This document shows, in pieces, positions 1 through 50,256 of a stretch of 50,256 nucleotides of DNA. Numbering within the stretch: position 1 is the stretch's first letter; each line of letters begins with the position of its first letter. The translations under genes were made by a program, and so were the position numbers. Origin of the DNA: Mariniblastus sp. (lineage in GTDB: Bacteria > Planctomycetota > Planctomycetia > Pirellulales > Pirellulaceae); the NCBI GenBank assembly GCA_023300235.1, contig JALZWN010000063.1:1-50256 (forward strand). Direction: 5' to 3'. The notes under the pieces were generated by a model. It saw nothing but the letters and a program-made list of their open reading frames with translations, had not been told where the DNA came from and made no database searches.

Positions 1-227
1 CGGGGAACTTCCGGACGGCCTGAACTCTGGCGAGCCCAGCTACCTGTTCGGTTTGACGGACCTTCATTCGATGGACGCCGAACGAAGGAAATCCCGCAAA
101 TCTCACGGTGGAACCATGTGCCCGGGCCACCCAGCGGATCGCATAATCGTTGCAGATACGACAGCCGAAAAGGATTGGGCTCGGAAAGTCCCCGTAGCCG
201 ATATAATTTTCTGCCAAGTCTGCTGCG

Positions 228-1601
228 ATGTCGCTTTTGGTTGCGACCGATGGACAACTCAACTCTGGACCCCTCATGCTCGACGCGCTTCCCTTTGCCC
301 TACAAATGCTGATCCTCGGCGCGATCGGGCTGGTGATAGGTGTGCTGATCAACTGGGCGATCTACGCTTGGACGTTCTTCGAGATTCGGCGGATCAGCCC
401 GTGGATGAAGCTGCCCGAGGACAATCAAGCGGAAAAAAAACTATCGCCGCGGAGGACGCTGGATTACGTCCCGATCATTGGCTGGCCGGGTAGGGCACGA
501 GACAAAACGGCCTTCGGACGCGGGTTCTGGATCCGACCAATGCTGATCGAGCTGGTGTGGATGATCGGCTTGCCCTGGTTTTATCTGTGGCTGGCTGGCG
601 GTGGGCTGGTTGGCCAAGAAATCGTGCCTAGCTGGCAAGAGACCGAAACTTGGTTTGTGCTGTACACGATTTTTCTTGCTTTGATGACGATCGGCACGTT
701 CATTGACTTTGACGAGAAGATGATCCCAGATTCGGTGACGCTGCCGGGAACGCTGATCGCACTGTTGGTGGCAGCGATTGCTCCTTGGTCGCGTTTGCCG
801 GAGTTCGTTAAGGGGGGACTGGGCGGCGAGTCGTTGCGTTCGATCACTCATCTTTACCCCGATCAGACGCCGCCAGTCGCGGGAACGTGGCAAGAACTGG
901 CGATCGGGCTGGCGATCTTTGCGATCTGGGTCTGGGCGCTGCTGCCGAAGATTTCGGTCTGGTACTACGGCTGGGGGACTTCGATTCGGTTCATGTACGC
1001 CCATGCGTTTCGGCCCAAACGAAAAACGGTTTGCTCGCTGCGAACCCAAACTCGGTCGCTGCCGGGGGTGACCTTGTTCTTGAGCCTGCTGCTACTGGCG
1101 GGAATCGCAGCGATTGTGCTGGCTTGGCTCGGCTTGCCGGCGGTCAACTGGCAGAGCCTCTACGGATCTTTGCAAGGACTGGCTTTTGGCGGCACGTTGA
1201 TTTGGTCGATCCGGATCGTCGGCACCTTTGCCTTGCAGCGCGAAGCGATGGGCTTTGGCGACGTCACGTTGATGGCGATGATCGGAGCCACGCTGGGCTG
1301 GCAAGCGACCTTGGTTTCGTTCGTGGCTGCGATGTTTGTGGTGATCCTGGGGCTGGTGATTCAGCTGATCATTACTCGTAGCCAAGAACTAGCCTTTGGG
1401 CCTTATCTGTGCATGGGAGCCGCGATTGCGATCTTCCGCTGGGACGGGCTGTGGTCGGCCAGTTTTCGTGGTGTGTTTCAACTGGGGCCTGCTATTTGGG
1501 CGATTCTGGGATCGTCACTGATCCTGATGGCCGTGATGTTGCTCGGCCTGCAATGGATCAAAACGCTGTTCGGGCTTGCCGGGCCGATGGAAAAAGAATA
1601 A
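228..1601 (+). CDS. Prepilin peptidase (A24 family aspartic protease)
   Basis: Inner-membrane aspartic peptidase that would cleave (and in classical members N-methylate) type IV pilin or type II secretion pseudopilin leaders. The protein has 457 residues and many hydrophobic segments (about 20-45, 103-125, 143-160, 172-187, 225-250, 280-305 and several after). Both catalytic aspartate motifs of the family are visible: D160-F-D-E-K-M-I-P-D168 and G342-F-G-D345. The N-terminal cytoplasmic domain has the expected shape (GW...RP..IE around 85-110) but lacks the CxxC pairs of classical PilD/GspO enzymes, so the zinc site is missing. It is longer than usual (about 250-300 residues). The start at 228 is preferred by length; an in-frame ATG at 273 sits just before the first membrane segment and is possible. 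No pilin genes are adjacent. Confidence 0.88.
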   Translation: MSLLVATDGQLNSGPLMLDALPFALQMLILGAIGLVIGVLINWAIYAWTFFEIRRISPWMKLPEDNQAEKKLSPRRTLDYVPIIGWPGRARDKTAFGRGFWIRPMLIELVWMIGLPWFYLWLAGGGLVGQEIVPSWQETETWFVLYTIFLALMTIGTFIDFDEKMIPDSVTLPGTLIALLVAAIAPWSRLPEFVKGGLGGESLRSITHLYPDQTPPVAGTWQELAIGLAIFAIWVWALLPKISVWYYGWGTSIRFMYAHAFRPKRKTVCSLRTQTRSLPGVTLFLSLLLLAGIAAIVLAWLGLPAVNWQSLYGSLQGLAFGGTLIWSIRIVGTFALQREAMGFGDVTLMAMIGATLGWQATLVSFVAAMFVVILGLVIQLIITRSQELAFGPYLCMGAAIAIFRWDGLWSASFRGVFQLGPAIWAILGSSLILMAVMLLGLQWIKTLFGLAGPMEKE

Positions 1602-1804
1602 CCAAGCCGCAAGTTGATCCGCCTTGGCGGTAGCCGGCGACGGCCCACGCTGAACTTGATATTCCAATTATTTGCCATACCAATTGGACCGGCCCAAAAA
1701 CGCCAAAACGCCAAAACGCCGCCACCGCAAAAGCGGCTACAATCTAGCTGCACGATCGTCTCGTTCAACTCAACCAACACTAGCCATCGTTCGACATTAA
1801 AAGC

Positions 1805-2308
1805 ATGCCCTCCGATCCAACCGCCAACGAAACTCCCGATCACCCAGCTGTCAAAATATGGGTTGATGCGGATGCCTGTCCGGTCGCGGTTCGCGAGATC
1901 ATTTTCCGCGTGGCCAAGCGGTTGCGAATCCAAACCACGCTCGTCGCCAACCAGACGCTACGAGTCCCACCGGTCGAGTTCATTCGAGCGATCACGGTTC
2001 CCGATGGTGCCGACGTGGCCGACCACGAGATCGTGAAGATGTGCGAGGCCGATGATTTGGTCATCACCAACGACATTCCCTTGGCTTCCCGCGTGGTCAC
2101 CAAAGGTGCTACGGCGATCGGCATGCGAGGCCAATTGTTCGACGACGCGACGGTGCATGGTCGTCTCGCGTCGCGAAATCTAATGGAGCAACTCCGCGCT
2201 GCGGGCTTGGACACTAAAGGCCCTAAGCCGCTGGCCGCCAAAGACGTACAGAGCTTTGCCAATCAGCTGGATCGAATCCTGACTCGGCTGATGAAGAAGA
2301 AAAAGTAA
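1805..2308 (+). CDS. yaiI: UPF0178 / YaiI-YqxD family protein (DUF188)
   Basis: Small soluble protein of 167 residues from the widespread YaiI/YqxD family, whose biochemical role is not established; the fold is PIN-like, so a nuclease role has been suggested. The family signature VDADACPV lies at residues 19-26, followed by the conserved pattern around VANQTLRVP (about 53-61), the middle D-A-D-D-L-V-I-T-N-D-I-P segment (about 80-91), and the G-x-R-G motif (about 109). Length is typical for the family. It follows the prepilin peptidase by about 200 bases and converges with the lipoprotein gene on the other strand, so it is probably transcribed alone. Confidence 0.88.
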   Translation: MPSDPTANETPDHPAVKIWVDADACPVAVREIIFRVAKRLRIQTTLVANQTLRVPPVEFIRAITVPDGADVADHEIVKMCEADDLVITNDIPLASRVVTKGATAIGMRGQLFDDATVHGRLASRNLMEQLRAAGLDTKGPKPLAAKDVQSFANQLDRILTRLMKKKK

Positions 2309-2361
2309 CGGTGGCGATTTGGCCTCGCCCCGCTTTCCGCCGACGACAGGCTGACAACACC

Positions 2362-3615
2362 CTACGTTCCGTCGAACGTCTCTGGGTAGATCACCAACTC
2401 GATCCGGCGATTAGGGCTCACACCATTTGCGATGGCTTGGCTATGCCGAGGCCGATTGCTGCCCATGGCCATCGTGAACAATTGGTTTCGCGGCACGCCC
2501 ATTGCGACCAAGCGATCGAAGACGGCGAGTGCCTGAGTGGCGGTTAGCTGGTGGTGCGAAGTCGTGGCAGGGTTGAGCTGCGTGCCGTCCCAGTGGGCTT
2601 CGATGCCGACGATTTGCTTCGAGAAGTTTTGCCGAACCGCACCGACGATGCCTTGCAGCACCGGTAGCTGCGTTGGCTGTAACTGGTAAGTGCCCGGCAC
2701 AAACATGTTGTCCGAAGGGAATTCGATTCGAATTACGTCGCCGTCCAAACGAGCTTGTCCGCCAGGAATATTGATTTCGTTTAGTCGTTGCAGCAGCGTA
2801 TTGTTGGCTCGAAGGCTGGCTGCAGGCAGCGTTGCAGCGCCTCCGCCGGCAAAGCCTGCTTGTGCAAAACGAGCCCCATTGACGTTCGGGTTCTGCCCGA
2901 ATTCCGAACGCCGGGCTTCGGCAAGCTGTTGCTGAAGCTGCTGGATTTGTTGGCCTTGTTGCGATACCTGTTGGAGTTGCTGCTGAGCGGTGGCAAGCTG
3001 CTGAGCCGACCCTTGTCGCTCGAGATCGAACTGCTGAATTTGGCTGGAACTATCGGCGAGCTGCTGCTTGAGCGTTTGACCGTAGCTTTCGGACAGCTGT
3101 AGTTTCTGTTTAAGAGACGCAACTTCGGTGTTAAGCAATTGATTGTCGGTGTCGTATGCGGTCAAACGTTGGTTCAGGCTGCCGACCTGTGAGGCCAATT
3201 GGTTTTGACCTAGGCTTTGGTTTTGACCTAGGCTTTGGTTTTGCGAGTAGGCTTGCAGGTTCAGATTCGGTTGTTGCAAACCCGTGCTGCCGCTGCCGAG
3301 GTTTGAGTAGCCTCCGTTATTTGCCACGCTACCAGTGGGCCCGAACAGCCGTCCGCTTTGTCCGCTGGCCGATCGATCGCCAAAAACGCTCTGCCCAAAA
3401 CCGCCCGAAAATCCTGGCGAGTTGGAGGCGACGTTATTATTTCGATTGAACAAACCACCGCCACCGAACAAACCACCGCCGCTACCAAAAACAGCTGGCG
3501 CATTATTACTTACTGGCCGGCACCCGCTTGAGACGAGCAGTAAAAACGCGACCAAGCCCGTAAAAACAAGCCTTGCAATGGCGTGAAAGGTTCTGTTTGA
3601 GAGACGAGAATTCAT
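2362..3615 (-). CDS. Lipoprotein with Gln-rich coiled coil and OmpA-like C-terminal domain
   Basis: Predicted envelope lipoprotein of 417 residues. A hydrophobic signal (residues 11-30) ends in the lipobox-like V-S-S-G-C with the lipidated cysteine at 32. A Gly/Asn-rich stretch (about 35-110) follows, then a long Gln-rich coiled coil (about 125-245; runs such as QQLQQVSQQGQQIQQLQQQL) and a C-terminal OmpA-like peptidoglycan-binding domain (about 290-412), recognised by the I-E-A-H-W-D, L-T-A-T-Q-A and N-R-R-I-E-L-V-I positions that match I-E-G-H-T-D, L-S-x-x-R-A and N-R-R-V-E in OmpA/Pal. The likely role is anchoring or spacing the outer envelope to peptidoglycan. The substrate-binding domain is divergent, so peptidoglycan binding is inference. 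Confidence 0.78.
   Translation of the reverse strand: MNSRLSNRTFHAIARLVFTGLVAFLLLVSSGCRPVSNNAPAVFGSGGGLFGGGGLFNRNNNVASNSPGFSGGFGQSVFGDRSASGQSGRLFGPTGSVANNGGYSNLGSGSTGLQQPNLNLQAYSQNQSLGQNQSLGQNQLASQVGSLNQRLTAYDTDNQLLNTEVASLKQKLQLSESYGQTLKQQLADSSSQIQQFDLERQGSAQQLATAQQQLQQVSQQGQQIQQLQQQLAEARRSEFGQNPNVNGARFAQAGFAGGGAATLPAASLRANNTLLQRLNEINIPGGQARLDGDVIRIEFPSDNMFVPGTYQLQPTQLPVLQGIVGAVRQNFSKQIVGIEAHWDGTQLNPATTSHHQLTATQALAVFDRLVAMGVPRNQLFTMAMGSNRPRHSQAIANGVSPNRRIELVIYPETFDGT
3201..3243. repeat. 18-bp tandem repeat inside the lipoprotein gene
   Basis: The unit GGTTTTGACCTAGGCTTT occurs at 3201-3218 and again without mismatch at 3219-3236, followed by the first seven bases of a third copy. On the minus strand it encodes Q-S-L-G-Q-N repeats at the edge of the coiled coil. 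The perfect copies point to recent slippage or duplication. Confidence 0.9.
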
Positions 3616-3825
3616 AGCAACACCTGAACGCTTACGGTCCGGAGCAGAAAATAGGAGGAATTTTTCGGACTTTAGAGATTTAGCCTAAAGGGGTAAAGCT
3701 CAATGCTGAATCAAATATTCCCGTTTAAAACGCAACTTCTGGAGCCTTTTGCAAAACTCAGTGGCATCTTCTGACGAAAAAATCACTGCATGAACCAAGA
3801 GATTAAAAATCTCTCTGTTTTCATA

Positions 3826-3853
3826 TTGCGGGGCATAAGTATTTAGATATATT
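3826..3853 (+). promoter_or_regulatory. Candidate sigma70-type promoter for the tRNA-tuf operon
   Basis: TTGCGG (3826-3831) and TATATT (3848-3853) are separated by 16 bases and lie about 20 bases before the first tRNA, which fits a short processed leader. The call rests on position and consensus match only. A small stem, AGAGATT/AATCTCT (3798-3814), lies just upstream. Confidence 0.45.
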
Positions 3854-3871
3854 TACGCCTCCAATTTAGAT

Positions 3872-3945
3872 GCCGATGTAGCTCAGCTGGTTAGAGCAGC
3901 TGTTTTGTAAACAGCAGGTCGTGGGTTCGAATCCCTCCATCGGCT
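3872..3945 (+). tRNA. tRNA-Thr (anticodon UGU)
   Basis: A 74-base cloverleaf: acceptor GCCGATG/CATCGGC with discriminator T at 3945, a D arm with GCTCAGCTGGTTAGAGC, anticodon stem GCTGT/ACAGC around TTTGTAA (anticodon TGT), and a T arm with GTTCGAATC. CCA is not encoded. It is the first of four tRNAs before tuf and is the counterpart of E. coli thrU. Confidence 0.97.
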
Positions 3946-4024
3946 TTGCTTTGGTTTTTTCAGTGAAAGGCTTGTGAAAGCAAGCGTTGCACAGAGAAGG
4001 CTAAAAGCATTTAGAATTTGATTT

Positions 4025-4106
4025 GGGGGGGTACCGAAGCGGTCAAACGGGACAGACTGTAAATCTGTTGGCTCTGCCTTCGCAGGTTCGAATCCTGCTC
4101 CCCCCA
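4025..4106 (+). tRNA. tRNA-Tyr (anticodon GUA)
   Basis: An 82-base class II tRNA with a long variable arm. The acceptor is seven G's (4025-4031) pairing with TCCCCCC, with discriminator A at 4106. The anticodon stem ACAGA/TCTGT encloses CTGTAAA (anticodon GTA); the T stem is GCAGG/CCTGC. CCA is not encoded. Counterpart of tyrU. Confidence 0.97.
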
Positions 4107-4298
4107 CTTTTTTTCTTTTTTTATTGGATCAATCACCAATTGAATTTTCGCTCGGCCAAAACCGGGTAGTCGAAGTGCTAAGCCGGAAAATGATCCGGTT
4201 TTTTGTATTTTCTGGCTGGTTGTCATTGGTGAACTTGTTGATTTTGGTATTCTATCGGCCTGCCGGTAGGACCGATCGGCAGTCACGGATATAGAACA

Positions 4299-4371
<73 letters not shown>

Positions 4372-4417
4372 GCTGAGTCGAAACGGTTTTCAAGAACCGC
4401 AGAGGCTTGAGCGATTC

Positions 4418-4489
<72 letters not shown>

Positions 4490-4499
4490 CTGTTATGGT

Positions 4500-4549
4500 T
4501 CGGCCAAGTTGAAGTGTTCGCAGTGAACACCGCATGCTCGGCCGGTTTT
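4500..4549 (+). promoter_or_regulatory. Hairpin with T-run between the tRNAs and tuf (possible attenuator)
   Basis: An outer pair CGGCC (4501-4505)/GGCCG (4540-4544) encloses an inner stem GTGTTC/GAACAC (4514-4519, 4525-4530) with a 5-base loop. TTTT follows at 4546-4549. It lies 46 bases before tuf and could limit read-through from the tRNAs or mark a processing point. Role is inferred. Confidence 0.4.
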
Positions 4550-4595
4550 AGCTTGGTTATGAAATTAGAATAAAGAAGACAGGTAGTAAAAAGGT

Positions 4596-5789
4596 ATGGC
4601 CAAGGAAGAATTTAAGCGGACAAAACCGCACGTTAACGTCGGAACCATTGGGCACATTGACCATGGTAAAACTACGACCACCGCAGCGATCCTTGCTGTC
4701 CAAGCCGCGAAGGGCCTGGCCGAAGCAAAGAACTACTCGGATATCGCCAAGGGCGGTACCGTTCGTGACGAAACTAAGACCGTGACCATCGCGGTAGCTC
4801 ACGTTGAATACGAAAGTGACAACCGTCACTATGCACACATTGACTGCCCGGGTCACGCTGACTTTGTCAAGAACATGATTACTGGTGCCGCCCAGATGGA
4901 CGGTGCGATCTTGGTCGTGTCTGCTGCTGACGGCCCGATGCCTCAGACAAAAGAGCACGTTCTTTTGGCTCGCCAAGTTGACGTTCCTGCCTTGGTTGTC
5001 TTCCTGAACAAGTGCGACCTAGTCGACGACGAAGAGTTGTTGGAATTGGTCGAAATGGAAGTTCGTGAACTGCTTGGCAAGTACGACTTCGATGAAGATG
5101 CACCAATCGTTCGCGGTTCAGCTCTTCCTGCATTGCAGAACCCAAGCGACGAAGCAGCTGGTGCTTGCATCGGCGAACTAATGAAGGCTATCGACGCTCA
5201 CGTTCCAGAGCCTAAGCGAGAAGAAGACAAGCCATTCCTAATGGCGATCGAAGACGTCTTCTCAATCGAAGGTCGCGGTACTGTAGCAACCGGTCGTATC
5301 GAACGCGGTGTGATCAAAACAGGCGAAGAAGTTGCGATCATCGGCCTAGAAGCCGAGCCACGTTTGACAACCTGCACAGGTGTTGAAATGTTCCGCAAGA
5401 TCCTAGACCAAGGTCAAGCCGGAGACAACGTTGGTATCCTTCTTCGTGGTGTTAAGCGTGAAGACATCCAACGTGGTCAGGTTTTGGCCAAGCCAAACTC
5501 GATCACACCTCACGCTAAGTTCGAAGCAGAGATCTACTGCTTGAGCAAAGACGAAGGTGGACGCCACACTCCATTCTTCAGCGGATACCGCCCACAGTTT
5601 TACTTCCGTACTACGGACGTAACTGGCACGGCGAACCTGTCAGACGCAGAAATGTGCATGCCAGGCGACAACGTCAAGATCAACGTTGAGCTACAGAAGC
5701 CAATCGCGATGGATGACGGCGTGCGTTTCGCCATTCGCGAAGGTGGCCGTACCGTCGGATCAGGCGTTGTCACAAAGATCGTCGACTAG
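4596..5789 (+). CDS. tuf: Elongation factor Tu
   Basis: GTPase that delivers aminoacyl-tRNA to the ribosomal A site. At 397 residues it has normal length, with the P loop G-H-I-D-H-G-K-T-T (19-27), G3 D-C-P-G-H (about 83-87), G4 N-K-C-D (about 138-141) and the domain 3 motif [13 protein letters not shown] near the C-terminus. The unusual part is switch I: residues 61-66 read K-T-V-T-I-A where almost all bacteria have R-G-I-T-I-N, and the preceding loop is GGTVRDET instead of a PEEKA-like segment. The Mg-binding Thr (T64) is kept. The gene directly follows four tRNAs, like E. coli tufB, and is followed by a hairpin and tRNA-Trp. No second tuf is seen in the window. Confidence 0.98.
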
Positions 5790-5874
5790 CTCGGCATTAC
5801 TGCCGCCAATCTCAACTCGGCCAACAACTCTTGGTCGAGAAGCAGCATGGGTGGCAGGCTAAAACAATCAATGG

Positions 5875-5904
5875 AAAGCGTCGCGGCTCCTGTCGCGACG
5901 CTTT
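5875..5904 (+). terminator. Strong hairpin after tuf
   Basis: An 11-bp perfect stem AAAGCGTCGCG (5875-5885)/CGCGACGCTTT (5894-5904) with an 8-base loop, about 85 bases after the tuf stop. The T's are within the 3' arm and no longer T-run follows, so it may be a terminator or an RNA-stabilising 3' end. Confidence 0.6.
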
Positions 5905-6024
5905 GCCATGATTATAGGGAGTTATTTGCTGATTTGGGCTTGGCGATTTTCAGATTTCGCTTATCGTACCGGGCTCAATTGGCTGGCCGAATTCGGCAGG
6001 CCGGAAATCCGGTGATCAAATCAT

Positions 6025-6100
6025 AGGGGTGTAGCTCAATTGGTAGAGCACTGGTTTCCAAAACCAGCGGTTGCGGGTTCAAGTCCCTCCGCCCCTGCCA
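6025..6100 (+). tRNA. tRNA-Trp (anticodon CCA), 3' CCA encoded
   Basis: The body is 6025-6097 with acceptor AGGGGTG/CGCCCCT and discriminator G. The anticodon stem CTGGT/ACCAG encloses TTCCAAA, anticodon CCA. Unlike the four tRNAs upstream, the terminal CCA is encoded (6098-6100). Its position just before secE-nusG matches the tRNA-Trp-secE arrangement found in many bacteria. Confidence 0.97.
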
Positions 6101-6209
6101 TTTGAGGAAGGTGTGGTGTCTTGCGTTTGCTTGATGCCGGTTTGTTGCAGCAGGGTTGCTGCGACAGGTCAAAGGATTGATCTTAGAAGCGTAACCAAAA
6201 AGGGTTGTC

Positions 6210-6701
6210 ATGAGTTCGTTAGCAAATCAAAAGAAAACAGAAGGCGCCAAGGCTAGTTTCTGGCCTGAGCTGTTTCGTTTTGACTTATATAAGCCAAGCC
6301 AAGGCCGCATCGTGCGACAAGTGACCTTCGTCACCATCGCATTGCTGGGTTGCCTGGTAGCTTGGGAGTTGCAGCGAGCATTTTTTTCAAACTCACTTGC
6401 CAGCTACGGCGGCATGGCCTTGATCGCCGCGGCGATCATCTGGATCGGCTTTCGCCTGGTAAGCTACTCGACGTTCGCAAACTTCCTGATTGCGGTCGAA
6501 GCAGAGATGAACAAGGTTTCTTGGCCCAACGGCCAGCAGCTTTGGCGTTCGTCAGTTGTTGTGATGTTTGTGATTTTCGCTCTCGCGGCGTTCTTGTTCT
6601 TGTTTGATGCAATCTGGACAGCAGTCTTCGAGCTCATCGGAATCCGCTACTCAGGTGGCGGCATGGTCGACACTATCCTTAGAACGATCGGCTTGCGGTA
6701 A
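6210..6701 (+). CDS. secE: Preprotein translocase subunit SecE
   Basis: Small clamp subunit of the SecYEG channel. The protein has 163 residues with three hydrophobic segments (about 38-56, 66-84 and 114-138), like the long proteobacterial form rather than the single-span 60-residue form. The family signature A-E-M-N-K-V-S-W-P (98-106) precedes the last membrane segment, as expected for the amphipathic helix and conserved WP. About 12 extra residues follow the last span. It is five bases upstream of nusG, so the two are almost certainly co-transcribed. Confidence 0.95.
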   Translation: MSSLANQKKTEGAKASFWPELFRFDLYKPSQGRIVRQVTFVTIALLGCLVAWELQRAFFSNSLASYGGMALIAAAIIWIGFRLVSYSTFANFLIAVEAEMNKVSWPNGQQLWRSSVVVMFVIFALAAFLFLFDAIWTAVFELIGIRYSGGGMVDTILRTIGLR

Positions 6702-6706
6702 CCTCA

Positions 6707-7474
6707 ATGTCAACCGACGAAATCAATCCAGAATTCCCCCAGGGCTCGACTTCGGACGAAGTTCTTGACCAAGCTACGCCAGTTCCGACTGAAGAGGTGG
6801 ATGAGTTTGGCTTTACGGCGGACGAACTGGTCGATGACGAAGATGAAGACGACGAAGGCGACGAAGACGTTTCCCCGATCGATGAGTTTGTTGACGAATC
6901 TTCCGTTCCCGACGAGAACGAAGAAATCGAGATGAATTGGTACATCTTGAAGGTTCAAGTGAACCGCGAGAGAACCATTTGCGAACAACTTAAGCGTCGA
7001 GTTTCCGTCGGTGGACTAGAACGCTACTTTGGCGACATCGTTGTCCCCACCGAAGACGTTCGGGAGTTCAACAAGGCTGGCAAGCAGCGTGTGGTCAAGC
7101 GAAAGCTTTACCCAGGCTATGTGGTTGTGCACATGGCGATTAATGACGAGTCTTGGTTCTTGGTGCGAGAGACATCAGGAATTGGCGACTTCACTGGTTC
7201 ATCTGGCAAACCAGCACCTCTTTCACCCGAAGAGATTGCTCGGATCCTAGCGACCAGCCGACCTCCCGAAGAAGAGGACGGAGAAGAGAAAATCAAAACA
7301 GCGATCCCGTTTACCGTTGGTCAACGAGTTCGCGTCAAGGAAGGGTACTTCCAGAACCACGAAGGCGACGTTTCGTCCATCGACGAACGAAACGGCCGCA
7401 TCGAGGTAATGATCAATATTTTCGGCCGCCCGAACCCAGTCGAACTGGATCACTGGCACGTAGAAAAAGTATAA
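6707..7474 (+). CDS. nusG: Transcription termination/antitermination factor NusG, with acidic N-terminal extension
   Basis: RNA polymerase-associated factor that bridges to Rho or the ribosome. The canonical protein begins at M76 (ATG at 6932, M-N-W-Y-I-L-K-V), with the NGN domain at about 76-175 and a KOW domain at about 200-255 (F-T-V-G-Q-R-V-R-V-K-E-G). Ahead of it is a 75-residue, strongly acidic extension rich in Asp/Glu (for example DDEDEDDEGDEDV). The upstream ATG at 6707 is preferred because the frame is open, the composition is protein-like and secE ends at 6701, leaving no room for another gene. Starting at 6932 would leave 230 bases of unexplained open frame. Confidence 0.93.
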   Translation: MSTDEINPEFPQGSTSDEVLDQATPVPTEEVDEFGFTADELVDDEDEDDEGDEDVSPIDEFVDESSVPDENEEIEMNWYILKVQVNRERTICEQLKRRVSVGGLERYFGDIVVPTEDVREFNKAGKQRVVKRKLYPGYVVVHMAINDESWFLVRETSGIGDFTGSSGKPAPLSPEEIARILATSRPPEEEDGEEKIKTAIPFTVGQRVRVKEGYFQNHEGDVSSIDERNGRIEVMINIFGRPNPVELDHWHVEKV

Positions 7475-7539
7475 CCAACCGGACGATGGCGACTCAGCGG
7501 GTCGCATTTCAGACGGTGTAACGATATATAGTTGAAATC

Positions 7540-7965
7540 ATGGCGAAGCAAGTAACAGGTGAAGCAAAGTTCCAAGTCCCCGGTGGTCAAGCCACTCCGG
7601 CGCCTCCGGTTGGTACTTCGCTCGGTAAATTCGGTATCAACCTGGGCCAGTTCGTCCAGCAGTTCAACGACCGAACCAAAGAATACAACGGAACTCCGAT
7701 TCCAGTCATCGTAACGGTCTACAACGATCGCTCGTTTGACTTTGTCACTAAGAGCCCTCCTGCGGCCTCAATGCTTAAGCAAGCAGCGGGCATCGCCAAA
7801 GGTTCTGGCGTTCCTAACCTCCAAAAGGTTGCCAAAGTCACGATGAAGCAGGTCGAAGAGATCTGTGAAAAGAAGATGGAAGACCTGAACGCACGGGATC
7901 TTGAGCATGCCACACGCATGATCATGGGTACCGCTCGTAGCATGGGCATCGAAATCGAAGGCTAG
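7540..7965 (+). CDS. rplK: 50S ribosomal protein L11
   Basis: Component of the GTPase-associated centre on 23S rRNA. The protein has 141 residues, the usual length. The N-terminal domain has the conserved P-A-P-P-V-G proline pair that binds thiostrepton-class antibiotics in other bacteria (about 21-26), and the C-terminal rRNA-binding domain shows G-S-G-V-P-N and G-T-A-R-S-M-G-I. It is 65 bases after nusG and heads the ribosomal L11-L1-L10-L12 set. Confidence 0.97.
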   Translation: MAKQVTGEAKFQVPGGQATPAPPVGTSLGKFGINLGQFVQQFNDRTKEYNGTPIPVIVTVYNDRSFDFVTKSPPAASMLKQAAGIAKGSGVPNLQKVAKVTMKQVEEICEKKMEDLNARDLEHATRMIMGTARSMGIEIEG

Positions 7966-8073
7966 GTTGCGGCCTTAGCCATCAGAATGGTGGCCAACGC
8001 ATCCAGAGTTAACTAGCCGGAGGGAGCGACTTTAAAAGCAGTTGTGCTTGACCTCAACACTCGAGTTTTAAAA

Positions 8074-8748
8074 ATGAAAAAATCAAAACGATACAACGAA
8101 CTTCTATCAAAAGTTCCCGAGAACCCAGTCGATCTAGAGCAAGCGATCTCGGTCCTGAAAGGATTCGAAGGGACTAAGTTTGATCAGACCATCGAAATTC
8201 ACATGCAGCTGGGCATCGACCCGAAGCAAGCCGACCAGATCGTTCGCGGATCGATTGTTCTTCCACACGGCATCGGCAAGACGCAACGCGTTGTCGTGTT
8301 CGCCAAAGACAAGGCAGCCGAAGCCGCTACTGAAGCGGGTGCGGATGAAGTTGGGCAAGAAGACCTCGCTAAGAAGATCAGCGGCGGTTGGCTAGACTTC
8401 GATGTCTGTATCGCGTCTCCAGACATGATGGGCGTCGTCGGTCCCCTTGGACGCGTCCTCGGCCCACGTAGCCTGATGCCTTCACCTCGTGCTGGCACAG
8501 TCACTCCAGATGTTGCCAAAGCTGTTAGCGAATACAAAGCCGGTAAGGTTGAGTTCCGTAACGACACCGGCGGCAACATCCACGCGGTTCTGGGAAAGCT
8601 GAGCTTTTCAGCAGACCAGATCAAAGACAACGCAGCAGCGTTTCTTGCCTACATGGACTCACTGAAGCCAGCCAGCATCAAAGGCACGTACGTCAAAGGT
8701 ATTTCGTTGACGGCAACAATGAGCCCAGGCATCTTCGTGTCTGCCTAG
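8074..8748 (+). CDS. rplA: 50S ribosomal protein L1
   Basis: Forms the mobile L1 stalk next to the ribosomal E site; in many bacteria it also represses translation of the rplK-rplA mRNA. The chosen ATG gives 224 residues starting [11 protein letters not shown], which aligns with other L1 proteins (E. coli M-A-K-L-T-K-R). A GTG at 8044 would add ten residues and cannot be excluded. Family motifs include [22 protein letters not shown] and [18 protein letters not shown] sequence lies at 8019-8026, too far from either start for normal spacing. Confidence 0.95.
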
Positions 8749-8752
8749 TCTG

Positions 8753-8847
8753 TGATCCGTTTGCGGGCCAACCGCTTGGCCTGCGATCAAATTTCAAAAC
8801 ACTAAACCTGCGGTCGGATTTCGAATCTGTGCTTGGTAAGCCAAGCA
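8753..8847 (+). promoter_or_regulatory. Structured rplA-rplJ spacer, candidate L10 autoregulatory leader
   Basis: Two stable hairpins lie between rplA and rplJ. The first (8753-8789) has a 10-bp helix (8762-8771 with 8776-8785, loop CCGC), a one-sided CGTT bulge and a lower 5-bp helix TGATC/GATCA. The second is TGCTTGG/CCAAGCA with loop TAAG (8830-8847), about 30 bases before the rplJ start. In other bacteria a bulged leader just upstream of rplJ binds the L10-L12 complex; position and bulge fit, but the conserved L10-leader core was not matched base by base. Confidence 0.42.
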
Positions 8848-8878
8848 AAAAGCCGCATGACTTTGAAGTGAAAATGTC

Positions 8879-9397
8879 ATGAGTAAATTAGTAAAAAACC
8901 TACTTGCAAAAGACCTGTCTAACAAACTCGACGGTGTCGAGGATTGCGTTCTAGCGAACGTAATCGGTATGGATGCAAACTCCACAAGTGCCCTCCGTAA
9001 GCGATTACGACAAAAAGGCATCGGGATGATGGTCGTCAAAAACAGCTTGGCTCAACGAGCCACTGAAGGAACATCTTTGGCTCCTGCGTTCGAAGGCATC
9101 AGCGGCACGCACGCTGTGCTTTGGGGTGCGGAAGATTTTGTCAGCCTGGTAAAAGAAGCCACGGACCTGAACAAAGACGAAGAGAGCTTTGAAGTTTTCG
9201 AAACTCGCGGTGGAGCGATGGACGGTGTCCAGCTAACTCCAGAACGAGTTCTTGAGATCAGTAAATGGCCAAGCCGTGCTGAACAACTCAGCATGTTGGT
9301 TGGTCAGATTGTGGGCCCTGGCTCGCAATTGGCTGCTCAGCTTATCGGACCTGGCGGTGCACTTGCCTCGCAAGTTAAGTCGAAAAGCGAAGAGTAA
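8879..9397 (+). CDS. rplJ: 50S ribosomal protein L10
   Basis: Stalk base protein that binds 23S rRNA next to L11 and carries the L12 dimers. It has 172 residues, normal for the family. The N-terminal rRNA-binding domain includes the conserved L-R-K-R-L-R-Q-K-G and V-V-K-N-S-L-A segments (about 40-60); the C-terminal helix after about residue 140 would bind L12. It is separated from rplA by a structured 130-base spacer and from rplL by an unusually long 296-base one. Confidence 0.96.
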   Translation: MSKLVKNLLAKDLSNKLDGVEDCVLANVIGMDANSTSALRKRLRQKGIGMMVVKNSLAQRATEGTSLAPAFEGISGTHAVLWGAEDFVSLVKEATDLNKDEESFEVFETRGGAMDGVQLTPERVLEISKWPSRAEQLSMLVGQIVGPGSQLAAQLIGPGGALASQVKSKSEE

Positions 9398-9693
9398 AAC
9401 AGCGTCTGCTGTTGAGCACAAACCAGTTTTGGGCTGGCCCTTAAAAGCCAACCCAATGACTGTTTAGATATTCAGTTCGATGCGATGATGCTTCTGCATT
9501 GCTTTGAACTAGCCCGCAAGGGCAGCACTTCGGTGCAAGTTTTCGGTTTGCCAAATCGCGGAGTCGGCAATTCGAGTCTGTTCCTTGGAAATGTTTCCAC
9601 TGAGCATTTTTTTCAAACGACAAATTTTGAATGATGATACGAGGCGACTGGGTCCCGCAACCCAATGCCTCTAGATTACGAAAGGTGACTCCA
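9398..9693 (+). promoter_or_regulatory. Structured rplJ-rplL intercistronic region
   Basis: This 296-base spacer contains several inverted repeats. Two adjacent perfect tetraloop hairpins stand out: GCCC-GCAA-GGGC (9512-9523) and GCAC-TTCG-GTGC (9525-9536), the second with the very stable C-UUCG-G loop. Further pairings are GGGCTGGC/GCCAACCC (9430-9453, one mismatch) and TTGCC/GGCAA (9548-9552, 9566-9570). It may stabilise, process or regulate rplL separately from rplJ, which would help make L12 in excess. No open frame of interest is present. Confidence 0.5.
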
Positions 9694-10104
9694 ATGTCCG
9701 AAGATACAGCAACAGTAGAATACTCCGCCGACGCAAAAGCCATCGGCGATAAGATCGCTGGTCTAACTTTGGTTCAGGCCAAAGAACTTAGCGATTACTT
9801 AGAAAACGAGCACGGCATCAAAGCCGCTGCTGGTGGTGGCGTTGTCATGGCAGCCGGCGGTGCCGGTGGTGGCGAAGCAGCCGCTGAAGCCAAAACAGAA
9901 TTCGACGTGATCCTAACCGGATTCGGCGACAAGAAGTTGGATGTCGTGAAGGTTGTTAAAACCATCACTGGCGCCTCTTTGATGGAAGCCAAGAAAATGG
10001 TCGAAGGCTGCCCAGCAACCTTGAAAGAAGCAGCTTCGAAAGAAGATTGCGACAAGATCAAAGCGGATGTTGAAGCTGCCGGTGGTAGCATCGAACTCAA
10101 GTAA
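9694..10104 (+). CDS. rplL: 50S ribosomal protein L7/L12
   Basis: Multi-copy stalk protein that recruits translation GTPases. The ATG at 9694 gives 136 residues; it is preceded by AAAGGTGACT at good spacing. The frame stays open upstream to 9631, but those residues do not resemble L12. N-terminal dimerisation segment (about 10-40), Ala/Gly-rich hinge (about 43-65) and C-terminal factor-binding domain with T-x-F-D-V-I-L-T, K-I/V-x-V-V-K and L-M-E-A-K-K-M-V-E are all visible. Slightly longer than the usual 120-130 residues because of the N-terminus. Confidence 0.96.
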   Translation: MSEDTATVEYSADAKAIGDKIAGLTLVQAKELSDYLENEHGIKAAAGGGVVMAAGGAGGGEAAAEAKTEFDVILTGFGDKKLDVVKVVKTITGASLMEAKKMVEGCPATLKEAASKEDCDKIKADVEAAGGSIELK

Positions 10105-10825
10105 GCTCTCGATCTAATCGAGCGTTTATTGATTTCAGCATGAAGCGGGCTGGCCACTGGCCAGCCACGTTCCTCCGCTGAAACGGCGATAAATTGGAGT
10201 TCATTGGCGGTACGTTCGCGTGCCGCCAATTGCCGTTTAGGCTGCTCTTTTCGTCGAAACTCCGCTAGATGCCATTAAAAGACAGTTAGTGCCGCGTTCT
10301 ACCCCATTGGCGGGTAAATGCGTCTTTCGCTGCCTTTTTGCAGCTAGCAGATGTCAAATTTGATAATTTGTGGTACCATCCCGGCTTCTGCACCTTTACG
10401 TGAGCGACTTTTCTATTACGTAATTGCAGGACAAACGGCTTGAAGATGCCACGAAACAGGATGTCAATTTAACAGTCAACTTGCATTCAGAACCTTGCGC
10501 CGACATTTGGGCAGGTTTGTTGTGGTTGGACAATATCAGGGATTATATATGCACTCCAACCACAGGCTTGGACATTTGTTCAGTGCCAAGAAATGTGTTG
10601 GGGTTTTTGTGCGCGTGCAGGTAGACCAAATCAGTCTTCGCTCTTTCGTATCAAATGCATCGGCATTCTTGTACTTGTCTTTCCAGTCTGCTTGCAATTT
10701 TCTGCTAAGCCTTCATCAGTTGGTTCGCAACCAACACCTTACCAACATTCCTCATTTTATTAATGTTGGCCCCAAACGTATCCCCAACTGTTTCCCAGTA
10801 AACCGATAGTGGAGATTCCGCGCTT
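10105..10825 (+). promoter_or_regulatory. Long rplL-rpoB spacer with attenuator-like hairpins
   Basis: This 721-base gap carries three clear inverted repeats: GGCTGGCC-ACT-GGCCAGCC (10148-10166); a 12-bp stem 10203-10214/10219-10230 capped by TTCG; and TGTGGTTGGA/TCCAACCACA (10521-10530, 10555-10564). The first two lie close to the rplL stop and recall the E. coli rplL-rpoB attenuator region, although no T-run follows directly. A weak promoter-like pair TTGCAG (10338) and GATAAT (10362) suggests separate initiation for rpoB. Two short open frames (10424-10624, 10495-10809) have no ribosome-binding site or protein-like composition and are not called. Confidence 0.5.
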
Positions 10826-13800
10826 ATGGCAACCCCAGTTGAGCGACGATTAGCACCCGATCAAAAACGCACCTTTGGCAGTGGCCGCGATTATCGCACG
10901 CCACCTGATCTAACCCAGATCCAAACCAAGAGCTATTCTGCTTTTTTGCAGCTAGAGAATCCGGAAAAGCGCAAGCTTCACGGAATCGAAGGTGTACTAC
11001 AAGAGATTTTCCCGATCCAAAGCTACGACAAAAGCTTGTCGCTTAGCTATGTTCGGTATGAGCTGGGCAAGCCCCGTTACACGCCTGAAGAGTGTCGCCA
11101 ATTGCGGATGACCTACGGTCAACCGTTCCGCGTGTGGTTGCGTCTGGACAAAGAGCAAGCCATCGAAGAGGAAGTCTTCTTAGGCGACATTCCTGTCATG
11201 CTTGGCGGTGGTGAGTTTATCATCAACGGCGCCGAGCGTGTTGTCGTTAGCCAGCTGCACCGTTCGCCTGGCATCGACTTCGTGATGGACACTGACACGA
11301 CTTCGGATCGTAAGCTGGCAAGTTGCCGCGTGATTCCGGAGCGTGGTAGCTGGATCGAAATTAACGCGACCAAGAAGGACGCGTTGACTGTCCGTATCGA
11401 CCAGAGCGGCAAGTTCAGTGCGTTGACACTGCTTCGTGCGATGGATCCAAAGTACAGCGAAGATTCGGACATCTTGCGTGCGTTCTACGAGACTAAGAAA
11501 GTCAAAGTCGTCGACGGCCGTAGTGCTGCCAAGCTTGAAGGCAAGATCGCTGTTGACGATATCGTTTACCCGGCAAACAGTGATCGCGCTGGCGAGATCA
11601 TCGTTGAAGTCGGCCACAAGATCGGCAAAGACGCTTCGGAGTTGATTTGCACTTCGGGCGTAAAGACTTGTGAAATCATGATGCCGCCGAAGACATCATT
11701 GATCTTCAACTCATTGATCGAAGACAACACCTCCAGCCACGAAGAAGCGTTGCTGCGGATTTACCAGCGTTTGCGACCGGGCAACCCACCTGCTTTGGAA
11801 AAGGCACGCACGTTGTTCCGCGAAAAATTCTTTGATTCCAACCGTTATCGCTTGGGACGAGTGGGTCGGTTTCGCATCAACCGCAAGCTAGACCTGAACG
11901 TCAGCGAAAAAGAGATGACGCTGCGTCCAGAAGACATCCTGGAATCAGTTCGCTACATCCTTGAGTTATCGACTCCTGGTGGCAGCGCTCACGTCGACGA
12001 TATTGACCACTTGGGTAACCGACGCCTTCGCACGATCGACGAACTGGCTTGCGATGAACTTCGCAAAGGCTTCTTGAAGCTTCGCCGGACCGTCCAAGAG
12101 CGCATGAGCTTGCGTGACCAGGAAGACATGACACCGCGTAGCTTGGTGAATCCAAAAAGCGTTTCTGCGGCGATCGATTACTTCTTCGGTCGTGGTGAAC
12201 TTTCGCAGGTGGTTGACCAGACCAACCCACTGTCACAGTTAACTCACGAGCGTCGTCTTTCGGCACTTGGCCCTGGTGGTTTGAATCGTAAGCGTGCGGG
12301 CTTTGAAGTTCGCGACGTTCACATTTCTCACTACGGTCGTATTTGCCCGATTGAGACTCCTGAAGGTACAAACATTGGCTTGATCTCCAGCCTCGCGATT
12401 TACGCGAGCGTGGATGACTACGGTTTTTTGGTGACTCCCTACATCGTTGTCAAAGGCGGCGTGGTCACCGACGAAGTCGCTTGGCTCCGAGCCGACGAAG
12501 AAACCGAAGCCTATGTTGCACCGGCGGATACACCGATTGAAAACGGTGCGATCGTCGCCAGCAAGGCACTCGGCGGAAACGTTGTGGCTCGCTTTAAGGC
12601 TGACTTCGAATTGGCTTCGCCGGACGAGATCAAGTACATGGACATCGCGCCGGCTCAAATGGTCGGCGTATCGGCGGGTTTGATTCCGTTCCTTGAGCAC
12701 GACGATGCGAACCGTGCGTTGATGGGATCGAACATGCAGCGCCAAGCCGTTCCGCTATTGGTGGCCGAGCCGCCGATCGTTGGTACTGGTATGGAGGTTC
12801 AAGTCGCGGAAAACTCTGCGATGCTGATTCGTGCCAAACGGGCCGGCAAGGTCAAGTACGTTGATTCGACTCGCATCGAAATCGGCAACGACGTTTACGA
12901 TTTGAAAAAGTACGTCGGCCTGAACGAGCGAACCTGTCAAAACCAAAAGCCACTGATCAAGCCTGGTCAAGAGGTCAAAAAAGGCGAAGTCATCGCTGAC
13001 GGTGCTGCGACTTACAAGGGTCAACTGGCACTCGGTCGCAACGTGCTGGTCGGGTTTATGTCGTTCGACGGTTGCAACTACGAAGATGCGATCATTATTA
13101 GTGAAGAGCTTGTCCGCAACGACACGTACACCTCGATTCACATCGAAGAGTTTGACGTCGAAGTTCGCGAGACCAAGCTTGGCCGCGAAGAATTCACTCG
13201 CGACATTCCCAACGTCAGCGAAAAGGCTCTTCGGAACCTCGACGAAAACGGAATCATCCAAGTCGGTACTTACGTCCGTCCAGGTGACATTTTGGTCGGC
13301 AAGGTGTCTCCGAAATCGAAAACCGAATTGACTCCTGAAGAAAAATTGCTTCACGCGATCTTTGGTCGTGCCGGTGAAGACGTAAAGAACGATTCGTTGG
13401 AAGTGTCTTCGGGCATCGAGGGAATCGTCATCGACAGTCAGCGTTTCTCACGCCGCATGAGCCTTTCAGAAGAAGAACGAAAAGTCTTCGAAAAGGACCT
13501 CAAGGCAGCCGAAAACGACGGCAACGAGCACGTTGCTGAAGTCTTTGGCGAGATGATTGTGGCGATGGAAAAAGTCACTGGCAAAACATTGACCGACGAA
13601 GACGAAACTCCGTTGGTTCGCGATCAAGACCCAAAGTTTGTTGCTGAAAAGGCAGCTAACTTCCGTTTGAGCAGCGTTGTCGATGCGATGCGTAGCGATG
13701 ATAAGATTAAGCAAGTCACTGCGATCTTCAAAGAGCATGATCCGTTGGTCGAAAAGGCCATCGATGCTCGTGACCGCACCGTCAACAGCATGAAGCGTGG

Positions 13801-14557
13801 CGATGAACTTCGCAGCGGAGTGCTACAGATGGTCAAGGTTTATATCGCGACCAAGCGTACGATCTCCGTCGGCGACAAGATGGCCGGACGTCACGGCAAC
13901 AAGGGTGTGATTTCTAAGATCTTACCGATCGAAGACATGCCTTACCTTGAAGACGGTACACCGATTCAAATCATGTTGAATCCACTGGGTGTTCCATCGC
14001 GTATGAACGTGGGGCAGATCCTTGAGACCCACTTGGGTTGGGCCGGATCGAAGCTTGGTTTCCAAGCGATCACGCCTGTGTTCGATGGTGCGACGGAAGC
14101 TGAGATCAACGATTGTTTGGCCGAAGCTGGCTTGCCGGCTCACGGCAAGCACCGTCTGTTCGATGGCCGCACCGGTGAAGCTTGTACGCAAGAGACAACC
14201 GTCGGTTACATCTACATGTTGAAACTGCACCACTTGGTTGACGACAAAGTCCACGCTCGAAGCACTGGACCTTACTCGTTGATCACCCAGCAACCGCTCG
14301 GTGGTAAAGCTCGTTTCGGCGGTCAACGCTTCGGAGAGATGGAAGTTTGGGCTCTGGAAGCTTATGGAGCTGCTTACATCTTGCAAGAATTGCTGACGGT
14401 CAAATCGGACGATGTTGAAGGCCGTACCAAGATCTACGAATCGATGGTCAAAGGCGAAAACACGCTTGAAGCCGGCACGCCTGCCAGTTTCGACGTTTTG
14501 ACCAACGAAATCCGAGGCCTTGCCTTGAACATGCAACTGGAAAAACGACGCGGTTAA
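10826..14557 (+). CDS. rpoB: DNA-directed RNA polymerase subunit beta
   Basis: Second largest RNA polymerase subunit, 1243 residues. Family landmarks are intact: the fork-loop and rifampicin pocket [18 protein letters not shown] (starting about 453), [20 protein letters not shown], the nucleotide-contacting segment [12 protein letters not shown] and the C-terminal anchor [19 protein letters not shown]. It lacks the large lineage-specific insertions of E. coli. In the rifampicin pocket the residues equal to E. coli F514 and N518 are Val and Thr. It is preceded by a long leader and followed by rpoC after 119 bases. Confidence 0.98.
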
Positions 14558-14576
14558 ACCCAACCGCGATCACAGA

Positions 14577-14607
14577 TACACGCCAGTGGTGAACCTGCTG
14601 GCGTGTA
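14577..14607 (+). promoter_or_regulatory. Hairpin between rpoB and rpoC
   Basis: A 10-bp perfect stem TACACGCCAG (14577-14586)/CTGGCGTGTA (14598-14607) with an 11-base loop, 20 bases after the rpoB stop. No T-run follows, so processing or pausing is more likely than termination. Confidence 0.5.
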
Positions 14608-14676
14608 CTGTATCGATGCCCAACGCCCCCCCACAAATCAAACATATCCACAGTTCCAATAGGACAGGTGAATTTT

Positions 14677-17600
14677 ATGGCAACTGCCGACACCACCTAC
14701 GATCGCGTCAACGATTACGCTTCGGTCAAGATTTCACTAGCTCGCCCACACGACATCCGCAGTTGGTCGATGGGCGAAGTGAAGAAGCCTGAAACGATCA
14801 ACTACCGTACGTACCGACCTGAAAAAGACGGTCTGTTCTGCGAGCGAATTTTCGGCCCTGAAAAGGACTGGGAGTGTGCTTGTGGTAAGTACCGCGGCAT
14901 GAAGTACAAAGGCATGATTTGCGATCGCTGTGGCGTTAAAGTCACTCACTCTCGCGTTCGCCGTAAACGAATGGGCCACATCGAGCTCGCCGCTCCTGTG
15001 GTTCACATTTGGTTCTTCAAAGCCATGCCTAGTCGTCTGGGTAACTTGCTGTCGATGAAGACCAGTAGCTTGGAAAAAGTAATTTACTTCCAAGACTATG
15101 TCGTCACCATTCCTGGCGATACCGATCTTGAAAAACAACAACTGTTGACCGAAGAAGAGTACCGGGCCAAAGTGGCCGAATTCGGCGCTGGTAGCTTCAC
15201 TGCCAAAATGGGTGCCGAAGCCGTACGCGATTTGCTGGGCGAACTTGACTTGGTTCACCTCTCAGAAGAACTGCGGACCGACTTGGCCGAAACAGGCTCC
15301 AAGCAAAAGCGTAAAGACCTGACCAATCGCTTGAAGATCGTTGAGGCGATCCGTGACAGTGACAACAAGCCTGAGTGGATGGTCCTTGATGTCATCCCCG
15401 TCATTCCTCCGGACCTTCGTCCGCTGGTTTTGCTTGACTCAGGTAACTTTGCTACCTCCGACTTGAACGACCTTTACCGCCGGATTATCAACCGCAACAA
15501 CCGCTTGCGTAAGTTGGTCGACTTGAACGCTCCTGAAGTCATCATCCGCAACGAAAAGCGTATGCTTCAGCAGTCGGTCGATGCGTTGTTTGATAACAAC
15601 CGCTGTAAACGTCCGGTGCTCGGCTCAAGCAACCGACCGCTGAAATCTTTGACCGACATGATCAAGGGCAAGCAGGGGCGTTTCCGTGAAAACCTACTCG
15701 GCAAGCGTGTTGACTATTCAGCTCGTTCGGTCATCGTGGTGGGTTCACGTTTGAAGCTACACCAATGTGGTTTGCCAAAGAAAATCGCGTTGGAGTTGTT
15801 CCAGCCGTTCATCATCCGCAAGCTTAAAGAACTTGGTCACGCTGACACGATCAAAAGCGCCAAGAAAATGCTCGAACGGAAGGACGAAGAGGTCTGGGAT
15901 ATCCTCGAGCAAGTCATCCGCAACCACCCGGTCATGCTCAACCGTGCTCCTACGCTTCACCGCATGGGCATCCAGGCCTTCGAGCCGACGTTGGTAGAAG
16001 GCAACGCGATTCACTTGCACCCGCTGGCGTGTAAAGGCTTCAACGCTGACTTCGACGGGGACCAGATGGCCGTCCACTTGCCGCTTTCGATTGAGGCACA
16101 AGTTGAAGCTCACACGTTGATGCTTTCGACCAACAATATTTTTGCTCCGTCCAACGGCCGTCCGATCATGAGCCCGTCTCAGGACACCGTGATGGGTTGC
16201 AACTACGTTTCGTTAGTGCTGCCGAATCAAAAAGGCGAAGGCATGATCTTCTCCTCACCGGACGAAGCGGACACAGCTTACTCGTTGGGCGTGATCAACT
16301 TGCACAGCAAGATCAAGGTCCGGATCCCAGCAGGCCGTTTCATTCGCCAGCACTCAGGCCCCGGCGAGCGTTTGCCGGCTCAGATCATCGAGACCAGCTA
16401 CGGCCGGATCATGTTCAACATGATGTTGCCTGAGGGCTTGGATTACTACAACTACCCGCTTAAGAGTAGCGATCTCGCGGTTGTGATTTCTGACTGTTAC
16501 CAAACCCTCGGTCGTCGCGAAACGATTGAGCTGTTGGATGACATGAACCAGCTTGGTTTCCGCGAGAGCACCCGCAGTGGTCTTTCGTTCGCGACCGATG
16601 ACCTGGTGACACCCGAATCCAAAGAAACTATCGTTGCGACTGCGGACAAAGAAGTTCTCAAGCTCCGCAAGCACTACGAACGCGGTATTATCACCGAGAA
16701 CGAGCGATACCAAAAAGTACTTGAAGCTTGGACACACGCTCGTGAGCAGATTACCGCTGAGATGATGGCGGCGATGGAAGTCGACTTCCGCGGTGGCGAC
16801 GGCTACGTCAACCCTGTGTTCCTAATGGCGGACTCGGGTGCTCGTGGTGGTAAAGAACAAATTCGCCAGCTCGCTGGCATGCGTGGTTTGATGGCCAAGC
16901 CGACCGGTGAGATCATCGAGACACCGATTAAGGCGAACTTTCGCGAAGGCCTGTCCGTCTTGGAATACTTCTCCTCGACTCACGGTGCTCGTAAAGGTTT
17001 GGCGGATACGGCTCTGAAAACAGCTGACTCGGGTTACCTAACTCGTAAACTGGCTGACGTTGCCCAAAACGTTGTGATCACCATGGAAGACTGCGGCACG
17101 GTTCGCGGAATCACCAAAGGTTTGGTTGCACGCGGCGAGCACATCGAAGTCTCGTTGGCCATTGCGGTTAATGGACGCGTTTCACGTCAGAACATCGTTA
17201 ACCCAGTTACCGATGAAGTGATCGTCAAAGAAAGCCAAATGATCACCCCAGAAATCGGGCGAAAGCTCGAAGGCATGGGCATCAAGAGCATTCAAGTCCG
17301 AAGCCCGATGACTTGTGAAGCACCGCTGGGTGTTTGCCGTTGTTGCTACGGAATGGACATGTCCACCGGTGACCTTGTTGAACAAGGCATGGCGGTCGGC
17401 ATCATCGCTGCTCAATCGATTGGTGAACCTGGTACTCAGTTGACCATGCGTACATTCCACATTGGTGGTGTGGCCGGTGGTGACATTGAAGAAAACGAAA
17501 AGTCTTGCACCAAGGCTGGCATCATCAAGTATGCGAAGATGAAGGCGGTAACCAACGACAAAGGTGAAACCGTTGTTCTTAATCGTAATGGTGAAATCAT

Positions 17601-19986
17601 CATCACCGACGATCGCGGTCGTGAACTTGAAAAGCACAGTGTGCCCCAAGGTTCTACGCTGGTCGTTGCTGAAGGCAAAAAAGTCAAAGCCAAAGACGTC
17701 GTCTGCCAGTGGAACCCGCACATTACTCCGGTTATCGCGGAAGTCGCTGGTAAGGTTCGCCACGAGGATATCATCGAGGGCGTGACGATGATGGCTGAAG
17801 CCGAATCAAGCGGCACAATTCGAAAAACGATCATCGACTCGAAGAAGGACATGCACCCGCAGATCATTATCGAGGACGCCGAAGGCAAACCGCTGGACGT
17901 GTACTACCTACCTGAAAAGGCCGCGATCACGATCGACGAAGGCATGATGATTTCCGCTGGTACAACCATCGCGGAAACACCTCGCCAAACTTCAGGCATC
18001 TCCGACATTACCGGTGGTCTACCTCGTGTTACCGAGATTTTTGAAGCTCGTAAGCCAAAGGATCCTGCGATTTTGGCCGAGATCGATGGTCTCATCGAGA
18101 TCATGCCAGAAAAGAAACGTGGCAAGCTTTCCATGATGGTTCGCAACGAAAGCGGCCTAGAAGTCGAACACTTGGTGCCTCCTGGCAAACCGCTTCGAGT
18201 CCGCTCGGGCGACGAAGTGGAAGCCGGCGATCAGCTGGTCGATGGTCCGCTCGTGCCACACGACATCCTGCGAGTTTCAGGTGAAGAGCTTGTTCAGAAA
18301 TACTTGTGCCACGAAGTCCAACAGGTCTATCGTAGCCAGAAGGTAGAAATCAACGACAAGCACATCGAGATCATTATTGCTCGCATGCTTCGCAAAGTAA
18401 AAATCGATTCTGCTGGCGACACTCACATGTTGCCTGGTTTGATTTGCGATCGCTTTGATTTCCAAACCGTCAACGACAGTCTCGCCGACAGCGTCAAAAT
18501 CACCGACAAAGGTGACAGCGACTTCAGCAAGAGCCAGATCGTTGCAAAGCAAGTCTTCGAAGAAACAAACGCCAAGATCGAAACCCTCGGTGGCAAACCA
18601 GCCAAGAGCACCAAGCCTCGTCAGGCCAAGTGTAGCACTCAGTTGCTGGGTATCACCAAGGCAGCCGTTCAAAGCTCAAGCTTTATCTCAGCGGCGTCGT
18701 TCCAAGAGACGACCAAAGTTCTGACCGAAGCTGCTCTGGCAGGCAAGGTCGACAACTTGGTTGGTTTGAAAGAGAACGTCATCCTTGGTCACTTGATTCC
18801 GGCTGGTACAGGCTTCCGAACCTTCCAAGAATCAGAAGTCCAATACAACTTGGAAGCCATGAGAGAAGCTGCAGCACAACCTGCTCAGACGCTCGAAGAG
18901 ACCTTCCCGTTGTTAGAGTCAGGTGCACCAGTCGGCGATGGCGGTGGAGATCAATTCACCAACGCCATGACCAACGATAACGTGACACCTATCGATGCAG
19001 GCGGAGGCGTTGATCCACTATCTGCCTTGATCGGTGGTCAAACATCAACCGAAGCCGCCACGGACGACTTGACCAAAATCGAAGGCGTCGGTCCTGCGAT
19101 TGCCAAGCACCTGAATACTGCGGGCATCAACTCGTTCTCCGATCTTGCCGGAACAAAGCCAGCTCGAATCCGCGAGATCCTTGATGAAGTCGGGGGCTTT
19201 GCGGCTCACGACCCGTCCACTTGGCCTGACCAAGCTCAATTGGCAGCCGTTGGTGCTTGGGACGAACTGAAGGAATGGCAAGACCAGCTTGATGGTGGTC
19301 GCGTGATCGGTGGAGCAGAAGCCCCCGCCGAAACCACTGCCCCTGAAGCAATCGCACCAGTCACGCCAGGCGTTGACGCTGCGGCCGGGTTTGCCGCCAG
19401 CACACCGGCGGCACCAGCGACACCTGAACCAGTTGCACCGGCAGCCGAAGCAGCAACACCTGCTCCTGCAGTCGATCCAGCCGCTGAAGATGACTTGACC
19501 AAGATCGAAGGCGTTGGACCCAAGATTGCCGAGCATCTAAAGGTGAACCACATCAAGACGTTTGCTCAACTAGCAGCGACTGATCCTAAGAAGGTCCACG
19601 AGATCCTGGTTTACGGTGGCTTTGCCGCTCACGACCCAGGTACTTGGTCCGAGCAAGCCAAACTGGCTGCCGCGGGCGAATGGGACAAATTGAACCAATG
19701 GCAAGACGAACTTGACGGCGGAAAAGAAGTCGCTGGTAGCGACGACCTGACCAAAATCGAGGGAATCGGCCCCAAGGTCGCGGAACTGCTCAACAGCAGC
19801 AGCATCACGACCTACAAGAAGCTAGCCGAAACCCAAGCGGACGCGATCAAAGAAATTTTGACCGCTGCCGGTGGAATCATGGCCAATATGAACCCGTCTA
19901 CATGGCCCGACCAAGCCCAATTGGCTGCCGCCGGCGAGTGGGACAAGCTCAAACAGTGGCAAGATGAACTTGATGGTGGTGTGTAG
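14677..19986 (+). CDS. rpoC: DNA-directed RNA polymerase subunit beta', with three C-terminal helix-hairpin-helix modules
   Basis: Largest RNA polymerase subunit, 1769 residues against about 1200-1400 in most bacteria. The ATG at 14677 follows AGGACAGGTG. The zinc-ribbon C-A-C...C-D-R-C-G, the catalytic [12 protein letters not shown], the trigger-loop region and the second zinc site ([15 protein letters not shown]) are all present, and the normal C-terminus (H-L-I-P-A-G-T-G, about 1371-1378) is complete. About 375 further residues follow: an acidic/Gly linker, then three modules of about 79 residues (from 1463, 1605 and 1689), each starting D-D-L-T-K-I-E-G-[VI]-G-P and ending W-Q-D-[QE]-L-D-G-G. 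A Pro/Ala linker separates the first two. The motif is a helix-hairpin-helix, a fold that often binds nucleic acid. Confidence 0.97.
19063..19299 (+). repeat. RpoC HhH module 1 (coding repeat)
   Basis: 79 codons starting [11 protein letters not shown] and containing [18 protein letters not shown]. First of three copies at the 3' end of rpoC; followed by a Pro/Ala-rich linker of about 63 residues. Confidence 0.93.
19489..19722 (+). repeat. RpoC HhH module 2 (coding repeat)
   Basis: 78 codons starting [11 protein letters not shown] and containing [18 protein letters not shown]. Clearly homologous to modules 1 and 3 along the whole length; only six residues separate it from module 3. Confidence 0.93.
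19741..19980 (+). repeat. RpoC HhH module 3 (coding repeat)
   Basis: 80 codons starting [11 protein letters not shown] and containing [14 protein letters not shown]. It ends two codons before the rpoC stop, so the module is the physical C-terminus of beta'. Confidence 0.93.
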
Positions 19987-20064
19987 TTCAGGCAGAGAAA
20001 GCTCAGACAAATCGTTGTTTGAGGCCCTCTAAAGCGAACTTCGATTAAAAAATACCATTTGTGG

Positions 20065-20092
20065 TTGACATTTTAGCCAAAACTACTAATTT
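20065..20092 (+). promoter_or_regulatory. Candidate promoter for rpsL-rpsG
   Basis: A perfect TTGACA at 20065-20070 is followed by the AT-rich stretch ACTAATTTTA (20085-20094), 63-90 bases before rpsL. No -10 hexamer at ideal spacing stands out, so this is a weak call. Confidence 0.35.
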
Positions 20093-20154
20093 TACGGGCT
20101 TCCCATGTCCGATTTGACAGGGAAACCACAGACCGAATCTATGCGTGAATAAGA

Positions 20155-20520
20155 ATGCCAACGATCAATCAGTTGCTGCGTAAGCGACGCAAGAAAAAAC
20201 GTAAATTCACCAAAGCTCCTGTACTCGAGCGATGCCCCCAAAAACAAGGGGTTTGCTTGCAGGTGCGTACCATGACACCGAAAAAGCCGAACTCGGCTCT
20301 TCGGAAGATTACTCGTGTTCGTTTGAGCAACGGTAAAGAAGTCACGGTATACATTCCGGGTGAAGGCCACAACCTGCAGGAGCACTCGATCGTGCTTGTC
20401 CGCGGTGGTCGCGTCCGTGACCTTCCTGGTGTTCGCTACCAGGTTGTCCGTGGCGCTCAGGATGCTTTAGGCGTCGAAGGCCGTAAGCAATCTCGCAGCC
20501 GATACGGCGCGAAGAAGTAA
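20155..20520 (+). CDS. rpsL: 30S ribosomal protein S12
   Basis: Decoding-centre protein, 121 residues. The conserved [10 protein letters not shown] loop (K43 and K44) and G-G-R-V-x-D-L-P-G-V-R-Y loop are present. In the second loop, position 88 (E. coli K87 without the initiator Met, M. tuberculosis K88) is Arg, encoded by CGT at 20416-20418; in those organisms a Lys-to-Arg change here gives streptomycin resistance. The first loop is unchanged. The N-terminus is more basic than usual (R-K-R-R-K-K-K-R-K). It starts the rpsL-rpsG-fusA part of the classical str operon, 168 bases after rpoC. Confidence 0.98.
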
Positions 20521-20715
20521 CCCTGAATCGTCGCAGTTTGGATTTACCCAACCTGCGACGCCGATTTTGGGCTAACCAAAAGAATCAATCCGTCACCGCT
20601 GTCATTTACAACGGTGGCGACAAAGCGACACTATAACCGTCGTCAAAACAATTTTCACGCAAACCGTCTTTGACGACTCCGCGATCAACTCACAAACCAT
20701 TTAGAAGAAATTGAA

Positions 20716-21186
20716 ATGGGCAGAATCACCGCCAGCCGAACTCAACTGAAGCCGGATCCTAAGTTCGATTCACTTCTCGCCAGTAAGTTCATCAATTGCC
20801 TCATGTGGGATGGCAAAAAAACCATCGCTCAAAACGTGTTCTACGATGCTCTTGATGAAATCAAAAAGCGTGTTCCAGACGCCGAGCCGATCGAAGTATT
20901 CGAGCAGGCTGTCGAAAACGTTAAGCCGCACATCGAAGTCCGCTCTAAGCGTGTCGGTGGTGCCTCTTACCAGGTTCCGATGCAAGTCAGCCGTCAGCGT
21001 CAACAATCGTTGGCCATCCGTTGGTTGCTGATCGCCATCCGCGCCAAGAAGGGCCGCCCAACTCACCTAACTTTGGCTGATGAGTTGACTGCAGCTTACA
21101 ACCGTGAAGGTGCTGCAATGACCAAACGCGAAAACACCCACCGCATGGCGGAAGCAAACAAAGCGTTTGCACACTTTGCTTGGTAA
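20716..21186 (+). CDS. rpsG: 30S ribosomal protein S7
   Basis: Primary 16S rRNA-binding protein of the small-subunit head, 156 residues, typical length. Visible landmarks are [11 protein letters not shown], the conserved [16 protein letters not shown] loop (about 75-90) and the C-terminal [18 protein letters not shown]. It is 195 bases after rpsL and is followed by a strong terminator, which separates it from fusA. Confidence 0.98.
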
Positions 21187-21198
21187 CAACCGATCAAG

Positions 21199-21232
21199 AA
21201 AAACCGCTTTGCTAAACCAAAGCGGTTTTTTT
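21199..21232 (+). terminator. Rho-independent terminator after rpsG
   Basis: A 13-bp perfect stem AAAAACCGCTTTG (21199-21211)/CAAAGCGGTTTTT (21218-21230) with a 6-base loop, and a T-run of seven ending at 21232. It starts 12 bases after the rpsG stop and should end the rpsL-rpsG transcript before fusA. Confidence 0.93.
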
Positions 21233-21597
21233 GTGCGCGGAAATAAGAAGTAACCTGAAGAAGGTAAAGAAGCAGAGTAGGTAAAGAAAGTAGAGCGGCA
21301 GAACGCTGACGCGTTCTATAGTCGAGAGTGTTGCCAAGACGCGAAGCGTTTCGTTTAACGGTTAGCCGGAAGGCGTACACGGCGCCAAGCCGCCCCAACA
21401 CCGCCCCAATCACTCCAGCGACTTTGCCCGCTAGAATCACATAGTGGCTCCGTCACCGCAAAGCTTCGCTTCCCATCGCATCATTAATCGACGATTTAAC
21501 CTACACCGATCGAGACTTAGTCTGAACCCAAACCAGACACCACCGCTCAATCTAATCCTGTCCATCCGAATCTTAGCTCCGAATCCCATCTCGCGTC
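21233..21597. other. rpsG-fusA spacer without a gene
   Basis: This stretch begins purine-rich (to about 21295), then holds a small hairpin AGAACGC-TGAC-GCGTTCT (21300-21317). I see no gene or convincing promoter, although fusA must have one here because of the terminator upstream. Confidence 0.5.
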
Positions 21598-23691
21598 ATG
21601 GCCCGTAAACTTCAAAACGTTCGCAACATCGGCATCATTGCACACATCGACGCTGGCAAGACGACCGTAACCGAAAAAATGCTGTTCCTCTCTGGCGCCA
21701 AACACCGCTCGGGAAAAGTCGATAGTGGAACCACCACCACCGACGATGACGAAGAAGAACAAAACCGCGGGATCACGATCTACAGTGCTTGTGTGACTTT
21801 CGACTGGAAAGACGTTCACGTCAACCTGCTGGACACGCCTGGTCACGTTGACTTCACCGCCGAAGTCGAACGAAGCCTCCGCGTGCTCGACGGTGCCGTC
21901 GTGGTCTTCAGTGCTCGCGAAGGCGTCGAAGCTCAATCCGAAACCGTCTGGCGACAAGCCGACAAGTACGGCGTCCCTCGGATGGCCTTCATTAATAAAC
22001 TCGACCGCGAAGGGGCTGAGTTCGAACGGGTGTTCGAAGAGATCAAAGCCCGCTTAGGCGCCAACCCGGTCGCGATCCAAATGCCAATCGGCGAGGGCCC
22101 GGCCCACGTTAACAACCCATTCCGTGGCGTCGTCGACCTGATCAAAATGCGTTACCTCACCTATGCCGACGAAGGCCGTGAGGTGAAAGAAGCTCCGATT
22201 CCTGAAGAGGCCCAAGACGAAGCCGAATTCGCACGCGAGCAAATGCTCGAAGCGCTGTACAACTACAGCGACGAGATGGCGGAACTAGCATTTGAAGAAA
22301 AGCCGATCCCCAACGAACTGATTCGCAAAGTCATCCGCGAAGCCACACTCGCTCGGCACATCCAACCCGTCGTCTGCGGTTCAGCCCTACACGGCATGGG
22401 CGTCCAAGGTGTTTTGGACAGCGTCAAGTACTACCTGCCCAGCCCGCTCGATCGTCCGCCGGTCGTCGGCACCGCACCGACGAAGAACCCGGACAAACCT
22501 GGCAAAGCCGAATCGCGCAAGCCGGATCCGAAAGAGCCTTTCTGCGGATTGGTTTTCAAAATCTTGCCGGCCAAAACCGGCGACCTGTACTGGGTTCGGA
22601 TCTACAGCGGCACGCTCAAAGGCAACTCACGCGTCTACTGTCCCTCCAAGGACAAAAAAGAGAACGCGGCACAGCTGTGGCAAATCCATGCCACCAAAAA
22701 GGACCGCGACGGACAAGTCGACGAAGTCGGCTGTGGCGAAATCGTCGGCCTGATCGGGCCTCGCTTTGCAGTGACTGGTGACACGCTCTGCGATCAGAAA
22801 GCCCCAATCTTGTTGGAGCAAATCGAATTCCCAGAAACCGTCATCGAGATGGCGATCGAACCCGAGTCCGCTGGTGAACGAGACAAACTTGCCGACGTGT
22901 TGGAATTGCTCAAACGGCAAGACCCAACTTTCAAAGCCAAAGAAAACGAAGACACCGGCCAAACCTTGATCGCCGGCATGGGCGAACTTCACCTGGAAGT
23001 CATCAAGAACCGTTTGCTTCGCGACTTTAACCTAGACGTGAAAGTCCACAAGCCGCGCGTTTCTTATCGTGAAACCGTCAGCCAAGCGGTCGAAGTGATG
23101 GGCGAGTGTCATCGCTTGGTCAATGGTCAGCAGTTGTTCGCCAAAATCAAGATTCGCATGGAGCCCGACAACAAGGTCGACGCCGGCGTTGCGGTTCGCA
23201 GTCGCTTGCCAGTCGATTCGATGCCGATGGACATGGTCCAATCGGTTAAAGACGAAATCAAAGCTCGCGGCGAAGGCGGCGGAGCGATTGGCAGTTTCCC
23301 GTTGACCAAGATCCGCGTCACGTTGCTGGACGCCGAAGCCACGGACGAATCTACTCCGATGGCATTCTCGATCGCTGCTGGCGAAGCCTTCGAAGCCGCA
23401 TTGCGAAAAGCCGCTCCGCAATTGCTGGAGCCAGTCATGAAATTGACCGTCACGACCCCCGAAGAGTACTACGGTGAATTCGTGGGCGACCTAGCTCAGC
23501 GCCGCGCCCAGATCGTTAGCACCGACACGCACTTAGCGACCACCACCATCGTCGCCAACGCGCCACTGGCCGAGCTGTTCGGATACTCCAGTGCGATGCG
23601 ATCGTTGTCGCAGGGCAGGGCAGGTAGTTCGATGGAACCACTCGAATACGCCCCCGCTCCTCAAAACATCGCCGACGGCTTCGCGATTTAG
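21598..23691 (+). CDS. fusA: Elongation factor G (divergent, spd/mitochondrial-like type)
   Basis: Translocase GTPase, 697 residues. G1 A-H-I-D-A-G-K-T-T (15-23), G3 D-T-P-G-H-V-D (79-85) and G4 N-K-L-D (133-136) are intact. Switch I is unusual: residues 44-58 contain G-T-T-T-T-D-D-D-E-E-E-Q-N-R-G where canonical EF-G has a D-W-M-E-Q-E-Q-E-R-G-like segment; the R-G-I-T that follows is kept. Domains II-V are complete to the C-terminal Q-G-R-A-G-S-S-M-E. Planctomycetes, spirochaetes and some deltaproteobacteria have special spdEFG paralogues related to mitochondrial EF-Gs, and this one may belong there. It is linked to rpsL-rpsG but has its own transcription unit, and no rpsJ or tuf follows. 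Confidence 0.95.
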   Translation: MARKLQNVRNIGIIAHIDAGKTTVTEKMLFLSGAKHRSGKVDSGTTTTDDDEEEQNRGITIYSACVTFDWKDVHVNLLDTPGHVDFTAEVERSLRVLDGAVVVFSAREGVEAQSETVWRQADKYGVPRMAFINKLDREGAEFERVFEEIKARLGANPVAIQMPIGEGPAHVNNPFRGVVDLIKMRYLTYADEGREVKEAPIPEEAQDEAEFAREQMLEALYNYSDEMAELAFEEKPIPNELIRKVIREATLARHIQPVVCGSALHGMGVQGVLDSVKYYLPSPLDRPPVVGTAPTKNPDKPGKAESRKPDPKEPFCGLVFKILPAKTGDLYWVRIYSGTLKGNSRVYCPSKDKKENAAQLWQIHATKKDRDGQVDEVGCGEIVGLIGPRFAVTGDTLCDQKAPILLEQIEFPETVIEMAIEPESAGERDKLADVLELLKRQDPTFKAKENEDTGQTLIAGMGELHLEVIKNRLLRDFNLDVKVHKPRVSYRETVSQAVEVMGECHRLVNGQQLFAKIKIRMEPDNKVDAGVAVRSRLPVDSMPMDMVQSVKDEIKARGEGGGAIGSFPLTKIRVTLLDAEATDESTPMAFSIAAGEAFEAALRKAAPQLLEPVMKLTVTTPEEYYGEFVGDLAQRRAQIVSTDTHLATTTIVANAPLAELFGYSSAMRSLSQGRAGSSMEPLEYAPAPQNIADGFAI

Positions 23692-23704
23692 TTGCCCACG
23701 ATTT

Positions 23705-23783
23705 TTTGAACCACGGATGCACACGGATAAACGCGGCCCCTCATCGGTACTGTATCCGTGTCGACCTGTGTTCATCGGTGGTT
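23705..23783. repeat. Imperfect intergenic palindrome (CACGGAT/ATCCGTG type)
   Basis: The left arm AACCACGGATGCACACGGAT is mirrored by the right arm TATCCGTGTCGACCTGTG and TTCATCGGTGGTT in reverse complement, with small gaps. Repeated ACACGGAT words suggest a dispersed, possibly REP-like element, but a second copy is not present in the window. Confidence 0.45.
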
Positions 23784-24101
23784 GATTTTCACTCCAGCAT
23801 CACCCAGCAACCCGCGGCTTTTTCCAATAGGAACCAGCCGATTAGGGCCAAGGGCCCGGACACTCGGCTCTCTAGCCCAGCCTAAGAATCGTAGGTTCGT
23901 AAGGCTGGCTGCCCCTTCACCCGGCCAAACCGCTTCAAACGCCAATAAAACCACGCTAACGCGTCAATTTAGCGCACATCCAGTGTTGGATTGGGCCAGC
24001 TTTACGGTCTATATCCAGAGCCCCAGAACAGCTGTCATATCGGCTAGATTTTACCGATCTCAATAACCGGCCTTGGGGTTTAAAATATTGACCATCATCA
24101 C

Positions 24102-24135
24102 GTGGCCAAGTTTGATTTTGAACCGACTTGGCCAC
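24102..24135. promoter_or_regulatory. Perfect 10-bp inverted repeat upstream of the cupredoxin-like gene
   Basis: GTGGCCAAGT (24102-24111) and ACTTGGCCAC (24126-24135) flank 14 bases, and lie 90 bases before the gene at 24226. It could be an operator or a 5' RNA hairpin; no T-run follows. Confidence 0.4.
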
Positions 24136-24225
24136 TGATCGTTTTCGGAAACCAACGCCATTAAGGTTTCGGAAAACCAAACTAAGACACGCAATGGCCA
24201 CCTTTCCTTTCAGGAGCTAAAGAAC

Positions 24226-25137
24226 ATGTCTGAGCCAATCGATCGTTTCCAATTCATGATGGATCAGCGTCGTAAATTCATGAAAGAGATGGCCGCCTTA
24301 ACGGGCTTGGCCATGATTAGCAGTGCTGAACTCGTCCGCGCCGCACCGGTATCCATCACCGGCGACGACGAAGCCAAAGACATGAACTGGGGATCGATCA
24401 AAGGCCGGTTGCTGTACGACGGCGAGACCCCTGAACGCAATGAAGTCGATCTGGACAGGATACAGCTATCACCTGAAGACTTGAAATGGTTCCGTTCGCT
24501 GGGACCGATCCTGAATGAAGACTGGGTCGTGGACAAAAAAGACAAATCCGTTCAGTGGGTTTACGTCTGGTTGATTCCCGAAAACGTATTGCTCAATGGC
24601 AAAAGGAACAAAGACGCCAAGCAAACGCTTGAGGTCCACAAAGAGCTAATGGACATCCCCGTCGGCAAGAAGGTCGTTCACGTCGACCAAAACCCACAAG
24701 GCTACGTGCCTCACGCAGTCGCGATCCGCGAAGGCATGAGCTTGAACATGCGAAACCAAGGACCCGTTCCACACGTGTTCAAATTCACTGGCTTCGCCAA
24801 CGACGACTTCACCAAAGCGATGCCAGCGAACAAGCAAATTTTAATCGAAGGCTTGAAGACCGAACGTGGTGCCAACCAGATCAGCTGCCCACCTCATCCT
24901 TGGGAAAAAATGTGGCTGCGAATTTTCAACCACCCTTACTACGCGGTCACCGATGAGCACGGTCGCTTCGAGATCAAAAACGCTCCTAAAGGCAAGTGCC
25001 GCATGGTCGTCTGGCAAGAGGACATGGGCTTTAAAGCCACAGGCCGCTTAGCCAAATACGGCGACGTCATTGAGATCGAAGGCGGAGCGATGAAGGACTT
25101 GGGCGATATCAAAATCAAAGCCAAAGTGTTAAAGTAA
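24226..25137 (+). CDS. Tat-exported cupredoxin-like protein
   Basis: Predicted periplasmic protein of 303 residues, function not known. The N-terminus has a twin-arginine signal (R-R-K-F-M-K at about 15-20, then a hydrophobic stretch to about 35 and A-x-A-P). The body resembles methylamine-utilisation/cupredoxin-like proteins: a beta-rich domain with H-V-F-K-F (about 184) and the segment C221-P-P-H-P-W (about 221-226), a copper-ligand-like Cys/His pattern. The C-terminus (about 240-290) resembles a carboxypeptidase-regulatory-like beta-sandwich (Y-Y-A-V-T-D-E-H-G-R-F-E-I). A role in copper-dependent electron transfer is possible but unproven. It stands alone and ends in a terminator. Confidence 0.75.
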   Translation: MSEPIDRFQFMMDQRRKFMKEMAALTGLAMISSAELVRAAPVSITGDDEAKDMNWGSIKGRLLYDGETPERNEVDLDRIQLSPEDLKWFRSLGPILNEDWVVDKKDKSVQWVYVWLIPENVLLNGKRNKDAKQTLEVHKELMDIPVGKKVVHVDQNPQGYVPHAVAIREGMSLNMRNQGPVPHVFKFTGFANDDFTKAMPANKQILIEGLKTERGANQISCPPHPWEKMWLRIFNHPYYAVTDEHGRFEIKNAPKGKCRMVVWQEDMGFKATGRLAKYGDVIEIEGGAMKDLGDIKIKAKVLK

Positions 25138-25165
25138 CGCAGCTTTTTGGCGAAGAGAACTTCAA

Positions 25166-25204
25166 AGAACCCAAGTAATGTTTGATCGTTGCTTGGGTTT
25201 TCTC
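25166..25204 (+). terminator. Terminator after the cupredoxin-like gene
   Basis: Stem AACCCAAG (25168-25175)/CTTGGGTT (25192-25199) with a 16-base loop, followed by TTCTC. It starts about 30 bases after the stop. The T-run is short. Confidence 0.6.
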
Positions 25205-25321
25205 GTGCGCCAGATTAACTTCCAACCCCGGATTTTCAAGAATGCACACCCAACCTACACCGATGGCGCAACAATATCACGGAGCAACATTCCAACCGTA
25301 ATTGAAACGTTCCCAAGTCCA

Positions 25322-25840
25322 TTAGCTCTCCAAGCCAAGCCGCACTTGCATGATCTCCATGTGGTAGTTCACATGCCCGCCCATTAAAAACGGAATTGCC
25401 CGTGCTGAAATGGCTTTCCCCGAAGCAGTACCCGATCGAGCCAGCTGCTGGTCGCCAAGCCGTTTGATCATCAACGAATTCGATCGACGCAGCGCCGCAA
25501 ACTCTTCGATCAGATCCGACATCGCAACACCCTCGTAGTCCAGACCGTCAACGTATGAGTTTTGCTCGAAGTCCGGATTCGGAGTCGGATCACCGACCGC
25601 GATTCGCAACAGCCGCGTTGCCATGATCTTTTCGGTGTCAATCAAATGCCCCACCACCTGTTTCAAGGTCCATGTATAAGGCTCATGCAGTTTTGAATCT
25701 TCCCCTGCTGGCAGGTCGCCCAACAACGCCTCGATGCTCGCAGGCTGGCCTTCAAACTCGGCCCAAAAATCGTCGGGCGTGAACTTGCTGATGTAAGTTT
25801 CGAAGTACTCAAAGTATTCGTTAGAATCGGGGCGTTTCAT
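25322..25840 (-). CDS. DinB-fold protein (DinB/YfiT superfamily)
   Basis: Soluble four-helix-bundle protein of 172 residues. Landmarks are the first helix pair, the conserved H-L-I-D-T-E (about 66-71) and the C-terminal G-G-H-V-N-Y-H (about 154-160), which supply the histidines of the usual metal triad. In other bacteria these proteins act as metal-dependent thiol transferases or have unknown roles, so the substrate here is unknown. The gene converges with the cupredoxin-like gene and is divergent from the sulfatase. Confidence 0.85.
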   Translation of the reverse strand: MKRPDSNEYFEYFETYISKFTPDDFWAEFEGQPASIEALLGDLPAGEDSKLHEPYTWTLKQVVGHLIDTEKIMATRLLRIAVGDPTPNPDFEQNSYVDGLDYEGVAMSDLIEEFAALRRSNSLMIKRLGDQQLARSGTASGKAISARAIPFLMGGHVNYHMEIMQVRLGLES

Positions 25841-26162
25841 TTTGGTTCCAAAGCATGAAGATCGTTGGCAGAAAAGTATACCGTGCTCGAACCTCGATTA
25901 CATCTCGACCAAGCGAATGATTGCTCCTTAAGATCACTTCAACGGAATTGGCCGCAATCACAGCAAGAACTTTTCGATGCTCAAACGAGTCAGCCGCAAC
26001 AACGGTGGGTCGTGGAATCCGCCCCACATCGCCCATTGTCTTCCGACTTCCGGCACAGCGTCGGCGGACAATCCGTTTGGAAACCCTAGATCCTAATCCG
26101 GCGGAATATTCGATTTGTGTTACAATCGACTGAGTTGTTAATACGTTGCCGATTTCTTGTGG
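25841..26162. other. Divergent spacer between DinB-like and sulfatase genes
   Basis: I find no gene here. The sequence TTACAATCGACTG (26120-26132) contains a TACAAT that could be a -10 for the sulfatase, but no matching -35 hexamer is at the right distance. Confidence 0.4.
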
Positions 26163-27662
26163 ATGTTGAAGATGTTTGTTGCTTCTAGTGAATCACAAAA
26201 GGCTGGATGGAAGATCGCTGGCTTGTTTTACTTGACAGCTACCTACCTCTTCATACCGCAATCGTTAGATGCCCAGCCCAGCGATCACTTGGAGCCATCA
26301 ACTCCTAAAAACGTGCTCGTACTGTACGCCGATGATTGGCGGCATGACTCGTTGTCCGTTGCTGGAAACCCGGTTGTGAAAACCCCGGTTCTGGACGAAC
26401 TGTCCAAAGAATCCGTTCGATTCACTTACAACTGCGTGACCACCTCGATTTGCTGCGTCAGCCGCGCGAGCCTGTTCACGGGGCAGTGGATGTCGGCTCA
26501 CGGTTGCGAAGGCTTCAAGCCATTCAAAACCGAATGGAGTAAAACCTACCCCGGTGTTTTAAGAGACGCCGGGTACCACGTCGGCCATGTTGGGAAATGG
26601 CACAACGGAAAATTCCCTGCTGAACACTTCGATTTTGGTCGCTCGTATCATGGGAGACACTGGTTTGAGCGAAAGGACGGATCCAAGATTCATGTGACTC
26701 AGCGAAACGAAAATGACGCGATGGAGTTTTTACAAAAACGCCCCACCGACAAACCGTTTTGTCTGACCGTTGCGTTTTTTGCCACACATGCAGTCGATGG
26801 CAATCCAAAACAGTTCCTGCCTCAGCCAAGCAGCGAATCGCTCTACCAAGACGTCGAGATCCCGGTGCCGAGCAACGCAAACGATGAGTCTTTCCATCGG
26901 CTGCCGGAGTTCGTGGGCAACGAAAAGAACGAGGGCCGAAATCGCTATCACTGGCGATTCGACACCCCCGAAAAGTATCAAACCATGATGAAGAACTATT
27001 ATCGTTTGGCAACCGAAGTCGATTCGACTTGCGGGCGGATCTTGGCAGAACTGAAGCAGCAAAACCTACTGGACGACACGTTGGTCATTTTCACAACTGA
27101 CAATGGCTACTACCACGGCGAACATGGTTTGGCAGACAAGTGGTACCCGCATCAAGAAAGCATTCGCGTTCCGTTGATTATTCGCGACCCACGTATGCAA
27201 GCTGAAACACGCGGCACTACGGATGATAACCTGACCCTGAACGTCGACCTTGCGCCGACGATTTTGAATGCGGTCGGACTGCCCACACCAGCCAGCATGC
27301 AGGGAACGGACCTTTCACCTCTGTACCTAAAAGACAAATCAGCGCAGCCCGTTCCATGGCGAACCGAGTTCCTTTACGAACACCCGATGATCAAGAACAA
27401 AGATTTCATTCCGCGATCCCAAGCCTTGGTGACCAAACAATGGAAGTACATGTTTTGGCCCGAGTTCCAACGTGAGCAATTATTTAATTTAGACAACGAT
27501 CCTCATGAGGAAAGCGATTTGGTTGATTCCCAAACAGACCAGCTGACGAAAATGCGAGAGCGTTTCCGGACCTTAAGTAAACAGGCCAAAGTACAAGCCA
27601 AGTTCCCTTTGCCCCTATCAACTGCAACAACTCCAACGGCCGGCGTCAAGAACAAGCGATAG
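26163..27662 (+). CDS. Secreted sulfatase (type I, formylglycine-dependent)
   Basis: Predicted exported arylsulfatase-superfamily enzyme of 499 residues that would hydrolyse sulfate esters, perhaps of algal polysaccharides. A signal peptide spans about residues 12-36 and ends near L-D-A-Q. The metal-binding start N-V-L-V-L-Y-A-D-D is at about 46-54, and the active-site signature is C97[10 protein letters not shown]; residue 97 would become formylglycine. The third position is Val instead of Pro/Ser/Ala of the consensus C-x-[PSA]-x-R. The metal-site [12 protein letters not shown] is at about 310-322. TTG at 26157 and ATG at 26172 are alternative starts. No maturase or other carbohydrate gene is adjacent. 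Confidence 0.9.
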
Positions 27663-27709
27663 GCGGCTGACGACTGACGCGCCAACCATTTGGGCGTGGA
27701 CCGTTAAGC

Positions 27710-28141
27710 TCAGTGCCCTAGCACATCAACGACCGGTCGTAGCGCGATGTTTAACCAGTACCAGATCACCGCCAGTGGAGCCACGATGAACAGCAGTAAA
27801 TAGCTGACCGTGGTGATGACCTTCGCACGGTTTGTAAAACGCTGGCTAAACCACAACGCCAACAAGCCCAACGGTCCGGCACAGGCAATCATGCCAAACA
27901 CAAACAATCGATTGTTGACCACCGCTTGCAACGTTGCCGCCGGATCGGTCGTCGCAACTTCATTCAACTGAGCGTCTTGATGTTCGCCTTGGATCACAGC
28001 CGCCGAGGGCACGATCAAATCGCGACACCCCGCACCACATTGGGCGCAGAAGTTATCATTGGGCAGCAGCGTGCATCCGCAAGCACGACAAAACTGGTTT
28101 GTCTGAATTTCAACAGGTTGAGTTGTTATCAGTTCGTTCAT
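27710..28141 (-). CDS. Zinc-ribbon membrane protein
   Basis: Protein of 143 residues with unknown function. A double zinc-ribbon C-R-A-C-G-C-T-L-L...C-A-Q-C-G-A-G-C lies at about 18-39, and two hydrophobic segments are at about 78-98 and 108-130. Cytosolic zinc-ribbon followed by membrane spans is a common planctomycete layout. It is divergent from the two membrane protein genes at 28535 and 29467, with which it may be functionally linked, though nothing in the sequence proves this. Confidence 0.72.
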   Translation of the reverse strand: MNELITTQPVEIQTNQFCRACGCTLLPNDNFCAQCGAGCRDLIVPSAAVIQGEHQDAQLNEVATTDPAATLQAVVNNRLFVFGMIACAGPLGLLALWFSQRFTNRAKVITTVSYLLLFIVAPLAVIWYWLNIALRPVVDVLGH

Positions 28142-28534
28142 CGGCTCTGGAAATAGGTGAATCGCAAGAGTTGCCCCAGCAAGAGGCTACCCCACACCAA
28201 CGCGCATCGAGCATCCCTGAGCATATTTCACGTCAATTATACGGCAGCAGGACCGGAAATCAGGGTTTTGACGGTGTCCATGAAAAGCAGGAACACCAGT
28301 TCGCACAGGTCTCTGCTACGCCTCGAAACTTCAGCGTGCTTCTGCTAGTTGGTCGGAGAACAGCCTGGCCATCTCGTCACCCGCCAAAAAATCTTTTGAA
28401 ACAGTTGCCAAGATTGCCGCAACACCGCCGAACGCTGGTTAATTATCCACAAAAACCAGCACCTGCGGCTGCAATCACCGACTGCCTTACAGCAGTCCCC
28501 GTATCCAACAGGCAACAACAATGGCAACTCCACC
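28142..28534. other. Divergent spacer before the membrane-protein pair
   Basis: This 393-base gap holds no convincing gene. A frame open from 27934 to 28560 is antisense to the zinc-ribbon gene and is not protein-like. One TTATCCACA (28443-28451), a perfect DnaA-box sequence, is present. Confidence 0.45.
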
Positions 28535-29443
28535 ATGACCTCAAAACTAATTCAGCGTAGCCCCTTCGTAAATTGGCTGTTCGCGGTCGACCGAATTCTA
28601 CGCGGCGAATCGATTCCGCTAGATCCGCACGAACAACGTGACTTCCAAATTCCGATCTTCGGAGTTTCGGTGGTCGTGATTGCGATGGCGGTGACTTACG
28701 GCTTTTGCATGGGCGTGTTTTCGCTAATCCACGGCGCCGAAACCAGCGAGTACTCCCGAGCGTTAATGCAGACGTTTGCCTCGATGACCAAAGTTCCGTT
28801 GCTGTACGGCCTGACTTTGATGATCACCTTTCCGTCGCTGTACGTTTTCAATGCCTTGATCGGATCGCGATTGAAAGTAACGCCAGTCTTCAAGCTACTA
28901 ATCGCTTCGCTCGCGGTTAACTTGGCAGTCTTGGTTTCATTGGGGCCAATCTTAGCTTTCTTCTCCGCCAGCACACCGAACTACTCGTTTATCGTTCTTT
29001 TGAACGTCGCCATCTTTGCGATCGCAGGCGTACTGGGCCTGATGTTTTTGGTCCAAGCGTTAAACCGTTTGGCAAACGCGACGGCCCGGCACCTCAACCA
29101 GAATGAACAACCAGAACGGCCCGATACTCCACTGGCGTCCACATTGCTGGCGAGCAGACAAGCGGCTCAGACAACCAACGCCGTCCCTGATCACCAACAC
29201 CCTATCGCAGCAGCAACCTTGGTTCCCAGTGCTATTCAATCAAGCCCAAAACTCCCACTCAATCGATACGTAAAAAAAGTGTTCGCTTGCTGGATCTTGG
29301 TCTTCGGCCTAGTCGGCGCACAAATGGGATGGGTACTGCGACCGTTCATTGGCTCTCCCGACCTACCGTTTCAATTCTTCCGACCTCGTGAGTCGAACTT
29401 TTTCGAAGCGGTCACTAACGCTTTCTGGCAGATGTTCGCTTAG
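28535..29443 (+). CDS. Multi-span membrane protein, first of a tandem pair
   Basis: Membrane protein of 302 residues with unknown function. Hydrophobic segments lie at about 46-66, 92-112, 126-148, 154-178 and 247-267. The region after about 178 contains a polar loop (to about 240) that is missing in the downstream paralogue. It shares with that gene the pattern K-V-P-L-L-x-x-L-T-L-x-I, P-S-x-x-x-x-N-x-L-x-G and the C-terminal V-L-R-P-F-I-G-S-P-x-x-x-x-x-F-F-R. The two genes are 23 bases apart and very probably arose by duplication and are co-transcribed. Confidence 0.8.
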   Translation: MTSKLIQRSPFVNWLFAVDRILRGESIPLDPHEQRDFQIPIFGVSVVVIAMAVTYGFCMGVFSLIHGAETSEYSRALMQTFASMTKVPLLYGLTLMITFPSLYVFNALIGSRLKVTPVFKLLIASLAVNLAVLVSLGPILAFFSASTPNYSFIVLLNVAIFAIAGVLGLMFLVQALNRLANATARHLNQNEQPERPDTPLASTLLASRQAAQTTNAVPDHQHPIAAATLVPSAIQSSPKLPLNRYVKKVFACWILVFGLVGAQMGWVLRPFIGSPDLPFQFFRPRESNFFEAVTNAFWQMFA

Positions 29444-29466
29444 TCGCGGCTAAACACGAGAACATC

Positions 29467-30210
29467 ATGCAGTCATTAAGCGAAATCTCAGCCTGGACTT
29501 TTGGCACGATCGACCAAGTGCTATCAGGGGCCTCAGCCAGCCCAGCGATCTCCAAAAACAATCGAGCTCAATCAAAAATCCGCCTTCGCACCGCCGCGTC
29601 GATCGTATTGATCGCCGGCTTGGCTTACGGAACTGCGATGGGATGCTACGCGGCGGTGGCCAATCAACGATCGTGGTCAGAGCAGTGGTTGCAGATGCTG
29701 TTTTCGGGCGTGAAGGTACCGCTGTTGATTTTGACAACGCTACTGATTGCGTTGCCAAGTTTTTTCATCTTGAACACGCTATTCGGATTGCGGCAACAAT
29801 TCAACGAATCGCTAAAAGCCATCCTCATGGCTCAAGCGGGCCTCGTTATTATTTTACTCTCACTGGCTCCCATCACGTTGTTTATTTACGTTTCGGTATC
29901 GCCAATGCCGCAAGCATACTCGCTGGCCGTGCTGTGGAACGCCGTTGCCTTTGGCAGTGCCAGCGTCGCGGCTCAACTTTTGTTACAAAGAAATTACCGC
30001 CAGCTAATCCGGCAAGATTCCAAGCACCGTGTCATGGTGCGGATTTGGATTTTCATTTACGCATTTGTTGGAATTCAAATGGCGTATGTATTGCGTCCTT
30101 TCATTGGCAGTCCATCCAACGAGATTAGTTTCTTTCGCGAAGACCCTTTTCAAAATGCTTATGTAAAAATCTCGCAGTTGATTTGGTCCGCGATGGACCT
30201 GTGGGGGTAA
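29467..30210 (+). CDS. Multi-span membrane protein, second of a tandem pair
   Basis: Membrane protein of 247 residues, unknown function, paralogous to the gene at 28535. Hydrophobic segments are at about 41-63, 80-103, 116-140, 148-170 and 192-212. Shared with its neighbour are K-V-P-L-L-I-L-T-T-L-L-I, P-S-F-F-I-L-N-T-L-F-G and Y-V-L-R-P-F-I-G-S-P...F-F-R, at the same relative positions. It lacks the extra polar loop. This is recognised from visual alignment only; I cannot name the family with certainty. Confidence 0.8.
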   Translation: MQSLSEISAWTFGTIDQVLSGASASPAISKNNRAQSKIRLRTAASIVLIAGLAYGTAMGCYAAVANQRSWSEQWLQMLFSGVKVPLLILTTLLIALPSFFILNTLFGLRQQFNESLKAILMAQAGLVIILLSLAPITLFIYVSVSPMPQAYSLAVLWNAVAFGSASVAAQLLLQRNYRQLIRQDSKHRVMVRIWIFIYAFVGIQMAYVLRPFIGSPSNEISFFREDPFQNAYVKISQLIWSAMDLWG

Positions 30211-30438
30211 GCTCAGTTCGCCCAAAAGTCCTCAGACAAACGTTTTAAACGCCTCCTCTAAAATCTGCCAATACAAAAAGCCATCTCGTTGCGAGCCACC
30301 ATTACTGTTCGGCGGGCACGAGCATTTATTTCGCATGTACCGCCGCAGTCGATTCACGGACAAATTGCAAGCTGCAGAATGCAATCTACAATGCTACAAG
30401 ATACTTCATACGCCAACCTTCGTTACTAAGCCACACCT

Positions 30439-31563
30439 GTGTTGCCGACAACTTCAAACCACCCACTTTCTCGCGGTCGCCGCCCAGCCTCTTTAAGCTC
30501 GCTGCGCGGCTGGTTTGTACTGGCGGTCGGTTTGCTGTCGCTGCCAGGTTGTTTGACCAAGCAAGAAAATGAACTGGTCGTTTACTCGGCGCTCGACCGT
30601 GAGTTTTCGCAACCGGTGTTAGCAGACTTGGGCGAAGAACTACAAATGCAGGTCCGCGTCAAATACGATCAAGAGTCCAACAAAACAGTCGGGCTGGTTA
30701 CTGAACTCATTCAAACGAAACAGAATCCCAAAGCGGATGTTTTCTGGAACAACGAAATCTTACATACGATCCGGCTTGAGCGACTCGGGTTGCTCGAGCC
30801 GATCACCGAAGCGAATTTGAATCGTTTCCCACAAGCCTACCGTTCACTGACGGGGCATTGGTGCGGGTTTGCCGCGCGGGCGCGGGTTTTGATTGTGAAT
30901 ACTGATTTGTTGCCCGACCATACGCAACGCCCCAACTCCATTCACGATTTGGCCGATCCCAAGTGGGCTGGCAAGTGCACGATGGCTCGACCTGTTTTCG
31001 GAACGTCCGCCACGCACGCCGCTGTGTTGCTAAGCTCGCTCGGTGATGAACAAGGCATGGAACTCTTAACCGCCATGACCAACAACGCGGCAATCCAAGG
31101 TGGCAACAAACAAGTCGCGCAAAAAGTTGCCGCCGGTCAATTTGCCTTTGGTTTAACTGACACGGATGACGCGATGATCGAGATCGAAAAAGGGGAACCA
31201 GTAGCGATTGTGTTTCCGGATCAGCGAGACAACCAATGTGGAACATTGTTGATTCCCAACACGCTGGCGATCATCAAAAACGGGCCGAACCCACCCCGGG
31301 CCCAACAGATGCTCTTGAGATTGTTGAACGCTGACACTGAAACACGGCTGGCGGCAGGTGACAGTGTCCAAATGCCATTGGCGAATGACACCGATCCCGA
31401 AAAACTTGCTGAAGTCACCGCCAAGTGGCTTTCGGCGGCAATGCGTGACGAAGAAAAAATAAGCAACCTATCCAAGTTAAAAACCATGCCCGTCGACTTT
31501 AACGCGGCAGCGGATTGCTGGGACCAGCACAAACAAGCATTGAGCGATCTGACGATCCAGTAA
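30439..31563 (+). CDS. Fe(III)-type ABC transporter substrate-binding lipoprotein
   Basis: Predicted periplasmic binding protein of 374 residues resembling AfuA/FbpA/FutA iron-binding proteins. A signal ends in L-S-L-P-G-C with the lipidated cysteine at 38. The body starts E-L-V-V-Y-S-A-L-D as in the family and shows W-N-N-E, G-F-A-A-R-A-R-V-L-I-V-N and D-L-A-D-P-K-W-A-G-K, typical for these proteins. Start is GTG at 30439; a TTG at 30442 is next. No permease or ATPase gene is adjacent, so it is an orphan or works with distant partners. Substrate could be iron or another anion-associated ligand. Confidence 0.85.
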   Translation: MLPTTSNHPLSRGRRPASLSSLRGWFVLAVGLLSLPGCLTKQENELVVYSALDREFSQPVLADLGEELQMQVRVKYDQESNKTVGLVTELIQTKQNPKADVFWNNEILHTIRLERLGLLEPITEANLNRFPQAYRSLTGHWCGFAARARVLIVNTDLLPDHTQRPNSIHDLADPKWAGKCTMARPVFGTSATHAAVLLSSLGDEQGMELLTAMTNNAAIQGGNKQVAQKVAAGQFAFGLTDTDDAMIEIEKGEPVAIVFPDQRDNQCGTLLIPNTLAIIKNGPNPPRAQQMLLRLLNADTETRLAAGDSVQMPLANDTDPEKLAEVTAKWLSAAMRDEEKISNLSKLKTMPVDFNAAADCWDQHKQALSDLTIQ

Positions 31564-31970
31564 GTTGGCCGAATCGAATGCGGAAGCTTCGGATAGGGGC
31601 GGCGAGTTCAGCCGAAACGCTACCAAGGTGCATATCCTGTCCCATGCAGCTGGCCCATGCCCGCCACTTTCACGCGGTCGTCGATTTTCAGCCAGTCGAT
31701 CCCACTGCCCAAAGAGGCAGCGGAATCAGGAGGGGCGAATCCACTTGAACGGATCTGAATTTTTCTTTGCCGAGGGGGCCATGCCGGTTGAGCAACTTAG
31801 CTAAAGTTGGTAGCGTATTCGGCTTCGCTGAAGACAGTTTTCGGTGATGTTTAGAATATAGACTCGGTCATCACCAAAGGTGCGACCGGATGAGCTTACC
31901 GTGTCCGTCTCCGAGCGAATATCCATCGTTTTATGAGACGACCCCAGAACCGTTTTATGAGGAAAAGAAA
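31564..31970. other. Spacer before the pentapeptide-repeat secreted protein
   Basis: This 407-base gap holds no convincing gene. The words CGTTTTATGAG(A/G) occur twice shortly before the start (31926-31936 and 31951-31961). TAGAAT at 31852 is a possible -10 with a poor -35. Confidence 0.4.
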
Positions 31971-32639
31971 ATGAAGAAGTTTTTCGCCGCAGTTTGCTGC
32001 ACGTTGTTGATCGCTGGTACATCATTCGCCCAAGAAGCAGCTCCTGTTGCCGCACCAGCGGTTGTGGCAGTTCAAGCCGTTGCAGCGGACGCGGCTCAAG
32101 CCGTTGTAACCGAAGCAGCTCAAGCGGTCGTGCAAGAAACCGCTCCAGCAGTCTCACCTGCAGTCGTAACACCTGTTGTTTCTGAAGTTGCTCCAGCAGC
32201 TGTTCCAATGACATCTGACATCGTTGCAGGAACAGTTGTCAACGCTCCAATGATCAGTGCCCCAATGGTTAGCACTCCGATGGTCGGCACCCCGATGGTT
32301 AGCACTCCAATGGTTAGCGCTCCAATGGCTAGCGAGTACTCAATGGTTCCAGTTCAATCAGATTGTGGTTGCAGCGGGACTCCCGTGATGAGCCAATCAT
32401 TTGCCTCGGCTCCGCTCGTTTCAGCTCCTGTTGTCTCGTCACCAGTAGTTTCAGCTCCTGTAGTTTCTGCTCCATTAGTTTCTGCTCCTGTAACTTCATC
32501 ATGTGGCTGCGGCGCTGCAACTGCTCCGGCACCAGCCCCTGCTGCAATTTGCTGCCAGCCTCGTGAACGTCGCCAAATCGTTCGCGGTGCAGTATCAAAC
32601 TTGCGTTCACGTCGTAGCGCTAAGTGCTGCTGCAACTAG
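31971..32639 (+). CDS. Secreted Ala/Val/Pro-rich protein with two six-unit pentapeptide blocks and Cys-rich tail
   Basis: Exported low-complexity protein of 222 residues, function unknown. The ATG at 31971 follows GAGGAAAAG and gives a good signal peptide M-K-K-F-F-A-A-V-C-C...S-F-A-Q, cleaved near residue 20. An Ala/Val-rich section (21-70) precedes two blocks of exactly six pentapeptides: [AT]-P-M-x-[SG] at 92-121, and [AS]-P-[VL]-[VT]-S at 147-176, separated by a spacer with C-G-C. The C-terminus has C-G-C-G, C-C, a basic segment R-E-R-R-Q-I-V-R-G-A-V-S-N-L-R-S-R-R and a final K-C-C-C-N. A wall, matrix or fibre component is conceivable. The gene ends in a strong terminator. Confidence 0.8.
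   Translation: MKKFFAAVCCTLLIAGTSFAQEAAPVAAPAVVAVQAVAADAAQAVVTEAAQAVVQETAPAVSPAVVTPVVSEVAPAAVPMTSDIVAGTVVNAPMISAPMVSTPMVGTPMVSTPMVSAPMASEYSMVPVQSDCGCSGTPVMSQSFASAPLVSAPVVSSPVVSAPVVSAPLVSAPVTSSCGCGAATAPAPAPAAICCQPRERRQIVRGAVSNLRSRRSAKCCCN
32244..32333 (+). repeat. Six-unit pentapeptide block 1 (15-bp units)
   Basis: Six consecutive 15-base units encode A-P-M-I-S, A-P-M-V-S, T-P-M-V-G, T-P-M-V-S, T-P-M-V-S and A-P-M-A-S. Confidence 0.9.
32409..32498 (+). repeat. Six-unit pentapeptide block 2 (15-bp units)
   Basis: Six consecutive 15-base units encode A-P-L-V-S, A-P-V-V-S, S-P-V-V-S, A-P-V-V-S, A-P-L-V-S and A-P-V-T-S. The unit differs from block 1 at the third position (V/L rather than M). 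Confidence 0.9.
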
Positions 32640-32724
32640 TTTGTAATCGCTGTCAGCTGAGCCAGTTTTTTATCGCTCGACTGAACGCAGAAACATCGCG
32701 GCAAACGCCGAAATCTGATATCCT

Positions 32725-32758
32725 AAACGTCGTTTGTAATTCACAAGCGACGTTTTTT
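32725..32758 (+). terminator. Strong Rho-independent terminator
   Basis: A 13-bp stem AAACGTCGTTTGT (32725-32737)/ACAAGCGACGTTT (32743-32755), with one G-T pair and a 5-base loop, followed by TTT. It lies 86 bases after the pentapeptide-repeat gene. Confidence 0.9.
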
Positions 32759-32803
32759 AATGCCTCTGCCTAGCAGGGAAGAGTCCTGTTTGGGTTGATT
32801 CAA

Positions 32804-34093
32804 ATGACCGTCACACTACTTAACACTAAAACACTCCTCCATTGGCCTTTGGCGGTACTGCTGTTCATCGGAGCTACGACTTCAGCGAACGCTCAGCAAT
32901 ATTTGAAGCCCCAAACCCCTCAAGCGACGAAGCAAAACCCCGGTGATGCAGCGCAGGGTAGGCAGGTGCCGATTATCTCCAAGCCACCTTTGCGTCCGAA
33001 TCAACAAGTCAATATTTTTGACATCCCGAGCCCGCGATTGTTTAATCCGCAAAGCTGGATTGTTGATTTGACCGGTTCCGTGTCGCCAGAAGCGGTCGAT
33101 TACATCGACCGAGTTTGCGATGAGGTTAACGCCGCAACAAAACGTGAAATGTGCGTGGTCGTTGTTGATCGGATTCAAGGGGACAACCACCGAAATTTTG
33201 CAAAGGACCTGTTCAACGACTGGGGCGTGGGCAACTCAACCGTTCCGATTTTCTCCGGCGATTGGTCCAACAACGGGATCATGCTGTTTTTTGCGTTGAA
33301 AGATCGAAAAGTCGAATTGATCCTCGGCGATGGTATCGATAGCCCCAAACAACAAAAAGTCGCTCAAAAAATCATCGATGACCAAGTCCTTCCCAACATG
33401 GATGAAGGCGCCCCCAATTCAGCGATGTACCAAGGCATCCGCGCCTGTGCGACTCAGCTGATTGGAGTCTCCGACATGAAGGCACCGGTCATGCTACCTT
33501 CTGCAGTCGGAGAAATCGCCCAACCTCGCGGGCCGCGGCGACAACAACGCGGCCCCGTGACTTGGTGGCCATGGCTGGCCGGCGGAGGATTGATCGGCGG
33601 CTTCGGCTTGCTGATCGGGGGTCGCCACTACTACCGATATCGCTCTCGCCAATGTGAAAAATGCAAGATCGACTTGATCTTATTAAAAGAAGATGAAGAC
33701 GATCAGTTCCTAGATCCAGGGCAACAAATCGAAGAACACCTGGGCAGTGTGGACTACGACGTCTGGGCGTGCCTTGAATGCGAAGAAGTCGTCTGCAATC
33801 GCTACGGCAGTCTGTTCACGCGGTACTCACGCTGCCCCGATTGCCGCTACACGACAGTGCACAAAATCGAATCGACGATCGTTTACGCAACTTACTCACA
33901 TGGTGGTAAGATCTTGGTTCGAGAAGACTGCAGGCATTGCGATTACCATCGCCGCTATACTTATCTGACTCCTCGAAAAGTCAAAGCTACGTCCTCCTCT
34001 AGCGGATCTAGCTTTGGCAGTGGATCGTCTCGTGGTAGCAGTGGATTCGGCGGTGGAAGATCGTCCGGCGGTGGAGCCAGCGGCAGTTGGTAG
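32804..34093 (+). CDS. TPM-domain membrane protein (YgcG-like)
   Basis: Predicted envelope protein of 429 residues. A signal peptide (about 10-31, ending A-N-A-Q) is followed by a TPM domain (about 85-225; V-D-Y-I-D-R-V-C-D-E and G-N-S-T-V-P-I-F...N-N-G-I-M-L-F-F-A). A membrane segment lies at about 252-273 and then a Cys-rich, probably zinc-binding region (C-E-K-C-K, C-L-E-C, C-P-D-C, C-R-H-C; 284-390). The C-terminus is Gly/Ser-rich (F-G-G-G-R-S-S-G-G-G-A-S-G-S-W), typical of the family. TPM-domain proteins have been linked to photosystem repair and phosphatase activity elsewhere; here the role is unknown. TTG at 32795 is an alternative start. Confidence 0.85.
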   Translation: MTVTLLNTKTLLHWPLAVLLFIGATTSANAQQYLKPQTPQATKQNPGDAAQGRQVPIISKPPLRPNQQVNIFDIPSPRLFNPQSWIVDLTGSVSPEAVDYIDRVCDEVNAATKREMCVVVVDRIQGDNHRNFAKDLFNDWGVGNSTVPIFSGDWSNNGIMLFFALKDRKVELILGDGIDSPKQQKVAQKIIDDQVLPNMDEGAPNSAMYQGIRACATQLIGVSDMKAPVMLPSAVGEIAQPRGPRRQQRGPVTWWPWLAGGGLIGGFGLLIGGRHYYRYRSRQCEKCKIDLILLKEDEDDQFLDPGQQIEEHLGSVDYDVWACLECEEVVCNRYGSLFTRYSRCPDCRYTTVHKIESTIVYATYSHGGKILVREDCRHCDYHRRYTYLTPRKVKATSSSSGSSFGSGSSRGSSGFGGGRSSGGGASGSW

Positions 34094-34153
34094 TTGATCT
34101 TAATTTTAAACCCACCATGGGTTTGAGATGCCCAGACCAGATCAGATTAAAAC

Positions 34154-34918
34154 TTAAACCTCGAACACGTCGCTCGAACCGTAGCGATCGGCGACGTGGA
34201 TTGTTAGATCGTCGCCCAAGATCTGCTGGTGGATTTCCCGGGCTCGATTAGGGTCATTGTTCTCTTCGGACAAATGACAAAGACAGGCCCACTTTAGCCG
34301 ATCGGTATTGGCGGCTTTTAACAAGTTAGCCGAGTCCTCGTTTGAAAGATGGCCGCCGACGCCACTGATGCGTTGCTTCAAGCTTTCTGAATACGGCCCG
34401 TTGGCCAGCATCTGAGAATCATAGTTGCTCTCAATCACCACCGCGTCCAGCGACTCAAGCACTTCTTTGAGACCTTCAAACACATGCCCCAAATCCGTCA
34501 AGATTCCAACTCGGCTTTCGTGATCTTCCACCACAAACGCGACCCCATCAACGCTATCATGAGGAGTCGGAACGGTGTGTACTGTCACGCCACCAAAAGA
34601 GATCGAATCACCAGCGGCGAACAATCGTACCCGATCGAGCTGACCAAGTTTTTGCCGACTAACGGCCCCCAGAGTACGACGAGTAATATAGATCGGCAGG
34701 TCGAACTTTCGCGTAAAGACTCCCATGCCGCGAGTATGGTCGCTGTGGTCGTGCGATATGAACAGACCTTGGGCATCACGAATTTCGCGTCCGTGTGCGG
34801 CTAATCTTGTTTCGGCCTGCTTGCCGCTGATGCCCGCGTCAAAGACTAACGAGACATCTCCTGATTCAACGAAAAAGCAATTGCCGTTACTTCCAGATTG
34901 TAACGATACAACTCTCAT
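34154..34918 (-). CDS. Metallo-beta-lactamase-fold hydrolase (WalJ/YycJ-like)
   Basis: Cytosolic metal-dependent hydrolase of 254 residues, similar to WalJ/YycJ proteins of Firmicutes, which have been linked to nuclease-like functions and cell-wall signalling. The start M-R-V-V-S-L-Q-S-G-S-N-G-N-C is the classical N-terminus of this subfamily; the frame is open 39 residues further upstream but those residues do not fit. The metal motif H56-D-H-S-D-H61 is present, with further ligands in P-T-P-H-D and L-T-D-L-G-H, and C-L-C-H-L-S-E at the C-terminus. It converges with the TPM gene. Confidence 0.88.
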   Translation of the reverse strand: MRVVSLQSGSNGNCFFVESGDVSLVFDAGISGKQAETRLAAHGREIRDAQGLFISHDHSDHTRGMGVFTRKFDLPIYITRRTLGAVSRQKLGQLDRVRLFAAGDSISFGGVTVHTVPTPHDSVDGVAFVVEDHESRVGILTDLGHVFEGLKEVLESLDAVVIESNYDSQMLANGPYSESLKQRISGVGGHLSNEDSANLLKAANTDRLKWACLCHLSEENNDPNRAREIHQQILGDDLTIHVADRYGSSDVFEV

Positions 34919-35198
34919 GCTGGCTATTTTGCCCGAAGACAGCACTGGCGCGAAGGTGACCGACGCTCCGAATCCAATCAACTCAAAACTTTTGATCGAC
35001 CGCGCAGCAAAAAAGACCTTGGCACAACCGGCCAAAGTCCAAGAGCTTATCCCAAAACTTTCTCGAGCGACGAATCTTCTACTGCGTCACGAAGTCCTGG
35101 GATAAACACCAAATCAAGATTTCAGAGTTGTCTCACCTAGGTTGTCACAGCGGACCACCGCTGCAAAACAAACCGCAACAAGGGCGGCTATCTCCAGG
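34919..35198. other. Spacer upstream of the WalJ-like gene
   Basis: No convincing gene seen. Together with 35439-35822 it forms a loosely filled region of about 900 bases around the weak call at 35199. Confidence 0.4.
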
Positions 35199-35438
35199 TT
35201 AGGCTCCGCGAATTTTCTCGCCGCGAAGAAAGAACCACCCGCATGTCAACAATACCACCATGACAATCGCCCAGCCATTGAAGTCCAGTTGTGATGCGGC
35301 CTCTTGTAATTGCCACAATAAACGCCTAACAAAATTTTCCACCAAAGCACCTAGCGAATCTAAAAAAAGGATTAGTTGCCCGCATCCAAAACGATACGAG
35401 TCCGTGATGAAACATAGGTTTGAGTTAACGTTCGTCAT
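35199..35438 (-). CDS. Possible small membrane protein (weak)
   Basis: A 79-residue frame with one hydrophobic segment near the C-terminus (about 56-71, ending W-F-F-L-R-G-E-K-I-R-G-A). The membrane segment and the basic tail look protein-like. I find no ribosome-binding site or family, so this may be chance. Confidence 0.32.
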   Translation of the reverse strand: MTNVNSNLCFITDSYRFGCGQLILFLDSLGALVENFVRRLLWQLQEAASQLDFNGWAIVMVVLLTCGWFFLRGEKIRGA

Positions 35439-35822
35439 TTCTTAGCGGTCAGAATCCCCCGTAAAAGAACCCCGTCGGTAGAGTTATTCCGATCACCGCC
35501 GGTTGTATCGGTTATCCGGGATGACTAACTAGATTCGCTGCATGCCGAAGCTTGCCCATGAAGCGGCCGCAAAAGAATCAAACAAAATCTGTTCTTGGCT
35601 CGCTTACGCACCCAACCTCCTGCCAAATCGACCTAAAATCCAAAGCCCCCATCAACCCGGATGAATCCGCTTTACAATTCCGGAAGTTCCTGCAAGTGGT
35701 CGCCCGACGCGTCAGCAAGGATTTCCACGGGTTCCTCGCCAACACGCAGGGCACCAGAACACACAGATTCAAAAACTGATTTGCCTTGCCTCACCACCGC
35801 TTTAACTTGCAGAGCCCATTGC
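35439..35822. other. Spacer before the NYN-domain gene
   Basis: The NYN gene frame stays open upstream from 35661, but those residues are not conserved-looking. Nothing else is recognised in this stretch. Confidence 0.4.
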
Positions 35823-36500
35823 ATGGATTTGATCATTGACGCCTACAATTTGATTTTCCAGTGTGGCCTAGAGGGGCCGCAGCGGAACCCAGCGTCGATC
35901 ACCAAGTCTCGCAACCGCTTACTCCAGCTTTTATCCAGCCTGCTACCGGCAGAGCAACTGGCTCACACCACCGTCGTGTTTGACGCCAAGCGCCTGCCTA
36001 AACAAGAATCTCAAATCGAATCGCACAAGCGAGGCATTCGAGTTCTATTTGCCGTTGGCTATGAAAGTGCCGACGAAATGATCGAAGAACTGATCGCAGC
36101 ACACAGCCACCCAAAAGATTTACTGATTGTCTCCAGCGACCACCGCATCCAAAATGCCGCCACCCGTCGTAAAGCCAAAGCGATCGACAGCGACGTTTGG
36201 CTAGATAAAATCGAGAATCAACATGCCCGCGATACAGACCAAGCGACGGAAAGCAAAACGAGCCAGCCACAACAGACTCGCACGCACAAACGAGTCGACT
36301 CAGAAACTAAATCACTTGACTGGCAAGCCGAATTCGGAATCGACAACCAGCAAGCGTCCGACGAACTAGTCCGCGAGATCGAGACTGAGCTAGGCCTCCA
36401 CGGACCCGATACCGACGACGTGGAACAAGACATCAATGAGGTCGAACATGAACTCAAAGATGTCGATTGGATGCAAGAGTTTGGCTTTGACGACGACTAA
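35823..36500 (+). CDS. YacP-like NYN-domain protein with acidic tail
   Basis: Predicted RNase of the PIN-like NYN superfamily, 225 residues. The N-terminus M-D-L-I-I-D-A-Y-N holds the first catalytic aspartates (D2, D6); V-V-F-D-A (about 48-52) and D-L-L-I-V-S-S-D-H-R-I (about 98-108) supply the others. This is the layout of YacP/Rae1, a ribosome-associated mRNA endonuclease in Bacillus. The C-terminal third is an acidic tail (H-E-L-K-D-V-D-W-M-Q-E-F-G-F-D-D-D) not found in YacP, with D-W-Q-A-E-F-G and D-W-M-Q-E-F-G as short repeats. The ATG at 35823 fits the domain start. Its stop overlaps that of the opposite gene. Confidence 0.85.
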   Translation: MDLIIDAYNLIFQCGLEGPQRNPASITKSRNRLLQLLSSLLPAEQLAHTTVVFDAKRLPKQESQIESHKRGIRVLFAVGYESADEMIEELIAAHSHPKDLLIVSSDHRIQNAATRRKAKAIDSDVWLDKIENQHARDTDQATESKTSQPQQTRTHKRVDSETKSLDWQAEFGIDNQQASDELVREIETELGLHGPDTDDVEQDINEVEHELKDVDWMQEFGFDDD

Positions 36501-39130
36501 GAAACAGTGATCGTGATCGCGTCAATAATCGTTGGCGCCGCCGGTTCGAGATCCGACGGGTCGGTTAAGTTGATTCGATCAAGTGCATTTGCTCCGTCAA
36601 TCACCACACCAAAATCAGTCACCTGGCCGAAGATCGTGAAATTTTCGTCGTTTTGAAATTCAGTCGCATCGTAAGTGATAAAGAACTGGCCACCATTAGT
36701 GTTCGGTAAACTTGTCTTGGCGTAAGCAAGAACCCCCGGACGATCAAACGTCAGGTCACTCAAAATTTCGTCATTCAATCGGAAGCCCGGTCCGCCAGAG
36801 GAGGTGTTTGTCGGATCACCGGCTTGAGCGACAAACCGCTCGAACAGCAAATTGCCATCGTCTGCCAAAACCGGCAGGCCAAGATCATCGGAAACAGGAG
36901 TCTCGATCACACGATGGAAACTCAACCCGTCATAAAAACCATCTTCCACCAAGTTCACAAAACTGTTGACTGAAACCGGCGTAAGGTCTTCGAACAAATC
37001 CACTACGACATCGCCGACTTCCGTACGGATCGTTGCCGTGTAGTCTCGCGTTTGATCAATCGTTAGCGGAGGCCCGTCACCATCAAAGCTGTCGCCGTAG
37101 ATTCCATTTCGATCAACTGGATCGACTGCCGCGAGCTGCCCATTCCCTTGGAACGGCTGGAAACCCGGAAGCGATACTTGAAACGTCTCGGTCGTCGAAA
37201 CTTGATTCTCGTCGGTCACGGTAACCGTAAACTCTGCGGTTCCGCTATCGAGCAAACCAGGAGTCCATGTGATTAGTCCATCGTCCGAAATCGTCGGCAA
37301 GTTGGCAGATCCGTCAACCGCATCCCCACTCGCCTCCAACGCAAAACTGACTGCTGAAGCGGCAGCGACTTCCGCGACCTCGACTTGCACTTCCAACGAC
37401 TCGTTAAAGTCGACCGTTTGGTCTTCAATCCCTGCTATCTCAAGGTCAATTTCATCAACGACCGAAACAGTGAACCCTACTTGGTCCGATTCGCCAAGCT
37501 CATTGGTGGCAGTCACTTGCAACACAAACGTCCCCGTTTCCGATGGCGTCCATAAGAACTCGCCCGTGTCAGGGTCGATGGTTGGCTGGGTAGCACCCGC
37601 CGAAATACCACTCTCCTCAATGTCTAGTTGATAAGTGACCACGTTATCTGGATCGGCATCAGCGAACGTGAAACCAAGCGATTGACCGACTTCTTGTTGA
37701 ATCAGAGCGTCGCCACCAAACAAATCCGGGAGCACGGGATTCAACGCGTCGTCAACCGCAGTGACTCGGATGTCTCTAAACGCAGTAACTGGCGTAGAAG
37801 TCAGTTCGCTCTGGACGGTGAAAACCGCCGTTAGCACGCCCTCAAGCGGAGCATCCCCACTGGTACCAAACTGAACCGAGCGGAGCACCGTTTGATATTC
37901 GCTGGCAAGGCCATCGCCGCTAAGCGAGAGAACGCCAGTTTGATTGTCATAACTGCCTGAAATATTACCCGACGGAACAAAAGACAACGTATCCAATTCG
38001 ACCCCATCAATCAGCTCGACCGTGGCCGACTCAATGATCTCAATCGAGTCTGACTCCAATACCAGATCCCTTGCAATCGCAACTGCCCCGGCATCTTCCA
38101 CGAACTCAATTTCCAAGTCAGGAACGGTTAGCTGCAGAGTGCTTGGCAAGTCAATGTCGTTTCCAAACTGAGTGGAATCAAAGTTAACGAATTCAAGTCG
38201 CTCAAAAATTCCGTCGAGAATCGCTTGCTGGCCATCAACCGTCTGGCTTTCGAACTGTCGAATATTAGACGAGCGTTCAAAATCGGCTTCGCTCGCATCA
38301 ATCGAGTCGACTCCTGAACGGCCTCTGATGAGAGCAGATCTTTCGAAAGTACTTGCCGCATCGATCACCACCACGTCATCGCCATTGCCTGCATCGACAA
38401 AAGTACTCTTATTGAAAGTGGCGGTGGCGTCTTGCAAGTCTGGCAGCACGCCGAGGAAATCATCGCCACTTCCCAGTCGTATCTTAGCGCTTTTCCCAAA
38501 ATCAGATTCGCCGGCGATCAACGCTTGATCATCCCCACTGCCAAGGTTGACTCGGAATTTACGATCGACCGAAAGCGAGTTGCTGGCGAACGTATCGTCA
38601 CCCGCGTTTCCATAGACTTTAAAGTTACGCCCAGCATCAAACGACTCGACCGCCAGGACATCATCGCCATCGCCTAAAAAGAAGTAAGCCGATCGACGGC
38701 TCAACGAATCAGTCAATTGAAACGCGTCATCACCCGCATTGCCTCGAACATGGTAGTTGTACGCAGACACTCCGGTGGCTTCCAACCGGTCATTGCCATC
38801 GCCACCTAGGAATCGAAACTCGCGTCCGCTTTCGAATCCGTCAAAGCTGACTTCATCCGCTCCACCGTTCAATTGAAACCGCGACCGCTCAAACGCCTGA
38901 GCAAACGTAAACTCGGTTTGCCCATTGATGGTGGTCGAATCCAACCCAGTAAATAGGACTTCGCCATTCGCGTCTTGCGAGACTTCAATTTGATTCGCGA
39001 GATCGTCGCCTGTGACGACTAATGTACTACCGGATAGACCGACCGTTACGTCACCTGCCAGAAGGCGTCGACCTTCGAGTGATTGATAGGAAAGCCCCTG
39101 TCGTCGTCTAGCTGAACTGAATGAGCGCAT
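36497..39130 (-). CDS. Planctomycete surface protein: LEPR-type N-terminus, beta-repeat and Ig-like region, C-terminal cyclophilin
   Basis: Large predicted exported protein of 877 residues. It begins with a short basic stretch and the planctomycete N-terminal motif S-L-E-G-R-R-L-L-A-G-D (17-27) instead of a classical signal. Next is a beta-rich region (about 30-320) with Asp/Gly repeats (G-G-D-G-N-D, G-D-G-D-D, N-A-G-D-D, G-S-G-D-D) like RTX/calcium-binding repeats, then Ig/cadherin-like domains (about 440-670; F-L-W-T-P-S-E-T-G-T). The C-terminus (about 693-877) is a cyclophilin-type peptidyl-prolyl isomerase: F-H-R-V-I, F-V-A-Q-A-G-D-P-T, G-G-P-G-F-R-L-N-D-E and N-T-N-G-G-Q-F-F-I-T. The fusion would place foldase activity at the cell surface. 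Its stop codon overlaps that of the NYN gene. Confidence 0.85.
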   Translation of the reverse strand: MRSFSSARRRQGLSYQSLEGRRLLAGDVTVGLSGSTLVVTGDDLANQIEVSQDANGEVLFTGLDSTTINGQTEFTFAQAFERSRFQLNGGADEVSFDGFESGREFRFLGGDGNDRLEATGVSAYNYHVRGNAGDDAFQLTDSLSRRSAYFFLGDGDDVLAVESFDAGRNFKVYGNAGDDTFASNSLSVDRKFRVNLGSGDDQALIAGESDFGKSAKIRLGSGDDFLGVLPDLQDATATFNKSTFVDAGNGDDVVVIDAASTFERSALIRGRSGVDSIDASEADFERSSNIRQFESQTVDGQQAILDGIFERLEFVNFDSTQFGNDIDLPSTLQLTVPDLEIEFVEDAGAVAIARDLVLESDSIEIIESATVELIDGVELDTLSFVPSGNISGSYDNQTGVLSLSGDGLASEYQTVLRSVQFGTSGDAPLEGVLTAVFTVQSELTSTPVTAFRDIRVTAVDDALNPVLPDLFGGDALIQQEVGQSLGFTFADADPDNVVTYQLDIEESGISAGATQPTIDPDTGEFLWTPSETGTFVLQVTATNELGESDQVGFTVSVVDEIDLEIAGIEDQTVDFNESLEVQVEVAEVAAASAVSFALEASGDAVDGSANLPTISDDGLITWTPGLLDSGTAEFTVTVTDENQVSTTETFQVSLPGFQPFQGNGQLAAVDPVDRNGIYGDSFDGDGPPLTIDQTRDYTATIRTEVGDVVVDLFEDLTPVSVNSFVNLVEDGFYDGLSFHRVIETPVSDDLGLPVLADDGNLLFERFVAQAGDPTNTSSGGPGFRLNDEILSDLTFDRPGVLAYAKTSLPNTNGGQFFITYDATEFQNDENFTIFGQVTDFGVVIDGANALDRINLTDPSDLEPAAPTIIDAITITVS

Positions 39131-39338
39131 CGAATCCCCTTGGTGTGAATTGAACTCTCAATCTTACATCAAGATCGTGCTTCCCGCAGAGCTATTTTCG
39201 TTCGCAAGCAGGGATTTGACAGCTTGCGTGACCACGAGGGACTCTGTGCTTAACGGGCTGCTTAAAGCCCCGCTTAAAGATCTACGACGCGGCTTGCAGC
39301 AAAAACACAACCGATAGCGATGCCACACCCTGACGCAA

Positions 39339-40994
39339 TTACCCCACATCCACAATCGTTTGATCGTAATCCGCAGGCGGCTCAAACCCCAAGCACTTGA
39401 TCACCGTCGCGGCGAGACTACTGATGCCCAACGGTTCGGCGGTTTCCACCAAACGCAAACTCGCGGTGCCGCTGGCGTCGTAGATGTAACACGGCACGGG
39501 GTTCAGCGTGTGACTGGTTTTCATTTTCGGCAGTCCGTCTTTGCCGAGTTTCGGTTGGCCCGTTTTTTTGTCGACTTCGTACATCTCGTCGGCGTTGCCA
39601 TGATCAGCGGTCACGATCATCAAACCGCCCTGAGCATCCATCGCTTTTTTAAGCCGAGCCAAACAAAGGTCGACGGTTTCAACGGACACCTCAACGGCCA
39701 GCAAGTTGCCAGTGTGACCAACCATATCACCGTGCGGATAGTTCACGCGAATGAAATCGTGTTTATTCTGATTGATCGAATCCAACAACACATCCGTAAT
39801 CTCTCCGCCCTTCATCCACGGCCGTTGCTCAAACGGCAGCAAGTCCGAAGTGATCTCGACGTACTCCTCGGTGGCTTCGTTAAACTTATCGCTGCGGTTG
39901 CCGTTAAAGAAGTAAGTCACGTGGCCGTATTTTTGTGTTTCACTGACGGCCAACTGCGTCACACCGGCTTCGGCCAAGTACTGGCCCATCACCTGATCGA
40001 TTGACGGCGGCGAGACCAAATAGTTTTTCGGGATTTGCTGGTCGGCATCGTACTGCATAATCCCAGCAAACTTCACATCCGGAATCGGCCCACGATCGAA
40101 CTCAGTTAAATCAGGGTCGTCAAACGCACGAGAAATCTCCAAAGCTCGGTCACCGCGGAAATTGAACAGCACCACACTATCGCCATCAACGATCGGGCCA
40201 ACCGGTTTGCCGTCACGAACGACCACAAACTCTTTCAAATCTTGATCGATCACGCCGGGCGTTTCGGATCGCAGCGTTTCAATCGCTTCGGTGGCATTGG
40301 CAAACTCGCGGCCGATGCCTTTGACATGCACGTCCCAACCGCGTTTGACCATCGGCCAATCGGCGCTGTAGCGGTCCATCGTAATAAACAATCGTCCGCC
40401 ACCCGAAGCGATCGCGTAATCAAAATCGCCCGCCGAGTTGATCTCGGTCAAAACCGCTTCGGCTTTCGCCACATACTCCAACGCCGAAGTCGGCCCCACG
40501 TCACGACCGTCCAACAACACGTGCAAACGAACCTTACGGATGCCTTGCGAATGGGCTTGCTTGATCATCGCGATGACGATGTCGATGTGGGAGTGAACGT
40601 TTCCGTCGGACAACAGCCCCAATAAGTGCAATGTTTGATCGGCCTCCAGCGAGCCCGTAAGGTTTTGCCATTGGTCGCCGCTGAACATGTCGCCCGAGGC
40701 CACTGCGTTTTTCACCAACAACGCGCCTTGATCGAAAACTCGTCCGGCTCCGATCGCGTTGTGCCCAACTTCGCTGTTCCCCATGTCACCATCGGACGGC
40801 ATTCCGACCGCGCGGCCGTGAGCTTTTAGCGTCGTGTAGATCGCGTTTTCTTTCAACCAATCCAGCGTCGGAGTGGAAGCCTTGGCAACCATATCTCCAG
40901 CATCGCCCGCTCCAATGCCAACACCGTCCATAATGACCAACATAACAGGGCCCTGTGGGCCGTTGAACGAAGCGTTTTTCTGTAGAGGGTTCAT
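39339..40994 (-). CDS. gpmI: 2,3-bisphosphoglycerate-independent phosphoglycerate mutase
   Basis: Glycolytic enzyme that interconverts 3- and 2-phosphoglycerate using two Mn ions. The protein has 551 residues from the ATG at 40994, a little longer than the usual 510-520. Landmarks are the metal-binding V-I-M-D-G-V-G (20-26; D23), the catalytic serine in G-N-S-E-V-G-H-N-A-I-G-A-G-R (72-85; S74) and the C-terminal metal site V-T-A-D-H-G-N-A-D-E-M. An upstream ATG at 41033 would add 13 residues that do not resemble the family. It is divergent from pgi, another glycolytic gene, across 297 bases. Confidence 0.96.
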   Translation of the reverse strand: MNPLQKNASFNGPQGPVMLVIMDGVGIGAGDAGDMVAKASTPTLDWLKENAIYTTLKAHGRAVGMPSDGDMGNSEVGHNAIGAGRVFDQGALLVKNAVASGDMFSGDQWQNLTGSLEADQTLHLLGLLSDGNVHSHIDIVIAMIKQAHSQGIRKVRLHVLLDGRDVGPTSALEYVAKAEAVLTEINSAGDFDYAIASGGGRLFITMDRYSADWPMVKRGWDVHVKGIGREFANATEAIETLRSETPGVIDQDLKEFVVVRDGKPVGPIVDGDSVVLFNFRGDRALEISRAFDDPDLTEFDRGPIPDVKFAGIMQYDADQQIPKNYLVSPPSIDQVMGQYLAEAGVTQLAVSETQKYGHVTYFFNGNRSDKFNEATEEYVEITSDLLPFEQRPWMKGGEITDVLLDSINQNKHDFIRVNYPHGDMVGHTGNLLAVEVSVETVDLCLARLKKAMDAQGGLMIVTADHGNADEMYEVDKKTGQPKLGKDGLPKMKTSHTLNPVPCYIYDASGTASLRLVETAEPLGISSLAATVIKCLGFEPPADYDQTIVDVG

Positions 40995-41291
40995 GTGAGT
41001 TTTGGCTTGCGGTGGAAGGAAAATAAACAACACCGGTTGTGGTCAACTTTGACAGGCCGGCTGATTTAATATTGCATCCCGAGTGGCAAGTTTTGTCGAG
41101 TGCTAACGGGCCGATTGAGTGGGTTTTCCCAAGTGCGGTGCCTGCGGCCAAAATCGCGCCGTAAACGCCAGCAAGACGCCAACAAAAATAACTCTGAATC
41201 CGCGCACGACCACGTACCGGGACTGGCACAAAACTAATGCAATGGCGACAATGTTCGGATCATAGGTGTTTCACTCATAAAATAAAAAGCC
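40995..41291. other. Divergent gpmI-pgi promoter region
   Basis: This 297-base spacer must hold promoters for both genes. An AT-rich stretch, CACTCATAAAATAAAAAGCC, lies directly before pgi. I find no clear hexamer pair or operator. Confidence 0.35.
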
Positions 41292-42710
41292 ATGACCAAA
41301 CATACCCCACTGAAGTTCGACTATTCCAACGCCATCATCCCAGAGTACGGAATCTCCGAAGAGATGATCCAGGGCATTGCCGATAAACTTAATGCCGCTC
41401 AACAAGAAGTCCTGAAGACCGACCTCGAACTTTGGGGAAGCGACGCAGACGTGCCAGCTGAAAAGCAACCATTGGACGCGGGCTTCCACGAGATGCCAGA
41501 GCGGATTTTGGACGCTTACCAGAGCGACCGCGAAAACAGCGAACTTGGCCGGATCTTAAAAACCGCTGCTCGGATGCGAGAGAGCGTCGACAAAGTCGTG
41601 ATCCTTGGCATCGGCGGATCTTACATGGGCGCCCGAGCCTTAATGGAGTCCTGTTGCCAACCGTACCACAACGAACTGCCTCGTTCGGCTCGTGGCGGTC
41701 GACCACGAATTTACTTTGAAGGAAACAACGTCGACAACGATTGGTCGCAAGCATTGCTGCAATTTTTGGAAGCCGACTCGCAAGGGGACGGCCCTGAAGG
41801 TAATTGGGGAATTGTAGTCATCAGCAAAAGCGGAGGCACGCTGGAAACCGCCGCCGCGTTCCGACAGTTCTTACGAGCCCTCGAAAACAAAGTCGGCGCC
41901 GATCGTTTGCCCGAGTTCGTCGTCCCTGTCACCGGTGCCGAAGGAAAACTCGCCAGCCTGTCCGACGCGATCGGTTGCAAAGAACGCTTCGAAGTTCCCG
42001 ACGGCGTTGGCGGCCGGTTCTCTGTGTTCAGCGCCGTTGGTTTATTGCCCGCCGCAATCATGGGCATCGACGTCGTTGCTTTGCTTGAAGGCGCCGCCAC
42101 GATGAACAGCCAGTTCCGCACCGCACCTTTGGGTAGCAACCCGGTTTTGGATTACGTTGCGGTCAATCACTTGCTAGAAAAAGAACGCGGCGTGAACACG
42201 CGGGTGATGTCGGTTTGGACCAAGTCGCTCGAGTCGATCGGATTATGGTACGACCAATTGCTGGCCGAAAGCTTAGGCAAAGCAGAGCAGGGGGCTTTGC
42301 CGCTGACCTGTGTCAACTCTCGCGACTTGCACTCCCGGGCTCAACAGCACCAAGAAGGCGTCCGCGATAAAGTCATGAACAACATCGTGCTGGACGTTTG
42401 GCGACAAGATCCATTGTCGATCGGCCACAGCGACAACAACGAAGACCTGCTGAACGAGCTCTCGGACAAAACATTGCCCGAAGTCATGGACGCGGCTTTG
42501 CGAGGAACCAATCTGGCCTATCAAGAAGACAAACGCCCGACGACGAACCTGCACTTAGCCGGATCCAACGAATCGACCGTCGGTCAGCTTTTGCAAATGC
42601 TGATGCTGACCACCGTGGTCGAAGGCCGGCTGATGGGAATCAATCCCTATGGACAGCCCGGCGTCGAAAAGTACAAAAACTACATGAACCAGTTGCTTCG
42701 CAAAGCGTAG
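41292..42710 (+). CDS. pgi: Glucose-6-phosphate isomerase
   Basis: Glycolytic isomerase, 472 residues, within the range of the shorter bacterial forms. The two SIS domains are visible: K-V-V-I-L-G-I-G-G-S-Y-M-G-A-R-A-L (about 101-117) and I-V-V-I-S-K-S-G-G-T-L-E-T (about 174-186), followed by R-F-S-V-F-S-A-V-G-L-L-P-A (phosphate-binding and hinge). The C-terminus has the catalytic-region Q-Q-H-Q-E-G and N-P-Y-G-Q-P-G-V-E-x-x-K. It is divergent from gpmI and followed after 31 bases by the UPF0173 hydrolase, so these two may be co-transcribed. Confidence 0.96.
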   Translation: MTKHTPLKFDYSNAIIPEYGISEEMIQGIADKLNAAQQEVLKTDLELWGSDADVPAEKQPLDAGFHEMPERILDAYQSDRENSELGRILKTAARMRESVDKVVILGIGGSYMGARALMESCCQPYHNELPRSARGGRPRIYFEGNNVDNDWSQALLQFLEADSQGDGPEGNWGIVVISKSGGTLETAAAFRQFLRALENKVGADRLPEFVVPVTGAEGKLASLSDAIGCKERFEVPDGVGGRFSVFSAVGLLPAAIMGIDVVALLEGAATMNSQFRTAPLGSNPVLDYVAVNHLLEKERGVNTRVMSVWTKSLESIGLWYDQLLAESLGKAEQGALPLTCVNSRDLHSRAQQHQEGVRDKVMNNIVLDVWRQDPLSIGHSDNNEDLLNELSDKTLPEVMDAALRGTNLAYQEDKRPTTNLHLAGSNESTVGQLLQMLMLTTVVEGRLMGINPYGQPGVEKYKNYMNQLLRKA

Positions 42711-42741
42711 CAAACACTAGAACCATGATGGGGCAAAAAAA

Positions 42742-43437
42742 ATGAGCATTGAATTAACTTGGTTGGGGCATGCATGCTGGCTAATCAAATACCAGGATCA
42801 TCGAATCCTACTTGATCCGTACTTGAACGATTCGCCCACGGCCCCAATGAAGGCCGCGGACGTCGACGCCGATACGATTTTGGTCTCGCACGGTCACTTT
42901 GATCACGTCGCTGACGTGGCGGAAATCGCCAATCGCTGCGGCTCCACCGTGATTGCGATGTTTGAAATTGCCGAATGGTTTGCATCAAAACATCAAGTCA
43001 AAAACACGATCGGCATGAACATCGGTGGCTCGCTGGAACTGCCGTTTGGGTCGATCAAAATGACTCCGGCGGTTCACAGCTCGCAGTTGCCTGACGGAAC
43101 CTACGGTGGAGTGGCTGCCGGATTCTTGGTGCTGATGGGCGACAAGAAGATCTATTTCGCTTGTGACACGGCATTGTTTTCGGACATGAAGCTGATCGCA
43201 GAAAAAGAAATCGACGTTGCTGTTTTGCCGATCGGCGATCAGTTCACCATGGGCCCAAATGACAGCGTCCGAGCGGTCAAGTACTTGAACGCAAAACAGG
43301 TACTGCCATCGCACTACAACACGTGGCCGCCGATCGAACAAGACGCAGCTGAGTGGGCGGAAGTCGTGAAAGCCGGCACGATCACTCAACCGTTCGTACT
43401 GTTGCCCGGCGAAACACATGTGATCGAGTCAAATTAA
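42742..43437 (+). CDS. UPF0173 metal-dependent hydrolase
   Basis: Metallo-beta-lactamase-fold protein of 231 residues, standard length for UPF0173 (UlaG-like). The N-terminus W-L-G-H-A-C-W and the metal motif S-H50-G-H-F-D-H55 are present, with later ligands in P-A-V-H-S, A-C-D-T-A-L-F and S-H-Y-N-T-W-P-P. The physiological substrate of the family is not established. It starts 31 bases after pgi, preceded by GGGGCAAAAAAA, which is not a good ribosome-binding site. Confidence 0.92.
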   Translation: MSIELTWLGHACWLIKYQDHRILLDPYLNDSPTAPMKAADVDADTILVSHGHFDHVADVAEIANRCGSTVIAMFEIAEWFASKHQVKNTIGMNIGGSLELPFGSIKMTPAVHSSQLPDGTYGGVAAGFLVLMGDKKIYFACDTALFSDMKLIAEKEIDVAVLPIGDQFTMGPNDSVRAVKYLNAKQVLPSHYNTWPPIEQDAAEWAEVVKAGTITQPFVLLPGETHVIESN

Positions 43438-43758
43438 CTCAGCAAGTTTTCACCGTTTTGGTAAGCGGGACTTGATGGTTTATTAAGCCGTTTTAGCGAC
43501 GTTTGGAATTGAATTAAATCAACAGGCCCAAAGTCGCCGTTGGTAGCACTGGAAATTCCAGTCTATCAATTACTTGAAAAGACGAACGTGCTTTCGGAGG
43601 ACCACAAGGCACCCACGCCTGCCGACGAATCGTTAAGCGAAGCATCGAGTCGTCAAACGAAGCACCGAGTCGATGGGCTGAAATGTCCATCAAGCGGCTA
43701 ACACTACATTCTCACTCCCTTACTAAGTGGCTGGCCATCACCGTCAGACGTTGAATCG
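43438..43758. other. Spacer with a short imperfect direct repeat
   Basis: No gene is seen in this 321-base stretch. CGAAGCATCGAGTCG (43638-43652) recurs as CGAAGCACCGAGTCG (43658-43672), with one mismatch at a period of 20 bases. Confidence 0.5.
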
Positions 43759-44727
43759 ATGATACTCAATAAACCGCTTCAATCGCTAAGCCACATCACC
43801 GTGAAGGCTATGCTGTTTCTGTTTTGCTGGGCCCTACTTGGCTCATCAATCACCCAAGCCCAAGAAACCAAGCTCGCTTGGCAATTGAAACAAGGCGATC
43901 AGTTTCTAGTCGACACCACGAAGCTTTCCAAACGCACTTCAATGCTCGACTCGCGACTCGCGACCACGATCACCGACGTCGCGATCGGATTTGGATGGAC
44001 CGTCGACTCCGTTGATGCTGGCGGAACAGCAACGATAACCCAAACACTCAAAAACTTCTCGATCAGCATCAGCGACCCCGCCGTGCCGAGCCAAGCTCTG
44101 GCGTATTCGTCGGACATTCCTCCGGAGGAACTCCCCACCGCGATGCGCAAGCTACAACGCAAATCCAAACCGCTTGTCGGCCTCAAGTGCATTTTAGAAA
44201 TGACCAGCAACGGTGAAATCACTTCGGTTCGAATCGACGCAGCCAACCAGAAGAAACTGGACAAACTTGAAACTTCCCCGAACCTGCAAGCGTTGTTCAG
44301 CAAAGCGTCTTTGGAAAAGCTCAGCAAAGACCTATCGATAACGGCAATCCCTCGCGATGCCGATCCTACCGGCTGGTCAAAAACTGAAACTCAATCGAGC
44401 GGATTTGGAGAAATCTCCGTCGACCATAAGTTTTCTGTCGGATCAAGCCAGACAGTGAAAGGTCGTGAGCAAATAAAAATCGACGTCACTTCCAGCCTCA
44501 CTCCGACGGCAACCGAGAACGCCCCAGAGAAGTCGACCGCCAAAAACGAAATCTCGCAATCGCTCCGATTACTGACCGGCAACGGAACCATCATCTTCGA
44601 TGTCGACGGCGGTTACTTTTCAAACAGCCAATTCGAAACAAAAATCAAGTCCGAACGAAAGTATCGCGAAAAGTTGATTTTGACTTCGATCGAAAACGAA
44701 ACTCGAATCAAGATCGAAAAGCAATGA
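43759..44727 (+). CDS. Secreted DUF6263-like protein
   Basis: Predicted exported protein of 322 residues with unknown function. The signal spans about 15-35 and ends near I-T-Q-A-Q. The body has W-Q-L-K-Q-G-D-Q-F-L-V-D-T-T-K at the start and alternating beta strands with Ser/Thr-rich faces, resembling the secreted DUF6263 family of planctomycetes. The C-terminal third is Lys/Glu-rich. Its stop overlaps the start of the Rieske gene (ATGA at 44724-44727), so the two are translationally coupled. Confidence 0.75.
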   Translation: MILNKPLQSLSHITVKAMLFLFCWALLGSSITQAQETKLAWQLKQGDQFLVDTTKLSKRTSMLDSRLATTITDVAIGFGWTVDSVDAGGTATITQTLKNFSISISDPAVPSQALAYSSDIPPEELPTAMRKLQRKSKPLVGLKCILEMTSNGEITSVRIDAANQKKLDKLETSPNLQALFSKASLEKLSKDLSITAIPRDADPTGWSKTETQSSGFGEISVDHKFSVGSSQTVKGREQIKIDVTSSLTPTATENAPEKSTAKNEISQSLRLLTGNGTIIFDVDGGYFSNSQFETKIKSERKYREKLILTSIENETRIKIEKQ

Positions 44728-45185
44728 AGCCAGAATTTAAAACGGTCGGCAAGGTCGGCGAGATCGCCCCTGGCTCAGGCAAAGCCTTTGAGTTCGGTGA
44801 TCAAATGGTTGCGATCTTTTTGGAGGCCGACGGAACCTACCTAGCGATCGACGATCTGTGCCCTCACATGGGTGCTTCGCTCGCATCAGGGAATTTTTCC
44901 GACGGCATCGTGACTTGCCCATGGCACGCGTGGAGCTTTGACGCTCGCGACGGTGCTTGGTGCGACAACCGACGACTCAAAATTGACACCTTCCAAGTTC
45001 GAATTCAAGGCGACCAGATCCAACTTGCTGCCGTTGAATCCGACGAATCCGCTGGCGGATCGGCGTTGGGCGGCGGTGCTTCTTACGGCGGCAGGCCCGG
45101 CGGCGGCAGCATAAAAAAAACCGAAGCGTGCGATAGCTGCGAAACAAACGACGACTCCGAAACCGATCCACAAACGCCTGAGTAA
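44724..45185 (+). CDS. Rieske [2Fe-2S] ferredoxin-type protein
   Basis: Small cytosolic electron carrier of 153 residues, similar to NirD-type Rieske proteins. Both cluster-binding boxes are intact: C46-P-H48-M-G and C65-P-W-H68-A-W. After the Rieske domain (about 1-105) comes a Gly/Ser-rich tail with a further C-D-S-C-E motif (about 137-141), which is not part of the standard fold. It overlaps the preceding gene by four bases and is followed after 12 bases by the MazG-like gene. A partner oxidoreductase is not seen in the window. Confidence 0.92.
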   Translation: MKPEFKTVGKVGEIAPGSGKAFEFGDQMVAIFLEADGTYLAIDDLCPHMGASLASGNFSDGIVTCPWHAWSFDARDGAWCDNRRLKIDTFQVRIQGDQIQLAAVESDESAGGSALGGGASYGGRPGGGSIKKTEACDSCETNDDSETDPQTPE

Positions 45186-45197
45186 GGAGCTCTGCCG

Positions 45198-45569
45198 ATG
45201 ACATCTTCCTCCACGCCGGTCAACGTCTCATTGCAGTCGTTTCAAAAGCTGATCCACGAGATGTATTTTGAAAAGGATCAAGAACGCGGCATTCCGGCGA
45301 CCTTCCTCTGGCTGTCCGAAGAAATCGGTGAACTCGCCGCAGCACTAAGAGAAACCACCCCCGCCGAACGGGAGCGGATTCCAGCTGATGAATTCAAAGC
45401 CCGCCAAGAAAATCTTGCCGCCGAATTCGCGGACGTACTGGCATGGCTGGCCACGATTGCGAACGTCGCCGAAGTCGACTTAAGCCAAGCCGTTCATAAG
45501 AAATACGGATCTGGCTGCCCAGGATGCCAACAATTCATTTGCCAATGCCCCGATTCAGAGAAACCGTAA
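45198..45569 (+). CDS. MazG-like nucleotide pyrophosphohydrolase
   Basis: Predicted all-alpha NTP pyrophosphohydrolase of 123 residues that would cleave nucleoside triphosphates to monophosphate and pyrophosphate. The metal-binding E-E-I-G-E-L (about 41-46) and E-F-A-D-V-L-A-W-L (about 75-83) are visible. The C-terminus is Cys-rich (G-C-P-G-C...C-Q-C-P), probably a small zinc site, common in this archaeal/planctomycete-type single-domain group. Third gene of the tight 43759-45569 cluster. Confidence 0.88.
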   Translation: MTSSSTPVNVSLQSFQKLIHEMYFEKDQERGIPATFLWLSEEIGELAAALRETTPAERERIPADEFKARQENLAAEFADVLAWLATIANVAEVDLSQAVHKKYGSGCPGCQQFICQCPDSEKP

Positions 45570-45593
45570 CTGGCCGACAACGAGCTTTCATTA

Positions 45594-45629
45594 GCCGCAT
45601 GAACACAAGCCGTATGAACACAAGCCGTA
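45594..45629. repeat. 15-bp tandem repeat after the MazG-like gene
   Basis: GCC-G[CT]-ATGAACACAA repeats twice (45594-45608, 45609-45623; one mismatch), followed by a partial GCCGTA copy. It lies in the 170-base spacer before the next gene. Confidence 0.75.
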
Positions 45630-45741
45630 GTGAGGTTGGGCCAACATTAAACCTTAGAATCGCTTTAGCTCAACCGACACTTCAATTAGAATTAGCGGCC
45701 GCCACTCATTCCCACCTCTTTAAATAGCGATCAAAATCCGT

Positions 45742-48000
45742 ATGCCGTTCGCCTTCCGTTCTTTTTCTTTCATCGCATCCTTGATGCTAATATGCTCTAT
45801 TAGCATGAGACCAGCCAGCCAGTGCCGGGGCGACGAAAACAATTCGCCGGCAACCACAGGTGTAGCAGCAAACCAAGCCAGCTTTGAAAACAACGACTTC
45901 GCGATCACAACCGGCATCGCGAACACCATTCGCTTAGGCAAATGGTCACCAGTCACCATCACGCCAAAGCAATCTCAAAAAATCACTCAGGTCGCTATTC
46001 AAACCCGCGACGGCGCTGATGTGCCAGTGATCTACCAGACCCAACAAGCATCACCGTCCGCGGATGGATCGGTCGACGCGCTTGCTCGTTTCGGCCGCAA
46101 ATGTAAATCCTTTCAAATAACGATCGTCACCGCCGACGGAAAAACGGCGGAAATCGCCGTGCCACTGAACAACACTCAAACCTTATTATCCGTGAAGCCC
46201 TTGATCCTAGCGATCGAGAACGACAGCCAGATCCCTCAAGCGATCAACCACGAAAAAACTCAACTGCTCGCAAACGAAACCCAACCGACCGCCAAACAAC
46301 TTGCCGACTTGTCAACGCTTCCAAATTCGTGGCTAGCTTACGACGCCGTCCACACGATTTTTTTGACAGCCAGCGACACCAACCTCCTTAACCAGCTAAC
46401 CGACCAGCAACTCACTGCGATCGAAGAATGGGTCCGCCAAGGCGGCCGGCTGATCGTCTCGGCCTCTCCCGCAAACGCTGCTGACGGATTCGCGGCCGAT
46501 CAACCACTGGCTCGTTTTGCACCGGGGCCAATCAAGACCAAACTGAATTTCAACAACAGCAGTCGACTGGAAAACTTTGCTGGCAGCCGCAAACAACTAA
46601 TCAAGACCGGCGAACCACCGATCGACATCGTCGGCTTCGAAACGCATCAGGCCAAAGTTTGGGTGGCCGACGAAAACAGAAATCCTCTGGTCACCCAACA
46701 CGCGTTGGGACTCGGCAACATCGTGTTCGTTGCTTTCGACCTGAAGCACCCCAAAATTCTAGCCTGGCAAAGCTACCCCGAACTCATTCGCGTCTTGAGC
46801 GCAGGCAAAAACAACTCCGACCGTGATGGCCAACAATCAATCTCATCACTAGGCAGTGGCGTGGGGCACCTCGGCTTCACCGATATCGTCGGACAACTAT
46901 TCGCGCCGATGGAACAGTTTTCCAAAGTTCAATTCGTACCTTTCACGGCGATTGCGATTTTGATCGGTTTGTACATTCTGTGCATCGGACCGTTGGATTA
47001 CTTTCTGCTGCGAAAATTGTTCGGACGAATGGAATTGACGTGGATCACCTTCCCGCTGTTCTCGCTCTTGTTTTGCGGCTTAGCATTTGGCATTAGCCAG
47101 TGGAGTCGCCCGCATGCTCTCCAAGCGAATCAACTCGAGATCATCGACATTGATGCGAGTGATTCGAGCTGTCGCGGTTCTGTGTGGACTAACTTTTACA
47201 GTCCCACCGGTGATGCACTCGACGTGCAACTGCCCGAAACAAATGCGCTGGATTTGAAACTACAGCAGCGCCTAACCAGTTGGCACGGTTTGCCCGGCAA
47301 CGGATTGGGAGGAATGAACGGCGGGTCGGCAGCCACTGTCAGCGTTCCAAGTTATACGCATCCGATTTCTTCCGCATCGGTGACCAGCCAGTTAAAGTCG
47401 TTCCCAATTCCAGTTTCTTCATCGCGAGCTATCTTTTCGAACTGGCAAGCAGAACTGCCAACCAAGATCCGCAGCAACCTGACGTTTCGGAAAAAGACCG
47501 ATGAGATCGTCGGGAGCCTCAAGAATCCGTTGAACTGTGAACTAACCAACTGCCGACTGTACCACGGCAACTGGGCTTATGTCTTAGAGGCGCCGCTTGG
47601 CGCAGACGACGTGATTGACATTGCAACCGAAACCAACAGCAAGCGTATCCAGTCAATCTTGAACCGAAAACGAGTTGACGCCGAAGACTCCAACCGCAGC
47701 TACGCCACTCGCTGGGAGCTTTCCGAAACGAACGTTGGGCGGATTGCCGAGATGATGATGTTTTACGAGATGGCGGGCGGAAGTAATTACACTGGACTGA
47801 GCCACGGCTATCAGGGAAAAACGGACCTGAGTGACCTGCTGACCTCTCAACGAGCCATTTTGATCGGCGAAGTCAAAGGCCAGATCTCTTGCCTAGACGC
47901 GACCGCTGCCAACCCAAAAGCCGCTTCCCCTGAGTACGATCACGTGACCACGTTCGTACGGATTGTTTTGCCAGTCAATGCAGAGCGTTCACCGCGGTAG
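45742..48000 (+). CDS. Large membrane-anchored protein with extracytoplasmic domains
   Basis: Protein of 752 residues, function not recognised. An N-terminal signal or anchor (about 5-22) precedes a long soluble region (about 30-395), which contains a glutamine-amidotransferase-like segment (W-V-R-Q-G-G-R-L-I-V-S-A at about 231-242), resembling the substrate-free GATase-1 folds next to BatA-type proteins. Two strong membrane segments follow (about 400-425 and 432-452), then about 300 more soluble residues. This layout is frequent in planctomycetes. It is about 170 bases after the MazG-like gene and 260 before the AI-2E transporter. No catalytic motif is seen. Confidence 0.72.
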   Translation: MPFAFRSFSFIASLMLICSISMRPASQCRGDENNSPATTGVAANQASFENNDFAITTGIANTIRLGKWSPVTITPKQSQKITQVAIQTRDGADVPVIYQTQQASPSADGSVDALARFGRKCKSFQITIVTADGKTAEIAVPLNNTQTLLSVKPLILAIENDSQIPQAINHEKTQLLANETQPTAKQLADLSTLPNSWLAYDAVHTIFLTASDTNLLNQLTDQQLTAIEEWVRQGGRLIVSASPANAADGFAADQPLARFAPGPIKTKLNFNNSSRLENFAGSRKQLIKTGEPPIDIVGFETHQAKVWVADENRNPLVTQHALGLGNIVFVAFDLKHPKILAWQSYPELIRVLSAGKNNSDRDGQQSISSLGSGVGHLGFTDIVGQLFAPMEQFSKVQFVPFTAIAILIGLYILCIGPLDYFLLRKLFGRMELTWITFPLFSLLFCGLAFGISQWSRPHALQANQLEIIDIDASDSSCRGSVWTNFYSPTGDALDVQLPETNALDLKLQQRLTSWHGLPGNGLGGMNGGSAATVSVPSYTHPISSASVTSQLKSFPIPVSSSRAIFSNWQAELPTKIRSNLTFRKKTDEIVGSLKNPLNCELTNCRLYHGNWAYVLEAPLGADDVIDIATETNSKRIQSILNRKRVDAEDSNRSYATRWELSETNVGRIAEMMMFYEMAGGSNYTGLSHGYQGKTDLSDLLTSQRAILIGEVKGQISCLDATAANPKAASPEYDHVTTFVRIVLPVNAERSPR

Positions 48001-48261
48001 TGCGGTCGAATAAGCTCCGGTGATCGGCTGCTCGCGAACGAGCCTGTTGATTTGCAATGTTTTGACGCAGCCAAAAAATGGCGTCTCGGGCCTGCGTACA
48101 CGCTCAACAGGCCGCAAGCACCGTCTCCACCTTCTCGCTATCGCTCGGCTTGTTGCGAACGCGGCGAACTGCATTGCTGGTCGCTCATGCGATGCACAAA
48201 ACCAGCGGCGATTTTAGCCAAGCCCCTCACAAGGCCGGCCGAGAACGCTAAAATATCGGCC

Positions 48262-50010
48262 ATGAGCAAAAAAAAGAAAAAACAGCCGACCTCCAAGGCC
48301 GCCGCCAATACAAAATCCGCCAAGGCCGCGGAACAAACCAGCGCCGACGCAACGACTGCATCGGCCCCAGTTCAACCCCAACCGACCAACTTCAGTTCGG
48401 CCATTTTCGCCCAGTATTTCTCCTTCGTATTACTGTTAATCGTAATCGTATTAGTCAGCGTACTGTTCTACGAAGTCATGGCGGCGTTTTGGATTCCGTT
48501 GTTCCTCGCCGCGGTACTGGTCGTCGTTTTTCGGCCGTGGTACGACTGGCTTCGATCACGCTTCAAACTCGGCGACGCCGTTGCAGCGCTGCTCACCACC
48601 GCATCGGTGCTGCTGATCGTTTTGATTCCACTCGGCGCCATCTTGGTTTTTGCAGCCGCCGAATCGCAACAAGTACTCAGACAATTTAACAGTGCAAAAG
48701 CGGTGCAAAACGCCAAACAAGTCCGCACCAAACTCGGACTTGAACTGCCCATGGCAGTGACTCAAAACCAAGTCGAAATCGAAAACCTATCCAGCACCTG
48801 CACGCTCGACGTCACCACTGCCAATCGCCACCAAGCCATCCTTTTTGAAATCGAACAAAGCACCGACGAAATCGCGGATTTCTGGGAACTGAAGCGTCCG
48901 GCTAACGCGACTTTATTGGACCAAGCCCAAAGCACCGAAGACGCCTCAATCGCCCCAAACACCCCCGATGGCTCTGACGAAACCGACACGAATGCAACCA
49001 CCGAGTTACCAGCTCTAAACGACCATCAAAACACTTCCATCGCCTGGCAAACCTACCTCACCAAACTAGCCGCAACACACCAACTGCGCGACTCCATCGA
49101 CTGGACTAACGAACTACCAAGCACCGCCAATTCGGATGACACGGACAAATCACCCGCTGAAATTCGCCAGCAACGACTCGCGTCTTTTCACGACTACAAA
49201 CTGCTGCTGAGCGAACTTGAAGTCGAGTTCGACAACTTCAAAACCCAGCAACTCGGCGGCAAAACAAAAGCCTGGGCGGCAACGCTGCTCAACCCAACCG
49301 AAGAGCAGTCTGAGGCTTACATCGCAAAAGTCACCAACCAACTACGTGACACGCTGTTCGTTTTCGGCGGCAAAGGCCTAACCTACATTCTGTTCATCGT
49401 CGGCGGCTCGATCGTGATGATTGTCTCGTTTTACTTCTTCCTGTTGGACGGACGATCAATGATCAACGCGTTCAAGCGACTTTCACCGCTTGACGACGAA
49501 CACGAACAAGAATTGGTCGATCAGTTTTCGAGAGTCAGCCGAGCCGTCGTGGTGGCGACGCTGCTTTCTGCTCTGGTCCAAGGTCTCTTAGCAGGCGTTG
49601 GATTTTACTTTGCCAGTTTGGATTCGATTTTCTTGTTAACGGTTCTGTCGGCAGTGCTGGCGATGGTGCCATTCTTGGGTGCCGCTTCGGTCTGGATTCC
49701 GTGCGCTCTGTACCTGTACTTTATCGACAACAACATGACCGCTGCGATCGGACTGGCCATTTATGGTGCTGCCGTTATCTCCATGGCCGACAACATTATC
49801 AAGCCTCTAGTGCTGCACGGCCAATCGAAACTTCACCCACTATTTGCATTTCTAAGTGTCATCGGTGGCCTGGCGATGTTGGGGCCGATTGGAATCCTGA
49901 TCGGGCCAATGATCGTCGCATTCTTGCAAACGCTGCTGGAAATTTTGCACACTGAAGTGAGTGAACTGAAGAAGAGCTCGCCGGTCGTGGATGACAATGC
50001 AACGCTTTAA
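48262..50010 (+). CDS. AI-2E/PerM-family transporter with long central insert
   Basis: Predicted permease of 582 residues against about 340-380 for typical AI-2E-family members. ATG at 48262 is chosen because the frame further upstream (from 48052) is not protein-like; the start is followed by a Lys/Ala-rich hydrophilic tail (2-45). Membrane segments lie at about 52-70, 75-90 and 108-131; the C-terminal half has segments around 385-402, 435-470, 476-500 and 510-545, and the family pattern I-K-P-L-V-L-H-G-Q-S-K-L-H-P-L. Between the third and fourth spans is a polar region of about 240 residues (about 135-370), rich in Asp/Thr/Asn. Substrate is unknown; AI-2 or other exported metabolites are possible. 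Confidence 0.86.
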   Translation: MSKKKKKQPTSKAAANTKSAKAAEQTSADATTASAPVQPQPTNFSSAIFAQYFSFVLLLIVIVLVSVLFYEVMAAFWIPLFLAAVLVVVFRPWYDWLRSRFKLGDAVAALLTTASVLLIVLIPLGAILVFAAAESQQVLRQFNSAKAVQNAKQVRTKLGLELPMAVTQNQVEIENLSSTCTLDVTTANRHQAILFEIEQSTDEIADFWELKRPANATLLDQAQSTEDASIAPNTPDGSDETDTNATTELPALNDHQNTSIAWQTYLTKLAATHQLRDSIDWTNELPSTANSDDTDKSPAEIRQQRLASFHDYKLLLSELEVEFDNFKTQQLGGKTKAWAATLLNPTEEQSEAYIAKVTNQLRDTLFVFGGKGLTYILFIVGGSIVMIVSFYFFLLDGRSMINAFKRLSPLDDEHEQELVDQFSRVSRAVVVATLLSALVQGLLAGVGFYFASLDSIFLLTVLSAVLAMVPFLGAASVWIPCALYLYFIDNNMTAAIGLAIYGAAVISMADNIIKPLVLHGQSKLHPLFAFLSVIGGLAMLGPIGILIGPMIVAFLQTLLEILHTEVSELKKSSPVVDDNATL

Positions 50011-50256
50011 GGGTGGTTTGAAGAGTGACTTTCTTACTCGAACTTTGAACACGTCCAGTTGATGTGCGGCTATCCGGGAAAGAACGCTCTTTCACGGATT
50101 CATGGCCAGCAGTCGGTTTGTTGCTGACGCTGCGGGCTACCATTTACTCTCGCTGATGCTCGGTTCCTTGCTGACGGGTTTGTTGATTTAGTATGTTTGG
50201 GCGAAGCCTTAAAATGTGGTGATGGGCTTCCAGCCTGTCTTACGCGCTGACCACAT
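50011..50256. other. Right-edge spacer
   Basis: No gene seen before the window ends. Near the edge is GGGCTTCCAGCCTGTCTTAC, and ATGTGGT (50215-50221) is mirrored by ACCACAT (50250-50256), so the window may stop inside a palindromic intergenic element. Confidence 0.4.

Follow-up and report, generated by a model that had tools for sequence, protein, structure and literature searches.

Three tandem helix-hairpin-helix modules at the C-terminus of the RNA polymerase beta' subunit of Mariniblastus sp.: a possible docking arm drawn from a mobile module family

The window, i.e. the whole stretch of 50,256 nucleotides of Mariniblastus sp. that was analysed (contig JALZWN010000063.1), carries rpoB at positions 10826-14557 upstream of rpoC, and the ORFs that start downstream of rpoC at 20155 and 20716 look by eye like those of ribosomal proteins S12 and S7. 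The product of 14668-19986 is RpoC, the beta' subunit of RNA polymerase, as it exceeds the cut-off of the NCBIfam family TIGR02386 (1695.2 bits against 963.5, best stretch at residues 20-1272) and carries the catalytic NADFDGD motif, in the form NADFDGDQM. The frame opens with a GTG, and the ATG at 14677, 9 nt 3' of AGGACAG, is by eye the likelier start, giving a product of 1769 aa. No excess of promoters or terminators is found in 18800-20200. The features are as follows.

14668-19986, + strand: rpoC, RNA polymerase beta' subunit, 1772 aa from GTG (NCBIfam TIGR02386)
14668-18879, + strand: RpoC core, residues 1-1404; the boundary was placed by us where relatives cease to align closely
18880-19062, + strand: acidic pre-module linker, residues 1405-1465, predicted disordered; its FPLL-type motif is also present in module-less relatives
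19063-19299, + strand: helix-hairpin-helix (HhH) module 1, residues 1466-1544, net charge -8 (Pfam, module alignment)
19300-19488, + strand: Pro/Ala-rich linker, residues 1545-1607, predicted disordered (pLDDT <50)
19489-19722, + strand: HhH module 2, residues 1608-1685, net charge -5 (Pfam, module alignment)
19723-19740, + strand: six-residue spacer between modules 2 and 3 (module coordinates)
19741-19980, + strand: HhH module 3, residues 1692-1771, net charge -6 (Pfam, alignment, AlphaFold pLDDT 96.4)

The tail past residue 1404 comprises 368 aa with a pI of 4.24 and a net charge of -35. As the original prediction held, it contains three homologous modules of ∼79 residues, with pairwise identities of 50/78, 48/79 and 48/78 and pairwise alignment scores of 242-269, whereas 300 shuffles of each pair never scored above 21; modules 2 and 3 lie next to each other (6 residues between them), module 1 is set apart by the Pro/Ala linker of 63 residues, and module 3 stops one residue short of the RpoC stop. 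The assignment to the HhH class is borne out at the sequence level by Pfam HHH_5, which matches the whole protein at 73.9 bits (cut-off 27) in three stretches in the tail, the tail itself scoring E 7.4e-23, and which spans approximately the first 39-45 residues of each module. The second half (TWP..QA..AA.G.W..L..WQD.LDGG) gives no Pfam match over the cut-off, WXG100 touching there at 15.3 bits against 27.3. The motifs that had been described as common to all modules are so in outline only, as WPDQAQLAA occurs unchanged in modules 1 and 3 alone (WSEQAKLAA in module 2) and WQDELDGG in modules 2 and 3 (WQDQLDGG in module 1). Similarly, the modules are indeed extra to the core, whereas the first part of the tail, also taken to be extra, is ordinary for the family, module-less relatives having 50-276 residues beyond the core motif GHLIPAGTG (63 rows). 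By a loose pattern, the FPLL-type motif follows the core in 83/83 family tails, one of the 84 rows giving no core end. Some family tails terminate in an LDxLL/F-G-like motif, found by pattern in only 42/83 tails (module-bearing rows counted too), and both FPLL and LDxLL/F-G are possible short linear motifs.

Among 28 same-genus genomes, the RpoC end is found in 26, each with modules beside it on the same contig, as judged by eye, which rules out an artefact of one contig. In the remaining two the RpoC end is not found: G544 (77% complete) has no module, and G546 (82% complete) has modules on L17 and other ORFs. A first draw of 149 family genomes gave the module in 15, always in RpoC, with the RpoC core end in 137. 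When all 241 family genomes were searched (E <=1e-8), the module was found in 37, namely in RpoC in 35 and elsewhere only in two, i.e. G546 (L17 and another ORF) and G620 (a 535-aa protein). The 35 comprise the 26 same-genus genomes and nine from five other genera (g30, g48, g50, g56 and g66), with one to four copies per RpoC, so that the conservation suggested for Pirellulaceae holds in 26/26 congeners with an RpoC end and in 35/241 family genomes. No RpoC module was found in 206/241, the RpoC end having been checked in only part of these 206. In genus g48, modules are present in 3/5 genomes, G143 being without them and G093 being truncated by a contig end. Of 296 genomes drawn across the order, five match at 1e-8, all inside the family, and a phylum-wide draw of 392 gave 12 at 1e-6 besides our own; RpoC was the host in none of the 11 of these 12 that were read, the twelfth being G468 with a 984-aa ORF, and one match is on L20 (G321).

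The original prediction had named stops or frameshifts in other isolates as evidence against it. In part they are seen, four of the 26 congeners that have an RpoC end being affected and the other 22 having no stop in the matched stretches: an in-frame TGA lies in the core end before the modules in G543, the frame is broken in the core in G539, a run of N accompanies a frame change in the tail of G535, and a TGA lies within the second module in G538. As these are draft assemblies, sequence error is possible in all four, and a frame broken in the core of rpoC, an essential gene, looks like such an error. In G134, contig C104 (L303, L071) carries a second partial RpoC end and a module fragment, either an assembly variant or a duplicate.

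That the tail reflects domain recruitment had also been proposed, and the recruitment proves far broader than was claimed. The NCBIfam models of L21, S2, NuoE and phasin include the RpoC-tail module. A scan of genome records with one peptide pattern, DLTx[IV]EG[IV]GP, from which the best 80 of 551 relatives were kept (a sample biased towards matches close to the RpoC module and conforming to one pattern), gave 62 ribosomal hosts, 9 RpoC and 9 others. In these best 80 of 551, the ribosomal hosts are S2 (46), L17 (4), L21, L27 and S16 (3 each) and L15, L19 and L20 (1 each), and the others are AMP-binding enzymes (4), NrfD (2), an FAD-binding subunit (1) and two unclassified proteins; classes were assigned via short motifs, except that the first residues, inspected by eye, gave the class of L127 (L17), L174 (S2) and some AMP-binding, NrfD and unclassified hosts, and Pfam that of L149 (L21), Pfam having been run on 20 proteins, 16 of them from the best-80 loci. 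All nine RpoC matches in the same set are from Planctomycetota (Pirellulaceae or Planctomycetaceae), one being Mariniblastus, and the ribosomal-protein hosts among the matches listed are from Bacteroidota, Pseudomonadota, Ignavibacteriota and Planctomycetota. Loci L170 and L172 encode L27 with three modules (Saprospiraceae) and L20 with two (Chitinophagales), and L132 and L142 encode 653-aa proteins with one module each, that of L132 without a Pfam match. Among viral contigs, 1/37 pattern matches encoded a relative, spanning query residues 2-40.

An alignment of 50 modules from RpoC and other hosts (A2, 80 columns) has invariant columns in each half; in the first they are partly due to the search pattern, which fixes D2, L3, T4, E7, G8, G10 and P11, whereas those of the second (P52, W55, Q58, A62, W67, L70, Q74, G79 and G80) are independent of it. 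The last module ends 1-12 residues from the C-terminus in 19 RpoC rows (one further row, cut by a contig end, being left out) and 1-10 residues from it in 71 other proteins. With both halves present and a position at the extreme C-terminus, the RpoC modules belong to the mobile C-terminal module family of L21, S2, NuoE and PhaH. In the genome studied here, L17 bears one C-terminal HhH module and is encoded downstream of rpoA (contig C97, L004 757-1755), and the L17 of G546 is fused likewise (L103 739-1752); by ORF length and Pfam, these are the only 2/27 module-bearing genomes of the genus with such a fusion. Our genome also encodes, on contig C200 (L064 1424-3745), a 774-aa ORF with two divergent modules and, by eye, a likely membrane segment. 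Further modules occur on uncharacterized proteins of G134 (L070), G065 (L068, L069), G055 (L066, two ORFs) and G620 (L306).

AlphaFold predicts one module, from 50 aligned modules, as all helical with six helices of at least four residues (mean pLDDT 96.4, pTM 0.84). For the whole tail (8 sequences), the mean pLDDT is 59.8 and the pTM 0.23, for which reason we give no placement of the modules; per ten-residue block, the modules reach about 64-89, the linkers about 25-42, and the stub of the RpoC core is poor. The tail is thus predicted to consist of folded modules arranged as beads on disordered linkers. A Foldseek search of the PDB with the module model yielded 87 matches with E up to 10, not one of them at E <=0.001; among the matches listed, all at E 0.4 or worse, RadA ranks first and NusA of Planctomyces limnophilus third (E 0.84). 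A profile search of the PDB gave clear matches only to 8yy9 (E 1.7e-8) and 9wqv (E 4.5e-6), followed by topoisomerase V at 0.00099, the weak matches being to the HhH regions of topoisomerase V, DNA polymerase beta and RadA.

Those weak matches bear on what the modules may bind. HhH hairpins classically bind phosphate backbones, and the modules might likewise hold DNA or RNA through their hairpins, the tail serving as a tether that raises polymerase processivity or retention. All 15 modules of an alignment made with no motif filter (A1) have the hairpin glycines G8 and G10, and K5 and K12 hardly vary across the 50 modules of A2, mostly pattern-collected, as such a tether would have it. Against it, all 59 RpoC modules (20 sequences) have a net charge of -4 to -10, and those of other hosts average -4.9 (n=74, one at >=0), whereas the RuvA HhH pair of our genome is at +6; moreover, NuoE, NrfD and phasin are hosts that, to our knowledge, do not handle nucleic acid. 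We dropped net acidity as an argument against DNA binding, since the alpha-CTD of the same genome is also at -4 (PolX -1 or -4; NusA HhH -16 over 61 residues), and consider the tether unlikely, although it fares best among the alternatives. Contig C99 of our genome (L279) also carries a 151-aa ORF that by eye resembles a free-standing alpha-CTD. The placement of the tether near the jaw and downstream DNA, as originally proposed, is not supported, because omega binds the C-terminal region of beta' (PMC7700224). The linkers are nevertheless long enough that they could reach elsewhere.

A second alternative starts from the range of hosts, in that the modules could bind each other or one common partner and so join module-bearing machines, e.g. 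RNA polymerase and ribosome in transcription-translation coupling. The three modules on RpoC and the one on L17 in our genome, together with the occurrence of the module elsewhere on S2, S16, L15, L17, L19, L20, L21 and L27, are in keeping with such a bridge, as are E. coli 30S-RNA polymerase complexes in which beta' cross-links near bS1, uS2, bS6 and others (PMC6566652). Yet the L17 fusion is confined to 2/27 module-bearing congeners, in one of which (G546) the RpoC end is not found. As a module-bearing RpoC usually occurs without a module-bearing L17, we regard the bridge as a weaker form of the idea of a ribosomal or ribonucleoprotein partner and as decidedly improbable.

The history of the tail was addressed with an RpoC-core tree of 84 rows and 770 columns, 20 of the rows with modules; this is a 'quick' tree with SH-aLRT support only, with long branches for G051 and G022, from which L198 (truncated by a contig end) and L228 (odd end) had been dropped beforehand. 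Module presence needs at least four changes on this tree, and well-supported branches force four. A single origin was rejected, the 20 rows as one clade giving an AU test p of 3e-114. Most simply, the modules would have been gained once in the main clade and independently in G055 (a one-contig genome, 99% complete) and in G065, and lost in G143, the gain in the main clade being tentative in view of poorly supported forks near G027 and G029. A tree of the modules themselves (80 columns, 83 rows) is poorly resolved, the RpoC modules not forming one group and the tail copies grouping partly by position and partly by genome. It hinted at a transfer of a same-genus tail to G055, which was set aside as the grouping of the three G055 modules together is not rejected (p 0.33, three divergent rows dropped).

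Selection on the tail was assessed from dN/dS, with the ratios being rough as dS is high (0.57-1.39) and the linkers have 38-44 codons. In pairs L110/L111, L110/L109 and L109/L111, drawn from three species and hence not independent, the ratio is 0.010-0.019 for the core, 0.026-0.039 for the modules, 0.051-0.074 for the pre-module linker and 0.13-0.42 for the linkers. Pair L113/L114 gives 0.015, 0.045, 0.10 and 0.37, respectively, and a fifth pair (L112/L126) is saturated outside the core, its tail being uninformative. The order core < module < linker thus holds in all four pairs. Apparent repeated gain followed by purifying selection argues for a real function of the beta' modules. That the module merely spreads as a near-neutral C-terminal fusion, tolerated because it is self-folding and sits at an exposed terminus, would suit the patchy distribution, the copy number of 1-4, the absence from G143 although three genomes of its genus bear modules, the location near the extreme C-terminus and the one genome with a stop inside module 2, but is very doubtful in view of a module dN/dS of about 0.03-0.045 against 0.13-0.42 in linkers of the same genes and of retention in 26/26 congeners with an RpoC end.

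Sequence comparison establishes that the modules are fused to RpoC, are conserved there, have been gained or lost repeatedly and recur on ribosomal proteins. From these findings we infer a docking function: the tail may be a flexible, multivalent docking arm, specific to the lineage and derived from a mobile family of C-terminal add-on modules, a reading to which we give an even chance. Retention of the modules in all congeners with an RpoC end, their low dN/dS, repeated origin, predicted fold as beads, ribosomal-protein hosts and C-terminal position all point to such an arm, whereas the lack of a Foldseek match at E <=0.001, the weak likeness to NusA, the patchy presence and the four broken frames speak against it. 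The tail would emerge from the polymerase beside omega and keep a protein or ribonucleoprotein partner nearby, several weak module sites giving avidity, in the way that alpha-CTD, likewise of the HhH type, and the HhH repeats at the C-terminus of NusA act. We think that a protein or ribonucleoprotein is a more likely partner than downstream DNA. Docking of an HhH-class domain of RNA polymerase on the ribosome has a precedent, as one alpha-CTD sits on uS9 and 16S helices 38/39 in an expressome (PMC6566652). Together with the host range, the contacts of beta' and alpha-CTD with the ribosome in the same source make a ribosomal or ribonucleoprotein partner thinkable. No single ligand is evident, however, because the hosts extend beyond gene expression to NuoE, phasin, NrfD, an AMP-binding enzyme and a CO-dehydrogenase-type flavoprotein. 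A wider form of the docking-arm reading, speculative and on the whole improbable, is that the module is a general docking 'address' moved about among the termini of ribosomal proteins, RNA polymerase and other large complexes, and here would form a multivalent arm from the polymerase to a partner in gene expression. We know of no such mode of coupling or clustering for any bacterial RNA polymerase.

Few proteins are as conserved as the subunits of RNA polymerase, and beta' has here apparently acquired up to four extra folded domains, gained repeatedly in one family and then kept under purifying selection. The same module is found on eight different ribosomal proteins among the matches listed, so a ligand identified for one host could explain many; the question raised is what is bound by a module annotated after a DNA nuclease that is yet acidic and sits on ribosomes and polymerase.

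Among the matches listed in open-access PMC literature, no paper has HhH modules on RpoC or ribosomal proteins as its subject. The module itself is known in databases, and no paper among those listed describes it on RNA polymerase beta'. Its entry is presumably COG3743. That name appears in an account of PhaC2 (PMC8686332). The tail resembles alpha-CTD in being an HhH-type domain on a flexible RNA polymerase linker, but alpha-CTD belongs to another subunit and is a single domain; the alpha chain is absent by name among the PDB matches listed (60 of 71 profile, 50 of 87 Foldseek). The C-terminal HhH repeats of NusA (1wcn, 2jzb, 4mtn) likewise place C-terminal HhH in a transcription protein and are acidic in our genome, although the match is weak in fold (1wcn, TM 0.52 by query, E 4.6; 4mtn, E 0.84) and in sequence (E 0.24, module positions 1-39 only, not reaching the second half, TWP..QA...W..L..WQD.LDGG). 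The O chain of a reaction-centre protein (8yy9) and the 41 kDa subunit of complex I (9wqv) carry the module, by sequence, near the C-terminus of other hosts. The closest counterparts are L21 (PRK12278), S2 (PRK12311), NuoE (PRK12373) and the phasin PhaH, families which we take to be alphaproteobacterial and whose C-terminal module is homologous to that of the RpoC tail. Positions 110-215 of 216 in the L21 model align with residues 164-265 of the tail (E 6.4e-27), and the tail scores below the cut-offs of all four full-length families, as expected for a shared part. The arrangement described here differs from these in its host, the beta' subunit of RNA polymerase, which carries the module in one to four copies.
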